64,000 nucleotides of DNA from an uncultured Pelagibacteraceae bacterium. Its GTDB lineage: Bacteria; Pseudomonadota; Alphaproteobacteria; Pelagibacterales; Pelagibacteraceae. The notes under the pieces are model-generated. The model was not told where the DNA came from. It searched no databases and was given only the letters and a program-made list of their open reading frames with translations. Below are positions 1 through 64,000 of the stretch, in pieces. The position numbers were made by a program, and so were the translations under genes. Where the stretch lies: the NCBI GenBank assembly GCA_902617625.1, contig CACMXJ010000005.1, forward strand, positions 1-64,000, given 5' to 3'. The first letter of the stretch is position 1. The number at the start of each line of letters is the position of its first letter.

Positions 1-356
1 AAACGCACATTCACTTCATTTAATACCTTCTCAGCTATTATTTTTTGATTGTCATTAAGATAAAATATTTCACTTCTATACTGAGTTCCAAAATCTGGTC
101 CTTGAGAATTTAAAGTAGTTGGATCATGAATTTGAAAAAATATTTTTAAAATTTTTTCGTAAGAGATAATTTTTTCATCAAAATCTAGCTTAACTACCTC
201 AGCATGATTTGTATTGCCAGTGCAAACCTCTTTATATGTGGTAATAGAGCTATTACCTCCACAGTAACCAACTTCTGTTTTGATTATGCCATCTATTTTA
301 CTGAATTTAATTTCAGGTCCCCAAAAACATCCAAGTGCTAAAACAGCTATTTCCAT
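1..356 (-). CDS. msrA: Peptide methionine sulfoxide reductase MsrA (C-terminus runs off window)
   Basis: Reverse complement from 356 reads MEIAVLALGCFWGPEIKFSKIDGIIKTEVGYCGGNSS...HAEVVKLDFDEKIISYEKIL..FFQIHDPTT; GCFWG active-site motif. Confidence 0.93.
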   Translation of the reverse strand, partial: MEIAVLALGCFWGPEIKFSKIDGIIKTEVGYCGGNSSITTYKEVCTGNTNHAEVVKLDFDEKIISYEKILKIFFQIHDPTTLNSQGPDFGTQYRSEIFYLNDNQKIIAEKVLNEVNVR

Positions 357-391
357 TGAATAAGATTTAATTTAATTTACAAATTATTCAT

Positions 392-1276
392 ATGCTAAGT
401 AAAAATCAATTGGGATTTTTGTACATGTTTTTGTCTATTTGTGCATTTTCATTAATGGATTTAATTGTTAAGTGGTCTGTAGATTATCCTATTGGGCAGG
501 TTTTGTTTTTTAGAGGTTTTTTTGGGATAATCTTTTATTTTTTTATAATTCCAAAAGAAAGATTTCATAATTTTTACAAAACTCGACGACCAGGATTACA
601 TGCTTTAAGATGTGGCTCAGGATTAGTTGCTCTAATTGCAATATTTATTGCTTTAAGGCAGCTGCCATTAGCAACCGTTGTAAGCATTTCTTTTGCTGCT
701 CCAATATTTACAACAATATTATCTATTTTTCTATTAAATGAAAAAGTTGGAATCTTTAGGTGGTTAGCAGTTATCATAGGCTTTATTGGAATTCTCATAA
801 TTACAGAACCTGGGATCACTGAATTAAACATTTATTATATTTTTCCGATTATATTTTGTTTAGGTCTATCTTATGTAGCCATAACTATTAGACAACTGTC
901 AACAACCGAACCAGTGTGGTTAATTTCTTTTTATTTTTCTTTAGCAATTACATTATTAAGTTTTTTAACTATCCCTCAAGGTTGGGTTATGCCTACTTTA
1001 AATCATTTCATACTTTTATCTTTGATAGGTATTTTTGGAGGTGTTGCAAACTTGTGGTTAAGTCAATCATATAAATTTTCAGAGGTTTCTTTAGTAACTC
1101 CCCTTAAATATTTGGCTTTAGTTTTCGCTATTATATTTGGATATTTCATTTGGGACGAGATACCCACGTTTAAAACGTTAATGGGGTCTTTATTGGTGAT
1201 TTTCTCAACACTTATAATTTTTAGACGGGAGATTTATAAGAAAAAAATTATAACATCTAGGCCAATTAATGAGTAA
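392..1276 (+). CDS. DMT-superfamily (EamA) transporter
   Basis: 294-aa multi-TM protein with EamA-like repeats. Confidence 0.85.
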   Translation: MLSKNQLGFLYMFLSICAFSLMDLIVKWSVDYPIGQVLFFRGFFGIIFYFFIIPKERFHNFYKTRRPGLHALRCGSGLVALIAIFIALRQLPLATVVSISFAAPIFTTILSIFLLNEKVGIFRWLAVIIGFIGILIITEPGITELNIYYIFPIIFCLGLSYVAITIRQLSTTEPVWLISFYFSLAITLLSFLTIPQGWVMPTLNHFILLSLIGIFGGVANLWLSQSYKFSEVSLVTPLKYLALVFAIIFGYFIWDEIPTFKTLMGSLLVIFSTLIIFRREIYKKKIITSRPINE

Positions 1277-1904
1277 AGTACCTAAATACTGGAACAAAGC
1301 AAAAAAATATTTATCAAAAAAAGATCAAACTCTTTCTAAGTTAATTAAAAGTTATGAAAGTCCCTCAGAAACTATTTTAACTTCAAGGAGAGATATTTTT
1401 TTTTCGTTATGTAAAAGTATAATTGGACAACAAATAAGTGTTGCAGCAGCGAATTCTGTCTTTTTAAAATTTAAAAAAAAATGTAAAAATAAAATTAACG
1501 CAAAAACAGTATCTAGACTGACATTTGCTCAATTGAAAAGCTGTGGATTAAGCAGACAGAAAGTATTAGGCATAAAGAGTTTGGCGAAGCAAACAATAGA
1601 AAAAACTTTTAATCCTAAATTAATTAATCAAATGTCAGATGAGGAGGCTATAAGTTATTTATCACAATTAAGACAAATAGGGAGATGGTCAGCTGAAATG
1701 ATTTTATTATTCACATACAATAGATCAAATATTTGGCCGATTCAGGATATCGGCCTTTTAAGAGCTATTTCAAAAAATTATAAAAAAAAATATTTACCAC
1801 CTGATAAATTTGTATCTTTGTTAAAAAAAAGGTTCAGTCCTTATTGTTCTGTTGCAACGTGGTATTTATGGAGAAGCATAGATCCTGAGCCTATTCAGTA
1901 CTAA
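1269..1904 (+). CDS. DNA-3-methyladenine glycosylase II-like (HhH-GPD)
   Basis: SIIGQQISVAAA..., LRQIGRWSAEMILLF HhH-GPD signature. Confidence 0.85.
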   Translation: MSKVPKYWNKAKKYLSKKDQTLSKLIKSYESPSETILTSRRDIFFSLCKSIIGQQISVAAANSVFLKFKKKCKNKINAKTVSRLTFAQLKSCGLSRQKVLGIKSLAKQTIEKTFNPKLINQMSDEEAISYLSQLRQIGRWSAEMILLFTYNRSNIWPIQDIGLLRAISKNYKKKYLPPDKFVSLLKKRFSPYCSVATWYLWRSIDPEPIQY

Positions 1905-2202
1905 ACCCCTCAACCACTTGCATATGTCTTTTTGTAGTTCTTTTTGCTACTGCCCAACTATCTTGATATTCTTTAGAGGAGTGACATTCTAATGCTTTAG
2001 CATAACTTGGAAATTCCCACACAACAGTTCTACTAAAATCATCTCCATTATAAGTTTCATGCTTTCCACCTCTTACAAGGGGTACACCACCATAACTTTT
2101 AATAACTGGAGTCGCCAGCTCTGAATATTTCCTAATATTTTCTTGATTATCTATTTTAAAGTATAAACTTACCCAGTATCCTTTTTTCATTAAGCTAACC
2201 AT
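1891..2202 (-). CDS. DUF1330 family protein
   Basis: GYWVSLYFKIDN...GGVPLVRGGKHE...VVWEFPSYAKALECHSSKEYQ. Confidence 0.85.
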   Translation of the reverse strand: MVSLMKKGYWVSLYFKIDNQENIRKYSELATPVIKSYGGVPLVRGGKHETYNGDDFSRTVVWEFPSYAKALECHSSKEYQDSWAVAKRTTKRHMQVVEGFSTE

Positions 2203-3080
2203 CTTTCATATTTTGTTTTATTATCACTAATATATTTTGGTAATTCATTCAAATTCATTACTTCTAATTTTACACCTTTTGAAAATTGATTTCCTCTTTT
2301 ATCTGATGAAAGATTATAAACAGATTCTCTATTTTTTATTCTTTTTTCAATATTTTCTATCCCTATTGGATTTAAATCGTATTCTCTATGGTGAGTATAT
2401 GATTTTAATTTCTGTTCAATTAGTTCTGGCGTATTCAAGTAAGAAAAATGCCATCCACCTTCATTGACTAAGATTATATTAGTATATTTTAACTTTGAAA
2501 AATATGTATCAATCCTCCATTTTGGGTAGTTTTTAGGTTTGACATCTCTTAACCATTGAGGGGATATTAAATTTTTTTTTTTACAAGCTCTTGAGCCAAC
2601 CCAGTCATAATTTTTTTGAAAAAGATTAAATTTATAATAACACATCCTTTGGTTAAAGAAGATGAGATTATTCTTTATATTGTAAATATCTATCTTTTTT
2701 AAATTCGGAATTTCATCTATATCAGAGACTATAATTATATCATTTTCATCAACTTCACTTATTCCGTTTGATATATGATTTCTTTGATAGTGGTCTCTTC
2801 TGTAACCATTTAGAATATATTTCCTTGATTTTTCTTTATCGGTATCATTATCTTTTATTTCCTCAATATTAGGTGGTTGTTTATCTAACACATAATATTT
2901 AATCTTATCTTTAAATTTTGAAAAATTATTAATGTTAAAATTTAATTCTTTTCTTTGTCCTCTATGATTAAATGTACTTTCTATAATTATAAATTTATCA
3001 ATAAATTGGTTTAAGTAATTTAATCTTAGATCTAAAATTACATCTTCGTTATAATACATAAAACAATCAAAAATTTGCAT
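2190..3080 (-). CDS. Glycosyltransferase family 17-like protein
   Basis: MQIFDCFMYYNEDVILDLRLNYLNQFIDKFIIIESTFNHRG... DIDEIPN motif; GT17-like. Confidence 0.8.
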   Translation of the reverse strand: MQIFDCFMYYNEDVILDLRLNYLNQFIDKFIIIESTFNHRGQRKELNFNINNFSKFKDKIKYYVLDKQPPNIEEIKDNDTDKEKSRKYILNGYRRDHYQRNHISNGISEVDENDIIIVSDIDEIPNLKKIDIYNIKNNLIFFNQRMCYYKFNLFQKNYDWVGSRACKKKNLISPQWLRDVKPKNYPKWRIDTYFSKLKYTNIILVNEGGWHFSYLNTPELIEQKLKSYTHHREYDLNPIGIENIEKRIKNRESVYNLSSDKRGNQFSKGVKLEVMNLNELPKYISDNKTKYERWLA

Positions 3081-3144
3081 ATAAAGGTTATTAATGATTA
3101 TTAAATTTGATGTAAAGTTTTAAATAATTTGTTAAGAAATACTG

Positions 3145-5685
3145 ATGAAAAAAATCGTTATAACAGGTGGCTTAGGTTACATTGGTACGGAATTATGCAA
3201 GATATATTCAGGATACAGTTGGAATGATAAAATTACAGTTATAGATAACAGATTTATTTCTGAAAGAGTAAATCAAATAAGAAACTGGAATATGACTTTC
3301 ATACAAGGTGATATTCTAGATAAAGATCTAATTAATGAATTTTGCAAAGATGCTGACATTGTTCATCATCTAGCTGGCATAACAGATGTGCCTCGAGTCA
3401 AAAGTGAGAGCACTTTTGAAAAAGAAGAATTGATAAGAAAAGTAGCAGAGGAGGGCACTCAAAATATTTTGGATGCAATCAGTGATGAATGTAAAATTAT
3501 TATGCCATCTTCACATGTCGTTTATGAAGGTCTAGATAGTGTTAAGAAGAATATTAAAGAGGATGAAAGAACCTGCCCAACTCTCGCATATGGCAAATCA
3601 AAAGATATTAATGAAAAACAACTTAAAAATTCTAAAAAAAATTTTGTAATATTGAGGCTTGCATCTGTATACGGTTACTCAACTGATACTGCTAGAATTA
3701 ATATAATGGCAAATTCTTTTGCAAAAACTGCTTCACAAAATGGTACGTTAAGACTTTTTGCAGGAGGAAAGCAAATTAAAAGTTTAGTGCCACTTATAGA
3801 TGTAGCTAGATGTTTTAAATTTATGGAGGAAAAAAAGGATATTAATCGAGAATTATTCAATTTATCTAAAGATACTGTTACAGTTAAAGAGGTTGCAGAT
3901 ATATGCAAAAAACATAATCCAAACATTGAACTAAGAGAAACAAACGACGAAATACCTAATTTAGGATTTTCTATATCAAATAACAAACTTTTAAAAACTG
4001 GCTTTAAATTTTTATATGGATTGGACGAGAGTATTAAAGAAATGATACAAAAGTGGTCTAAACAAAACTTAATTAAAGATCTTGAACATGTAAAAGATGG
4101 AGAGAATGAATTCGTCGATAGTCGAGGAAAAATTAGCAATCATGAGCTAACAGAACCAATAAATATGATTGGTTTAATTCACTCAAAAAAAGGCACTATA
4201 AGAGCAAATCACTATCATCCTCAACAAGAGCAAAAATGTCTTTTTACAAAGGGACAAATTATTGAAATTTTTCAGGATATTCTCAATCCCAATTCACCAA
4301 AAATAACTCAAGTAGTAAATGAGGGACAATTATCAATTATTAAACCCAATGTAGCTCATACAATGGTATTTACAAAAGATACAACTTTTTTAAATTTAGT
4401 TAGGGGAGAGAGAGAACACGAAAATTATGGGGTTACCCACACAATAAAACATGTTTTTGTTGATGAAAAAGAGAGAGATTTATTATTACGATATTATAAA
4501 TTTGAATGTAGATCATGTGGAAATGAAAAACTCAAAAGAGTTATTTCTTTTGGTTACCAACCATTAGCTAATAATTTATTAAATAAAAAAAATGAGAGAA
4601 CCGAGCTTTATCCCTTAGAAGTGAATTATTGTGAAAATTGCCACAATTGTCAATTATCAGTTTCTGTAGATCCAAAAAAAATGTTTTCAAATTATCTTTA
4701 TACATCATCAACATCTAAAATTTTTAGAGATCATTTCATTAATGCTGCTAACAAATATATTAAAGATTTCAAGTTAAGACCTAAAACTTCTTATATTATT
4801 GATGTAGGTAGTAATGACGGTGTGGCTTTAAGACCATTTTTAGATTTAAAATTTAAAAATATTTTAGGTATAGAACCAGCTAAAAACTTATCCAAATTAG
4901 CCAATAAGAATAACATAAAGACATTCAATGGTTTTCTTGAGAAAAAAAACCTAAAAAAAATTAAGAAAAATGCTGATTTGATTTTAGCTTCCAATGTCTT
5001 TGCTCACTCAGATAACTTGAAAGAGATGGCAGAATGTATGAAAAAATTACTTAAAAAAAATGGCACAATAATTATAGAAGTTCAATATTTATTAAACACA
5101 TTGAAGGATTTAACTTTTGATAATATTTATCATGAACATTATAATTATTGGTCACTAACATCTCTTATAAATTTTTTTAAACAATTTAATTTAACTATAT
5201 TTAGAGCAGAAAAAATAAAAACCCATGGAGGCTCAATCAGGGTCTACTTAAAAAATGGAAATATCAAGGTTGAGAATAATGTAAAATCTCTTTTAAAAGA
5301 AGAGGATAATTTTGGTATCAAAAAATTTAGTACCTACCAGAAATTTGCAGATAAAATTTACGAAATTAAAAAAAATGTTGTAAATAATTTGGATAATTTA
5401 AAAAAAGAAAATAATCAAATAATTGGATACGGCTCTCCAGCAAAAGCAACAACAGCATTAAATTTTTTTGGAGTAACTAATCAAATTGATTTTATTATTG
5501 AGGACAACAAGTTAAAACATAACAAATTTGTTCCAGGTGTTAAAATTCCAATATTTTCAAAAAATAAAATTAAAAAAAAGGTTAAACAAATTCTAGTCTT
5601 AGCCTGGAATTTTTTTGATGAAATTAAAAAGAATAACAGTAATTTATCTGAAAATTTTATTAATATTAAAGATTTAGAAAAGTAA
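3145..5685 (+). CDS. Multidomain sugar-modifying protein: NAD-dependent epimerase/dehydratase + sugar cupin + zinc-binding C-methyltransferase
   Basis: GGLGYIGTEL Rossmann and YGKSK motifs (~aa 1-310); cupin IRANHYHPQQEQ (~aa 318-455); CRSCGN..CENCHNCQ, IIDVGSNDG and GYGSPAKATT methyltransferase motifs (~aa 457-846). Confidence 0.85.
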   Translation: MKKIVITGGLGYIGTELCKIYSGYSWNDKITVIDNRFISERVNQIRNWNMTFIQGDILDKDLINEFCKDADIVHHLAGITDVPRVKSESTFEKEELIRKVAEEGTQNILDAISDECKIIMPSSHVVYEGLDSVKKNIKEDERTCPTLAYGKSKDINEKQLKNSKKNFVILRLASVYGYSTDTARINIMANSFAKTASQNGTLRLFAGGKQIKSLVPLIDVARCFKFMEEKKDINRELFNLSKDTVTVKEVADICKKHNPNIELRETNDEIPNLGFSISNNKLLKTGFKFLYGLDESIKEMIQKWSKQNLIKDLEHVKDGENEFVDSRGKISNHELTEPINMIGLIHSKKGTIRANHYHPQQEQKCLFTKGQIIEIFQDILNPNSPKITQVVNEGQLSIIKPNVAHTMVFTKDTTFLNLVRGEREHENYGVTHTIKHVFVDEKERDLLLRYYKFECRSCGNEKLKRVISFGYQPLANNLLNKKNERTELYPLEVNYCENCHNCQLSVSVDPKKMFSNYLYTSSTSKIFRDHFINAANKYIKDFKLRPKTSYIIDVGSNDGVALRPFLDLKFKNILGIEPAKNLSKLANKNNIKTFNGFLEKKNLKKIKKNADLILASNVFAHSDNLKEMAECMKKLLKKNGTIIIEVQYLLNTLKDLTFDNIYHEHYNYWSLTSLINFFKQFNLTIFRAEKIKTHGGSIRVYLKNGNIKVENNVKSLLKEEDNFGIKKFSTYQKFADKIYEIKKNVVNNLDNLKKENNQIIGYGSPAKATTALNFFGVTNQIDFIIEDNKLKHNKFVPGVKIPIFSKNKIKKKVKQILVLAWNFFDEIKKNNSNLSENFINIKDLEK

Positions 5686-5695
5686 GATTTACATT

Positions 5696-6217
5696 ATGGC
5701 AAAAAAAATGATTGTAGAATGGGAAGAATATAAAAAGATTGTTGAAAAATTAGCAATTGAAGTTCATAAAAGTTATAGACCAACTGTTTTAATTGGAATT
5801 ATGAGAGGCGCAGCCCCTATTATTGATATTCTTTCTAGAATTCTTAAATTGCCTATTGCCTACATAGTAATCCAAAGTTATTCAGGAAAAGGACTTGAGG
5901 ATCAACAAGGTCAACTAATGTTTGCAAGGGAAATAAGTTCATTAGCAAATAATGAAGACTTTAAAAAAGTTTTATTGATTGACGATCTATCAGATACAGG
6001 TTTGACACTTAATAAAAGTATTGAATGGCTTAAAAATTATGGACCCACCAAAGATTTTATCAATGAAGTTAAAACAGCTTGTTTGTGGAAAAAGAAATCA
6101 TCAAAATTTGAACCTGATTTTTGTCCTATAAGACTAGACTCAGATCCCTGGATTGTACAGCCAACTGAACATTATGAAGAATTGTCTATTGATGAAATAG
6201 TTAAAAAAAATAAATAG
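5696..6217 (+). CDS. Phosphoribosyltransferase (purine PRTase-like)
   Basis: VLLIDDLSDTGLTL PRPP-binding motif. Confidence 0.85.
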   Translation: MAKKMIVEWEEYKKIVEKLAIEVHKSYRPTVLIGIMRGAAPIIDILSRILKLPIAYIVIQSYSGKGLEDQQGQLMFAREISSLANNEDFKKVLLIDDLSDTGLTLNKSIEWLKNYGPTKDFINEVKTACLWKKKSSKFEPDFCPIRLDSDPWIVQPTEHYEELSIDEIVKKNK

Positions 6218-6246
6218 GGCTAGATTAAAATTTAGCTAGCCCTATT
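6213..6246. terminator. Bidirectional intrinsic terminator between convergent PRTase and NCS2 permease genes
   Basis: 11-bp inverted repeat AATAGGGCTAG/CTAGCCCTATT around a 12-nt loop, flanked by an A-tract upstream and T-rich sequence downstream; overlaps the PRTase stop codon. Confidence 0.75.
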
Positions 6247-6253
6247 AAATCTT

Positions 6254-7564
6254 TTAAGCAACTGCAAAACTTACTACACTTAGTATTGCAACAACCCATA
6301 TTGCTGGTGAAGTGCTTGAAAACTTACCAGTAAATATTTTGATTAAAGCATAAGATACAAATGCTAAGGCAATACCATTACTAATACTATAGGTTAATGG
6401 CATAGCAATCATAGCAAGAATAGCAGGAGCTGATTCAGAAATATCATTCCATTCAATATCAGTAATATTTCTAATAAAAAGCACTGAAACGAACAATAAT
6501 GCGGCACCATCTATTTGTTTTGGTAGACTTGTTGCAAGAGGAGCAAAAAATATACATGCTAAAAATAATATACCTATCACAAGAGAAGTCATCCCAGTTT
6601 TACCACCAGCTTTTACACCAGCGCCTGACTCAACATAACTAGTAACAGTTGTTGTTCCCATCATTGCACCTGCAACAGTCCCAACACTATCAGACAACAT
6701 CGCTTTATTAATGTCCTGAACTTTTCCTTGTTTATCAACTTTACCCGCAACGTTTGCCACAGACGTCAAAGTTCCTGCAGTGTCAAAAAAATCTATAAAC
6801 AATAATGTAAATATTACCGTAGACATTCCAGCAGTCATTGCAGCAGATAAGTCAAATTCAAAAAGGTATGTCATTGGAGGTGGTGAACTTGCTAAACCAT
6901 TAAATTTAGCTAGACCAGTTGCCCAAGCGATAACGCTGAAAAAGAGAATACCTATAATGATATTTCCTTTTACATTCATTTTTTCAAGTACAATAATTGC
7001 AATAAAAGTTGCGCATCCAAGAAGAACTAATGGATCACTTAAATTTCCAAGCTGTACTAGTGTTACAGGATTATCAACTACAACTTCCATGATTTGTAAT
7101 CCAATAATTGCAAGAAACAATCCAATACCCGCACCTATTCCTAGTTTTAAACTTTTTGGAATTGAGTTAATTAACCAGGCTCTAATAGGAGTAAGCGATA
7201 TAATTAAAAACAATACTCCTGCAACCAAAACTGCACCAAGAGCTTGTTGTGGCGTATAACCCATGCCAGCACAAACTCCAAAAGCAACAAATGCATTTAT
7301 ACCCATACCTGGTGCTAGTCCAATTGGCCAAGTTTTTCCGTAAAAAGCCATTATAAAACAAGCTAAAGCTGTTGCTAAAATAGTTGCTGTGTAAACTGCG
7401 CCGAAATCAAAGAAACCTTTTTCAGGACCGGCGAATTCTCCTGATAAGATGAATGGATTTAAAAACATTATGTAAGCCATTGTTAAGAACGTAGTTGTTC
7501 CAGCAATTACTTCAGTTTTAAAATCTGTTTTATGTTTTTTGTATTCAAAATATTTTTCAAGCAT
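6254..7564 (-). CDS. NCS2 family permease (AzgA-like guanine/hypoxanthine type)
   Basis: FLTMAYIMFLNPFIL..., GMGINAFVAFGVC, TTTVTSYVESGAGVKAGGKTG. Confidence 0.92.
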   Translation of the reverse strand: MLEKYFEYKKHKTDFKTEVIAGTTTFLTMAYIMFLNPFILSGEFAGPEKGFFDFGAVYTATILATALACFIMAFYGKTWPIGLAPGMGINAFVAFGVCAGMGYTPQQALGAVLVAGVLFLIISLTPIRAWLINSIPKSLKLGIGAGIGLFLAIIGLQIMEVVVDNPVTLVQLGNLSDPLVLLGCATFIAIIVLEKMNVKGNIIIGILFFSVIAWATGLAKFNGLASSPPPMTYLFEFDLSAAMTAGMSTVIFTLLFIDFFDTAGTLTSVANVAGKVDKQGKVQDINKAMLSDSVGTVAGAMMGTTTVTSYVESGAGVKAGGKTGMTSLVIGILFLACIFFAPLATSLPKQIDGAALLFVSVLFIRNITDIEWNDISESAPAILAMIAMPLTYSISNGIALAFVSYALIKIFTGKFSSTSPAIWVVAILSVVSFAVA

Positions 7565-7690
7565 TTATCCTCCTATATATTGCAAAATATTTGATTCTTT
7601 CCCGTATTACCCGTCAAAACTAATTCTTATTAACAATTTTCAACTCACAAGTTTATATTTATGCCATAATTACGTTGTTATTATAAAATT

Positions 7691-7996
7691 ATGAAAAAAA
7701 TTAAGATCTCAATTCTAAGTGTATTTGTAATATTTTCTTTATTAGGTTGTCAGACAATTAAGCAAAAAACTGACGCTATTGTTGAGAAGGAAAATAAAAA
7801 ATTAAGTGCATTCATAGGTAAGTCCTCTCAAGATTTAAAAAGCAGTTTGGGTAGCCCAGATGAAGATTTTACTAATGAAAAAGGAAATTTAGTTTTAGTT
7901 TATAATACAAAAAAATACGGAATACCTTGCGAAAGAAGATTTGAAGTAAACGCAAAATTGATTGTTATTGGATTTGTTTCTAACGGTTGCTTTTGA
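7691..7996 (+). CDS. Small putative lipoprotein
   Basis: Signal peptide with lipobox LLGC; 101 aa. Confidence 0.65.
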   Translation: MKKIKISILSVFVIFSLLGCQTIKQKTDAIVEKENKKLSAFIGKSSQDLKSSLGSPDEDFTNEKGNLVLVYNTKKYGIPCERRFEVNAKLIVIGFVSNGCF

Positions 7997-7997
7997 T

Positions 7998-8031
7998 TAC
8001 CTGCGGAGAATTTATCTCCGCAAGCAAGGTA
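7998..8031. terminator. Intergenic hairpin between convergent lipoprotein and hsp20 genes; possible terminator
   Basis: 8-bp perfect stem TGCGGAGA (8002-8009)/TCTCCGCA (8015-8022), extended by TACC/GGTA outer pairing; no strong U-tract. Confidence 0.45.
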
Positions 8032-8034
8032 TAC

Positions 8035-8481
8035 TTATTTAATTTCAATAAGTTTTCTTTTTTTATGCTCTGGAACAATCCTCTCACAAGATATTGTTAA
8101 AAGACCATCTTTTAACTCAGCACCATTAACTTTCACATCATCAGCTATAGTAAATGATCTGGCAAATTGTCTTTGAGAAATACCTTTGTGAATTATTTCT
8201 CCATCGGCATTATTATTTTCAGATTTATTAACTTGTTTAGTTCTTACAGTTAATAAATTATCTTCAAACTCAACTTCAACATCGTTTTTATTAAAACCAG
8301 CTAAAGCAACTTCGATTGCATAATTATCCTTACCAGTTTTTCTGATGTTATAAGGTGGGTAGTTTGACTGCATAGTCAAAGAACCGTTACCAAGCATATT
8401 TTCAAATTGGTCAAACATATCGTCAAAACCAATTGAAAAAGGTCTTAGTGAGTTGAATATAGATAAATCCTTACTTGTCAT
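8035..8481 (-). CDS. Hsp20/alpha-crystallin small heat shock protein (IbpA-like)
   Basis: NIRKTGKDNYAIEVALAGFNKNDVEVEFEDNLLTVR alpha-crystallin domain. Confidence 0.95.
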   Translation of the reverse strand: MTSKDLSIFNSLRPFSIGFDDMFDQFENMLGNGSLTMQSNYPPYNIRKTGKDNYAIEVALAGFNKNDVEVEFEDNLLTVRTKQVNKSENNNADGEIIHKGISQRQFARSFTIADDVKVNGAELKDGLLTISCERIVPEHKKRKLIEIK

Positions 8482-8486
8482 AATAT

Positions 8487-8504
8487 CCTCCTTTGTTAAG
8501 CAAG
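8487..8504 (-). promoter_or_regulatory. ROSE-like RNA thermometer hairpin sequestering the hsp20 Shine-Dalgarno
   Basis: Minus strand CUUGCUU-AACA-AAGGAGG: U-A, U-A, C-G, G-G mismatch, U-A, U-G, C-G pairing of the SD with a UUGCU element. Confidence 0.7.
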
Positions 8505-8543
8505 TTTATTTATTGTTAGCCCCATTAGGCGACCAACAATGTT

Positions 8544-8572
8544 TATATGGGAGTTATTTGTTTTTTTTCAAG
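8544..8572 (-). promoter_or_regulatory. Sigma32 (RpoH)-type heat shock promoter for hsp20
   Basis: Minus strand CTTGAAA (8566-8572), 13-nt spacer, TCCCATAT (8545-8552); E. coli consensus CTTGAAA-N13-17-CCCCATnT. Confidence 0.75.
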
Positions 8573-8575
8573 ATA

Positions 8576-10657
8576 TCAAATTTTAATTTTTCCAGAGATC
8601 TTTAAAACAAATGCGTAGTCAAAAGCTATTTCTTCAATGGCACCATCTCTACCTGACTTCCCTCCATGGCCTGCGTTCATCTCAGTTTTTAACAAAAGCA
8701 AATTATTATCAGTTTTTAAATCTCTAAGTTTGGCTGTAAATTTTGCTGGTTCATCGAAAAGCACTCTATTATCACTTAAGCTTGTAGTAATTAACATGTG
8801 AGGGTAATCCATTTTTTTAATATTATTATATGGAGCATAAGAATAAATATAATCAAAATGGTCTTTTTTATCTTTTGCATTTCCGAATTCATCAAATTCT
8901 CCAACAGTAAGGGGCAAAGAATGATCCAAGTTAGTTGTTAATGAGTCAACAAACGGCACAGCCATAACAATTCCAAGAAATAATTCTGGGGATTGATTGA
9001 CTACTGCTCCCATTAATAAACCACCAGCTGATCCACCCATACCAATAATTTTTCCTTTCGATGAATATCCTTTTTCAATCAAAAACTTCGCTACGTGTAT
9101 ATAATCTTCAAATGTATTTTTTTTATTAAGAAGCTTTCCTTCTTTCCACCATTTCATTCCTTTTTCCATTCCTCCTCTAATATGTGCGGTTACCCAAATA
9201 ATATCTCTGTTAATTAAACTCAATCTAGTTGAGGAAAAATCTGGAGTCATTGAACTTCCATACGATCCATAGCCATACAAAAGTAAATTTGCTGAACCAT
9301 TAATTTTTGTTTTTTTGTGCCTGGTAATTGTAAGTGGAACTAATCTTCCATCATGAGAAGGGCACTCCAATCTTTCGACTATATAGTCATCTGGATTATG
9401 ACCAGATGGGATTTCTTGTTCTTTTACTAATTTTTTTTCTTTGGTTTTTAAATTGTATAAATAAGTTTTACCTGGTGTTTTTGGGGACGAATATGACAAG
9501 TAAACTGAGTCAGTATTTTTATTTCTTTGTATTAATGAAACATTGGGTACAATCACAGATTCGTCAGTAAATTTTAATTCTTCCTCAATTCCTGTTTGTT
9601 TATTTCTTACAAATAATTTTCCCAATGCATTTGATTTTTCTCCTCTGATAATCCAGTCATTTAAAAATATTAATCCTCCTATTAAAACCTCTTCTTTAGC
9701 TGCTATATAAATTTCCCACTTTTGATTTGATAAATCTTCACATCTTTCAATTTTGAAATCCTCTGCATCATCATTAGTATGACAATAAAAATATCCATCC
9801 CAAGAATTGATTGAATAAATTACACCTTTTTTTCTTTTTTTAATTAATTTTGGTTTTGGTTTTTTTTCTGTTACCTCAAAGTAGTATTGTTCGGAAGTAT
9901 TATGATCTGATGTTGTTATAAAAAAATATTTTTCGTCTGAACTCAAACTTATGCCCACAGTAAATGCTTCACTTTTCTCTTCAAAAATAAGCTCATCATC
10001 TTTGACTGATGATCCAATTTTGTGTCTAAATATTTTTCTTGGTCTATGAAATTCATCAAGCTTTGAATAAAAAAAATATTGGTCGTCCAAACTAAAAGTA
10101 ATATTTCCACTTGTTTCTTCTATTTTTTCAGTGACTAATTTTTCTGAGCTAATATTTCTTATGTAAATTGTATAATATTCTGATCCTTTTAAGTCTAAAG
10201 AATAACCTAAAAGTTTGTCATTATAACTTACCTCTAAATCGCCCACCCCAAAATATTCGGTTTTTAATTTTTCTTTTTCTACATCACCATTCCAAAATTC
10301 TTCAACTGTATTACTTCCAATTTTCTTTCTAAGTTTTATTGAATAATTTCCTACCGCAGTTGTTTTAGTCCAATATTCATATTCTTTGTCTTTAAATTTT
10401 AATGACTCATCATCTAACTTTATTCTACCTTTAATTTCATCAAATAAGATTTTCTGACATTTTTTTGTGTCTTTTAAATTATGTTCTGTAAAATTGTTTT
10501 CTTCTTCAAGATATTTCCTTACATCTGGAAGTAGCTTGGAACTATCTTTTAAAACCTCGAGAATATTATCCTGATGGATCCAACTATAATTATCTTCCCA
10601 CGTGGTATTGTGACAAGATTTAAGCTCTGGTTTTTTTTTAAGTTGTGGTATTTTCAT
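8576..10657 (-). CDS. S9 family prolyl oligopeptidase (oligopeptidase B-like)
   Basis: GYGSYGSSM, GGSAGGLLMG catalytic Ser, HGGKSGR catalytic His. Confidence 0.93.
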   Translation of the reverse strand: MKIPQLKKKPELKSCHNTTWEDNYSWIHQDNILEVLKDSSKLLPDVRKYLEEENNFTEHNLKDTKKCQKILFDEIKGRIKLDDESLKFKDKEYEYWTKTTAVGNYSIKLRKKIGSNTVEEFWNGDVEKEKLKTEYFGVGDLEVSYNDKLLGYSLDLKGSEYYTIYIRNISSEKLVTEKIEETSGNITFSLDDQYFFYSKLDEFHRPRKIFRHKIGSSVKDDELIFEEKSEAFTVGISLSSDEKYFFITTSDHNTSEQYYFEVTEKKPKPKLIKKRKKGVIYSINSWDGYFYCHTNDDAEDFKIERCEDLSNQKWEIYIAAKEEVLIGGLIFLNDWIIRGEKSNALGKLFVRNKQTGIEEELKFTDESVIVPNVSLIQRNKNTDSVYLSYSSPKTPGKTYLYNLKTKEKKLVKEQEIPSGHNPDDYIVERLECPSHDGRLVPLTITRHKKTKINGSANLLLYGYGSYGSSMTPDFSSTRLSLINRDIIWVTAHIRGGMEKGMKWWKEGKLLNKKNTFEDYIHVAKFLIEKGYSSKGKIIGMGGSAGGLLMGAVVNQSPELFLGIVMAVPFVDSLTTNLDHSLPLTVGEFDEFGNAKDKKDHFDYIYSYAPYNNIKKMDYPHMLITTSLSDNRVLFDEPAKFTAKLRDLKTDNNLLLLKTEMNAGHGGKSGRDGAIEEIAFDYAFVLKISGKIKI

Positions 10658-10671
10658 TAGATCAAAAATAT

Positions 10672-11175
10672 ATGAATATAATAATTTATACAGTGGTTAT
10701 ATTAACCATTTTTTATTTTCTATTACGTTTAATAACCAACATTTCATCTAGGAAAATTTCAAAAGGCCTAAGATTTTTTATTATATTGGGATTATTTGCT
10801 TTAGCAGTTTTGTTTGCTATTGGTGGAAAATTTTTATTAACCTTACCTCTTACTTTGGCAAGTTTAGCTTTATTAAAATTAAAAGGTTTATCTATTTTCC
10901 AATTAATTTCTCTTTTCAGACTTATTCAGACATTAAGAAGATCTGGTCGCTTTTCTTTTAACCAAGCAGGCACCAATAACGTTTCGTCTATATCAGTTTC
11001 AGAGGCATACAAAATTTTAAATTTAGATATGAATAAAAAAGTTACCAAAGAAGATGTTAATAAAGCATATATAAAAATCCAAAAAAAGATTCATCCCGAT
11101 ATATCTCCTGAAACTTCAAGATTATCTTCAATTGTTAATGAGGCTAAAGATATTGTGTTAAACGATATTTCTTAA
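10672..11175 (+). CDS. Membrane-anchored DnaJ-domain protein
   Basis: N-terminal TM segments; C-terminal J-like SEAYKILNLD...KAYIKIQKKIHPDISP; start moved from 10645 to ATG 10672 to clear the divergent gene. Confidence 0.75.
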   Translation: MNIIIYTVVILTIFYFLLRLITNISSRKISKGLRFFIILGLFALAVLFAIGGKFLLTLPLTLASLALLKLKGLSIFQLISLFRLIQTLRRSGRFSFNQAGTNNVSSISVSEAYKILNLDMNKKVTKEDVNKAYIKIQKKIHPDISPETSRLSSIVNEAKDIVLNDIS

Positions 11176-12134
11176 GCAATAATTTCTAAAAATCTCTCAA
11201 AAATTCTTTGTGGATCAATTTTATCTTTACCTAAAGTATTATGTGTTACTGTGTTTTCTCCGTCTGGAATTACCGGAAACATTTTTGAGCTATAATTTCC
11301 ATAAATTAATGGAGTATCAGCCATTAAAGTAATCGTTTTAATACCTAAAGCTGAGGATAAATGACTAAAGCTCGAATCATTACAAATGGATACATTACAA
11401 TTCTTAATTAACGGTAAAATTTCTTTAATGGTTAAATTATCTAAACGAGTACAAAAATTCTTAAATTTAGATTGCAAAATTTCGTTTAATACTTCCTGTT
11501 CTTCATTTGCCCTACCTGTTGCAAGAAAAAATCTGCAATTTTTCATATTTGATATCTTATCAATTACGCTTAAGAAAGTTCTAGCAGGAATTCTTTTTGT
11601 AGGTCCAGAACCACCAATGCCTAAGAGAATATTTGTAGTATTTTTATCTATTTGAAATTTTTGTGCTGCTTTAGAAATTAAATCACTATCGATTTGTACT
11701 TCAGGATCCTCATTAATGTCTAAATCTAAATTTTTTTTTAAAAATTTTTTAGGAGCCTCAATTATATGTTGTTTGTTTTTTGAGAACAATGGATACTGGT
11801 AAATTTGTGGAATACCAGATATCTTAGCAATCAAGTTAAATCTTAGAGATGAATTAAAAATAAAAACTTTATCAAATTTATATTTTTTTAAATCGTTTGC
11901 TAATTTAAAAATACCAAAAAAACCACCATGTCTATTATTTGTTTTATTATCTCTTTCTAGGGTAAGAATTTTATCAATATATTTTGTCTGGTGTAAATAT
12001 TGATTGGCTTTAGAGTTTTCTTTTACCAATATACTTATTGGTGAATTAAATTTTTTGGACAAAGCCTTAATAAATGGTAAGAAAATTACGGTATCTCCAA
12101 TACCCATTCTGCTCTGAACTGCTAATATTTTCAT
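11172..12134 (-). CDS. Glycosyltransferase family 9 (heptosyltransferase-like)
   Basis: MKILAVQSRMGIGDTVIFLPFIKAL; NCNVSICNDSSFSHLSSALG. Confidence 0.88.
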   Translation of the reverse strand: MKILAVQSRMGIGDTVIFLPFIKALSKKFNSPISILVKENSKANQYLHQTKYIDKILTLERDNKTNNRHGGFFGIFKLANDLKKYKFDKVFIFNSSLRFNLIAKISGIPQIYQYPLFSKNKQHIIEAPKKFLKKNLDLDINEDPEVQIDSDLISKAAQKFQIDKNTTNILLGIGGSGPTKRIPARTFLSVIDKISNMKNCRFFLATGRANEEQEVLNEILQSKFKNFCTRLDNLTIKEILPLIKNCNVSICNDSSFSHLSSALGIKTITLMADTPLIYGNYSSKMFPVIPDGENTVTHNTLGKDKIDPQRIFERFLEIIA

Positions 12135-12182
12135 ATAGTATTTATAAACTTTACTGAGTATATTTTTATATAAATTTTTATT

Positions 12183-13067
12183 ATGACAAAAATAAGTGGA
12201 ATTTTTGCTGCTTCAATGTCAGTGCTTAACAATGATTTAAGCCTGAATGTTCAAAAAACAATAATGCATGCTGAGAAGCTTATCGATCAAGGTTGTCATG
12301 GCACTGTAATCTTTGGCAGCACAGGTCAGTCTCAATTAATACCTATTTCAGAAAAAATTGACTTACTTAACAATCTCTCAAAAAGCAAATATCAAGATAG
12401 ACATATAATTGGCACAGGTCTTAACTCTTTAGGTGAAACAATAAATTTTATGAGGATAGCAATTTCATTGAATCTAAATAAATTTTTAATTATGCCTCCC
12501 GCTTATTATAGTTATGGTGATACAGAGGTTTTGGATTTTTATTCTAGAATAATTAATTCAGTGCCAGATTGTAAAATTATTCTTTATAATTTTGAAAAAC
12601 TTAGTGGTTATATATTTAGTTTGAAGTGTGTAGAGACACTTGTTAATAAATTTCCAAAACAAATAGTTGGGGTAAAAGATAGCTCTTACAATTTATATGA
12701 AAATTTAAAACTTAAAAATTTTTCAATTTTACCTGGTTCAGAAATTAAATTGTTAAAAGGATTGGAATTAGGATGTTCTGGTATAATAACTGCAACATGC
12801 AACGTTACAGCAGAATTATCCAGGCAAGTTTATGATGATTTTTTTGCAGGAAAAAAACAATTATATAATGATAAGTTATGCGATGTGAGAAGCACCTTTG
12901 ATAAATATAATCTAATTTCTGGTTTACACACTTTCTGTGCACAAAACGACAATGTGTACAAAAATATTTTACCACCACTAAGTCTCTTAAATAAAAATGA
13001 TGAAGAGGAATTAATGAATAGTTTAAAAGATTTAAAATTTTATAACAAACCAATACTGGCAGCTTAA
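12183..13067 (+). CDS. Dihydrodipicolinate synthase (DapA) family lyase
   Basis: GTVIFGSTGQSQLI, Schiff-base lysine context IVGVKDSS; divergent active-site motifs. Confidence 0.8.
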   Translation: MTKISGIFAASMSVLNNDLSLNVQKTIMHAEKLIDQGCHGTVIFGSTGQSQLIPISEKIDLLNNLSKSKYQDRHIIGTGLNSLGETINFMRIAISLNLNKFLIMPPAYYSYGDTEVLDFYSRIINSVPDCKIILYNFEKLSGYIFSLKCVETLVNKFPKQIVGVKDSSYNLYENLKLKNFSILPGSEIKLLKGLELGCSGIITATCNVTAELSRQVYDDFFAGKKQLYNDKLCDVRSTFDKYNLISGLHTFCAQNDNVYKNILPPLSLLNKNDEEELMNSLKDLKFYNKPILAA

Positions 13068-13068
13068 A

Positions 13069-14256
13069 ATGCAATTAGCAAGATTTCTTAACAAAGTTTT
13101 TAAAAAAGGTGGTTTTGTATTAACTGATGCTAATTCCAAAGACTATATTATTGGAGAACCAGACAATAACCCTATAAGACTAAAAATTTTAAATAAAAAT
13201 CTTCATTATAAATTGTTATTTCATCCTGATTTATATTTTGGCGAAGCATATACCAACGGTGAAATTGTAATTGAAAACGGCACACTTACAGATTTTTTAG
13301 ATCTTGCCTTAATGAATTTTGGAAGGGGAGAATTAAACTTTTTCAGTTATTTAATTAATAAATTAAGGGGATCATATAGATATTTAACTAACTTTAATTT
13401 TATTAAAAAATCCAAAATGAATGTATCTCACCATTATGATATTAAGGACGACTTGTATGACTTATTTTTAGATCCAAAAAGACAGTATTCTTGTGCATAT
13501 TTTAAAAATGAGAATGACAGTTTGGAAACAGCTCAAAATAATAAAATTCAACACATAATTAAAAAATTAAATATTAAACCCAATCAAAAAGTTTTAGATA
13601 TTGGATGTGGCTGGGGTTCACTTGCCATCGATATAGCCAAAAGTGCTCAATGTGAAGTAACTGGTATTACTTTATCAAAGAACCAACTTAATTATTGTAC
13701 CCAAAAAGCTAAAGAATTGAATTTAGAAAACCAAGTTAAGTTTAAACTAATGGATTATAGAGAGTTAAATGAAAAATTTGACAGAATTGTAAGTGTCGGG
13801 ATGTTCGAACATGTTGGAAGGAAATTTTATAAAAAATTTTTCAAACAAATCGAAAAAATGTTGAAAGAAGACGGGGTTTCACTGATACACACTATTGGAT
13901 CTGTAAATCCTCCAAGAGATCCTCATCCATGGATTACGAAATATATTTTTCCTGGTGGTTATACTCCAAGTTTAAGTGAAGTAACCAACCCTATTGAAAA
14001 AGCTGGCTTAATAGTAACAGATATTGAGGTTTTAAGGCTTCATTACGCACACACGTTGAGACATTGGAAAGAAAATTGCATAAAAAATAAAGATAAAATT
14101 ATCCAAATGTTTGATGAAAAATTTTTTAGAATGTGGGAGTTTTATCTTGCTGGTTGTGAAATGGCATTCAAGTGGGGAGATCAAGTTGTATATCAATTTC
14201 AACTTACTAAAAATTATAGTTCAACACCTGTGACGAGAGACTATATTTATCAATAA
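13069..14256 (+). CDS. cfa: Cyclopropane-fatty-acyl-phospholipid synthase family methyltransferase
   Basis: SHHYDIKDDLYDLFLDPKRQYSCAYF, VLDIGCGWGSLAI, FEHVGRKFYKKFF. Confidence 0.92.
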   Translation: MQLARFLNKVFKKGGFVLTDANSKDYIIGEPDNNPIRLKILNKNLHYKLLFHPDLYFGEAYTNGEIVIENGTLTDFLDLALMNFGRGELNFFSYLINKLRGSYRYLTNFNFIKKSKMNVSHHYDIKDDLYDLFLDPKRQYSCAYFKNENDSLETAQNNKIQHIIKKLNIKPNQKVLDIGCGWGSLAIDIAKSAQCEVTGITLSKNQLNYCTQKAKELNLENQVKFKLMDYRELNEKFDRIVSVGMFEHVGRKFYKKFFKQIEKMLKEDGVSLIHTIGSVNPPRDPHPWITKYIFPGGYTPSLSEVTNPIEKAGLIVTDIEVLRLHYAHTLRHWKENCIKNKDKIIQMFDEKFFRMWEFYLAGCEMAFKWGDQVVYQFQLTKNYSSTPVTRDYIYQ

Positions 14257-14285
14257 ATTATTGATAGGGTCATTTCTTCTTTGAA

Positions 14286-15485
14286 ATGAAAAAAAAACAA
14301 AAAAAATCAAAAAAAAAGACAAAAACTAAAAAGAAAAATAAAGCTAAGAGAGCTAAAAGAAAAATAAATAAAATTAGAAAAAGCTCAAAAAAACAAAGAA
14401 AAAATAAGTTAATTAAAAAAAAGAAAAAAAATAAGTCTAAAAAACCAAAAAAAGTCAATTACCAACCAAAAATAAAAAAAAAACAGAAAGATAGCCTAGT
14501 CTTAAAACTAGTTAAATTTCAATTATCTCTCAAACCACAATTTAATTTCAAATTTAATTTTGGTTTGGAAAAAAGCATTCAGAGTTTTTTTGACAAGATT
14601 TCAGAGACAATTTCTAATTACAAGATATTAAAAACCGATGAAAAAAGAAGAATAAAAATAGAAAAAATTGAAAGGGAGAGAAAAGAAAAAATCGAGGAAG
14701 CAGAAAAGAAAAAAGAAGAAGAAAATTTAAGATTAAAACTGAGGGAGCAAACGCTAAGAGAAGAGGAGAGATTAGAAAAGCAGAGAACGAAAGATATAAA
14801 ATTATTTTTAAGAAAAGAACAAGCGCTTTTAAGAATCGAACAAGCAGAAAAGCAAAAACAATTTTTAAAACAATTAAGATTAGATAAACAAATTGAAAAA
14901 TTCAGAATAAGAGAAGTTAAAGAACTAGAAAAACTTGAGAAAATTTCCCTAAAAGAAAAAAGAGAAGATTATTCTGGGCTACAAGAGAGAATCGACAAAC
15001 TTAAAGAAAAATACAGATTACTCAGAGATCAAAAAATCAAAGAAAGAGTTGAGGCGCTAGGTGTTAAACTTCAAGGTGACGAAGACAGAGAAACCTTATT
15101 AGAAAAAGAAAAAGCATATACATTGGCAAGACAAAAAGTTGAATTTGCACTTGAAAGTTTTTACAGAAGCGCAAGTAGTTTAGTATTTCAACTCAATAAA
15201 AGACATATTACACGAGATATGTCTATTTTTCGATGTATAGATAGACGATTTGAAACTGGAGAAGTTTTTATTAAATGGGACGAGTCATCAGATGATGAGT
15301 GGTTATTATTAATTTACATCAAAAATAACTCTCCAGATGAAGGAATTGTCATTGAAGACAAAACAAACCCTGAAAAAAATCTTTCCCATGAGTTTAGAAA
15401 TGTAGACATCTTTAAAGCTTCAGACACCATGGTAGACTCTTTAACACAGCTCATAGCAAGGAAAAGAGCCAAAAATAATAATTAA
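14286..15485 (+). CDS. Lysine-rich coiled-coil hypothetical protein
   Basis: 399-aa ORF; ~70-residue N-terminus mostly Lys, then charged K/E/R coiled coil, then ordered C-terminal ~110 aa. Confidence 0.7.
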   Translation: MKKKQKKSKKKTKTKKKNKAKRAKRKINKIRKSSKKQRKNKLIKKKKKNKSKKPKKVNYQPKIKKKQKDSLVLKLVKFQLSLKPQFNFKFNFGLEKSIQSFFDKISETISNYKILKTDEKRRIKIEKIERERKEKIEEAEKKKEEENLRLKLREQTLREEERLEKQRTKDIKLFLRKEQALLRIEQAEKQKQFLKQLRLDKQIEKFRIREVKELEKLEKISLKEKREDYSGLQERIDKLKEKYRLLRDQKIKERVEALGVKLQGDEDRETLLEKEKAYTLARQKVEFALESFYRSASSLVFQLNKRHITRDMSIFRCIDRRFETGEVFIKWDESSDDEWLLLIYIKNNSPDEGIVIEDKTNPEKNLSHEFRNVDIFKASDTMVDSLTQLIARKRAKNNN

Positions 15486-15515
15486 ACATTTATATTTAAT
15501 TAGATATTATCTTGT

Positions 15516-15809
15516 ATGATTTTAGGATCTGCCTTTTTAATAATTTTATATTTAGTTTTCAGATACATTATTGCGTGGATCACATATTATAATAATTTAG
15601 ACCCAAGACTTGGTGAAAGTACGTGGCGATTTACTTATGATTATCCAGTAGTTGGTGAGAGAGACATTTCTGATCTGGATGATAAGGATTTTGTTAGATT
15701 AAGAAGAAAAAAAAATAAAATTATATTACTAATGTACTCAATAGTCTTAGTAATGTTTGTATCCTCCATGTCTTTATTAAGTAAATTTTTATTATTTTTC
15801 ACAAGTTAG
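15516..15809 (+). CDS. Small membrane protein, hypothetical
   Basis: Two predicted TM segments flanking a soluble loop. Confidence 0.6.
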   Translation: MILGSAFLIILYLVFRYIIAWITYYNNLDPRLGESTWRFTYDYPVVGERDISDLDDKDFVRLRRKKNKIILLMYSIVLVMFVSSMSLLSKFLLFFTS

Positions 15810-16155
15810 ATTTTTTTAGTTGCTTTTTATTTTTTAAGTAAAGAAAAAAGGCTACTATTTCATATACAACTGAAAATATATTAAAGATGATTGGTAATTT
15901 AAAAAATTTATAGAGAAATTTATATTTTGGCATTTTTTTCCATAATAATAAAAATGCCTCTGCACCTCCTAAAACTTTCTCACCATCTTTGATATGAAGC
16001 CTTCTTAAAAGTTGTTTACTATCTTTAGAAGTTTCCTTTTCAGCCAACTCATTATCTGTAATATCAATCCAATCGATTTCATCTATTTTTTCTTTTTTAT
16101 AAAGATCAATTTCGGCCTTACAAATTTTACAAGAATTGTTAAAATAAACTTTCAT
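15799..16155 (-). CDS. DCC-family thiol-disulfide oxidoreductase (DUF393)
   Basis: MKVYFNNSCKICKAEIDLYKKE...IDWIDIT. Confidence 0.82.
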   Translation of the reverse strand: MKVYFNNSCKICKAEIDLYKKEKIDEIDWIDITDNELAEKETSKDSKQLLRRLHIKDGEKVLGGAEAFLLLWKKMPKYKFLYKFFKLPIIFNIFSVVYEIVAFFLYLKNKKQLKKSNL

Positions 16156-16240
16156 AATAACTGAATTTATTACTAATTTGTCTCAGATATGTACATGCGT
16201 AAAATACTCTAGTTGAAAATTTTATGAAACAATCTATTTA

Positions 16241-17662
16241 ATGTCTCATATGAGTAATTTCTTTGAAAAATCTGACGTATCTAGAAAAGAGGCTGAAAGT
16301 ATTATTTCTGACACTTTGCAAAAATGTGATGATGGTGAATTGTATCTGGAAAATTCAAAATCTGAGTCGATACTATTAGATGATAACAAAATTAAAAATT
16401 CTAGTTATAATTCAGATTTAGGATTTGGCTTTAGAGCTATATCTGATGAAGTGGTCGCTTATTCTCATTCTAATGAGATTTCTAAGAACTCTTTAAAACA
16501 ATCTTCAGAAAATTTAAAGTCAACTTTAAAATCTGTCAAAGGTACTTACAATCATGAAATTCCTAAATCAAATAAAAAGTATTATGACAATATTAATCCT
16601 ATAGAGCAAAAATCTCTTAATGAAAAAATTAAAATATTGAACTATGTAAATGATTATTTACGATCTAAAGGCGAAAAGGTTAAACAAGTTACAGCTAATT
16701 TTTTGGGAGAGCAAAAGTCTGTAGAAATAATTAGATCTGGTGGAGAGACTTTGTCAGATGTCCGTCCTTTAGTAAGATTTAATGTGTCAGTTATGGTGGA
16801 GAAAGATGGCAGAAAAGAAACAGGCGTATACGGTGTTGGTGGAAGGCAATCTTATGACTCATATTTAAAAGATGAAAATTGGAAAAGTGTTTGTGACGAA
16901 GCTTTAAGGATAGCATCAGTAAATTTAGAGAGTAAACCTGCGCCAGCAGGAGAGATGAAGGTTGTACTCGGACCTGGGTGGCCAGCAATATTAATTCATG
17001 AGGCTGTTGGTCATGGTTTAGAAGGAGATTTCAATAGAAAGAAAACTTCAGCATTTCATAATCTGATGGGCCAAAAAGTTGCAAGTGAAGGAGTTACAAT
17101 TATTGATGACGGTACCATTGATAATAGAAGAGGCAGTCTTACAATTGATGATGAGGGAACACCAACAGAAAAAACTGTTTTAATTGAAAATGGAATTTTA
17201 AAAAATTTTATGCAAGACAGGCTCAATGCACGTTTGATGAAAACAAGATCTACTGGTAGTGGAAGAAGAGAAAACTATAGACATATAGTTCTACCAAGAA
17301 TGAGAAATACGATGATGCTAAGTGGTAAGCAAACCCAAGAAGAAATGATTAAGGCAGTCGACAAAGGTATTTTTGCAGTAAGTTTTGGTGGTGGACAAGT
17401 TGATATTACATCTGGAAAATTTGTATTTAATTGCACTGAAGCTTATGAAATTGTTAATGGCAAAATTGGATCACCAATTAAGGGTGCAACATTAATTGGA
17501 GACGGTCCTTCAATTTTAAAAGAAGTTTCTATGGTAGGCAATGATATGATGATGGACCCTGGAATTGGAACATGTGGTAAAGCTGGACAAGGTGTCCCCG
17601 TAGGTGTAGCGCAGCCATCTATATTAATTAATAAGATGACTGTGGGTGGTACGAAACTTTAA
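16241..17662 (+). CDS. tldD: TldD family metalloprotease
   Basis: LIHEAVGHGLEGDFNRKKTS (HExxxH), GTCGKAGQGVPVGVAQPSI. Confidence 0.95.
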   Translation: MSHMSNFFEKSDVSRKEAESIISDTLQKCDDGELYLENSKSESILLDDNKIKNSSYNSDLGFGFRAISDEVVAYSHSNEISKNSLKQSSENLKSTLKSVKGTYNHEIPKSNKKYYDNINPIEQKSLNEKIKILNYVNDYLRSKGEKVKQVTANFLGEQKSVEIIRSGGETLSDVRPLVRFNVSVMVEKDGRKETGVYGVGGRQSYDSYLKDENWKSVCDEALRIASVNLESKPAPAGEMKVVLGPGWPAILIHEAVGHGLEGDFNRKKTSAFHNLMGQKVASEGVTIIDDGTIDNRRGSLTIDDEGTPTEKTVLIENGILKNFMQDRLNARLMKTRSTGSGRRENYRHIVLPRMRNTMMLSGKQTQEEMIKAVDKGIFAVSFGGGQVDITSGKFVFNCTEAYEIVNGKIGSPIKGATLIGDGPSILKEVSMVGNDMMMDPGIGTCGKAGQGVPVGVAQPSILINKMTVGGTKL

Positions 17663-18979
17663 ATGGTTAAAGATCAAGAATTTTTAGAAACAAAAGCATC
17701 TTATTGTTTAGGTTTAGCAAAGAAATTAGGTGCAACAGACTCAAGTGTGGTTGTAAAGAATTCGATTTCTGAAACTGTAAATTTTAGAAATAAAAAATTA
17801 GATGAGTCTAATAGATCAGATGATCTAGGCCTAAGCATCACTACGTATATTGGTAAAAAAAAATCATCAATATCTTCCTCTAATTTGCTTAATGACAATT
17901 TAAATATTTTAATTGAAAAATGTATTGAGACTACAAAAAATACACCTGGGGATGAATTTAATTCTTTACCGGACAGGGATTTACTTGCAAAAGAAGTTAA
18001 AGACCTAAATCTTTATGATGAAACTCATATAGAAAATAGTCAAAAAATAGATTATCTAAAAAAATTAGAGGCTGCAGCTTCCAACGATAAAAAAATTGTT
18101 AATACTGAGTCTAGTTTTACTCAAAATAAATCTAATTTTGTTTTAGCAAACAGCGAAGGTTTTTGTGATGGTTACAAAACATCTTCATTTACAGCATCAA
18201 GTGTAACAGTTGCAAAAGATAAAAAAAGCATGGAAAGAGATTATGAATATTCTAGTAAATGTTTTTTTAAGGATCTAGATGATGCAAATGAATTAGGCAA
18301 TTTAGCTGCTAATCAAACTATTAGAAAATTAAGTCCAAAAAAAATTGGGAGTGAGAAAATTGCTATAATTTTTGATAAAAGAATAGCTAAGGGAGTATTA
18401 AGTACTTTTGCAAGCGCTATTTCCTCATCAGCAATATCAAGAGGAACTTCTTTTTTAAAGGATAAAGTTAATCAAAAAATATTCTCAGATAAAATTAATG
18501 TATTTGACAAACCTGATATGCTCAAAGGATTAGGCTCAAGAAATTTTGATAGTGAAGGGGTAAAAACCGACACACTTAAATTAGTGGATCAAGGAATTTT
18601 GAAACATTATCTGATTGATACTTATAATGGAAAAAAATTAAATCTTAAATCTAATGGAAGATGTGGAGGAACAAGTAATCTTTATTTTGAAAATGGAAAT
18701 ATTAATTTTAAAGATTTACTGAATTCACATTCAAAAAGTCTTTACATTACCGAAACCATAGGACATGGAAGTAATATTGTAACCGGAGATTATTCAGTTG
18801 GAGCAACCGGGTTTTTAATTGAAAATGGTGAGTTTAAATCTCCAATAAATGAAATTACTATAGCAGGTAATTTTAAAGACATGTTTCAAAATATTACCTT
18901 AGCAAATGATTTGGAGTTCAAATATGCAACTAACTCACCAACCATGTTAATAGAGGGAATGGTTGTTGCTGGTAAATGA
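17663..18979 (+). CDS. pmbA: TldE/PmbA family metalloprotease partner
   Basis: Adjacent to tldD; DLGLSITTYIGKKKSSISSSNL, GHGSNIVTGDYSVGATGFLIENGE. Confidence 0.93.
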   Translation: MVKDQEFLETKASYCLGLAKKLGATDSSVVVKNSISETVNFRNKKLDESNRSDDLGLSITTYIGKKKSSISSSNLLNDNLNILIEKCIETTKNTPGDEFNSLPDRDLLAKEVKDLNLYDETHIENSQKIDYLKKLEAAASNDKKIVNTESSFTQNKSNFVLANSEGFCDGYKTSSFTASSVTVAKDKKSMERDYEYSSKCFFKDLDDANELGNLAANQTIRKLSPKKIGSEKIAIIFDKRIAKGVLSTFASAISSSAISRGTSFLKDKVNQKIFSDKINVFDKPDMLKGLGSRNFDSEGVKTDTLKLVDQGILKHYLIDTYNGKKLNLKSNGRCGGTSNLYFENGNINFKDLLNSHSKSLYITETIGHGSNIVTGDYSVGATGFLIENGEFKSPINEITIAGNFKDMFQNITLANDLEFKYATNSPTMLIEGMVVAGK

Positions 18980-19956
18980 GTGAATTTTGTATAATTGGTT
19001 CTGGAATATCTGGATCCACAATTGCAAATCTTCTTAATAAAAAATATTCAGTAGTTTTGTTCGATAAAGCAAGAGGTCCTGGGGGTCGTGCATCTTTTAA
19101 AAGAATAAAAGGCAAAACAGGCTTTGATCATGGCACTCAGTATATTTCACCAAAAACTAAGGAATTTAAAAAATTTACAAAAGATTTAATAAAAAAAAGA
19201 ATTTTAAAAGTATGGAGAGGCAAACATGTTTTTCTTAATTCAAAAAAAAAAGAAGATAAAAAACATTTAAAAGTAATTGGTAAAAATGGAAATAATGACA
19301 TTAGCAAACATTTGCTAAAGAAAATTAATTGCAACTATCACAGTGAATTAAAAAAAATCTATTATAAAAATAAACTTTGGTATTTGTTATTTGACGATGG
19401 AAAATTAAGATCTTTTAAAAACTTAATTTTGACTTGTCCTTTTCCACAATTAAAAAAACTTTCTAAGAAATTTATTAATAACTCTTTTTTAAGAAAATCA
19501 ATAAAAATGGATGCAAATATTACTACTATGATTGCAATAAAAAAAAACAAGAATTCAAATAGTAGCTATCTTTTTGAAGACTCAATTCTGGGCTGGGCAG
19601 GAAATGAAAACTCAAAAAAAAGATTTAAATCAAAATATGATTTATGGACTCTTCAAAGTACATTTAAATGGGCAAATAAAAAGATTAATAAAAACAAGAA
19701 TAACAAAAAAGAAAATTCACAAATTATGATCGATAAATTTTTTAAACTTTCAAATATCAAAAAAACAAAAATTTATTATTCACTTAATCACGGTTGGCAT
19801 TATTCTTCAAATTCGAGACCATTTAAAATTAAGAGTTTTTGGGATCCTAGGAAAAGATTAGGTGTTTGTGCCGATTGGTTTGTAGGACCTAGATTAGAGT
19901 CAGGATGGATAAGTGCACATGATTTATTTAGAAAAATCTCAAGAGAAATTAATTAA
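18976..19956 (+). CDS. FAD-dependent oxidoreductase (renalase/amine oxidase-like)
   Basis: CIIGSGISGSTIANLLNKKYSVVLFDKARGPGGRASFKR; FDHGTQYI. Confidence 0.87.
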   Translation: MSEFCIIGSGISGSTIANLLNKKYSVVLFDKARGPGGRASFKRIKGKTGFDHGTQYISPKTKEFKKFTKDLIKKRILKVWRGKHVFLNSKKKEDKKHLKVIGKNGNNDISKHLLKKINCNYHSELKKIYYKNKLWYLLFDDGKLRSFKNLILTCPFPQLKKLSKKFINNSFLRKSIKMDANITTMIAIKKNKNSNSSYLFEDSILGWAGNENSKKRFKSKYDLWTLQSTFKWANKKINKNKNNKKENSQIMIDKFFKLSNIKKTKIYYSLNHGWHYSSNSRPFKIKSFWDPRKRLGVCADWFVGPRLESGWISAHDLFRKISREIN

Positions 19957-20629
19957 AATTCTTTAATTTATATTCCCAGTTACCCATTCTTGAATAGGAT
20001 ACTTTTAATATCATTAAATTTTTACGATCATACCAAATGTCAAAATCTAATCTTTTATCTTTCGGTATACTCATGTCTTTAGACTTCAGTGTAAAATGAT
20101 CAACATCATAAACTTTTCCATAAAGATCTATTTTTTCTTTACCTAAAAAAGTTACAACTTGATCCTTAATACTCCCTGAGATAGGACTTATTTGAGAACT
20201 CGCTTGTAAAATTTTGTGATTCCACCAATTTCCAATCACGTTATCAGTTGAGGCTTCTCCATTATATGAAGAGCCTTTGATATCAAATTTTTTATTTTTT
20301 TGATCAAATGTTAAATAAACAAACTTCTTTTTGTCATTTTGTAAAGTTTTAGAATTATAAGAAACTAATTGATCTTTGAAATATTTTTCCTCGCTATAGC
20401 CTTCAACTTGGAAAACTGTTGCTCCCAAAAGTTTAACTACAAACTTAATTTGATTAGTAACAATAGTTTCTGATCCATTTCTATTGAAAAAATAATGATT
20501 ATAGCCAATAAGCTCACCATTTCGAAAAATCTCCATCTCAATTTTGTTGTATTTAATGTAATGACCAATATGAGCGATTGAATTTGTTGGATAAATAAAA
20601 AGAAATAAAATGACTATAATTTTTTTCAT
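19949..20629 (-). CDS. Secreted hypothetical protein, DUF6134-like
   Basis: Signal peptide; GNWWNHKILQAS and FDIWYDRKNLMILKVSY context; family assignment from memory. Confidence 0.6.
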   Translation of the reverse strand: MKKIIVILFLFIYPTNSIAHIGHYIKYNKIEMEIFRNGELIGYNHYFFNRNGSETIVTNQIKFVVKLLGATVFQVEGYSEEKYFKDQLVSYNSKTLQNDKKKFVYLTFDQKNKKFDIKGSSYNGEASTDNVIGNWWNHKILQASSQISPISGSIKDQVVTFLGKEKIDLYGKVYDVDHFTLKSKDMSIPKDKRLDFDIWYDRKNLMILKVSYSRMGNWEYKLKNFN

Positions 20630-20679
20630 TTAACAACTAGTTTAATAGACTTTATTAACAATAGAAATAACTTATTAAA

Positions 20680-21327
20680 ATGTTTTTAAAAATTAAGAAA
20701 ATACCAAGGGTCAATTGGAGTTCAGATAAGCCTTATAATTTTAAACCAAAATTCTCTACATTCTTTTTTTTATGTTTTGGCTTGATGTTATTTGGTCTTG
20801 GAGAAGGTCTATTAATTGTATCTTTTACTGGTGCTTCTCCATGGAGTGTTTTAGCTCAAGGTATTTCTTTAAATGTTAATTTGAGTATAGGAACAATAAC
20901 ATTTTTGATAAGTGTTGCAGTTTTAATTTTGTGGATACCGCTTGGTCAAAAATTAGGGATGGGGACAATACTTAATGCAATCATTATTGCACTGATGATC
21001 GATCTTTGTATAAAATTTGTTCCAACCCCATCTAATTACTTTTATCAATTAATTCTGGCAATAATTTCAGTAATAACCGTTGGGATTGGTGGAGGTATTT
21101 ATTTAGTATCTAATCTTGGAGCTGGACCAAGAGATGGTTTGATGATTGGTCTCCAAAAAAAAACAAATTTACCAGTTGCTGCCGTAAGAGCATTCTTAGA
21201 AATTTCTGTTGTAAGTATTGGATGGTACTTAGGTGGAACTGTGGGAGTAGGAACTTTATTATTTGCTTTTGGAATTGGTCCTTGTGTTGCCTTAGGCCTG
21301 TATTTAGTTGATAAAATTTTCGATTAG
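20680..21327 (+). CDS. YczE/YitT-type integral membrane protein
   Basis: GLGEGLLIVSFTGASPWSVLAQG..., NLGAGPRDGLMIGL. Confidence 0.8.
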   Translation: MFLKIKKIPRVNWSSDKPYNFKPKFSTFFFLCFGLMLFGLGEGLLIVSFTGASPWSVLAQGISLNVNLSIGTITFLISVAVLILWIPLGQKLGMGTILNAIIIALMIDLCIKFVPTPSNYFYQLILAIISVITVGIGGGIYLVSNLGAGPRDGLMIGLQKKTNLPVAAVRAFLEISVVSIGWYLGGTVGVGTLLFAFGIGPCVALGLYLVDKIFD

Positions 21328-23150
21328 GCTGCAGCGCCTGATTTTTCACTTCTCTTTCTCTCATGCGGATCGAGAATGGCTTTTCTTAGTCTACAAGAGT
21401 CCGGAGTGATTTCTAAAGCCTCATCAGTATTTAACATACTTAATTGCTCTGCGATGGACATTTTTCTTACTGGTGTGAGAACGACATTTTCATCTGTACC
21501 TTGTGTTCTCATATTAGTTAATTTTTTGCCTTTCATAACATTAATAATCATATCTCCAGGTTTAGGAGATAATCCCACAATCATACCTGGATAAACAGGA
21601 TCATTATGAGTTACAAACATCTCTCCTCTAGCCTGTAAATTAAATATTGCAAATGCAACTGCTTTTCCTTGTTCCATTGAAATAAGTGCACCATTTCTTC
21701 TACCCTCCATTTCACCCTCAAATGGTCCATACGCATGAAAAATTCTGTTTATTACTCCATTACCTTTTGTAAGTGTTAGAAACCGGCTTGTGTATCCCAT
21801 TAATCCTCTTGTTGGTGCATGAAAGATTAATCTTTTTTTATTTTTACCAGTATCTTTTAATTCTATTAATTTGCCTTTTCTTCTATTCATAGAGTCAATA
21901 ATTTTTGATGAATGTTCTTCATCTAGGTCCATAGTTATTTCTTCTATTGGCTCAAGTTTGCTACCATTCTCATCTTTTTTATAGAGAACTTTTGGGGGAC
22001 TAACTGTCATTTCAAAACCTTCTCTTCTCATCTGAGTAAGCAAAATTTCTAACATTAATTCACCTCGACCGCTTACAACAAAAGAATCATTACCCTCATT
22101 TTCTGTAAAAGTAATTCCAACATTATTCTGCGCTTCTTGAAGCAACCTATCTCTTATTTGAGTACTTGTAAGTTTTTTACCCTCAGTTCCTGCAAGAGGA
22201 GATGTGTTTACGGTAATGGTAATAGACATTGTTGGTGGATCGATTGGAGTAGCTTTGATAGGATCATTCACCTCAAGATTACAAATTGTGTCAGCAACAT
22301 TTGCTTTTTCTAAACCAGCGACAACTACAATGTCTCCCGCCTCACCGATTTCGATTGGTACTTTTTTTGTGCCCTCATATCTAAAAATTTTAGTAAGTCT
22401 TCCCTCATCCACTTTTTCACCCTTTAAATTTATTGCCTTGATCGATTGATTAGCTTTTGCAGTTCCTTGAGCAATTCTTCCGACTAAGCTTCTACCTAAG
22501 AAATTGTCTGCATAAAGAAGAGTAGACAGCATTGCAAAAGGTTTTGTTTTATCAAGTTCAGCAGGTTTTACATGATCAATAATTTGATCTAATAAAGGAT
22601 TTAAATTTTCCCTTGGACCATCAATTTCTTTGTCAGCCCAACCAGATCTTCCACTCGCATATAAAACTGGAAAGTCTAGTTGATCTTCATTTGCATCTAA
22701 ACTTACAAATAAATCAAAAGTCTCATCTAAAACTTCATTAGCTCTTTGATCTGATTTGTCTAATTTATTGATTACAACAATTGGTTTTAAACCTTGTTTT
22801 AGAGCTTTAGAAAGCACAAATTTTGTTTGAGGCATAACCCCTTCAGCAGAGTCAATTAAGAGCAATGCACCATCCGCCATGCTTAAAACTCTTTCAACTT
22901 CTGCTGCAAAATCTCGGTGACCTGGTGTATCAATAATATTTATTCTCGAATCTTTCCAATTAATTGATGCAGGTTTTGCTAAAATTGTTATTCCTCTTTC
23001 TTTCTCAAGTTCACCCGAGTCCATTAATCTTTCGTCAACAACTTCATTTTCCCTAAAAGAGCCGCTTTGTTTCATCAGATTATCAATTAAGGTAGTCTTT
23101 CCGTGATCAACGTGTGCGATTATGGTGATGTTTCTAATATCTTTGCTCAT
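21324..23150 (-). CDS. typA: Ribosome-associated GTPase TypA/BipA
   Basis: NITIIAHVDHGKTTLIDNLMKQSG, DTPGHRDFAAEVERVL, VINKLDKSDQR. Confidence 0.97.
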   Translation of the reverse strand: MSKDIRNITIIAHVDHGKTTLIDNLMKQSGSFRENEVVDERLMDSGELEKERGITILAKPASINWKDSRINIIDTPGHRDFAAEVERVLSMADGALLLIDSAEGVMPQTKFVLSKALKQGLKPIVVINKLDKSDQRANEVLDETFDLFVSLDANEDQLDFPVLYASGRSGWADKEIDGPRENLNPLLDQIIDHVKPAELDKTKPFAMLSTLLYADNFLGRSLVGRIAQGTAKANQSIKAINLKGEKVDEGRLTKIFRYEGTKKVPIEIGEAGDIVVVAGLEKANVADTICNLEVNDPIKATPIDPPTMSITITVNTSPLAGTEGKKLTSTQIRDRLLQEAQNNVGITFTENEGNDSFVVSGRGELMLEILLTQMRREGFEMTVSPPKVLYKKDENGSKLEPIEEITMDLDEEHSSKIIDSMNRRKGKLIELKDTGKNKKRLIFHAPTRGLMGYTSRFLTLTKGNGVINRIFHAYGPFEGEMEGRRNGALISMEQGKAVAFAIFNLQARGEMFVTHNDPVYPGMIVGLSPKPGDMIINVMKGKKLTNMRTQGTDENVVLTPVRKMSIAEQLSMLNTDEALEITPDSCRLRKAILDPHERKRSEKSGAAA

Positions 23151-23235
23151 AAATCCTGGCTCTTATACCTTAAAAATTTTTTTTGAAAACTTTAAAAAAA
23201 CCAATAAATATTGGGATTTTGATCAAAAAATGTCG

Positions 23236-23352
23236 TTATTTTGTTTTTTTTGCCTTTTCTCTTTTTAATCTTCTTTTTTCTTTAAGAGTTAATTTTGGTT
23301 TTTTATTAAGACTTGAGTCCTTAAACGATTTCCCACTGTATCTTTTTGACAT
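23236..23352 (-). CDS. Small basic protein, 38 aa (not in supplied ORF track)
   Basis: Reverse complement reads MSKRYSGKSFKDSSLNKKPKLTLKEKRRLKREKAKKTK*, between the groL terminator and typA. Confidence 0.6.
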   Translation of the reverse strand: MSKRYSGKSFKDSSLNKKPKLTLKEKRRLKREKAKKTK

Positions 23353-23372
23353 TGTATTATTTTAATATTTCC

Positions 23373-23402
23373 AAAAAAAAAGGCCATCAAAAGATGGCCT
23401 TT
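23373..23402 (-). terminator. Rho-independent terminator of groESL
   Basis: Minus strand AAAGGCCATC-TTTT-GATGGCCTTTTTTTTT: perfect stem AGGCCATC/GATGGCCT with U-tract. Confidence 0.92.
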
Positions 23403-23426
23403 AAATTCTTTATATTTGAGATTGGG

Positions 23427-25106
<1,680 letters not shown>

Positions 25107-25111
25107 TTAAA

Positions 25112-25402
25112 CTATTTACTTGAAATTCCCATAATGTCTGACTCTTTCATTATGCTGTATTCCTTGCCATCAATTTTAACTTCAGTCCCTGACCATTTGC
25201 CAAATAAAACTTTATCTCCAACTTTTACATCCATTGGTACCGTTTTGCCGTCTTCAGTTTTTATACCACCACCAACTGCAACTACTTTGCCTTCTTGAGG
25301 TTTTTCCTGTGCTGTGTCAGGTATGATTATTCCACCAGCAGTTTTTTCACTGCTATCTAAAACTTCTATTAAAACTCTATCGTGTAATGGTCTAAATTTC
25401 AT
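25112..25402 (-). CDS. groS: Co-chaperonin GroES
   Basis: [38 protein letters not shown]. Confidence 0.99.
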
Positions 25403-25428
25403 AAATTCTCCTTATTAATATGGTCTTC

Positions 25429-25456
25429 ATATAGAGACTGGCTTTACTATTTCAAG
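25429..25456 (-). promoter_or_regulatory. Sigma32 (RpoH)-type promoter for groESL
   Basis: Minus strand CTTGAAA (25450-25456), 13-nt spacer, CTCTATAT (25429-25436). Confidence 0.65.
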
Positions 25457-25525
25457 ATATAGTTAAAAATTAGTTAGTTAAAAAATAAGGGAATTTGTAG
25501 GTTTTATGGTTTATAGATTAATTTC

Positions 25526-26344
25526 ATGACTAAAAATTTAGATAATGAAGGTCTGAGTTCTATCGCAGACAATTATCAGCTATTTTATGTTGACTTATGG
25601 GGAGTGGTCCATAATGGGGTTACTCTACACCTTGAGGCAATAAAAGCTCTTAAAGAAATCAATAAAAAAAGAAAGGACTATATTTTACTCACGAATGCTC
25701 CTAGACCTAATCATGCTGTTAAATCTTTTTTAGAGAGGTTAGGCATGGAAAAAGAGATTAGAGACCATGTTTTTACCTCTGGTGAGGCAGCCCTTATTTA
25801 TTTAAAGAAAAATTTAATTAATAAAACTTTTTTTCACGTGGGGCCCCCAAGAGATTTTGATTTATTCAAAGATTTCGAAAAGATGAAATTAAATAATATA
25901 GATAAATCTGATTATATTTTGTGTACAGGATTATTTGATGATCAAGATGAAGATTTAAAATATTATAAAAATTTGTTCGAAAAAAATATTCAAAAAAAAA
26001 TGATTTGCACAAATCCGGACCTGATCGTTGACAGAGGAAACACTAGAGAATTTTGCGCTGGTTCTGTTGCAATGGTTTTTGAAAAAATGGGTGGAGAAGT
26101 TGTTTACTTTGGAAAACCTTATCCTGAAGTTTATAATCAATCTATCGATAACAAAAATAAGAAAATTCTCTCTATAGGTGATAATTTAAATACTGATATA
26201 AAAGGAGCAAACCTTTTAAATTATGACTCCTTAATAATTTCAAATGGAATTCATAAGGATGAGATCAAAGAAAAAGGAATTGAAAAAGTTGCTAAATCTT
26301 ACGAAGCAATTTGTAATTATATTCAATCAGAGCTGAAATGGTGA
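25526..26344 (+). CDS. HAD-superfamily hydrolase (TIGR01459/NagD-like)
   Basis: LFYVDLWGVVHNGVTLH, LLTNAPRP, ILSIGDNLNTDIKGAN. Confidence 0.88.
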   Translation: MTKNLDNEGLSSIADNYQLFYVDLWGVVHNGVTLHLEAIKALKEINKKRKDYILLTNAPRPNHAVKSFLERLGMEKEIRDHVFTSGEAALIYLKKNLINKTFFHVGPPRDFDLFKDFEKMKLNNIDKSDYILCTGLFDDQDEDLKYYKNLFEKNIQKKMICTNPDLIVDRGNTREFCAGSVAMVFEKMGGEVVYFGKPYPEVYNQSIDNKNKKILSIGDNLNTDIKGANLLNYDSLIISNGIHKDEIKEKGIEKVAKSYEAICNYIQSELKW

Positions 26345-27264
26345 ATTCAAAAAAAATATTTAAAAATTTTAATATCGATACTAGATACAAAAATTCAATT
26401 ATATTAATTGGTAACTTTGATGGAGTTCATAAAGGACATCAAAAATTATTTTCATTAGCTAAAAAATATAAAAAAAGATATTCATCAAAAATTGGTGTCT
26501 TAACTTTTGAACCGATGCCAAAGATGTTTTTTAATAAAAATCTAAATAATTTTAGAATATCAAGTTTACAACAAAAAATTGATAATCTTAAAGATCTCAA
26601 TGTAGAATTTATGATTATAAAAAAATTTGATAGAAAATTCTCGAAAATAAAATCTATAACTTTCATAAAAGAAATTTTGGGAAAAAAGTTAAAACCAAAA
26701 TTTATTTTTGTTAGCAATAATTTTAGATTTGGGAACAAGAGAGAAGGTAACGTTAGACAATTAATTAAATTTGAGAGGATGTGTGGTTATAAGGTGGTAA
26801 AACCACAACCATTGTTAACCAATAAGAAAATAGCATCTTCATCATTGGTTAGAAAACTTTTACAAGAGGGAAAATTAGAAAAAGCTAATAAAATTTTGAA
26901 TAGAAATTGGTCAATTGTAGGAAGGGTTCAAAGGGGAAGACAGCTAGGAAAAAAAATTGGTTTCCCAACCGCAAACATTGATATTAAAGATTATATTTTA
27001 GCCTGCCCAGGCGTATATGCAGTAAAAGTAAAACGGAATGGTAAAAATAATTATTTAAAAGGAATTGCTAATTTAGGCTATCGACCAACATTTAATGGAA
27101 AAAAAATATTATTAGAGGTTCATCTATTTAATTTTTCTGGAAATCTTTATAATAAGTATTTAACAGTAGAATTTAAAAAATTTATTAGAAAAGAAAAAAA
27201 ATTTAAAAATGTTGAACTGCTTAGAAGACAAATTAAAACTGATTTATTGATAGCAAAAAAATAA
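26338..27264 (+). CDS. ribF: Bifunctional riboflavin kinase/FAD synthetase
   Basis: ILIGNFDGVHKGHQKLF; GRVQRGRQLGKKIGFPTANI; GIANLGYRPTF. Confidence 0.95.
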   Translation: MVNSKKIFKNFNIDTRYKNSIILIGNFDGVHKGHQKLFSLAKKYKKRYSSKIGVLTFEPMPKMFFNKNLNNFRISSLQQKIDNLKDLNVEFMIIKKFDRKFSKIKSITFIKEILGKKLKPKFIFVSNNFRFGNKREGNVRQLIKFERMCGYKVVKPQPLLTNKKIASSSLVRKLLQEGKLEKANKILNRNWSIVGRVQRGRQLGKKIGFPTANIDIKDYILACPGVYAVKVKRNGKNNYLKGIANLGYRPTFNGKKILLEVHLFNFSGNLYNKYLTVEFKKFIRKEKKFKNVELLRRQIKTDLLIAKK

Positions 27265-27265
27265 A

Positions 27266-29986
27266 ATGAACAAATCACAAATTAATCTTCCTAAAACCGC
27301 TTTTTCGATGAAAGCAAATTTGCCAACAAGAGAACCAGAAATTTTAAAACTTTGGCAAAAAATAAATCTTTATGACGAATTAAGAAAATCTAGAAAAGGA
27401 GAGGAAAAATTTGTTCTTCACGATGGTCCTCCCTATGCGAATGGCAATATACACATGGGAACAGCTTTAAATAAAATTTTAAAGGATATAATTGTGAGAT
27501 TTCATCAGATGGATGGTAAAGACTCTGTTTACGTTCCTGGATGGGACTGTCATGGATTACCAATAGAATGGAAAATTGAAGAACAATACAAAAAAAATAA
27601 GAAAAACAAAAATGAAGTTCCGATCGTTGAATTTAGAAAAGAGTGTAGAGCTTTCGCGGAAAAATGGATAGATATTCACAAAGATCAATTCAAAAGATTA
27701 GGAGTTGTTGGAGATTGGGATAATTATTATTCTACTATGAGTTTTGATGCAGAAGCTCAGATAGTAAGAGAGTTAGGTAAATTTTTAAAAGAAGGAAGTT
27801 TGTATAGAGGTTTTAAACCTGTTTTATGGTCAACTGTTGAAAAAACTGCTTTAGCAGATGCAGAAGTTGAATATCAAGATCATAAGTCAGATACCATATA
27901 TGCATCTTTTCCAGTTAAATCATCAAACATCAAAGAATTAAACAATAGTGAAATTGTAATTTGGACAACAACCCCATGGACTATCCCAGCCAATAAAGCT
28001 TTAGCCTACAACGAAAGCTTAGATTATTCATTAGTTGAAGTAAATGATGATGGAGATTTTAAAAACAAAAAAATTGTTATTGCAGATGCATTAATAGACT
28101 CAGTTGTAAAAGATACAAAAATCCAAAGTTTCCAAAAATTAAAAAATTTTAAAGGTAAAGATTTGAAAGGTACAATATGTAATCACCCCTTTTTAAATCT
28201 TGGTTATGAATATGACATACCTATGTTAGAAGCACGTTTCGTAACTACAGAACAAGGTACGGGAATTGTCCATTGTGCGCCAAGTCATGGTCCTGATGAT
28301 TTTAATTTATGTATGAATAATGGAATTAAAGCAATTGAAACAGTTGATGGTGATGGAAGATATACAAAAAATGTATCACTTTTTGAGGGGATACATATTT
28401 TCAAATCAAATTCTATTGTGATTGAAAAATTAAAAGATCAAAAAAAATTATTATCAAGCGGCGAACTTGTTCACTCCTATCCTCATTCGTGGAGGTCTAA
28501 AGCACCACTAGTTCACAGAGCAACTCCCCAGTGGTTTATTTCTATGGATAGTCATAAGCTTAGAAATAAAGCTTTAAAAGCAATTGATGAAACAACCTTC
28601 TATCCTAGCAAAGGAAAAGAAAGATTAAAATCGATGATTGAAACAAGACCTGATTGGTGTGTTTCAAGACAAAGAGTATGGGGAGTTCCATTACCTATTT
28701 TTATCAACAAGAAGACAAGTGAAATTTTGATTGATGATGAGGTTTTTGATAATATTGCAAAAATTTACGAAAATGAAGGATCTGATTGTTGGTTTTCGGA
28801 TGATCCACAAAAATTTCTTGGAAAGAAATATAAAGCTGCGGATTTTGAAAAGTTAAGTGATATCGTAGAGGTATGGTTTGATAGTGGATCTACACATTCA
28901 TTTGTATTGGAAAAAAGAAAAGATTTAAAGTGGCCTGCATCCATGTATCTTGAGGGTTCTGACCAACATAGGGGCTGGTTTCATTCATCTCTTTTAGAGT
29001 CTTGTGGAACAAGAGATCGTGCACCCTTTGAGTCTATTCTTTCTCATGGTTTTGTAGTTGATGGCAAAGGTTTAAAAATGTCAAAATCTTTGGGAAATGT
29101 AATTGCGCCCGAAGATATCTTAAAAAAATATGGAGCTGATATACTTAGAATTTGGGTTGCTTCCTCAAATTATTCTGAGGATCTTCGAATAGACTATTCA
29201 ATACTAGATCAACATGCCGAGTCTTATAGAAAAATAAGAAATACATTTAGATATTTGCTTGGAAATCTTAATGATAATTTTGAACAAATAGATTTAGAAA
29301 AAATTAAAATTGAGAATTTACCCGAACTAGAGCAATTTATGCTTAATAAAATTTACAATTTAAATTCTAAATTTAATATGTATTTCAAAGATTATGATTT
29401 TCATAATTTATATAAAGAATTATTGAATTTTTGCACCGTAGATTTATCTGCTTTTTATTTTGATATAAGAAAAGATACTTTGTACTGTGATCCAATAAAT
29501 TCTGAAAAAAGAAAATCTACACTTATATTGTTAAATATTATTCTTAATTCTTTAATAAGATGGTTTGCACCAATATTATCTTTTACAACTGAAGAGATTT
29601 ATCAACTTATTTCAAAAAACAAAAAGAGTATTCATCTTGAAAAATTTTTAAATTTTCCTGAAAAATTTAATAATTCAAACCTTAATTTTAAATGGGAACA
29701 ATTAATCAAAATAAGGGATATTTGTAATCTGAGTATTGAGCAAAAACGAGCAAGTAAAGATATAGGATCTAGTTTGGAAGCAGCTTTAATTGTGAAACTA
29801 AATAAAAAGAATCAGAAATTTTTGAAAAATATTGACCTTTCAGAACTTTGCATAACTTCATCAGTCAAAATTGAGAATAGTGATACAAATGAAATAATTG
29901 TAGAAACAAGCAAAGCAAAAGGTGAAAAATGTCCAATATGTTGGAAAATCAGAAGCACACCATGTGAAAGACCGAATTGTAAATAG
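27266..29986 (+). CDS. ileS: Isoleucyl-tRNA synthetase
   Basis: LHDGPPYANGNIHMGTALNK, KMSKSLGN, C-terminal CPICWKIRSTPCERPNC zinc motif. Confidence 0.98.
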   Translation: MNKSQINLPKTAFSMKANLPTREPEILKLWQKINLYDELRKSRKGEEKFVLHDGPPYANGNIHMGTALNKILKDIIVRFHQMDGKDSVYVPGWDCHGLPIEWKIEEQYKKNKKNKNEVPIVEFRKECRAFAEKWIDIHKDQFKRLGVVGDWDNYYSTMSFDAEAQIVRELGKFLKEGSLYRGFKPVLWSTVEKTALADAEVEYQDHKSDTIYASFPVKSSNIKELNNSEIVIWTTTPWTIPANKALAYNESLDYSLVEVNDDGDFKNKKIVIADALIDSVVKDTKIQSFQKLKNFKGKDLKGTICNHPFLNLGYEYDIPMLEARFVTTEQGTGIVHCAPSHGPDDFNLCMNNGIKAIETVDGDGRYTKNVSLFEGIHIFKSNSIVIEKLKDQKKLLSSGELVHSYPHSWRSKAPLVHRATPQWFISMDSHKLRNKALKAIDETTFYPSKGKERLKSMIETRPDWCVSRQRVWGVPLPIFINKKTSEILIDDEVFDNIAKIYENEGSDCWFSDDPQKFLGKKYKAADFEKLSDIVEVWFDSGSTHSFVLEKRKDLKWPASMYLEGSDQHRGWFHSSLLESCGTRDRAPFESILSHGFVVDGKGLKMSKSLGNVIAPEDILKKYGADILRIWVASSNYSEDLRIDYSILDQHAESYRKIRNTFRYLLGNLNDNFEQIDLEKIKIENLPELEQFMLNKIYNLNSKFNMYFKDYDFHNLYKELLNFCTVDLSAFYFDIRKDTLYCDPINSEKRKSTLILLNIILNSLIRWFAPILSFTTEEIYQLISKNKKSIHLEKFLNFPEKFNNSNLNFKWEQLIKIRDICNLSIEQKRASKDIGSSLEAALIVKLNKKNQKFLKNIDLSELCITSSVKIENSDTNEIIVETSKAKGEKCPICWKIRSTPCERPNCK

Positions 29987-29987
29987 A

Positions 29988-30476
29988 ATGTTAAAAAAAC
30001 ATTTAGCAGATCTTTCAATTATTATTTTTATTTTTTTAATCGATAGAGTTAGTAAATTATTGATCATTAATTCTCCAGAAACTTATGAACAATATGGCAT
30101 TAGTGTTACATCCTTTTTAAATTTTAATTTGATTTGGAATGAAGGTATCGCTTTTGGTCTATTTTCTTTTGACGAAAAATTATATTATAATTTATTAACT
30201 ATTTTTATAATTTTGGTCACAACTGTCATTATTTGGTTAATGTTTAAATCAAAAGGATTTGAAAAATACAGCTTTATCATGATTATAGGAGGTTCATTCG
30301 GAAATATTTTCGATAGAATTTTTTATTCTGCTGTGCCTGATTTTATAGATATACACATAAACAATTTTCATTGGTTTATATTTAACGTTGCTGATATATT
30401 TATTACACTTGGTATATTATGTTTAATTAGTATTGAAATTTTTGGTAATAAAAAATTTAAAAATGAAAATTATTAG
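29988..30476 (+). CDS. lspA: Lipoprotein signal peptidase
   Basis: FNLIWNEGIAFGLF, GGSFGNIFDRIFYSAVPDFIDIH, FNVADIFITLG; start moved from 29922 to ATG 29988. Confidence 0.94.
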   Translation: MLKKHLADLSIIIFIFLIDRVSKLLIINSPETYEQYGISVTSFLNFNLIWNEGIAFGLFSFDEKLYYNLLTIFIILVTTVIIWLMFKSKGFEKYSFIMIIGGSFGNIFDRIFYSAVPDFIDIHINNFHWFIFNVADIFITLGILCLISIEIFGNKKFKNENY

Positions 30477-30789
30477 TAATATTTTAAAAATTTTAGTAGT
30501 TAGTTTATTGTTGTTCTCATGCTCAGGTGCTCTAGATGGATTTAAGTTGAAAAAAAAATCCACATCTGGAGATGAATTTTTGATTCAAAAAAAAGACCCA
30601 TTGGTTTTACCTCCAGACTTTTCTAAATTACCAAATCCGGATAATGAAACTAAAGAAACTGATAAAGAAGAGTCTCAAGTTGAGATAGTGTTTAAAAATG
30701 ATAACTCTAAAAATGATGAAAATAATGACACTAATTCATCAAGTACAGGATTAGAAAAAAGTATATTAAAGAAAATACAAAAACAATAA
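30463..30789 (+). CDS. Small lipoprotein, DUF3035 (BamF-like)
   Basis: MKIISNILKILVVSLLLFSCSGALDGF...DPLVLPPDFSKLPNP; start moved to 30463. Confidence 0.78.
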   Translation: MKIISNILKILVVSLLLFSCSGALDGFKLKKKSTSGDEFLIQKKDPLVLPPDFSKLPNPDNETKETDKEESQVEIVFKNDNSKNDENNDTNSSSTGLEKSILKKIQKQ

Positions 30790-31946
30790 TGTTAACTAAA
30801 TTCGTTTCCTTTAGAGGTTTTATAAAAAAAAAGAAAAATAAAAGTTTACAAAAATATCTCAAACATATTATTAGTTCTGAAGATGAGGTGATTATTTCTT
30901 TATCTAAAGAATATAAATACAGCTACACAAAAAAATTTTTAAAAAAATTTAAAAAATTTAAATTTATAAGAATATTTGGAATGGGCGGCTCATCGTTAGG
31001 AGCACACGGAATTTATGATTTTTTAAAATATAAGATTAAAAACGATTTTTTTTTTATATCTAACTTAAGAAATATAAAATTTCCTTCAAAAAAAAAATAT
31101 TTAAATTTGATTATTTCTAAATCTGGGAACACATTAGAGACAATCGTTAATTCAAATATATATATAAATAAGAATGAAAAAAATATTTTTATTACCGAAA
31201 ATAAAAGAAGTATTCTTAAAGATATCGGCTTAAAGCTTAAGAATGAAATTATAGATCATAATAATTATATAGGTGGAAGATACTCAGTTTTATCAGAAGT
31301 AGGAATGTTGCCAGCAGAATTAATGGGATTAAATGTTAAAAAATTTAAACAATTAAATAATTTAATAAAGAACAAATCTTTTTTTGACTCTGTCATAAGC
31401 AATGTTCAAAATATTTTGGAACTTATCAGGTTTAAAAAAACCAATTCTGTGATTTTAAATTATGATGAAACTGCCGATAATTTCTTAAAATGGTATCAAC
31501 AATTAGTTGCAGAAAGTTTAGGAAAAAAGGGAAATGGGGTCTTTCCCATAATATCAACAATGCCAAAAGATAATCATAGTTTAATGCAATTATATCTAGA
31601 GGGACAAAAAAATAATTTTTATACTTTCTTTTATTCTCAAGAAAAGCTAGATGCTAAAATAAATTCTAAAATAATTCCAGAAGATGTTAAATTTCTAAAA
31701 AAAAAAAAATTAAGCAATATTTTGTTCTCACAAATTATTGCTACTCAAAATGTTTTTAAAAAAAAAAATATACCTTTTAGAACTTTTTTTATTAAAAACA
31801 AAAGTGAGGAGGCACTGGGAGAGTTATTTTCTTTTTTTGTTATTGAGACAATTTTGCTCGCAAAAGCACTAAAGATTAATCCTTACAACCAACCATCTGT
31901 TGAACTGATAAAAAAAGAGACTAAAAAAATTCTGATTAGATCTTAA
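30789..31946 (+). CDS. pgi: Glucose-6-phosphate isomerase
   Basis: IFGMGGSSLGAHGIYDF, LIISKSGNTLETI, GGRYSVLSEVGMLPAEL. Confidence 0.88.
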   Translation: MLTKFVSFRGFIKKKKNKSLQKYLKHIISSEDEVIISLSKEYKYSYTKKFLKKFKKFKFIRIFGMGGSSLGAHGIYDFLKYKIKNDFFFISNLRNIKFPSKKKYLNLIISKSGNTLETIVNSNIYINKNEKNIFITENKRSILKDIGLKLKNEIIDHNNYIGGRYSVLSEVGMLPAELMGLNVKKFKQLNNLIKNKSFFDSVISNVQNILELIRFKKTNSVILNYDETADNFLKWYQQLVAESLGKKGNGVFPIISTMPKDNHSLMQLYLEGQKNNFYTFFYSQEKLDAKINSKIIPEDVKFLKKKKLSNILFSQIIATQNVFKKKNIPFRTFFIKNKSEEALGELFSFFVIETILLAKALKINPYNQPSVELIKKETKKILIRS

Positions 31947-32506
31947 TTTAAGAAATAAACTTTTGAAATCCCATAATTTCGAACATCTAAAACCTTTACT
32001 TTTTTGCTAATCTCTAATTTATCTTTTTTGTGTCTGTGAATTATCATTAAACCATCATTTTTAAGAATTTTTTTTTCTATAATCTTTTCGATTAGTTTGT
32101 TTATTCTTAATTCCTTATATGGTGGATCTATAAATATAATATCAAATTTTTCATTAATCTTTTTGTTCGATTCAAAAAATTCAAAACAATCAAATTTAAA
32201 AACTTTAAAATTATTACTATTTTTAAAAAAAATTAAATTTTTTTCCAAAACTTTGATTGCCTCAAGATAATTTTCAAAAAAATAAACATTTTTAGATCCT
32301 CTCGAAAGACATTCTAACCCAAAAGAGCCTGTGCCAGAAAATAAATCTAAAATTGAAGAATTTTCTAATTTTTTTTTAATTATATTTGAATGATCTAACA
32401 AATTAAATATAGAGACTTTAACAAGGTCCTTTAATGGTCTTGTCGTTTTATCTTTCGGTAGAAATAACTTTCTTCCTTTTAATTTTCCAGAAATAATTCT
32501 CATCAC
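31943..32506 (-). CDS. rsmD: 16S rRNA (guanine(966)-N2)-methyltransferase RsmD
   Basis: MRIISGKLKGRKLFLP, RPLKDLVKVSIFNLL, LDLFSGTGSFGLECLSRG, FIDPPY. Confidence 0.95.
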   Translation of the reverse strand: MMRIISGKLKGRKLFLPKDKTTRPLKDLVKVSIFNLLDHSNIIKKKLENSSILDLFSGTGSFGLECLSRGSKNVYFFENYLEAIKVLEKNLIFFKNSNNFKVFKFDCFEFFESNKKINEKFDIIFIDPPYKELRINKLIEKIIEKKILKNDGLMIIHRHKKDKLEISKKVKVLDVRNYGISKVYFLN

Positions 32507-33765
32507 TCAAAAATTTTATATCCAATATCTTTTCTGAAATATCCATTTTTCCAATTCAAATCATTTATTAAATTGATTAAGTCATCTCTACTTTGTTTTA
32601 AATTTTTAGACTTAATCACGAAATTTAGGACTCTGCCTCCATTAGAGTAAATCCTTGAATTTTTTATTTTTGTACCTGCATGGAAAATATAATTGTTATT
32701 TTTAAGTTTGATTTTTTCTAATTTTTTTATTTCAACATTATTTTGAAATTTTTCGGGATAACCTTTAGAACACAAGACAATACAAATACTTTTTTCCACA
32801 AACCATTCTAAATCTATAGATCCTAATCTTTTGTTAATAGTGGCATCAACTATCTCTAAAAAATCTGTTTTTAATCTTGGTAAAATTGTTTGGCATTCGG
32901 GATCACCCATTCTTACATTATATTCAATTAAAAAAGGCTCTCCTTTAACAATCATTAACCCAGCATATAAAAATCCTACAAATTCTGTTTTTAAATCTTT
33001 TAAAGCTTTTAGTGTTGGTTCAATTATTTTTTTTAATATTTTTTTGTCTAATGTTTTATTTTCAAGACGGGAAGGTGAATAAGCGCCCATTCCACCAGTG
33101 TTCTTACCTTTATCACCTTCAAGAGCTCTTTTATGATCTTGTGCGCTGCCAAACTTTTTATAGCTAATTCCATCTGAAATTATAAAAAAACTCATTTCTT
33201 CTCCCTCTAAAAATTCTTCGATTAATACCTTTTTAGCTTTTCCAAATTTTCCATCAAATATCTCTTTTATTGCATCTTTAGAGTTTTTTAAGTTTTCACA
33301 AATATAAACACCTTTTCCAGAAGCTAAGCCGTCTGCTTTTACCACAATAGGAAACTTACATTTTTTTAAAAAAGACATACTTTTTTTTATATTGTTAAAA
33401 ACTCCAAAATTTGCTGTTGGAATTTTGTATTTTTTACATAAATTTTTTGTAAATATTTTTGATCCTTCAAGTTTAGAAGCAGCTTTATTAGGACCGAATA
33501 CTTTGATTTTATTTTTTTCTAAAAAATCTACTATTCCATCAACAAGTGGTTTTTCAGGACCAACAATGATAATTCCTATTTCAAGTTTGTGGATTAATTT
33601 TTTAAATTCTCCAAAATTAGTAAGGTCAATTTCTATATTTTTTGCAATAAAGCTTGTTCCAGCGTTTCCAGGAAAACAGTAAATATTTTTGATTTTTTTT
33701 GATTTTTTTAAGGAAATACAAAGAGCATGTTCTCTTCCTCCACTTCCAATTATTCCAACATTCAT
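32503..33765 (-). CDS. purD: Phosphoribosylamine--glycine ligase
   Basis: MNVGIIGSGGREHALCISL, VGPEKPLVDGIVDFL, QDHKRALEGDKGKNTGGMGAYSP, EYNVRMGDPECQ. Confidence 0.98.
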   Translation of the reverse strand: MNVGIIGSGGREHALCISLKKSKKIKNIYCFPGNAGTSFIAKNIEIDLTNFGEFKKLIHKLEIGIIIVGPEKPLVDGIVDFLEKNKIKVFGPNKAASKLEGSKIFTKNLCKKYKIPTANFGVFNNIKKSMSFLKKCKFPIVVKADGLASGKGVYICENLKNSKDAIKEIFDGKFGKAKKVLIEEFLEGEEMSFFIISDGISYKKFGSAQDHKRALEGDKGKNTGGMGAYSPSRLENKTLDKKILKKIIEPTLKALKDLKTEFVGFLYAGLMIVKGEPFLIEYNVRMGDPECQTILPRLKTDFLEIVDATINKRLGSIDLEWFVEKSICIVLCSKGYPEKFQNNVEIKKLEKIKLKNNNYIFHAGTKIKNSRIYSNGGRVLNFVIKSKNLKQSRDDLINLINDLNWKNGYFRKDIGYKIFE

Positions 33766-33786
33766 ATAAATATATATAAACTAAAA

Positions 33787-33975
33787 ATGTTAAAAAAATT
33801 AGCGAAAATAAAATATTTACCTAACAATTTTAAAATAATAGAAAATGGAGATCATGTATTATGTGCAGTTTCTGGCAAAAAAATTTCTTTAGAAAATTTA
33901 AATTATTGGAACGTAGACACTCAAGAGGCGTATTACTCTTATAAAGAAGCTCATTTAAAAAGAGAGGAAAAATAA
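33787..33975 (+). CDS. DUF2093 family small protein
   Basis: GDHVLCAVSGKKISLENLNYWNVDTQEAYYSYKEA; start moved from 33727 to ATG 33787. Confidence 0.8.
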   Translation: MLKKLAKIKYLPNNFKIIENGDHVLCAVSGKKISLENLNYWNVDTQEAYYSYKEAHLKREEK

Positions 33976-33982
33976 TAGTTAA

Positions 33983-34849
33983 TTAAATTTTCCATCTATC
34001 ATGAGTCCATATCCATTGTTCTGGATTAGACATAATCATTTTTTCCAATATTTTATTAAGTTTAAGAGTTATGTTGTTAATTGAGTCATCTTTTGGAAAT
34101 TTGATAATATTAATGATTTTTAATTTAAAAGTATCATCAGGCAACCTTTCAATGTAAATTGGCACGACAGAAGTATCAAATTTCTTTATAAATTGAGCTG
34201 GAATTGTGGTTGTTAAAGCTTCTTTTCCAAAAAAATTTGATTTTATCCCCTCCGAAACTCTTTGATCAATCATTAATGCGATGGAAGTCCCGTTTTTAAA
34301 TTCTTTAAGCAATTCTTTTGTTCCTGAAATTCCCTTTTTTATTTGTTTTTTACAAATATATTTTTTTCTAATTCTCTCCATTATTGGATTTAGGAAAATA
34401 TTATTTAAAGGTCTGTATATTGCAGCTAAATTAATATTCGATTTTTCTAAATGCATCGCCATTAATTCAAAGTTGCTGAAATGACCCGATACAAATATTA
34501 CTGGTTTATTTTGTAATTTAATTTTTTCTAGCTCTTCTTGATTTTCGATAACTATTTTTTTTGAAAATTTTGGGTCAGTTCGAAAATTTTTTATAAACAT
34601 ATATTCTGAAAAAATTTTCCCATAATTCTCCCACATCATTTCAATGATTTTATTTTTTTTGTTTTTATTTATATTTTGTAAAACTATTGATAAATTATTA
34701 TATGATATCCTTTTGGCTCTAAATAGTGGACCAATTAATTTAAAAATAAAACTTGAAATAAATCGAGAAATTTTTAATCCTAATATTTTCAATATCATTA
34801 AGAAAAAAATAATGATTATAAATTCAACAAAATATTTAATTTTTTTCAT
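33983..34849 (-). CDS. Lysophospholipid/lipid A late acyltransferase (LpxL/HtrB family)
   Basis: SGHFSNFELMAMHLEK, MIDQRVSEGI, PEQWIWTHDRWK. Confidence 0.9.
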   Translation of the reverse strand: MKKIKYFVEFIIIIFFLMILKILGLKISRFISSFIFKLIGPLFRAKRISYNNLSIVLQNINKNKKNKIIEMMWENYGKIFSEYMFIKNFRTDPKFSKKIVIENQEELEKIKLQNKPVIFVSGHFSNFELMAMHLEKSNINLAAIYRPLNNIFLNPIMERIRKKYICKKQIKKGISGTKELLKEFKNGTSIALMIDQRVSEGIKSNFFGKEALTTTIPAQFIKKFDTSVVPIYIERLPDDTFKLKIINIIKFPKDDSINNITLKLNKILEKMIMSNPEQWIWTHDRWKI

Positions 34850-35795
34850 TAATTATAGATTTAATAAATTCAATAAGTTTATTTTCCTCAGAAATCTCTA
34901 AGTCTATTTCTACGAAACTAATTTTTTCTTTAAAGTGATTAGGAATTTTAATGTAATCTTTTTCAGTAGTAATAATTCTCATATTTTTTTTTTTAGCGAG
35001 TTCTATGATTTCAAGAATATCTTTATTTTTATAGTTATAATGATCTGTAAAAATTTTCTCTTCAACTATATTAAAATCATTTTTTATTAAAATTTCTTTG
35101 AAACTTGTTGAGTTACCAATCCCTGAAAAAAATAGATATTGATCAGATCTTTTAAACATATCAATATTTTTTATTTTTACATAAGTATTGAAAATTTCAA
35201 TTTTTGGATTTATGCTTTTAATTTTTGATATTATTTCACTTAAATCTTTATTTCTGTCCAAGATCTTTAAAATTACACCATCATATTTTCTCAAACTATT
35301 AATTTTTTCTCTTAAAGGCCCTGCAGGTATTAAAAAACCATTCCCAATAAAATTCTGACTATCAAAACAAACGAACTTTAAATTGTAATCTATCGTCTTA
35401 TCTTGCAAACCATCATCAAAAATAATTAACTCATAATTTTTTTCTATTGCATGTTTTATAATTTCTTTTCTATTTTTTAATGAGATAATCTGTGACTTAT
35501 TTTTTAGTAATAAATATTCATCTTGTTGATTAGAATAAAATTTTTTTGCATTCACAACATTATAATCATTATCTTTTAACAATTGATATAATTTTAATGT
35601 AGCAGGGGTTTTTCCCGTGCCCCCTAGATATATATTTCCAATGCATATAGTTTTAATTTTATCAAACTTCTTTTTTGAATATAAATTAGAAATAAAAATG
35701 TTTATTTTTATAAGTATAGTTAATGGTAACAGTAAGTAAGCTAAATAATTTGGTTTTCTTAAATCCCAAAATTTAGGTTTATTTAAATTCATCAA
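34836..35795 (-). CDS. lpxK: Tetraacyldisaccharide 4'-kinase
   Basis: TICIGNIYLGGTGKTPATLKL; IIFDDGLQD; FSGIGN. Confidence 0.93.
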   Translation of the reverse strand: MMNLNKPKFWDLRKPNYLAYLLLPLTILIKINIFISNLYSKKKFDKIKTICIGNIYLGGTGKTPATLKLYQLLKDNDYNVVNAKKFYSNQQDEYLLLKNKSQIISLKNRKEIIKHAIEKNYELIIFDDGLQDKTIDYNLKFVCFDSQNFIGNGFLIPAGPLREKINSLRKYDGVILKILDRNKDLSEIISKIKSINPKIEIFNTYVKIKNIDMFKRSDQYLFFSGIGNSTSFKEILIKNDFNIVEEKIFTDHYNYKNKDILEIIELAKKKNMRIITTEKDYIKIPNHFKEKISFVEIDLEISEENKLIEFIKSIINEKN

Positions 35796-35802
35796 ATAAT
35801 TT

Positions 35803-37035
35803 TTAACAGACTACTTTGTAAGTTTTATTTAAAATATTTTTTCCAATCAAATAAAAATTTTTTTTTATTTTCTTAGGTTGAGTTTTATTTTTGAAGGTTA
35901 CACCTAGTAAATTTGCAAGACTTTTATAATTGTTTACTTTTTTAGATAAATTTTTGTTTTTTAAAAACCAATAAATTTCTTTGAAATTAGATACGTTAGG
36001 ACCATGAAATATATTGCAACCATATCTTACAGCCTCCAATGGATTTTGCCCACCACGATTTATCATTGAACCTCCTAAAAATACATTGTTACACTCTTTA
36101 TAAAATGATTTTGTCTTACCATAAGAATTCACTAAATAAACGTCTGTTTTAGAACTTATTTTTCTTTTAGGTTCATCAACATGCACTTTCAGTTTAAGAC
36201 TCTCGAGCTCCTTTTTAATTGTATCAACTCTATTAATATGCCTAGGTATAATTATTGTTAAAAGATTTTTATATTTTTTATCTAGATATAAATGAGTTTG
36301 TCCACAAATTTTTTCCTCGTTATAGTGGGTACTGGAAGCACACCACGCATTTTTTGACTTTATAAAATTTCTCAAGTTTTTATCTAATGTAGGACTAACA
36401 CTTTCTGACTGACTGAATTTAATATTCCCAAAAAATTTTATATTTTGGGCTCCCAGCTTTTTTAAATATCTTTTTGATTCTAAACTTGATGACAAGCAAA
36501 TTTTGAACTTACTAAATAATGATTTTGCAAAATTTGGTAAAATTAGCCATCTGTGCAATGTTTTTTTTGTTATTCTGCCGTTCAAAAGTATCATTGGAAT
36601 TTTTTTGTTATGTAAATTATTAACTGTGTTTGGCCATATTTCAGAGTCTATAAAAAAAACTTTGGATGGTTTCCAATGGTTAATAAATTTTTTTGAAATA
36701 AAATTACAATCTATTGGAAAAAATTGGTGAATTGTTTTTCTAAATCTAAATTTTTTTATTATGTTTGATGAGCTCACAGTATTAGAAGTAATAAGAATTT
36801 GATTAATTTTTTTATTTTTTTCAAATTTTTCAATTAAAGGTAGTACACTTTGAATTTCCCCAACACTTGCCCCATGAAACCAAATTAGTTTTCCAGATTT
36901 CTTTTTTTTTGAAAAAAAGCCTAATTTTTCTTTAAATCTATTGGGATCTTCCTTTTTTTTTATTAGTCTTAAAATTAATATAATTGGTGAGAAAAAAAGA
37001 ATAGTGTTTATTAAAAGTCTATAGATGAAAAGCAT
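35803..37035 (-). CDS. waaA: 3-deoxy-D-manno-octulosonic acid transferase
   Basis: IWFHGASVGEIQSVLPLI, IDSEIWPNTVNNLH, NNVFLGGSMINRGGQNPLEAVRYG. Confidence 0.93.
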   Translation of the reverse strand: MLFIYRLLINTILFFSPIILILRLIKKKEDPNRFKEKLGFFSKKKKSGKLIWFHGASVGEIQSVLPLIEKFEKNKKINQILITSNTVSSSNIIKKFRFRKTIHQFFPIDCNFISKKFINHWKPSKVFFIDSEIWPNTVNNLHNKKIPMILLNGRITKKTLHRWLILPNFAKSLFSKFKICLSSSLESKRYLKKLGAQNIKFFGNIKFSQSESVSPTLDKNLRNFIKSKNAWCASSTHYNEEKICGQTHLYLDKKYKNLLTIIIPRHINRVDTIKKELESLKLKVHVDEPKRKISSKTDVYLVNSYGKTKSFYKECNNVFLGGSMINRGGQNPLEAVRYGCNIFHGPNVSNFKEIYWFLKNKNLSKKVNNYKSLANLLGVTFKNKTQPKKIKKNFYLIGKNILNKTYKVVC

Positions 37036-38786
37036 TACATCTTAATTTGTTTATTATAAAAGTTTTTATAGATTGGTGAGTTTTTCATTAATTCCTCATG
37101 ACTCCCTTCAGCTACAACATTACCAGATTCTATTACATATATTTTATTCGAGTTTAATATTGTTGACAGCCTATGAGCAATGACGATAGTTGTTTTGTTT
37201 TTTGTTAGATAACTAATTGCTTTTTGTATTTTATCCTCCGTTTCGGCGTCAAGTGAAGAGGTAGCTTCATCTAACAAAATAATTTTACTTTTTTTTAAGA
37301 TCGCTCTTGCAATTGATATTCTTTGTTTTTCACCTCCAGATAATCTAATTCCATTTTCACCAATTTTTGTGTCATATTTGTCTTCTAATTTTTCAATAAA
37401 TTCAGATGCAAATGAGAGTTTTGCAGCGTTATAGATATCCTCATCACTTGCATCCATATCAGCATAAGCAATATTATTTTTTATTGTATCATCAAATAAA
37501 TTTGTATCTTGGCTCACAAATGAAATTTGATTTCTTAAGGATTTAATTTTTGTATTATAAATTGATTGATTATCAATAGTGATATCACCTTTGTGTGCAT
37601 CATATATTCTTGGAATTAAATTTAGAATTGTAGATTTACCACTTCCACTATGGCCAACTAGCGCTGTCATTTCTCCACCATACATCTTTAAACTTATATC
37701 CTTTAAAGTAGCTTTTGGTAAATTTTCATTTTTTATATTGTCATAAGAAAATTCTATATTTTTGAATTCAATATTCCCATTTTCTAAAGTTAAATCTTTA
37801 TCTCCATTGTTTTGTTTAAGCTCAGATTTCTCATCAATTATTGGAAGCACTCTTCTAGCTGATGCTATACCTTGATTTACAGATATATTAAGCGTTGCTA
37901 ATGACCTTACTGGTTGATAAGCAAGCATCATAGCAGCTAAAAATGAAAAAAAGTTACTAATCTCTAATTCATCTCGAATTATTAGTTTTCCAGAATAAAA
38001 AATTAATATTGCAATTACTATACCGGTCATTGTTTCCATAATTGGTGAAGCTCTAACTAAAACAATCGCCATTTTTCTACTTTTTTCTTTAACGTTTTCT
38101 AAAAAAACTTTAGCTCTACTTTTTTCATACATTTCCTTTTGAAAAATTTTTATTAATTTGTGATTTTTAAACATATCTATAAGATAAGCACTTAATAAAC
38201 CTGCCCACTCCATTTGTTGATATGAAACTTTGGAAATTCTTTTCCCCAATGATCGAGCAGCGATAGAAGCTAAAGGTATCATTATTATTGCTATAAGAGA
38301 TAATTTCCAGTTTTGATAAAACATTACAGACAGTAACCCAATTAATGTTAGACTATCTTTAAACAGATTTAATATTACTGTACTAATCAAATTTGTTAAA
38401 AGACCCACATCGTTAGTCAAATTTGAAATAAATTTTCCTGAATGTTTGTTGTCGATTAATTTAGTATCTGCATCAATTAAATTATTTAGCATATTTACCT
38501 GAACATCTTTTCTCACTTCTTCTGAAACACCTATCATTATCATCTTAGCTAAATATAAAGATAGGCCTTTCGCGGCGAATGCTGTTACAATTAATATTGG
38601 AATTATATAAATTAATGTTTGATCTTTTTTAATAAAAATTTGTTTTATAGCTGGATCTAATAGATAAGCAATTGCTGATGTGCTTCCAGCAACAGCAACT
38701 GAAAGCAATAAAGCTAAAAGAATTTTTTTTAAATGTCTTTTCGTATAATCTTTGTAAAGTCTTTTTAAGATATCTATATTTGTCAT
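37035..38786 (-). CDS. ABC transporter, MsbA-like lipid flippase
   Basis: ABC_membrane plus ATPase: ALVGHSGSGKSTILNLIPR, RLSGGEKQRISIARAI, ILLDEATSSLD; beside waaA/lpxK. Confidence 0.93.
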   Translation of the reverse strand: MTNIDILKRLYKDYTKRHLKKILLALLLSVAVAGSTSAIAYLLDPAIKQIFIKKDQTLIYIIPILIVTAFAAKGLSLYLAKMIMIGVSEEVRKDVQVNMLNNLIDADTKLIDNKHSGKFISNLTNDVGLLTNLISTVILNLFKDSLTLIGLLSVMFYQNWKLSLIAIIMIPLASIAARSLGKRISKVSYQQMEWAGLLSAYLIDMFKNHKLIKIFQKEMYEKSRAKVFLENVKEKSRKMAIVLVRASPIMETMTGIVIAILIFYSGKLIIRDELEISNFFSFLAAMMLAYQPVRSLATLNISVNQGIASARRVLPIIDEKSELKQNNGDKDLTLENGNIEFKNIEFSYDNIKNENLPKATLKDISLKMYGGEMTALVGHSGSGKSTILNLIPRIYDAHKGDITIDNQSIYNTKIKSLRNQISFVSQDTNLFDDTIKNNIAYADMDASDEDIYNAAKLSFASEFIEKLEDKYDTKIGENGIRLSGGEKQRISIARAILKKSKIILLDEATSSLDAETEDKIQKAISYLTKNKTTIVIAHRLSTILNSNKIYVIESGNVVAEGSHEELMKNSPIYKNFYNKQIKM

Positions 38787-39652
38787 TAGTTTAATTTACC
38801 TACTAGTAAGGAAATAAAAATTATCAATCCAAGAAAGTTGTTTGACTTAAATATCTTTAAGCAAATATTTGGATTATTTGAATTAAATTTTTTTAATTGA
38901 ATGAAATACATATGAGAAATAATAAGTATTAGTGATAAAAAATAAAATTTATTAAATTCATTTAAAAATCCTACAAAGATCAAACTTGATAGAAAAATTA
39001 TGTAACATAGATATAAAAAGACAATAGGATTAGATTTAAATTTTATTGATGTTGATTTAAGTCCAATAATTTCATCATCTTTAATATCTTGAAACCCATA
39101 TATTGTGTCGTAAGCAAGTGTCCAAAATATGGCTCCAAAATAAAATATAAGTGGAATTAAATTAATTTCAGGATTTATAGATGTCCATCCCAAAATCAAA
39201 CCATAATTGAATGTTATACCTAAAAATAGTTGTGGCCAGTATGTAAATCTTTTCATTAATGGATAAGTAAATGCCAGTGGCATTGATGCTAAAGCAATAA
39301 TTATTGTAAAAAAGTTAAAATTAATGAGCACTAAAAAAGCTAGTAGACATAAAAGAGTTGCATAAAATAATCCAAGTTTAACAGATATCTTACCCGAGGC
39401 TATAGGTCGATCTTTTGTTCTAAAAATTTTTACATCAAACTTCCTATCAAAAACATCATTTACAATACAGCCTGCTGATCTCATTAAAATTGCTCCTAGA
39501 AAAAATAGCATCAGATAAATAAAATAATATTTTAAACTTGTGGAAAAATCGTAGCCTATTGTTAAACCCCATGCACAAGGCCAAAATAATAACATATATC
39601 CTATTGGTTTTTTTAGTCTTGTCAGCTCAATAAAAAGATTTAATTGGTTCAT
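38786..39652 (-). CDS. ubiA: 4-hydroxybenzoate polyprenyltransferase
   Basis: RSAGCIVNDVFDRKFD, TRDRPIASG-like FRTKDRPIASGKIS, YDTIYGFQDIKDDEIIGLKST. Confidence 0.95.
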   Translation of the reverse strand: MNQLNLFIELTRLKKPIGYMLLFWPCAWGLTIGYDFSTSLKYYFIYLMLFFLGAILMRSAGCIVNDVFDRKFDVKIFRTKDRPIASGKISVKLGLFYATLLCLLAFLVLINFNFFTIIIALASMPLAFTYPLMKRFTYWPQLFLGITFNYGLILGWTSINPEINLIPLIFYFGAIFWTLAYDTIYGFQDIKDDEIIGLKSTSIKFKSNPIVFLYLCYIIFLSSLIFVGFLNEFNKFYFLSLILIISHMYFIQLKKFNSNNPNICLKIFKSNNFLGLIIFISLLVGKLN

Positions 39653-39683
39653 AAAATTTTACTTGTAAATAACAAAGCCAAGA

Positions 39684-40112
39684 TTGATAATCAAATTGAT
39701 TCGTATGAATATAGATTACACAGTAACCGCATTAATGTTCCCTGCGATTCCCCTTATAATGGGAGTCTATTCCAATAGATTTCATACCCTTAGTTCCTTA
39801 ATAAGAAAAATACATGATGAGTATGTATTTGAAAAGCACACACCACCTGAATGGAGAGATCAGTTATTAAATTTAGAAAAAAGAATAGGTGTTTTGAAAT
39901 TATGTATCTTATTCGCTGCTTTTGGATTTTTATTTAATATGTTAACAGTGTTTGGTCTTTATTTAGAAGAACTCTTTATTGCAAGGATAATCTTTGGTTC
40001 ATGTTGTTTATCAATGATGATTTCAATCATATTCTTCATTATGGAAATTCAAATTTCAACTAAAGCTCTAAGGCTTCATCTTTCAGATATGGATATTCAA
40101 TTTAAGGAATAA
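39684..40112 (+). CDS. DUF2721-like membrane protein
   Basis: Multi-TM; RIGVLKLCILFAAFGFLFNMLTVFGLYL...EIQISTKALRLHL. Confidence 0.7.
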   Translation: MIIKLIRMNIDYTVTALMFPAIPLIMGVYSNRFHTLSSLIRKIHDEYVFEKHTPPEWRDQLLNLEKRIGVLKLCILFAAFGFLFNMLTVFGLYLEELFIARIIFGSCCLSMMISIIFFIMEIQISTKALRLHLSDMDIQFKE

Positions 40113-41073
40113 TGACTGCAGGACCAGTTAATAATCTTGCTTCTAGATCTTTATGGGCTTGAGCAGCATCCTGAAGTGAATACTTTTTTGAAATTTCAAC
40201 ATTAAATTTTTTTGATAAAACTGCATCAAACACTTTTTTTCCTGACTCAACAAGTTCCTCTCTTTTGATTGTATAATGAGCGATAGATGGTCTAGTAAAA
40301 AATAATCCCTTAGCATTAATATCTTTTTTTACATCAATTGTATCAACATATCCCGAAGCATTTCCGAACGCTACCATCATTCCTCTAATTTTTAATGTCT
40401 CAATTGAACCTTTAAAAGTTTTTAACCCAACACCATCATAAACAACATCTATAGCATTTTTTCCTAAAATTTTTTCTATTTCCTCTACAAAATTTTTTTC
40501 AGAATAATTAATTACGTGATGACAACCATTTTTTTTAGCAATCTCTTCTTTGGCTTTTGAGCCTACAGTTCCAATAACTTCAGCACCCAATGCATTAGCC
40601 CATGGACATAAAATCTGGCCAAGTCCACCTGCAGCAGCATGATATAAAACTTTATCACCTTTTTTTAATGGATATGCTCTATGTAGCAAGTACTCCGCAG
40701 TAATTCCTTTTAATGTAATGCAAGATGCTACCTCATGAGAGATACCATCGGGGACAGAAATTAATTTTTCTTCAGGCATTATTTGCTTTTCTGAATAAGC
40801 ACCGATAGGCATAGATGCATGAGTAACTCTATCACCAACCTTAAACAATTTTACCTCAGATCCAACTTCTTCAATTACTCCGCAAGCTTCAAGTCCAATA
40901 CCACTAGGTAACGGGATGGGATAAAGGCCAGTTCGATGATAAATATCTATAAAATTTAAACCAATTGATAAATTTTTAATTAACACCTCTTTTGGCCCAG
41001 GCTTCCCTAATTCTACATCCTTAATAAACAAAACTTCTGGTCCACCAAATTTATCTATTTGAACTGATTTCAT
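40102..41073 (-). CDS. Quinone oxidoreductase (zinc-free MDR family)
   Basis: RTGLYPIPLPSGIGLEACGVIEEVG, LYHAAAGGLGQILCPWANALGAEVIGTVGS. Confidence 0.93.
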   Translation of the reverse strand: MKSVQIDKFGGPEVLFIKDVELGKPGPKEVLIKNLSIGLNFIDIYHRTGLYPIPLPSGIGLEACGVIEEVGSEVKLFKVGDRVTHASMPIGAYSEKQIMPEEKLISVPDGISHEVASCITLKGITAEYLLHRAYPLKKGDKVLYHAAAGGLGQILCPWANALGAEVIGTVGSKAKEEIAKKNGCHHVINYSEKNFVEEIEKILGKNAIDVVYDGVGLKTFKGSIETLKIRGMMVAFGNASGYVDTIDVKKDINAKGLFFTRPSIAHYTIKREELVESGKKVFDAVLSKKFNVEISKKYSLQDAAQAHKDLEARLLTGPAVIIP

Positions 41074-41076
41074 TAT

Positions 41077-41913
41077 CTACTTTACAAATGTACCATTATG
41101 ATAATCTTGAACAGCTTGCAAGATTTCTGCTTTAGTGTTCATTACAAATGGTCCACCTCTAGCTATTTCCTCATTTATAGGTTTACCTGAAATAACTAAG
41201 AATTTTGCATCGGATTGTGCACTGATTTTTAAATCCTCACCTCTCGATAGTAAGATCAAGGTACTATCCTTGACTTTTTCATGCTCTTTTTCACCAATTT
41301 TGATTTCCCCGTTTATGAGATAGATAAATGTATTGTGCGTAGGGGGAAGGCTAAATTTAAAATTTTTGTTTTTATTTAGTTCAACATCAAAATAAATAGG
41401 TTCAACATTATGACCTTTAACTGGACCTTCAGCTTTTTCAAATTTACCCGCAATAACTTTTACTTGCTTATCATTGTCTTTGTGAACACTCATTTTATCT
41501 GCATCAATATAAATATATTCTGGTTTACTCATTTTTAATTTTGCTGGCATATTTATCCATAATTGAAATCCGTGAAGTTTCCCCTCTTTCATGGCAGGCA
41601 TTTCAGAATGAATAATTCCACTTCCTGTTTTCATCCATTGAACATCACCAGCAGTCATTCTACCTTTTCCGCCAGTACTGTCTTCATGCTCAAAATCACC
41701 AGCAAGCATATAAGTAACAGTTTCAATTCCTCTATGTGGATGTGGAGGAAATCCTGCAATATAATCTTCACTATTCTCTGAACCAAATTCATCTAGCATT
41801 AAAAAAGGATCAAAATAATTTGGTTCAACACCAATACTTCTTTTTAATTTAACTCCAGCTCCATCTGATGCTGGAATAGGATCAATAATTTTATTTATTT
41901 CAATATTTTTCAT
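41077..41913 (-). CDS. Pirin family protein
   Basis: FPPHPHRGIETVTYMLAGDFEHEDSTGGKGRMTAGDVQWMKTGSGIIHSEMP. Confidence 0.96.
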   Translation of the reverse strand: MKNIEINKIIDPIPASDGAGVKLKRSIGVEPNYFDPFLMLDEFGSENSEDYIAGFPPHPHRGIETVTYMLAGDFEHEDSTGGKGRMTAGDVQWMKTGSGIIHSEMPAMKEGKLHGFQLWINMPAKLKMSKPEYIYIDADKMSVHKDNDKQVKVIAGKFEKAEGPVKGHNVEPIYFDVELNKNKNFKFSLPPTHNTFIYLINGEIKIGEKEHEKVKDSTLILLSRGEDLKISAQSDAKFLVISGKPINEEIARGGPFVMNTKAEILQAVQDYHNGTFVK

Positions 41914-41949
41914 CAGTTTAAAATAGTTGTTCTATTTCAATTTGCAATA

Positions 41950-42189
41950 TTACTTTTTGTTATGCGAGCCATCACAAAAAGGTTGATCGTTTGTTTGTTT
42001 GCATACACAAAAGAACACTCTTTTTGTTAATTCAGCTTTATAAGCCAAGGGTTTGAATTCTGTTCCTTTATGCGAGCTATCACAAAATGGTTGCTTAGAA
42101 CTTTTACCACAACTACACCAGTAATAAGATTTTCCCTGTTCAACTTTTATAGCTAATGCGCTATCTCCAGCTCTTTGTCCTTTGTTCAT
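41950..42189 (-). CDS. Tandem CDGSH iron-sulfur domain protein
   Basis: Two motifs: CSCGKSSKQPFCDSSH and CVCKQTNDQPFCDGSH. Confidence 0.93.
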   Translation of the reverse strand: MNKGQRAGDSALAIKVEQGKSYYWCSCGKSSKQPFCDSSHKGTEFKPLAYKAELTKRVFFCVCKQTNDQPFCDGSHNKK

Positions 42190-42206
42190 ATTATCTGCAT
42201 TTTAAT

Positions 42207-42869
42207 TTAAATTAAATTAACAAGCTCGCTTAAATTTTTAACTTGATTTTTGGGTTTGTAATCAAGATTGTCAAAGATGTTATTGTTACGGTTTACCCAA
42301 ACAGAATGATAACCATAATTTCCACCTCCTGAAACATCCCAAGTGTTTGCACTTAAGAAAGCTATTTCATTGCTTTTAATTTTGTACTTTTTGATAGGCA
42401 AGTCGTAAACTTTAGAATTTGGTTTATAAATTCCAACTTCCTCTATTGAAAATAAATCATCGAATAGATTATCTAAATTATTACTCTCAACTAACTCTTT
42501 TAAAAGAGATGGGGTTCCATTTGAAAGTATAGCTAATTTAAAATTCTTTTCTTTTAATTTTTTAAGAGTTTCTGGAACCTCCTTAAAAGGTGAAAGAACT
42601 CTATATAAATTCAATAATTCACTTTTCATTGAAGAGTCAATATCAAAAGTTTTCATTGATTTATCTAAACTATCCTCTGTAATTTGCCAAAAATCCTTAT
42701 GTCTTCCCATAAGACTTCTTAGCCAGGTGTATTCTAGCTGAGTTGTTCTCCAAAAATTTGCAAAACCTTCCCACTTAGCTCCAATCTTGTCTTTACATTT
42801 TTCAGCAGCTGAATTGACATCAAACAATGTGCCATAAGCATCAAAAATTATTGCTTTAATATTTTTCAT
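42207..42869 (-). CDS. Haloacid dehalogenase type II-like HAD hydrolase
   Basis: IIFDAYGTLFDVNSA, LAILSNGTPSLL, FLSANTWDVSGGGNYGYHSVWVNR. Confidence 0.93.
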   Translation of the reverse strand: MKNIKAIIFDAYGTLFDVNSAAEKCKDKIGAKWEGFANFWRTTQLEYTWLRSLMGRHKDFWQITEDSLDKSMKTFDIDSSMKSELLNLYRVLSPFKEVPETLKKLKEKNFKLAILSNGTPSLLKELVESNNLDNLFDDLFSIEEVGIYKPNSKVYDLPIKKYKIKSNEIAFLSANTWDVSGGGNYGYHSVWVNRNNNIFDNLDYKPKNQVKNLSELVNLI

Positions 42870-42886
42870 AAATTAACTTAACACAA

Positions 42887-43588
42887 ATGAGTAATATTAG
42901 ATTATTTTTTTCAGATACTTTATCAGCAAACATGATTGATAAACTCGATAAGGGTCAATCGCATTATTTAAGTAAAGTAATGAGAGTAAAAGAAAATGAG
43001 GTTTTCTCATTATTTAATAAAGAGGGAGAGTGGGAGGCAAAAGTTTTAGGAATATTCAAAAATATTGTTGAATTTAAAATAATAAAACAACTAAGACAAA
43101 AGGAGATAACCAAAGAATTATGGTTAGCATTTTCTCCTATCAAATCAAACTATCAGAATTTTATGCTGCAAAAAGCAACAGAGCTTGGAGTTACAAAATT
43201 TTTACCAATTATTTTTGATAGAACAGTTGTTAGAAAAATTAATAAAGATCGTATCGAAAAAATTGTAATTGAGGCCAGTGAACAATCAAACCGTATCAAC
43301 GTACCAACAATTGAAGAGGCTCAAGATTTAAATGGCTTTCTCAAAAAAAATTCGATGAATCTAATTTTTACAGATTTAAATTCAAATATTAAAAAAATTG
43401 ATAAATCAAAATTTACAGATAAGCCTGTTTGTATAATCATAGGTCCTGAGGGAGATTTTTCAGAGACTGAAAGAGAGAAGATTCTCTCTTTAAAGGGCGT
43501 TCAATCTATTAAAATTAATGAGAATATCTTAAGGTCAGAAACCGCGGTCATATCTGCAATTTCGATCATAAATTATGTGATTAATTGA
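42887..43588 (+). CDS. rsmE: 16S rRNA (uracil(1498)-N3)-methyltransferase
   Basis: HYLSKVMRVKENE, QKATELGVTKFLPI, EASEQSNR, IIGPEGDFSETE, LRSETAVI. Confidence 0.95.
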   Translation: MSNIRLFFSDTLSANMIDKLDKGQSHYLSKVMRVKENEVFSLFNKEGEWEAKVLGIFKNIVEFKIIKQLRQKEITKELWLAFSPIKSNYQNFMLQKATELGVTKFLPIIFDRTVVRKINKDRIEKIVIEASEQSNRINVPTIEEAQDLNGFLKKNSMNLIFTDLNSNIKKIDKSKFTDKPVCIIIGPEGDFSETEREKILSLKGVQSIKINENILRSETAVISAISIINYVIN

Positions 43589-43648
43589 TAAATTGTCGCG
43601 AAAACTAAAGTGTAATTTTTATAAAAGAGCTTTATATAGCTATTAAAA

Positions 43649-46098
<2,450 letters not shown>

Positions 46099-46115
46099 GA
46101 ATAAAAGCTTTAAAA

Positions 46116-47030
46116 TTGATGAGTAGTTCAAAATTAAAAAAAGATAATTTGTCTCAAGAAGACTTACTAAATTTTTCTGAATTATTTAAATTGATGAAAC
46201 CAAGAGTAATGTCACTGGTGATATTTACTTGTGCAGTTGGATTATTAACAGCCCCAACTATGGTTTCAACTCAAGATGCAATAATTGGAATATTACTAGT
46301 TTCAATGGGCGCTGGAGCAGCAGGAGCATTAAATATGTGGTATGAGTCTGACCTTGATGCTTTAATGAGTAGAACATGTCTAAGACCAATACCAACAGGT
46401 AAAGTTAATAAAAATCAGGCTCTAATATTTGGAATAACTTTATCGGTAATTTCAGTAGTTGCACTAGATTATTTTACAAATCGAGTATCTGCAGGGATAT
46501 TACTTTTTACCATTATATTTTATGTTTTAATTTATACAATTTGGCTGAAAAAAAGAACCTCACAGAATATTGTTATTGGTGGAGCGGCAGGAGCTCTTCC
46601 TCCGGTTATAGGCTGGACTATTGCTACAGGATCTTTATCCCTTGAACCTCTTGTATTTTTTTTAATTATTTTCTTTTGGACGCCATCACATTTTTGGGCA
46701 TTAAGTTTATATAAATCAGGAGATTATAAAAAAGCTAATATACCCATGCTTCCACTAACAAACGGGGTAGAGAGCACTAAAGTAAATATTTTTGTCTACT
46801 CTTTGATAATGCTTCCAGTGATAATTTTTCCATACGTAATAAACTTTGTTGGTCTTGTTTTTCTTATTCCATCATTGTTATTAACTATTTATTATAATTA
46901 TCTATGTTTCGATCTTTATAAATTTAAAAAAAATAAATTTAGTGCAAAAAAAGCTAAATCAATATTTGGCTATTCTATTTTATATTTATTTTTGGTTTTT
47001 GTGCTTTTTCTGATAGATAAGATTTTATGA
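46116..47030 (+). CDS. ctaB: Protoheme IX farnesyltransferase
   Basis: GAAGALNMWYESDLDALMSRTCLRPIPTG, WTPSHFWALSLY. Confidence 0.97.
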   Translation: MMSSSKLKKDNLSQEDLLNFSELFKLMKPRVMSLVIFTCAVGLLTAPTMVSTQDAIIGILLVSMGAGAAGALNMWYESDLDALMSRTCLRPIPTGKVNKNQALIFGITLSVISVVALDYFTNRVSAGILLFTIIFYVLIYTIWLKKRTSQNIVIGGAAGALPPVIGWTIATGSLSLEPLVFFLIIFFWTPSHFWALSLYKSGDYKKANIPMLPLTNGVESTKVNIFVYSLIMLPVIIFPYVINFVGLVFLIPSLLLTIYYNYLCFDLYKFKKNKFSAKKAKSIFGYSILYLFLVFVLFLIDKIL

Positions 47031-47152
47031 TTATACCAGATAAAAAAACTAAGAAAAAAAACATCAAGACAGCATTAGCGATTATTGCTTTCATGATTTT
47101 TCTTTTTTTATTTACATTATATAACACTGGAGTTTTTGATAGAGCAATATGA
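47027..47152 (+). CDS. 41-aa single-TM protein, CoxF-like position (not in supplied ORF track)
   Basis: MIIPDKKTKKKNIKTALAIIAFMIFLFLFTLYNTGVFDRAI*; 4-nt overlaps with both ctaB and ctaG. Confidence 0.8.
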   Translation: MIIPDKKTKKKNIKTALAIIAFMIFLFLFTLYNTGVFDRAI

Positions 47153-47682
47153 TACAAAAAAAAAATCTTACACCATTAGTTCTTATAGGGATATTTGTAT
47201 TTATGTTAGGTCTATCCTACGCCGCAGTACCTTTATATGATTTATTTTGTAGAGTAACGGGTTTTGGAGGTACTACTCAAATTTCAAACAGTGCTCCCAA
47301 AATAGTTCTTAACAAAGTTGTGAGTGTTAGATTTGATACAAATGTGAATAATTTACCTTGGGATTTTAAAGCAAAATCCAATGTTATAGATGTGAAGGTT
47401 GGCCAAGTTAATAAAATAGAGTTTGAAGTTGAAAATTATAGTAGCGAACCAACTGCTGGTGTTGCAAGTTTTAACGTATCACCTGCAAGTTTTGGGAAAT
47501 ATTATAGTAAACTTGGCTGCTTTTGTTTTGAAAAACAAGAATTAAAGGCAGGAGAAAAAGCTACTTATGTAATGACTTTTTATCTAGACCCCGAAATGAT
47601 TAATGATCCAAGTGTCAAAAACTTAGAAGATGTAACTATGTCGTATACTTTTTTCTCGACAGATTATTATAAACAATCATAA
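47149..47682 (+). CDS. ctaG: Cytochrome c oxidase assembly protein CtaG/Cox11
   Basis: AAVPLYDLFCRVTGFGGTTQ; CFCFEKQEL copper motif. Confidence 0.97.
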   Translation: MIQKKNLTPLVLIGIFVFMLGLSYAAVPLYDLFCRVTGFGGTTQISNSAPKIVLNKVVSVRFDTNVNNLPWDFKAKSNVIDVKVGQVNKIEFEVENYSSEPTAGVASFNVSPASFGKYYSKLGCFCFEKQELKAGEKATYVMTFYLDPEMINDPSVKNLEDVTMSYTFFSTDYYKQS

Positions 47683-47690
47683 TCCAAAAA

Positions 47691-48479
47691 ATGTCAGCTG
47701 AAAAAAAACATGATTATCACTTAGTAGACCCAAGTCCTTGGCCTATTTACGTTTCATTCTCTTGCTTAGTATTAGCTATAGGTGCCGTGTATTATATGCA
47801 TTCAGATGTTTCATGGGGAATGTATCTTGGATTAGCTCTTTTAATTTATGGCGCATATATGTGGTTTAGAGATGTGGTCATTGAAGCAGAACATCAAGGT
47901 CATCATACCCCAGTGGTCCAAATTCACCACCGTTATGGAATGACTTTATTTATTGCATCTGAGGTAATGTTTTTTGTTGCTTGGTTTTGGGCTTACTTTG
48001 ATGTTAGTCTTTTCCCAAATGATTTTGTAGGAAACGTATGGCCACCTAAAGATATTGTGACTTTTGATCCTTGGGATATACCTTTAATTAACACATTAGT
48101 TTTACTGTTATCAGGAACAACTGTCACTTGGTCTCACCATTCACTATTAGAGGGTGATAGAAAAGGTTTTATACAAGGATTAGTGCTAACAGTAATTCTT
48201 GGAGCTTTTTTTACAGCACTTCAAGCATATGAATATCATCATGCTACATTTGCCTTTTCAGACCATATTTATGGTTCTGTTTTTTACATGGCAACAGGTT
48301 TTCATGGTTTCCATGTTATAGTTGGAACAATTTTTTTAGCAGTGTGTTTGTGGAGAGGAAAATTAGGTCATTTTACTAAAGACCATCATTTTGGTTTTGA
48401 AGCAGCTGCATGGTATTGGCATTTTGTTGACGTTGTTTGGTTATTTTTGTTTGCTGCAATATATATTTGGGGAAGTTAA
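47691..48479 (+). CDS. coxC: Cytochrome c oxidase subunit III
   Basis: YHLVDPSPWPIYVSFS, SEVMFFVAWFWAYFD, GFHGFHVIVGT, WYWHFVDVVWLFLF. Confidence 0.98.
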   Translation: MSAEKKHDYHLVDPSPWPIYVSFSCLVLAIGAVYYMHSDVSWGMYLGLALLIYGAYMWFRDVVIEAEHQGHHTPVVQIHHRYGMTLFIASEVMFFVAWFWAYFDVSLFPNDFVGNVWPPKDIVTFDPWDIPLINTLVLLLSGTTVTWSHHSLLEGDRKGFIQGLVLTVILGAFFTALQAYEYHHATFAFSDHIYGSVFYMATGFHGFHVIVGTIFLAVCLWRGKLGHFTKDHHFGFEAAAWYWHFVDVVWLFLFAAIYIWGS

Positions 48480-48487
48480 TTTGATCC

Positions 48488-49141
48488 TTGAAACATAAGT
48501 TTTTATTTTCCGTCTTTATAATTTTCTTTATTTTTATTTTTATTGGACTAGGTACGTGGCAAATAATTCGTCTAAATTGGAAAAATAATTTAATTTTAGA
48601 AATTGAAAATTCATTAAAAAATCCTCCAGTGGAATTAGCTCAATCAAAAAAAGAAAATTTTCTCAAAATTAAAACTTCAGGGTCTATAGATTTTGATAAG
48701 CAAATTTATTTATACAATTTAAATGAGTCTGGTACTCCTGGGTTTGAAGTAATAAATCCAATTATGATTGGGGATGAAAATTTTTTAATAAATAGAGGTT
48801 GGATACCATTTGAAAAGAAGGGCACTCAAGAAATAAATGTATTTGATCAAGAAAATATTATTGGAACCCTTAAATTACAAGGTAGAAAAAATATCTTTAA
48901 GCCAGATAATGATTTAGATGAAAATTACTGGTTTAGTTTAAATAGAGAAGATATCTTAAAATTTACAGGTAAAAATTTTTCTAAATATATTATTTATTTA
49001 GACGGAAATTATCAGTTACCTAGACCAAAAAAAATTACTGCAAATATTTCTAATAATCATCAAAAATACGCTATTACTTGGTTTTCATTAGCGCTTTCAA
49101 TTCTTTTGCTATATTTATATTTTAGAAAAAAGAATTATTAA
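48488..49141 (+). CDS. SURF1 family cytochrome oxidase biogenesis protein
   Basis: GLGTWQIIRLNWKNNLI, LINRGWIPFE; TTG start. Confidence 0.92.
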   Translation: MKHKFLFSVFIIFFIFIFIGLGTWQIIRLNWKNNLILEIENSLKNPPVELAQSKKENFLKIKTSGSIDFDKQIYLYNLNESGTPGFEVINPIMIGDENFLINRGWIPFEKKGTQEINVFDQENIIGTLKLQGRKNIFKPDNDLDENYWFSLNREDILKFTGKNFSKYIIYLDGNYQLPRPKKITANISNNHQKYAITWFSLALSILLLYLYFRKKNY

Positions 49142-50515
49142 ATGAATTACATTAGTACAAGAAATAATCAAAAAAACTTTTCTTTTAAAGATGTTTTCCT
49201 CAAAGGATTAGCGGATGATGGAGGACTTTTTGTTCCTAAATCAATTAAACAATTCCAAAAAGAAGAATTAGATAATCTAAAAAATCTTAGTTACAATGAA
49301 TTAGCTGCTGAAATAATTTATCCATTTATAGGAGATTTCATGTCTAAAGATGATCTAATCTCTACGATTTCAAAATCATATTCAAATTTTAGATCTGACG
49401 ATGTTGTTAAAATTTCTAATCTCGGAAATTTAAAAGTATTAGAATTATTTCATGGACCCACGCTTGCTTTTAAAGATATCGCAATGCAACTGATTGGTAA
49501 TTTTTATCAATACCATTTAGACCGTGATCAAAAAAAAATTAATATAATAGTAGCAACCTCAGGTGATACTGGTGCAGCTGCAATCGATGCTTTAAAAGGA
49601 AAAAGCAATTTAAATGTTTTTGTATTACACCCAAATAATAAAATTTCACCTGTACAAAGAAGGTTAATGACAATACATGAGGAGAATAACGTATTTAATA
49701 TTGCAGTAGAGGGCAACTTTGATGACTGTCAAAATCTAGTAAAAGCAATGTTTAATGACGAAAAATTTTCAAAAGCGATTAATATGTCAGGGGTAAATTC
49801 AATTAATTGGGCAAGAATTATTGCTCAATCGGTGTATTATTTTTACGCTTTCTTTAAAGTTGGAAATGGTCAGCCTTTATCCTTTTCTGTTCCAACAGGA
49901 AACTTTGGTGATATTTATGCAGGATACTTAGCAAAAAAATTAGGCCTTCCAATCGATAAGCTAATCGTAGCTACAAATAAAAATGACATACTTCATAGAG
50001 CCATATCAGGCGGCGACTATAGTCAAAAGAAAGTTGAGGAAACAAATACTCCAAGTATGGATATTCAAATAGCAAGTAATTTTGAGAGGCTTTTATATGA
50101 TGTAAAAGATTGTAACTCAGAAGTTACAAAAAGTGTAATGGCTGAAATAAAAAATAATACCTATAAAATTGATAAAAACGATTTAGATAAAATCAAAAAG
50201 AATTTTGTATCTGAGATGCTTGATGAAAACGAAACCGTTGAAATGATAAAAACTATCAATGATGAACATCAGATGGTAGTTGATCCGCATACCGCAGTAG
50301 GTATTGGTGCTGTTAGAAAATTAGGATTAGAAAAAAATTGCGTTGTATTATCAACTGCACACCCGTGTAAATTTCCAAGGGCAATTGAAGATGCAATATC
50401 AAAAACTGAAAATTTACCCGAAAGTCTTAAATATGTTTATGACAGAAAAGAAAAATTTGAACTTCTTTCAAATAATATTGAAAAAGTTAAAAAATATGTA
50501 ATGAATTCGATATGA
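49142..50515 (+). CDS. thrC: Threonine synthase
   Basis: LADDGGLFVPKS, FHGPTLAFKDIAMQL, ATSGDTGAAAIDA, VPTGNFGDIYAGYLAKKLGLP. Confidence 0.98.
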   Translation: MNYISTRNNQKNFSFKDVFLKGLADDGGLFVPKSIKQFQKEELDNLKNLSYNELAAEIIYPFIGDFMSKDDLISTISKSYSNFRSDDVVKISNLGNLKVLELFHGPTLAFKDIAMQLIGNFYQYHLDRDQKKINIIVATSGDTGAAAIDALKGKSNLNVFVLHPNNKISPVQRRLMTIHEENNVFNIAVEGNFDDCQNLVKAMFNDEKFSKAINMSGVNSINWARIIAQSVYYFYAFFKVGNGQPLSFSVPTGNFGDIYAGYLAKKLGLPIDKLIVATNKNDILHRAISGGDYSQKKVEETNTPSMDIQIASNFERLLYDVKDCNSEVTKSVMAEIKNNTYKIDKNDLDKIKKNFVSEMLDENETVEMIKTINDEHQMVVDPHTAVGIGAVRKLGLEKNCVVLSTAHPCKFPRAIEDAISKTENLPESLKYVYDRKEKFELLSNNIEKVKKYVMNSI

Positions 50516-51000
50516 AAATTAAAATAAAAGATCAACTTCCAGATACAGAGATTTTTCAACTTATTGATGGAGAGCCTCAAAGAAGTAACTTAAGAGAAAT
50601 CATAGGTAATGGAAAAATTGTTTTGTTTGGTTTACCTGGAGCATTTACATCAACTTGTTCCAAACTTCACTTACCAGGTTTTGTAGCAAATGCAGATAAA
50701 ATCAAAGCAAAAGGAATAGAAAATATATTTTGTTTATCAGTCAATGACCCTTATGTAATGAATGGCTGGGGAGAGATTAATAATACTGGAGATAAAATTA
50801 AAATGTTATCTGACCCATATTTAGTATTTACGAAAGCAATCGGTGCGGAAGTTGATAGAAACGCAAAAGGAATGGGAATTAGATCAAATCGTTATTTGAT
50901 GGTTGTTGAAAATTTTACAGTTATTAAAATTCATGAAGAAGAAGAGACTAAAGAATGCGGCTTAACTTCTGCAGAAAACTTATTGAATAATCTACTATAA
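50512..51000 (+). CDS. Peroxiredoxin (Prx5-type, AhpC/TSA-redoxin)
   Basis: VLFGLPGAFTSTCSKLHLPGFV, LSVNDPYVMNGWGE. Confidence 0.95.
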   Translation: MKIKIKDQLPDTEIFQLIDGEPQRSNLREIIGNGKIVLFGLPGAFTSTCSKLHLPGFVANADKIKAKGIENIFCLSVNDPYVMNGWGEINNTGDKIKMLSDPYLVFTKAIGAEVDRNAKGMGIRSNRYLMVVENFTVIKIHEEEETKECGLTSAENLLNNLL

Positions 51001-51417
51001 ATTTGCAGCATCTCTAGCAAGTAAATCCACTTCGTTATTTAATTTATCTGTTGAATGCGCTTTAACCCAGTTCCAACTTATTTCAAATTCACTATTTAGT
51101 TGGTCCAATTCTGTCCAAAGTTCTTTATTACTCACCTGTTTTTTATTTGTAGTTTTCCATCCATTTTTTTTCCAATTGTGTATCCACTCTGTTATTCCAG
51201 ACTTAACATATTTTGAGTCAGTAAAAATTTGAACTTTGCTTCCTTTTGGAATCTTTTTAAGCGCCTCTATAGGCGCTAATAATTCCATTTGATTATTTGT
51301 AGTATCTTTTTTACTTCCTTTTATTTCAGTTTTTTTTCCATCATTTAATATTATGGCTGCCCAGCCACCTTGACCCGGATTACCAATGCATGAACCATCA
51401 GTGTATATTTTAATCAT
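50995..51417 (-). CDS. rnhA: Ribonuclease HI
   Basis: IYTDGSCIGNPGQGGWAAI, TTNNQMELLAPIEAL, FTDSKYVKSGI, VKAHS. Confidence 0.98.
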   Translation of the reverse strand: MIKIYTDGSCIGNPGQGGWAAIILNDGKKTEIKGSKKDTTNNQMELLAPIEALKKIPKGSKVQIFTDSKYVKSGITEWIHNWKKNGWKTTNKKQVSNKELWTELDQLNSEFEISWNWVKAHSTDKLNNEVDLLARDAANL

Positions 51418-52382
51418 TAATTCAAATAATCTTTATAAGTTCTTAAATTATTGTGTATTACAAGCTTTTGATAATATTCTCTTGGATCTTTTATTTTAAT
51501 TAATGCTGTCTTAGGAGTATTAGAATAGTCATAAAGTCTAGTCATAAAATATCTTATTGCAGCACCACGACATAAAATATTTAATGATTTCCTTTCTTTA
51601 ACTGAGATTTTCCTAATTTTTTCATAACCTTTTATTAAATTTTTAACTTTCTTTTTGTTCAACACAAACTTTGATTTTTTTTTATCAAAACATAGTGCAT
51701 TTACACAAATTGCGATTTCATACATAAAATAGTCATTAGCTGCAAAATAAAAATCGATTACCCCTGACAATCTATTATTTTTAAAAAAGATATTATCGAT
51801 AAACAAATCTCCATGAATTACCCCATTCGGTAAATTTTTAGGCCATTTTGTTTTAATATCTTTAAAATTATTTTTTAAAAATTTTTCTACATTAGTAAAT
51901 TTTTTTGACTTAAATTTTATACTTTTTAGTAATGGATTTAGATTTCTAACACCCATAGAGTTTTTTCTAGTAAGATTAATTTTTTTTGTAGACTGGTGCA
52001 TTTCAGCAATCATTTTGCCAATGTCATAACAGTTTTTAAAATTAAGTGATTTTTTATCTTTCCCATTGAGAAAGGAAACTATGCATGCAGCTTTATTTTT
52101 TAAATTAATTAAATACCCGCCATCTTTTTTTGTTTGTGGCTTTGGGCAATTTATTTTTGATTTATTTAATTTATCCATCAAATTCATAAAAAAAGGCAAT
52201 TCTTTTTTTGATACTCTTTTTTCGAAAATTGTTAGTATAAATTTTTTATTCTTTGATTTTAGTAAATAGTTTGTATTTTCAATTCCTTGTTTTATACCTT
52301 TAAATTCTAAAATTTTTTCTATATCAAATTTTCTATTAATATAAGAAATGTCTTTTTTACTTATTTTAGTATAAACAGCCAT
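51417..52382 (-). CDS. thrB: Homoserine kinase type II
   Basis: GIENTNYLLKSKNKKFILTIFEKR, GVIHGDLFIDNIFF, GVIDFYFA. Confidence 0.94.
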   Translation of the reverse strand: MAVYTKISKKDISYINRKFDIEKILEFKGIKQGIENTNYLLKSKNKKFILTIFEKRVSKKELPFFMNLMDKLNKSKINCPKPQTKKDGGYLINLKNKAACIVSFLNGKDKKSLNFKNCYDIGKMIAEMHQSTKKINLTRKNSMGVRNLNPLLKSIKFKSKKFTNVEKFLKNNFKDIKTKWPKNLPNGVIHGDLFIDNIFFKNNRLSGVIDFYFAANDYFMYEIAICVNALCFDKKKSKFVLNKKKVKNLIKGYEKIRKISVKERKSLNILCRGAAIRYFMTRLYDYSNTPKTALIKIKDPREYYQKLVIHNNLRTYKDYLN

Positions 52383-52383
52383 T

Positions 52384-53337
52384 TTAGTTTAATTTTTTTG
52401 GTGCTTTGAAAACAACGCTTTCTTTAATTATTTCTACTTCATCTATACTGACTGTAAATTTATTTTTTAGCTCATCTATAAAATTATTGACCAAAATTTC
52501 TGGTGCGGAAGCCCCAGAGGAAATTCCAATTATATTAGAGTCTTTAATTAAATCGAATGGTATTTCACTTTGTGAATGAATTAATAGCGAGTTAGAGCAG
52601 CCAGATTTTTTTGCAACCTCTACTAACCTAACTGAATTAGACGAATTTCTACTACCAATTACAAAAAATAAATCACATTTTTTTGCAATATTTTTTACTG
52701 CCAATTGTCTATTCGTTGTGGCGTAACAAATATCTTCTTTCATTGGCTCTTTTATATTAGGAAATCTATCTTTTAAGATTTGAATTATATCTTTTGTATC
52801 ATCTACTGATAGCGTTGTTTGGGTTACATATGAAATTTTGTTGTTTTTGTGAGGTTTATATTTTTTGGCCTCATCCTCATTTTGAACAAGATCAATTGAT
52901 CCTTCTGGTAATTGACCCATGGTACCGATTACTTCAGGGTGATTTTGATGTCCTATCAAAATTAAATGATAGCCAGCTTTATGTAAATTTTCCGCTTCTC
53001 TATGTACTTTGGATACCAATGGGCATGTAGCATCTATATAAGTCATGTTATAGTTTTTAGCATCTTCTGGTATTTTTTTTGGAACACCGTGTGCAGAAAA
53101 AATAACTGGCCTTGTTTTATCTTCTATTTCCTCGAGCTCCTCAACAAAGATGGCACCCTTATTTTTTAAATCGTCGACAACATATTTATTATGCACAATT
53201 TCATGACGAACATAAACTGGAGCACCAAATTTTTTGATTGATTTTTCTACAATTTCTATAGCTCTTTCAACACCTGCACAAAAACCTCTTGGTGCAGAAA
53301 GTAATATTTTCAAATGTTTATTTTTCATTTTTTTCAA
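52384..53337 (-). CDS. ispH: 4-hydroxy-3-methylbut-2-enyl diphosphate reductase
   Basis: SAPRGFCAGVERAIEIVE, FSAHGVPK, DATCPLVSKVH, GSRNSSNSVRLVE, SSGASAPE; start may be 53328. Confidence 0.98.
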   Translation of the reverse strand: MKKMKNKHLKILLSAPRGFCAGVERAIEIVEKSIKKFGAPVYVRHEIVHNKYVVDDLKNKGAIFVEELEEIEDKTRPVIFSAHGVPKKIPEDAKNYNMTYIDATCPLVSKVHREAENLHKAGYHLILIGHQNHPEVIGTMGQLPEGSIDLVQNEDEAKKYKPHKNNKISYVTQTTLSVDDTKDIIQILKDRFPNIKEPMKEDICYATTNRQLAVKNIAKKCDLFFVIGSRNSSNSVRLVEVAKKSGCSNSLLIHSQSEIPFDLIKDSNIIGISSGASAPEILVNNFIDELKNKFTVSIDEVEIIKESVVFKAPKKLN

Positions 53338-54265
53338 TCAAATACTCAAGCAATATATGTGGAAAGGTCAAAGACGCCAAACCTATAAATATAATTTTAA
53401 GAATTGAACTTTCTAAATTGTAAGTATTATTTAGTAAATAAAGGCCAATTGCACAAAAAATAGCTGTAATAATTGTTAGTGGTAAAGCCTTTTTTACAAA
53501 GATTTTAAATCCATTACCAAGGTCATCCCTGTCTAATTCAGACATTAATGAGATACTATGTCTTACAGAGTGTAAAAAGCAGAAATAAATTGTAAAGGCT
53601 ACTAATGGAGAAAAATAATAATTTATTATTATAATTGAAAAATAATCTAAAAATATTGTGAATTTCTTAAGCTCAAAATTTTTTGTAAATAGTAGAATGT
53701 TTGCTAAAGTTGATAGAATAATACAATATAACAATATCTTTTTAGACTCTATTAAATCTAAAAAATTATAGAAATTTTCATTTTCTATAAACAGCAATTT
53801 GAATATTGATATTGTCTCATCGAAATGGAAATATATTGGTGCAAAAACTATTAAAGAACCTTTTAACAAAAATAAAAATTGATTATAATTAGATTTTTCA
53901 ACTATTAAAAATTGAGTGTCTTCTTTTCCAAAATGATATGAGGCAACCATTAAAAAAATGATTAAAGAAACATATGGTAAGAGTATCCATAAAATTATAA
54001 CTATGATAGCTATTAAAATATATGCCAAGTAAAAAATATAAAATTTTTTAATTTCAAAAATTTGAAAAAGTTTTCTTCCTTTTACATCGTCAAGTGATCC
54101 ATGAGATATACCGATACTTAAAATTAATAACAAACAAATAAACGGTGAAATTATCAAAGTGTTAAAGTTAAAAGCTATCAATGAAAAAATATTACAAACT
54201 AAAAAAAAAATGAAAGAATGATGGAAATTTATTTTTTTTGATCTGTTATTCATTGTAGATTCCAT
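53318..54265 (-). CDS. blh: Brp/Blh family beta-carotene 15,15'-dioxygenase
   Basis: Multi-TM with conserved His/Asp motifs SHGSLDD, SYHFGKEDTQ, FLHSVRHSISL, FPHILLEY; follows crtY. Confidence 0.9.
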   Translation of the reverse strand: MESTMNNRSKKINFHHSFIFFLVCNIFSLIAFNFNTLIISPFICLLLILSIGISHGSLDDVKGRKLFQIFEIKKFYIFYLAYILIAIIVIILWILLPYVSLIIFLMVASYHFGKEDTQFLIVEKSNYNQFLFLLKGSLIVFAPIYFHFDETISIFKLLFIENENFYNFLDLIESKKILLYCIILSTLANILLFTKNFELKKFTIFLDYFSIIIINYYFSPLVAFTIYFCFLHSVRHSISLMSELDRDDLGNGFKIFVKKALPLTIITAIFCAIGLYLLNNTYNLESSILKIIFIGLASLTFPHILLEYLIEKNEK

Positions 54266-55332
54266 TAATAAAATAATGCTTTAATAAAAGTCAATTTAGG
54301 CATTCTTAAAATAATAGACAAATCCTCGAAAAAATTGCTCTTATTAGACAAAAATTTTATAACAGTCTTTGGCGAAGCCTTAAACATTTTAAAAAATATA
54401 TCGGACATTCTTTCTGGATGTTTTTCAAGAACTCTTAAAAATATTTCATCTAAAAATTTATATTTGGTGCTTATTTTATATTTTTTAACATTAGCGATAT
54501 TTTCAATATTTTCTCTAATATATTTACTATGTTCTTGAATATTAAGAAAAGTGTAACCTGTGCTTAATCTAGTCATACCACCAGCAGTTCCAATATTTAT
54601 TTTATTTTTTTCATTCTTATCGATTGGGTAAAATAAAGGTATCGCCCCTTCCTCTTTATAGATTATCTTATAATCTTTTAAATTTAGATGATTTTCAATG
54701 TAATCTTTTATCTGTTTGTCATAATCTTTTTGAGAATTGTCATTAATTTTAGACAACCAAGTGGTTTCAACTAAAGCAGTATTTTTTGAGTAGGGTAAGG
54801 TATAAAAAAAATGAACACCTTCTCTTTGATCACAATCAAAATCCATAAGATTAAAAATTTCATCATCAAAAAAATTATTTTTAGTTTCGATTTCCACTCC
54901 ACAAAAATGTTGCCAAAGATTTCGATAATCTTTTTTAATGAATGGTACACTATTAAAAATAAAAGAATTTTTTAAACTAATTTCACTGATATCTTTAAAG
55001 TAGGAAATATTTTTATTTTCATTTAGTTTGTTAAAAATTTTTTCATAAAATAAACCACTGTCAATACTTTGATATGGAGAACTTTTACATTGCAAATAGT
55101 TAGTTTTTTTAGGAATATTAATTGAAAAATTTTCCCAATTTTTTTTTACACAATCATCAAAATTGTGAGATGTTACTTTCCAAAAAGACCAAGTTTTGTC
55201 TCTTTTGTATTCATCTCTTGGCTCTATGATTGCCAAAGTTTTATCTTTTAGTTTTTCATGAATTTCCAATTCATATGCTAAAGATAAACCAGCACAGCCT
55301 CCTCCAATAATGACATAGTCAAATTCTTTCAT
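54265..55332 (-). CDS. crtY: Lycopene beta-cyclase
   Basis: YVIIGGGCAGLSLAYEL, RDKTWSFWK, INIGTAGGMTRLSTGYTF. Confidence 0.93.
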   Translation of the reverse strand: MKEFDYVIIGGGCAGLSLAYELEIHEKLKDKTLAIIEPRDEYKRDKTWSFWKVTSHNFDDCVKKNWENFSINIPKKTNYLQCKSSPYQSIDSGLFYEKIFNKLNENKNISYFKDISEISLKNSFIFNSVPFIKKDYRNLWQHFCGVEIETKNNFFDDEIFNLMDFDCDQREGVHFFYTLPYSKNTALVETTWLSKINDNSQKDYDKQIKDYIENHLNLKDYKIIYKEEGAIPLFYPIDKNEKNKINIGTAGGMTRLSTGYTFLNIQEHSKYIRENIENIANVKKYKISTKYKFLDEIFLRVLEKHPERMSDIFFKMFKASPKTVIKFLSNKSNFFEDLSIILRMPKLTFIKALFY

Positions 55333-56173
55333 CTAGATTTATTTCCTCATTAATTAAAAAATGATCATGGTGAATTTGATCTTCTTTAATACTGGTTATA
55401 GATAACCTTATAAGATCAAAAAATGCTAAAATAGTCTCTATACTCTTTTCAATATTGGATACATAAATTTTTCCAGAATTTTCATAATTTTCAAACGTTT
55501 TTTTATTTAGAATATTATAGCCTATTTTTCGGTAGATCCGTCTTGCGACTAAAATTGAAAATCTAAAACTTATTGGAATGTCTTTTATAGAATAAAATGA
55601 ATTCTTATAAAAGGTATCTGCAAGATTTATAGTTGATGTAATTTCCTCAAAATTTTTATTTATATAAAATCTATTTATTTTAGAATCTTCAATCACATCT
55701 CTTGATATATTTGTAAGTTGCATTGCGATACCGAGATCAATGGCTGACTTAAGTGAGCTTTTTTTATTAACTTTTAAGATTTTTGCCATCATTAAACCAA
55801 CAGTTCCAGCAACTCTGTAAGAATAAATTAAAAGGTCTTTTTTTGAATTTAACATCACCTTATCTTTTATATCTGAATTTATACCATCTAATAGATCTTC
55901 GATTATTTTTACTGAAATTTTAAATTCATCAATAAGGTCCCACATATTTTTAACAATACGATTATCAAAATTCTTTTGAACAAAATCTTCTTTAAATTGT
56001 TTGAATTTAATTTCTTTAACTTCTAATTTTTCTTCATCGTCTGCAATATTGTCAGCAACTCTACAAAAATCATATAACGCAGAGCATTTTTTATATGTTT
56101 TTTTAGGTAAAAAAAAACCCGCCCAATTAAAAGATTTTGCATAAACTGATAAGTAATTTTTATCAGACATCAT
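55319..56173 (-). CDS. crtB: Phytoene synthase
   Basis: YDFCRVADNIADDEE, AVAGTVGLMM-like RVAGTVGLMMAKIL, IAMQLTNISRDVIED. Confidence 0.95.
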   Translation of the reverse strand: MMSDKNYLSVYAKSFNWAGFFLPKKTYKKCSALYDFCRVADNIADDEEKLEVKEIKFKQFKEDFVQKNFDNRIVKNMWDLIDEFKISVKIIEDLLDGINSDIKDKVMLNSKKDLLIYSYRVAGTVGLMMAKILKVNKKSSLKSAIDLGIAMQLTNISRDVIEDSKINRFYINKNFEEITSTINLADTFYKNSFYSIKDIPISFRFSILVARRIYRKIGYNILNKKTFENYENSGKIYVSNIEKSIETILAFFDLIRLSITSIKEDQIHHDHFLINEEINLDERI

Positions 56174-57630
56174 AAAATCTTTTCCAATACCTTTGCTGAT
56201 GAAAGCACTCCAGGTACACCTGCTCCAGGATGAGTTCCTGCACCAACAAAATAAAGTCCTTTATATATCTCAGATTTATTATGGAATCTAAAATATGCTG
56301 ATTGAGAAAATTTTGGTTGGATTGAAAAACCTGAACCATATTTTGTATTTAAATCTCTTTCAAAGTAATCAGGGGTTAAATAAAAATCTTCCACAATATT
56401 ATTTTTAAGATCTGGCATTAAATCATTTTGCATTTTATCAATAATTAAATTTTTCATTTTTTCTCCCTCAACAGACCAGTCAATTTTTGATTGATTATTT
56501 GGTACTGGGACTAAAACATAAAAGCAATCATTACCTTCGGGAGCCATACTTTTATCGGTTGCAGATGGTCTGTGAAGATAATAACTAATATCATCGTTCA
56601 ATTTTTTATTATTGAAGATGTCATCTAGATGTTCTTTATATTTATTTCCAAACTTAATAGTATGATGCTCAACATTATCGTATTTTTTTTTGGTACCAAA
56701 GTAATAAACAAATAATCCCATTGAATACTCCATTCGGTTTTTTTTCCATTTAAAAAGAAATGAATTTCTCGTATTCCCATTTAACATTTTCTCATAAACA
56801 GCAGGAGGATCAGCATTACAAATTACATTTTTAGACTGTATAATTGTCTGATCATTTAATTGAATACCAGTTATTTTTTTCTTGTTTGAAATAATTTTGG
56901 TAACTTCGTGACCTTTGATTATTTTAATCCCAACCTCATCCATTAATTTTTCAAACCCTTGAATTATATTTCCCGTTCCACCCATCGAGTAATGAATACC
57001 CCACTTTTTTTCTAGGTATAAGATTAATCCATAAATTGAAGTTGTAGTAAAAGGATTTCCCCCAACTAATAATGGGTGCATACTGAGCATTCTCCTTAAT
57101 TTTTCGTTTTCTATATACGAGGAAACTAAAGAGTAAACAGATTTATAACTTTTTAATTTTAGCAAAGCTGGCAATTGCTGCATCATTACCAATGGCTTAT
57201 CAAAGGGCACATCAGCAAGCTCTGTGAAACCTTTATCAAAAATTTTTTTTGTAAAATTAACTAATTTTTCATAACCCTTAACGTCTTTTTCATTAATCTC
57301 TTTTATTTGTTTTTTCATCTCTAGTTCATCACCAGAATAATTAAATTTTGATTTATCTTCAAAAATGAATTGATACCAAACTTTTAGTGGAGTGAGTTTT
57401 ATGTAATCTTCTGGTTTTTTTTGAAATAATTCAAATAATTCATTTATCAAATATGGAGCAGTTATTACTGTTGGACCGCCATCATAAATGAAGCCATTTT
57501 TTTTAAATACTCTTGCCCTTCCTCCGAGATCTTCATGTTTTTCGATTAAAGTAACTTTATGTCCTTTAGCTTTAAGACGTAAAGCTGCAGCTATTCCTCC
57601 AAATCCTGAACCTATGACAATGGAATTCAT
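56170..57630 (-). CDS. crtI: Phytoene desaturase
   Basis: VIGSGFGGIAAALRLKAKGHKVTLIEKHEDLGGRA, YDGGPTVITAP, GLYFVGAGTHPGAGVPGVLSSAKV. Confidence 0.97.
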   Translation of the reverse strand: MNSIVIGSGFGGIAAALRLKAKGHKVTLIEKHEDLGGRARVFKKNGFIYDGGPTVITAPYLINELFELFQKKPEDYIKLTPLKVWYQFIFEDKSKFNYSGDELEMKKQIKEINEKDVKGYEKLVNFTKKIFDKGFTELADVPFDKPLVMMQQLPALLKLKSYKSVYSLVSSYIENEKLRRMLSMHPLLVGGNPFTTTSIYGLILYLEKKWGIHYSMGGTGNIIQGFEKLMDEVGIKIIKGHEVTKIISNKKKITGIQLNDQTIIQSKNVICNADPPAVYEKMLNGNTRNSFLFKWKKNRMEYSMGLFVYYFGTKKKYDNVEHHTIKFGNKYKEHLDDIFNNKKLNDDISYYLHRPSATDKSMAPEGNDCFYVLVPVPNNQSKIDWSVEGEKMKNLIIDKMQNDLMPDLKNNIVEDFYLTPDYFERDLNTKYGSGFSIQPKFSQSAYFRFHNKSEIYKGLYFVGAGTHPGAGVPGVLSSAKVLEKIL

Positions 57631-57670
57631 CTATATAATTTATAGTCTTTTTTGTAAAATTGTAAGAGTA

Positions 57671-58168
57671 TTATGAGTTGATTTTTTTTAACTCTTCTTT
57701 TGTTTCATCCAAATTTTTTTGAAACAAGTTATCAAGTTTAGACTTATCGACTGAAGTTTTAATTATCTTTTTAACTGAGTCAACCGCAACTCTAATTGAA
57801 GCATCTTTTATTTCTTTTATTGCCGCGTCTTTCATTTGATTAATCTTATTTTCTGTCGAATTTTTTTTAATTTCTGAAGATTTATGAAATTTATCGTTTA
57901 ACTCAATAATAAGATTATCACTATCTTTTTTTGCTTGTGCTAATATTTCACTACTCACTGATTGAGCTGTATCGAGTTTTTTTTGAGCATTATCCAATAA
58001 AGTTTTAGCTTCTGTTCTTAGTTTTTCACTTTCATCAATCTCATTTTTGATATCAGAAATTAATTTATTTAATATTTCATTTATTTTTTGTGGAACCTTA
58101 AGATATATAAGACCTCCAAAGAAAATAATAAACGATACAGCTACCCAAAACGTTGCATCAATTGCCAT
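57671..58168 (-). CDS. atpF: F0F1 ATP synthase subunit b
   Basis: MAIDATFWVAVSFIIFFGGLIYLKVPQKINEILN; start moved from 58204 to 58168. Confidence 0.92.
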   Translation of the reverse strand: MAIDATFWVAVSFIIFFGGLIYLKVPQKINEILNKLISDIKNEIDESEKLRTEAKTLLDNAQKKLDTAQSVSSEILAQAKKDSDNLIIELNDKFHKSSEIKKNSTENKINQMKDAAIKEIKDASIRVAVDSVKKIIKTSVDKSKLDNLFQKNLDETKEELKKINS

Positions 58169-58748
58169 AATATTTATCCCCGTTTCTTTTAGATAAATCA
58201 TCAACGATTGCAGAAATACTACTATTATTAACTTCCGTACCGATTAATTTCACTAGTAACTCAGACGTAGTTTCGATTGCAATTTTATTAATTTTCTCTG
58301 AAGCACCTTTTCTCAGTAAATTTATCTCTTGCTCAACTTTTTTAATTTCCTCATCAATTTGTTTATCTAAAGTTTCCTTTTTTGCATTAATTTCTTTGAG
58401 CACATTTTCTCTGGCTTCTTTAAAAATATTATTTGCCTTTAATTTACTTTTTGAAATAATATCATCATACTCTTTCAGCTTAGCTTCAGCATTTTCTCTT
58501 TGTTTTTCCGCTGCCTCAATATTCTCTTGTATCTGTGATTTTCTTAATTCTAGGTTGGTACTTATCTTAGGTAGTATTATTTTAGATAATAAAATGTATA
58601 GAATACCAAAAGTAAGTGTTAACCAAAAAATTTGTGAAATCCAGAATTCTGGATTTAATTGAGGCATACCTCCACTTTCAGCTGCAAAAACCTCCTTTAA
58701 AAAAAAGAGATTAAAAAAAATTAACTGAAAAAATATTTTTTTAATCAT
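58158..58748 (-). CDS. F0F1 ATP synthase subunit b'
   Basis: MPQLNPEFWISQIFWLTLTFGILYILLSKIILPKI; adjacent to subunit b. Confidence 0.93.
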   Translation of the reverse strand: MIKKIFFQLIFFNLFFLKEVFAAESGGMPQLNPEFWISQIFWLTLTFGILYILLSKIILPKISTNLELRKSQIQENIEAAEKQRENAEAKLKEYDDIISKSKLKANNIFKEARENVLKEINAKKETLDKQIDEEIKKVEQEINLLRKGASEKINKIAIETTSELLVKLIGTEVNNSSISAIVDDLSKRNGDKYYGN

Positions 58749-58752
58749 CTAT

Positions 58753-58980
58753 TTAGAATGCAAAAAGTATGATTAACGCTACTACCAATCCAAACAAACC
58801 AGTTGCTTCTGCAAGGGCAAACCCTAAAAGCAAATTAGGGAACTGTTTCTGAGCTGCAGATGGGTTTCTCATTGCACCTGATAAGTAGTTACCAAAAATT
58901 ATACCTATACCAACACCGGCACCAGCTAGGGCGATTGCCGCTAAACCTGCTCCGATCATTTTTGCTGCTTCTAATTCCAT
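58753..58980 (-). CDS. atpE: F0F1 ATP synthase subunit c
   Basis: MIGAGLAAIALAGAGVGIGIIFGNYLSGAMRNPSA...FALAEATGLFGLVVALIILF. Confidence 0.98.
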   Translation of the reverse strand: MELEAAKMIGAGLAAIALAGAGVGIGIIFGNYLSGAMRNPSAAQKQFPNLLLGFALAEATGLFGLVVALIILFAF

Positions 58981-58998
58981 TATATCCTCCTCTGTTAA

Positions 58999-59733
58999 TT
59001 AATGGTGTAAGTTTAATGCATCATTTAAATAGATGCAGGTTAAAATTGCAAAAACATATGCTTGAAGAAAAGCAACTAATATCTCCAGGCCTGTTAAAGC
59101 AACCGAAAAACTCAGTGGAAGCCATCCACCGACTACCCCAAGACTTATTACAAAGCCTCCGAATACTTTCATCATTGTATGACCCGCCATCATGTTAGCA
59201 AAGAGCCTGACAGATAAACTGATAGGTCTACTTAAATATGAGATAATCTCAATAACTACAATTAATGGTAATAGCACTATAGGAACTCCACTTGGCACAA
59301 ATAATTTAAGATAGCCTACACCATGTTTTATAAAACCAATTATTGTCACACCGATAAAAATAAAAGCTGCTAATATAAAAGTAACAATAATATGACTTGT
59401 AACTGTAAAGGTGTAAGGAATCATGCCAAACATGTTACAAAAAAGGACAAACATAAATAAAGAAAATATAAAAGAAAAGTATGGTTTAGCTTTAGAGCCC
59501 GCTGTATCACTAATCATTTTCGAGACAAATGTATAACTTAATTCAGCTAACAACTGGATCTTGTTTGGTAGCAATGAATTTTTTTTTGATCCAAGGTTAA
59601 ATATAACCAAAATAGCTAGTGAACTAATGACCATAAACAAACTGGCATTTGTAAATGAAATATCAAAAGCACCTACTTTAATTTCAGGTCCAATTCTATA
59701 GACCTCGAATTGTGTCATTGGATTTGCAGCCAT
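58999..59733 (-). CDS. atpB: F0F1 ATP synthase subunit a
   Basis: SLSVRLFANMMAGHTMMKVF, LEILVAFLQAYVFAILTCIYLNDA. Confidence 0.98.
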   Translation of the reverse strand: MAANPMTQFEVYRIGPEIKVGAFDISFTNASLFMVISSLAILVIFNLGSKKNSLLPNKIQLLAELSYTFVSKMISDTAGSKAKPYFSFIFSLFMFVLFCNMFGMIPYTFTVTSHIIVTFILAAFIFIGVTIIGFIKHGVGYLKLFVPSGVPIVLLPLIVVIEIISYLSRPISLSVRLFANMMAGHTMMKVFGGFVISLGVVGGWLPLSFSVALTGLEILVAFLQAYVFAILTCIYLNDALNLHH

Positions 59734-59745
59734 ATTTTTTTCGAT

Positions 59746-60015
59746 CTATTTTTGCATTTTCTTTGCAGATTTAATTACATTCATTATTCCTGCGATTACA
59801 CCTACAAAAAAAAATATTAAAATTAACCATGGTTTAGTACCAAAGGTCTTGTCTAAAATAAACCCAATAATTGTCCCTACAGCTACCGCAGAAACAAGCT
59901 CGGTGCTTAGTTTGAAAGCATTACCAATGGGAGAGGGATTGGGTTTCTTATTTTCTTTCTCAAAAGCCTTTTTTTTTGCAATTTCTAAGCGAGTTTTAAA
60001 TGGATCTTTAGACAT
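59746..60015 (-). CDS. atpI: AtpI-like (AtpZ/AtpI) protein
   Basis: STELVSAVAVGTIIGFILDKTFGTKPWLILIFFFVGVIAGIMNV. Confidence 0.92.
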   Translation of the reverse strand: MSKDPFKTRLEIAKKKAFEKENKKPNPSPIGNAFKLSTELVSAVAVGTIIGFILDKTFGTKPWLILIFFFVGVIAGIMNVIKSAKKMQK

Positions 60016-60030
60016 TTGAAATCAGCTTTA

Positions 60031-62427
60031 TTAGGCAACCATACTTTCTGCTTTTTGAAGATCAACTGCTACAAGTTGGCTAATACCTTTCTCTGGCATT
60101 GTAACTCCATATAGTCTGTTCATTTTAGACATTGTTAAAGCATGGTGGGTAACAATTATAAATTTAGTGTCAGTAATTTTTGTAAGTTCATCAAGCAAAT
60201 TACAAAATCTTGTGACATTCGCATCATCAAGAGGTGCATCTACTTCATCTAATACACAAATTGGAGATGGATTAGTTAAGAAAACGGCAAAAATTAATGA
60301 AAGCGCAGTAAGCGCTTGTTCTCCACCCGATAATAAAGTTATTGATTGGAGACGCTTACCAGGAGGACTCACCAACATCTCTAGTCCTGCCTCTAGTGGA
60401 TCATCAGCATCTACTAATTCAAGTTTGGCGCTTCCACCATTAAATAGTTTTGTGTAAACCTCATTAAATTTTCTATCAACTTTATCAAAAGCCTCAATTA
60501 ATCTTTCTCTCCCTTTTTGATTAAGCTCATTGATACTTTCTTTTAATTTTACTATTGCTGTTACTAAATCGACCCGATCGCTCTCCATTTTTTTAATTTC
60601 AGTTTCATACTTATTTGTTTCTTCATCTGCTTTTAAGTTCACCGAACCTAGTTTTTCTCTTTCTTGTTTTTTTTTGTCTAATAAGTCCTCTTGATTTACA
60701 GCATCGGGCAGTTCCTCAACTCCAAAAAGATTTGAATTTTCTAAAATATTTTCCTCAGATAAATTTAATTCGGAATTAATTCTATCGATTAAATCATTTT
60801 TTCTCTTTTTTAGTCCCTCAACTGTTGCACCTGAACTTGCTTTTCTCTCTCTAATCTGAATTGATTGCTCTTGGATTTCATTCAATTGTAATCTTAAATT
60901 TTCTATTTTTTCATCTGTTGAATTAATAATTTCTTCATTTTCTTTTTTTTCTTCTTCAGAAATTCTTAAACCTTCAGTTATTTGACCTTTTTTTTCTGCC
61001 TGTAATTTTGGTTGATTATCTAATTTACTTAATTGATCATTCAATTTACTTCTTCTATCGGTGAGCTGGGAAACCATTTTTTCAGAATTTAATAATAGGT
61101 TTTTCCAACTTTCTATCTCTGTATCAATTACTTTAATTCTTTCGTTTCTCTTTACAGACTCTTTTTTTATATTTTCATTTTTACTATAACTCCCAGCATA
61201 TGCTTCAATCAAAAGCTTACAATTATCAAGCGCTGAAATTGCTTCTTGATTTTTTTGTGAATTAATAAGTTCTTTAACTTTTTCAATTTCACTTCGTAAT
61301 TTATCTTTAGAGGTGTTCAAATCATTATCAGACTGTTTTTCAGTGTCATAATATTTGGAGTCAATTTCTATTAACTCATTTTTTTCTTCTTTTAATCTTT
61401 TTTCATTTGAGTTCGCATCGATTACTATTCCTTTTTCTCTACTGATATCTTCCTCAAATGTTTGAAGTGTTTTTTTTATATTTTCAATTTCATCTTGTAT
61501 CCTTGTGTTTTCTTCGTCCAGACTTTGTAGCTCAAGATTAAGTCTCTGTATTTTAGATAAGTTTTCAATATTCTTTTCCCTTAATGGTGTGACTTTTTCA
61601 GTTTCAGTCTTTATTAAATTTTCAAGATCTGCGATCTTATTATTAAAGTCTGTTACTTCAGTCTCTGCTTCAACATTAATCTCATTTTCTATTTTTATTT
61701 CTTTATCAATTTCTAATAATTTTAAATAATATAAGCCTGCTTCTATCTTTTTTATTTCTTCAGACATATTTTTATATCTTGCTGCTTCTTCAGCTTGTTT
61801 TTGAAGATTAACAAGTTGCCTTTCTTGTTGGCGCCTTAATTCATCTGCTCTTTTAAGATTATTTTCAGCAGCGTTTAGTCGTAATTCAGCTTCATGCCTT
61901 CTTACATGTAATCCTGAAATTCCTGCAGCTTCTTCTAAGATTGCCCTTCTATCGGCTGGTTTAGCTGTAACGATTGCACCTATACGACCTTGGCTTATCA
62001 TCGATGGAGAATGTGCTCCAGTTGATAGATCTGCAAAAAACATTTGAGCATCACGGGCTCTAACTTCTTTATCATTTATATAAAATTTTGAACCTTTATC
62101 TTTTTCTATTTTTCTTCTTACGTTTACTTCATCCAATTCTCTATATTGAATTGGCCCTTCATTTTTTTCATTAGTTACAGTCACAGATACCTCTGCAATA
62201 TTCTTGGATGCTTTGTTAGATGTTCCAGAAAATATTACATCCTCCATTCCTGATCCTCGCATACTTTTTGCTGATGTTTCTCCCATGACCCATCTTAAGG
62301 ACTCAACAATATTTGATTTTCCACATCCGTTAGGACCAACTATTCCAGTTAAACCATTTTCAATTAAAAAATTAGTTTTATCAGCGAAAGATTTAAATCC
62401 GTTCAATTGGATTTTTTTAAACTCCAT
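60031..62427 (-). CDS. smc: Chromosome segregation SMC ATPase, short form
   Basis: FKSFADKTNFLIENGLTGIVGPNGCGKSNIVESLRWVMGE Walker A; LLSGGEQALTALSLIFAVF signature; CVLDEVDAPLDDANVTRF Walker B; 798 aa. Confidence 0.95.
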   Translation of the reverse strand: MEFKKIQLNGFKSFADKTNFLIENGLTGIVGPNGCGKSNIVESLRWVMGETSAKSMRGSGMEDVIFSGTSNKASKNIAEVSVTVTNEKNEGPIQYRELDEVNVRRKIEKDKGSKFYINDKEVRARDAQMFFADLSTGAHSPSMISQGRIGAIVTAKPADRRAILEEAAGISGLHVRRHEAELRLNAAENNLKRADELRRQQERQLVNLQKQAEEAARYKNMSEEIKKIEAGLYYLKLLEIDKEIKIENEINVEAETEVTDFNNKIADLENLIKTETEKVTPLREKNIENLSKIQRLNLELQSLDEENTRIQDEIENIKKTLQTFEEDISREKGIVIDANSNEKRLKEEKNELIEIDSKYYDTEKQSDNDLNTSKDKLRSEIEKVKELINSQKNQEAISALDNCKLLIEAYAGSYSKNENIKKESVKRNERIKVIDTEIESWKNLLLNSEKMVSQLTDRRSKLNDQLSKLDNQPKLQAEKKGQITEGLRISEEEKKENEEIINSTDEKIENLRLQLNEIQEQSIQIRERKASSGATVEGLKKRKNDLIDRINSELNLSEENILENSNLFGVEELPDAVNQEDLLDKKKQEREKLGSVNLKADEETNKYETEIKKMESDRVDLVTAIVKLKESINELNQKGRERLIEAFDKVDRKFNEVYTKLFNGGSAKLELVDADDPLEAGLEMLVSPPGKRLQSITLLSGGEQALTALSLIFAVFLTNPSPICVLDEVDAPLDDANVTRFCNLLDELTKITDTKFIIVTHHALTMSKMNRLYGVTMPEKGISQLVAVDLQKAESMVA

Positions 62428-62434
62428 TAGGAGT

Positions 62435-63010
62435 TTATATCAGTTTTTCCAGCGATTTTTTTAAATTTTTATAATTAAGGGTTTTCTCAAACTTTTTGTT
62501 ATTAATAATAATCGTAGGAGTAGCATTAACCTTAAATTTTTTAGTACCTTCGATTCGATCGTTTAACACATAATCCTCTATTTTTTTATCATTTATACAT
62601 TTTTCAAAATCTAAATCGAAGCCTTGATTTTTAATGAATGTTTTTAAATTATCATTAATTTCCTCCACATTTTTCCCTCTGACCCATGCTTGTTGATTTG
62701 AATAAAGGCTGTTTAAAATTTTCAAACTTTCATTACTTTTACATTGAGAAATTTTTGATGCATTAAAAGCGGCTACATCTAGAGGAAAGTGCCTAAATTC
62801 AATTTTGACTAAACCAGTATCGATATAATCTTTTTTGAGTTGAGGATATACGTTTTTGTGAAAATCTGCGCAATGACTACATGTTAAAGATTCATAAGCG
62901 ATTATTGTAATCTTCGCATCCTTATTTCCTGCTATGATTCTATTTCCTTCAGCATTTGAAATACTTATCGACCCAAAAAATAAGATTATTATTAAAAATA
63001 TTTTTTTCAT
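62435..63010 (-). CDS. DsbA-family thioredoxin-fold protein
   Basis: Signal peptide; YESLTCSHCADFHKNVYPQLKKDYIDTG; VNATPTIIINNKK. Confidence 0.93.
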   Translation of the reverse strand: MKKIFLIIILFFGSISISNAEGNRIIAGNKDAKITIIAYESLTCSHCADFHKNVYPQLKKDYIDTGLVKIEFRHFPLDVAAFNASKISQCKSNESLKILNSLYSNQQAWVRGKNVEEINDNLKTFIKNQGFDLDFEKCINDKKIEDYVLNDRIEGTKKFKVNATPTIIINNKKFEKTLNYKNLKKSLEKLI

Positions 63011-63492
63011 TTTGTTTTAAACACTTTTGATAAATTTATTAAAGATTTCTTTATTTTTTCATTTTTAACACTATTTATCTTTTTTTGATAATCATGATTT
63101 GTCACATTATAGGAGCTTTCATCACTTGTAGAGGGTTTAATTTTTTCGTCATCAAAACTTGTTAGTTTAATTTTTTCAACAACAGAATAACCAAATAAAT
63201 TATTTAATTTTTCCAAAATACCTTTTCTTGAATATTCCAGTTCAACTTCATGCCCCCTTTTAACATTGATCAACAAAGTGCTAACACCTAACTTATTAGA
63301 ATTTTTAAAAGACTTGGGGTAACAAACTTTAAATAAATTTTCTCCAACAATATATTTCCAATTATTGATAGTTTCGGAGTACACGTGCCCTTTCTTATTG
63401 ATGACTTTTTTGATATTTTTTGGCAAAGTGTCTTTAAAGGATCTTAAGCCTTGAATGCTATTTCTCTGCTTAGTATATTTTTTAAATTGCAT
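63007..63492 (-). CDS. DciA/DUF721 family protein
   Basis: NWKYIVGENLFKVCYPKSF...LLINVKRGHEVELEYSRKGILEKLNNLFGYSVVEKIKL; start at 63492 preferred over 63504. Confidence 0.85.
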   Translation of the reverse strand: MQFKKYTKQRNSIQGLRSFKDTLPKNIKKVINKKGHVYSETINNWKYIVGENLFKVCYPKSFKNSNKLGVSTLLINVKRGHEVELEYSRKGILEKLNNLFGYSVVEKIKLTSFDDEKIKPSTSDESSYNVTNHDYQKKINSVKNEKIKKSLINLSKVFKTK

Positions 63493-64000
63493 ATGAAAGA
63501 TCAAATAATAACAAAAAAAATTCTTAATTGGTATAATTTAAATAAGAGAACATTACCGTGGCGAAAAAATGTTTCACAATCAAAAAAACATTATTATACA
63601 TTGGTAAGTGAATTCATGTTACAGCAGACACAAGTTGTGACTGTAATTCCTTATTTTAATAGATTTATTAATAAAATTCCAAATCTTAAAAAACTTTCAA
63701 AAATCCCAGATAGAGAATTGATAAAACTTTGGGAGGGTCTTGGATATTATTCAAGAGTAAGAAATCTAAAAAAAACTGCTAAAATCATAATTAGTAAATA
63801 TCATGCAGAAATTCCAAATAATTATGAGGATTTAATATCTTTACCTGGTATAGGCAATTACACTGCTAATGCAATTTTAGCTATTGCCTTTAATAAATCC
63901 TATATTCCTTTAGATGGAAACATTGAAAGAGTTTTAAAAAGATATCTTTATTTAAGAAAAGATAAGGAAATACAAAAAGACAATCTAATAAAAAAAAAAT
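63493..64000 (+). CDS. mutY: A/G-specific adenine glycosylase MutY (N-terminal part, runs off window)
   Basis: Translation from 63493: MKDQIITKKILNWYNLNKRTLPWRKNVSQSKKHYYTLVSEFMLQQTQVVTVIPYFNRFI...WEGLGYYSRVRNLKKTAK...LPGIGNYTANAILAIAFNKSYIPLDGNIERVLKR. Confidence 0.95.
   Translation, partial: MKDQIITKKILNWYNLNKRTLPWRKNVSQSKKHYYTLVSEFMLQQTQVVTVIPYFNRFINKIPNLKKLSKIPDRELIKLWEGLGYYSRVRNLKKTAKIIISKYHAEIPNNYEDLISLPGIGNYTANAILAIAFNKSYIPLDGNIERVLKRYLYLRKDKEIQKDNLIKKK

Follow-up and report, generated by a model that had tools for sequence, protein, structure and literature searches.

ROSE-like RNA thermometers are described as leaders in which a U(U/C)GCU strand is imperfectly paired to the Shine-Dalgarno (SD) sequence, with a mismatched or bulged G, downstream of at least one conserved hairpin (two to four hairpins in all), and in which melting and translation respond to temperature (PMC3669281, PMC4166951). 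The ROSE-like thermometers of Pseudomonas ibpA have been tested experimentally and consist of two hairpins with a total stability of −15 to −21.5 kcal/mol (PMC3669281). In E. coli the small heat-shock gene ibpA is under sigma32 and has a thermometer in its 5' UTR, and the IbpA protein is reported to repress its own translation (PMC10474464). Rfam represents alphaproteobacterial hsp leaders of this kind by the models ROSE_3 (RF02523) and ROSE (RF00435).

Here we describe the leader of the hsp20 gene in a SAR11 (Pelagibacteraceae) genome of 1.03 Mb (G000), analysed within a stretch of 64,000 nucleotides (the window). In our view this leader probably forms an RNA thermometer of the ROSE-like kind, short and with two hairpins, its temperature response being a prediction. 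The layout is closest to that of Pseudomonas ibpA (PMC3669281). Both leaders are restricted to two hairpins, of which hairpin I is stable and shows compensatory change, while in hairpin II a U(U/C)GCU strand faces the SD and the AUG is left free. They also have in common a sigma32-type promoter, a 5' UTR (predicted in SAR11) with a length near 60 nt and a similar folding energy (−16.9 kcal/mol in SAR11). It differs in that the host is an A+T-rich marine alphaproteobacterium for which the thermal function is predicted, A-U and G-U pairs contribute to closing the SD hairpin, and the anti-SD strand is additionally complementary to codons 2-4. The combination of a small heat-shock gene, sigma32 control and a 5' UTR thermometer, the last two predicted in SAR11, is also that of E. 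coli ibpA, whereas the ROSE1 layout is longer than the two hairpins found here.

Results

The hsp20 gene is present as a single copy (one match in the genome) and starts with an ATG at 8481-8479 on the minus strand. A 94-nt intergenic stretch separates it from a prolyl oligopeptidase gene (8576-10657) and contains, in order, the promoter CTTGAA-N15-CCCATAT (8572-8545), hairpin I with its 29 nt, a short linker and the element CUUGCUU-AACA-AAGGAGG (hairpin II, 8504-8487), which reads CTTGCTTAACAAAGGAGG and stops five bases short of the hsp20 ATG. The coordinates of the features are collected in Table 1.

Table 1. Features of the hsp20 locus, in window coordinates.
Feature	Position	Strand	Basis
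hsp20, small heat-shock protein gene, 148 aa	8035..8481	−	PF00011, 64 bits
sigma32-type −35 box CTTGAA	8567..8572	−	motif match and conservation
sigma32-type −10 box CCCATAT	8545..8551	−	motif match and conservation
Hairpin I, stable stem, loop GCC-UAAU-GG, one bulged G	8512..8540	−	MFE fold and covariation
Anti-SD strand CUUGCUU containing the ROSE motif UUGCU (8503-8499)	8498..8504	−	Rfam alignments and motif conservation
Shine-Dalgarno AAGGAGG, 3' arm of hairpin II	8487..8493	−	sequence and fold
AAGUAAG in hsp20 codons 2-4 (+6 to +12), competing for the anti-SD by a perfect match of 7 bp	8470..8476	−	complementarity, codon invariance, energies

The arrangement CTTGAA-N12-17-CCCATAT has a single exact occurrence in the whole genome, namely in the hsp20 leader. 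A close version of this promoter is present in 108 of 131 leaders, with a spacer of 15 in 103 of them. Given this promoter, with its spacer of about 15 nt, together with an RpoH encoded in the genome (TIGR02392, 359 bits), control of hsp20 by RpoH (sigma32) is predicted. The distance between sigma32 promoters and transcript starts is well established, and because of this spacing from the −10 and −35 boxes we infer that the hsp20 transcript starts around 8537-8540, at the foot of hairpin I, which would give a 5' UTR of about 57-60 nt.

Two further observations were made in the surrounding sequence. A hairpin TGCGGAG-ATAAATT-CTCCGCA (8002-8022, minus strand) lies between hsp20 and a convergent small lipoprotein-like gene (7691-7996, plus strand) and recurs in the downstream flanks of relatives; it is probably a terminator common to both convergent genes. 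At 3145-5685 (plus strand) an ORF of 846 aa, judged by eye, seems to join three parts in a single frame, one like a nucleotide-sugar epimerase, one cupin-like and one like a methyltransferase, and is possibly a natural gene fusion.

Both hairpins form in the fold of the 65-nt leader (−16.9 kcal/mol, z = −3.6), which only 1 of 200 dinucleotide shuffles equalled; for a 100-nt stretch instead of the 65-nt leader the z-score is only −2.0. Hairpin II comprises the pairs C8504-G8487, U8503-G8488, U8502-A8489, G8501.G8490, C8500-G8491, U8499-A8492 and U8498-A8493, closed by the loop AACA. This pairing of the SD with CUUGCUU at 8504-8487 had been put forward in the initial annotation and is exact on re-reading of the sequence, as is the upstream stem proposed there, in which ATTGTT (8540-8535) pairs with AACAAT (8517-8512) as the base of hairpin I. 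The G-G mismatch had been regarded as diagnostic. The G.G pairing is indeed possible and energetically favoured here, but it is not unique, since the motif G can be accommodated in two registers, either as a symmetric G.G or as a bulged G. Nearest-neighbour energies favour the G.G register for this leader, the RNAalifold consensus fold prefers the bulged-G register, and relatives bearing UCGCU are compatible with the bulged-G register only.

We compared 301 bases around the hsp20 start with all 4227 Rfam models. ROSE_3 (22.1 bits, E = 0.016) and ROSE (19.7 bits) were the two best of the 4227 families, and both models align end to end, on the correct strand, with both hairpins of the leader. 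The ROSE covariance-model search suggested by the initial annotation thus picked out the expected families, but at only about half of their gathering scores (43 bits for ROSE_3 and 45 for ROSE). None of the leaders of the relatives reached a gathering score either, the highest scoring 28.6 bits, and the ROSE site was absent from the Rfam matches when the whole window was scanned. A whole-genome ROSE_3 search at E ≤ 10 was uninformative, giving matches in 13 of 14 control genomes and missing the window site at first. With scores below threshold and no match in the whole-window scan, the Rfam evidence is insufficient by itself. Because the thresholds are missed, by the relatives also, the leader is classed as ROSE-like by anatomy and homology and not as an Rfam-threshold member. 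In its anatomy UUGCU is imperfectly paired to the SD around a mismatched or bulged G, hairpin I provides a conserved upstream hairpin, and the element sits directly upstream of an hsp20 gene of the PF00011 family.

We built a covariance model (R1) from 27 SAR11-type leaders only, with no coding sequence past the ATG. In its own genome R1 gave 88.8 bits for the window site; the next best match scored 17.6 bits, and the matches at or below this score adjoin unrelated genes and were dismissed as chance. A blind scan of 190 genomes across the class returned six matches outside the order, and for four of these (L148, L150, L151 and L152) the exact end of the match is the start codon of an Hsp20-like gene. 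The remaining two were rejected: L149 is a hairpin that has a T run and precedes the gene of an ABC protein, and L153 is a chance match without hsp20. The loop of hairpin I (GCCUNAUGG) and the UUGCU/SD element are shared with the alphaproteobacterial ROSE family (RF00435). From this sharing and from the blind scan across the class, the SAR11 element appears to be homologous by descent to the ROSE elements of other alphaproteobacteria and no SAR11 invention. The sister family f2 has AAUCGCUUAAGGAGGAUU, the UCGCU form of the motif, in whose fold the G is bulged out; its leader is longer. In L150 and L151, both from another alphaproteobacterial family, there is no obvious CTTGAA promoter and the words TGACAT/TGTCA are repeated upstream, hinting at a different transcriptional control of these genes.

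All 174 homologous hsp20 leaders (156 belonging to genes with 75% identity or more, 18 to more distant ones) carry UUGCU or UCGCU ahead of the SD, and the motif persists within the order and beyond although the flanks diverge. In an alignment of 51 leaders, 94.9% of the hairpin I cells are paired and 5 of 10 pairs are altered on both sides. Over the whole structure 33 cells are doubly changed, where shuffling gives 10.0 on average, a covariation signal that we trust for hairpin I only, as the MAFFT alignment is faulty in hairpin II for the g5-type leaders. These measures collapse once the partners are slid by 1-3 columns. One pair is seen as A-U, U-A, C-G and G-C. On the gene tree the pair types of hairpin I change many times and independent contrasts are almost never in the wrong direction, with too few per pair for significance. 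The covariation check that the initial annotation had called for was passed by hairpin I. The SD hairpin shows no variation in alignment A2 and so no covariation signal; a hairpin that hardly varies cannot covary. The evidence for the SD hairpin is instead the retention of its motif, the destabilising G included.

In a nearest-neighbour model, which ignores ROSE-specific non-canonical pairs and whose absolute values vary with the length folded, the accessibility of the SD is 0.34 at 10 °C and climbs to 0.68 at 40 °C. None of the 54 other start sites examined in the window shows so large an increase. With a C-G pair in place of the G.G, the SD stays closed at every temperature in the model. In longer RNAs the coding region competes in folding.

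The anti-SD strand CUUGCUU is fully complementary to AAGUAAG within the codons ACA AGT AAG of hsp20. Of the 94 positions with a conserved amino acid in 130 distinct coding sequences, only codons 2-4 are free of any synonymous change; the median majority codon over these positions stands at 73%. The invariance (8470-8480, minus strand) stops at the edge of the anti-SD helix. The serine codon AGT is the majority codon at no other conserved serine position, and the lysine codon AAG is used at codon 4 although AAA dominates elsewhere. In neighbouring genes, non-preferred codons are not frozen to a similar degree. The 7-bp match is found in 153 of the 156 close homologues, with a synonymous-null probability of 0.007 given the amino acids. 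In leaders whose anti-SD reads CUUGCUA and not CUUGCUU, the base 5' of it is nearly always C or U and seven pairs are kept, in about three events. Collectively these data suggest that the anti-SD has a second partner in the coding region.

The pairings of the anti-SD with the SD and with the coding partner are mutually exclusive and similar in energy, the coding hairpin being at least as stable. When this sequence is modelled at rising temperature, the anti-SD leaves the SD for the coding partner, a shift that is lost or locked by synonymous changes. One close homologue (L158) is the only one to break codon 4 (K4R, AGA); its SD hairpin, which has AATGGAGG in place of AAAGGAGG, is weakened too, as though the two pairings had relaxed jointly.

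Discussion

Our data on hsp20 leaders of SAR11 and its relatives support the thermometer identity proposed in the initial annotation, with the two ROSE models at the top of the Rfam ranking, covariation in hairpin I and R1 matches in front of hsp20 genes elsewhere; the thermal behaviour is a prediction. Given an anatomy like that of the tested Pseudomonas ibpA thermometers, hairpin II is expected to hide the SD in the cool and to melt in the warm. The mRNA would begin at the base of hairpin I, from the sigma32-type promoter, with hairpin I serving as a stable conserved scaffold. In hairpin II the UUGCU strand would pair imperfectly with the SD AAGGAGG, the G.G mismatch or bulged G keeping the pairing weak. 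By comparison with tested ROSE elements, the SD would be sequestered under cool conditions, and warming or heat stress would melt hairpin II and allow 30S binding. RpoH would boost hsp20 transcription while the thermometer would provide immediate and reversible translation. Ocean temperatures lie below the switching range of tested ROSE elements, which counts against a thermometer.

An extension of the thermometer, with which it is compatible, concerns codons 2-4. In Pelagibacter and the nearest genera these codons may be frozen by competing with the SD for the anti-SD, so that a simple melting zipper would become a two-state switch including coding sequence. CUUGCUU would then exchange between the SD (closed) and AAGUAAG; as a result the SD might be released when it gets warmer, or the start codon might be held in another closed state. 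The codon invariance with its non-majority serine and minority lysine codons, the 7-bp match in nearly all close homologues, the stability of the coding hairpin and the modelled transfer that synonymous changes abolish or lock all favour such a switch. However, if the two hairpins are compared in isolation, the coding hairpin is preferred at every temperature, and the modelled edge over synonymous variants is weak, lying above the mean of the mutants in 25 of 45 relatives; as a robust in silico thermal switch the coding partner did not generalise over these 45 and was set aside. The change of codon 5 from GAT to GAC abolishes the modelled effect, yet GAC occurs naturally. Furthermore, the register-shift compensation comes down to about three events and the partner is missing from more distant ROSE-bearing genera. 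On balance we view the two-state switch as a tentative proposal, more doubtful than probable. The coding partner may act as a second closed state or as a release partner, or may reflect an unrelated RNA-level constraint on codons 2-4.

By analogy with other small heat-shock genes, the leader might instead be mainly a binding site for Hsp20, which would repress its own translation until titrated by unfolded proteins, thermal melting being secondary. IbpA is reported to act in this way through the 5' UTR in gammaproteobacteria, and the same has been suggested for alphaproteobacterial IbpA (PMC10474464), but these mRNAs carry RNA thermometers too and the two controls are not exclusive; we regard self-repression as the main role of the SAR11 leader as unlikely. 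An ordinary strong ribosome-binding site with chance complementarity upstream of it, in which hairpin I merely protects the 5' end of the mRNA and no temperature is sensed, would agree with the shortness of the SD hairpin and the modest thermal predictions across relatives, but is very improbable in view of the motif retained without exception beside diverging flanks, the covariation of hairpin I and the blind retrieval of hsp20 genes by a leader-only model.

The SAR11 ROSE-like thermometer is apparently previously unreported. We found no ROSE element or RNA thermometer in SAR11 in the literature searched, a provisional result as most subscription papers and the 2005 ROSE survey lay outside its scope; neither a study of Pelagibacter structured RNAs (PMC2704228) nor one of ROSE-like elements (PMC11342760) reports such an element.

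If our reading is correct, one of the most abundant and least regulated bacteria of the ocean has a built-in temperature sensor. A conserved hsp20 thermometer would show that mRNA can sense temperature directly in cells living at ocean temperatures, and its set-point could be compared between lineages of warm and of cold water. Synonymous mutation of the frozen codons 2-4 would be a clean way to test for a role of coding sequence in a ROSE thermometer, and the coding-strand partner, if functional, would set the SAR11 element apart among ROSE thermometers.
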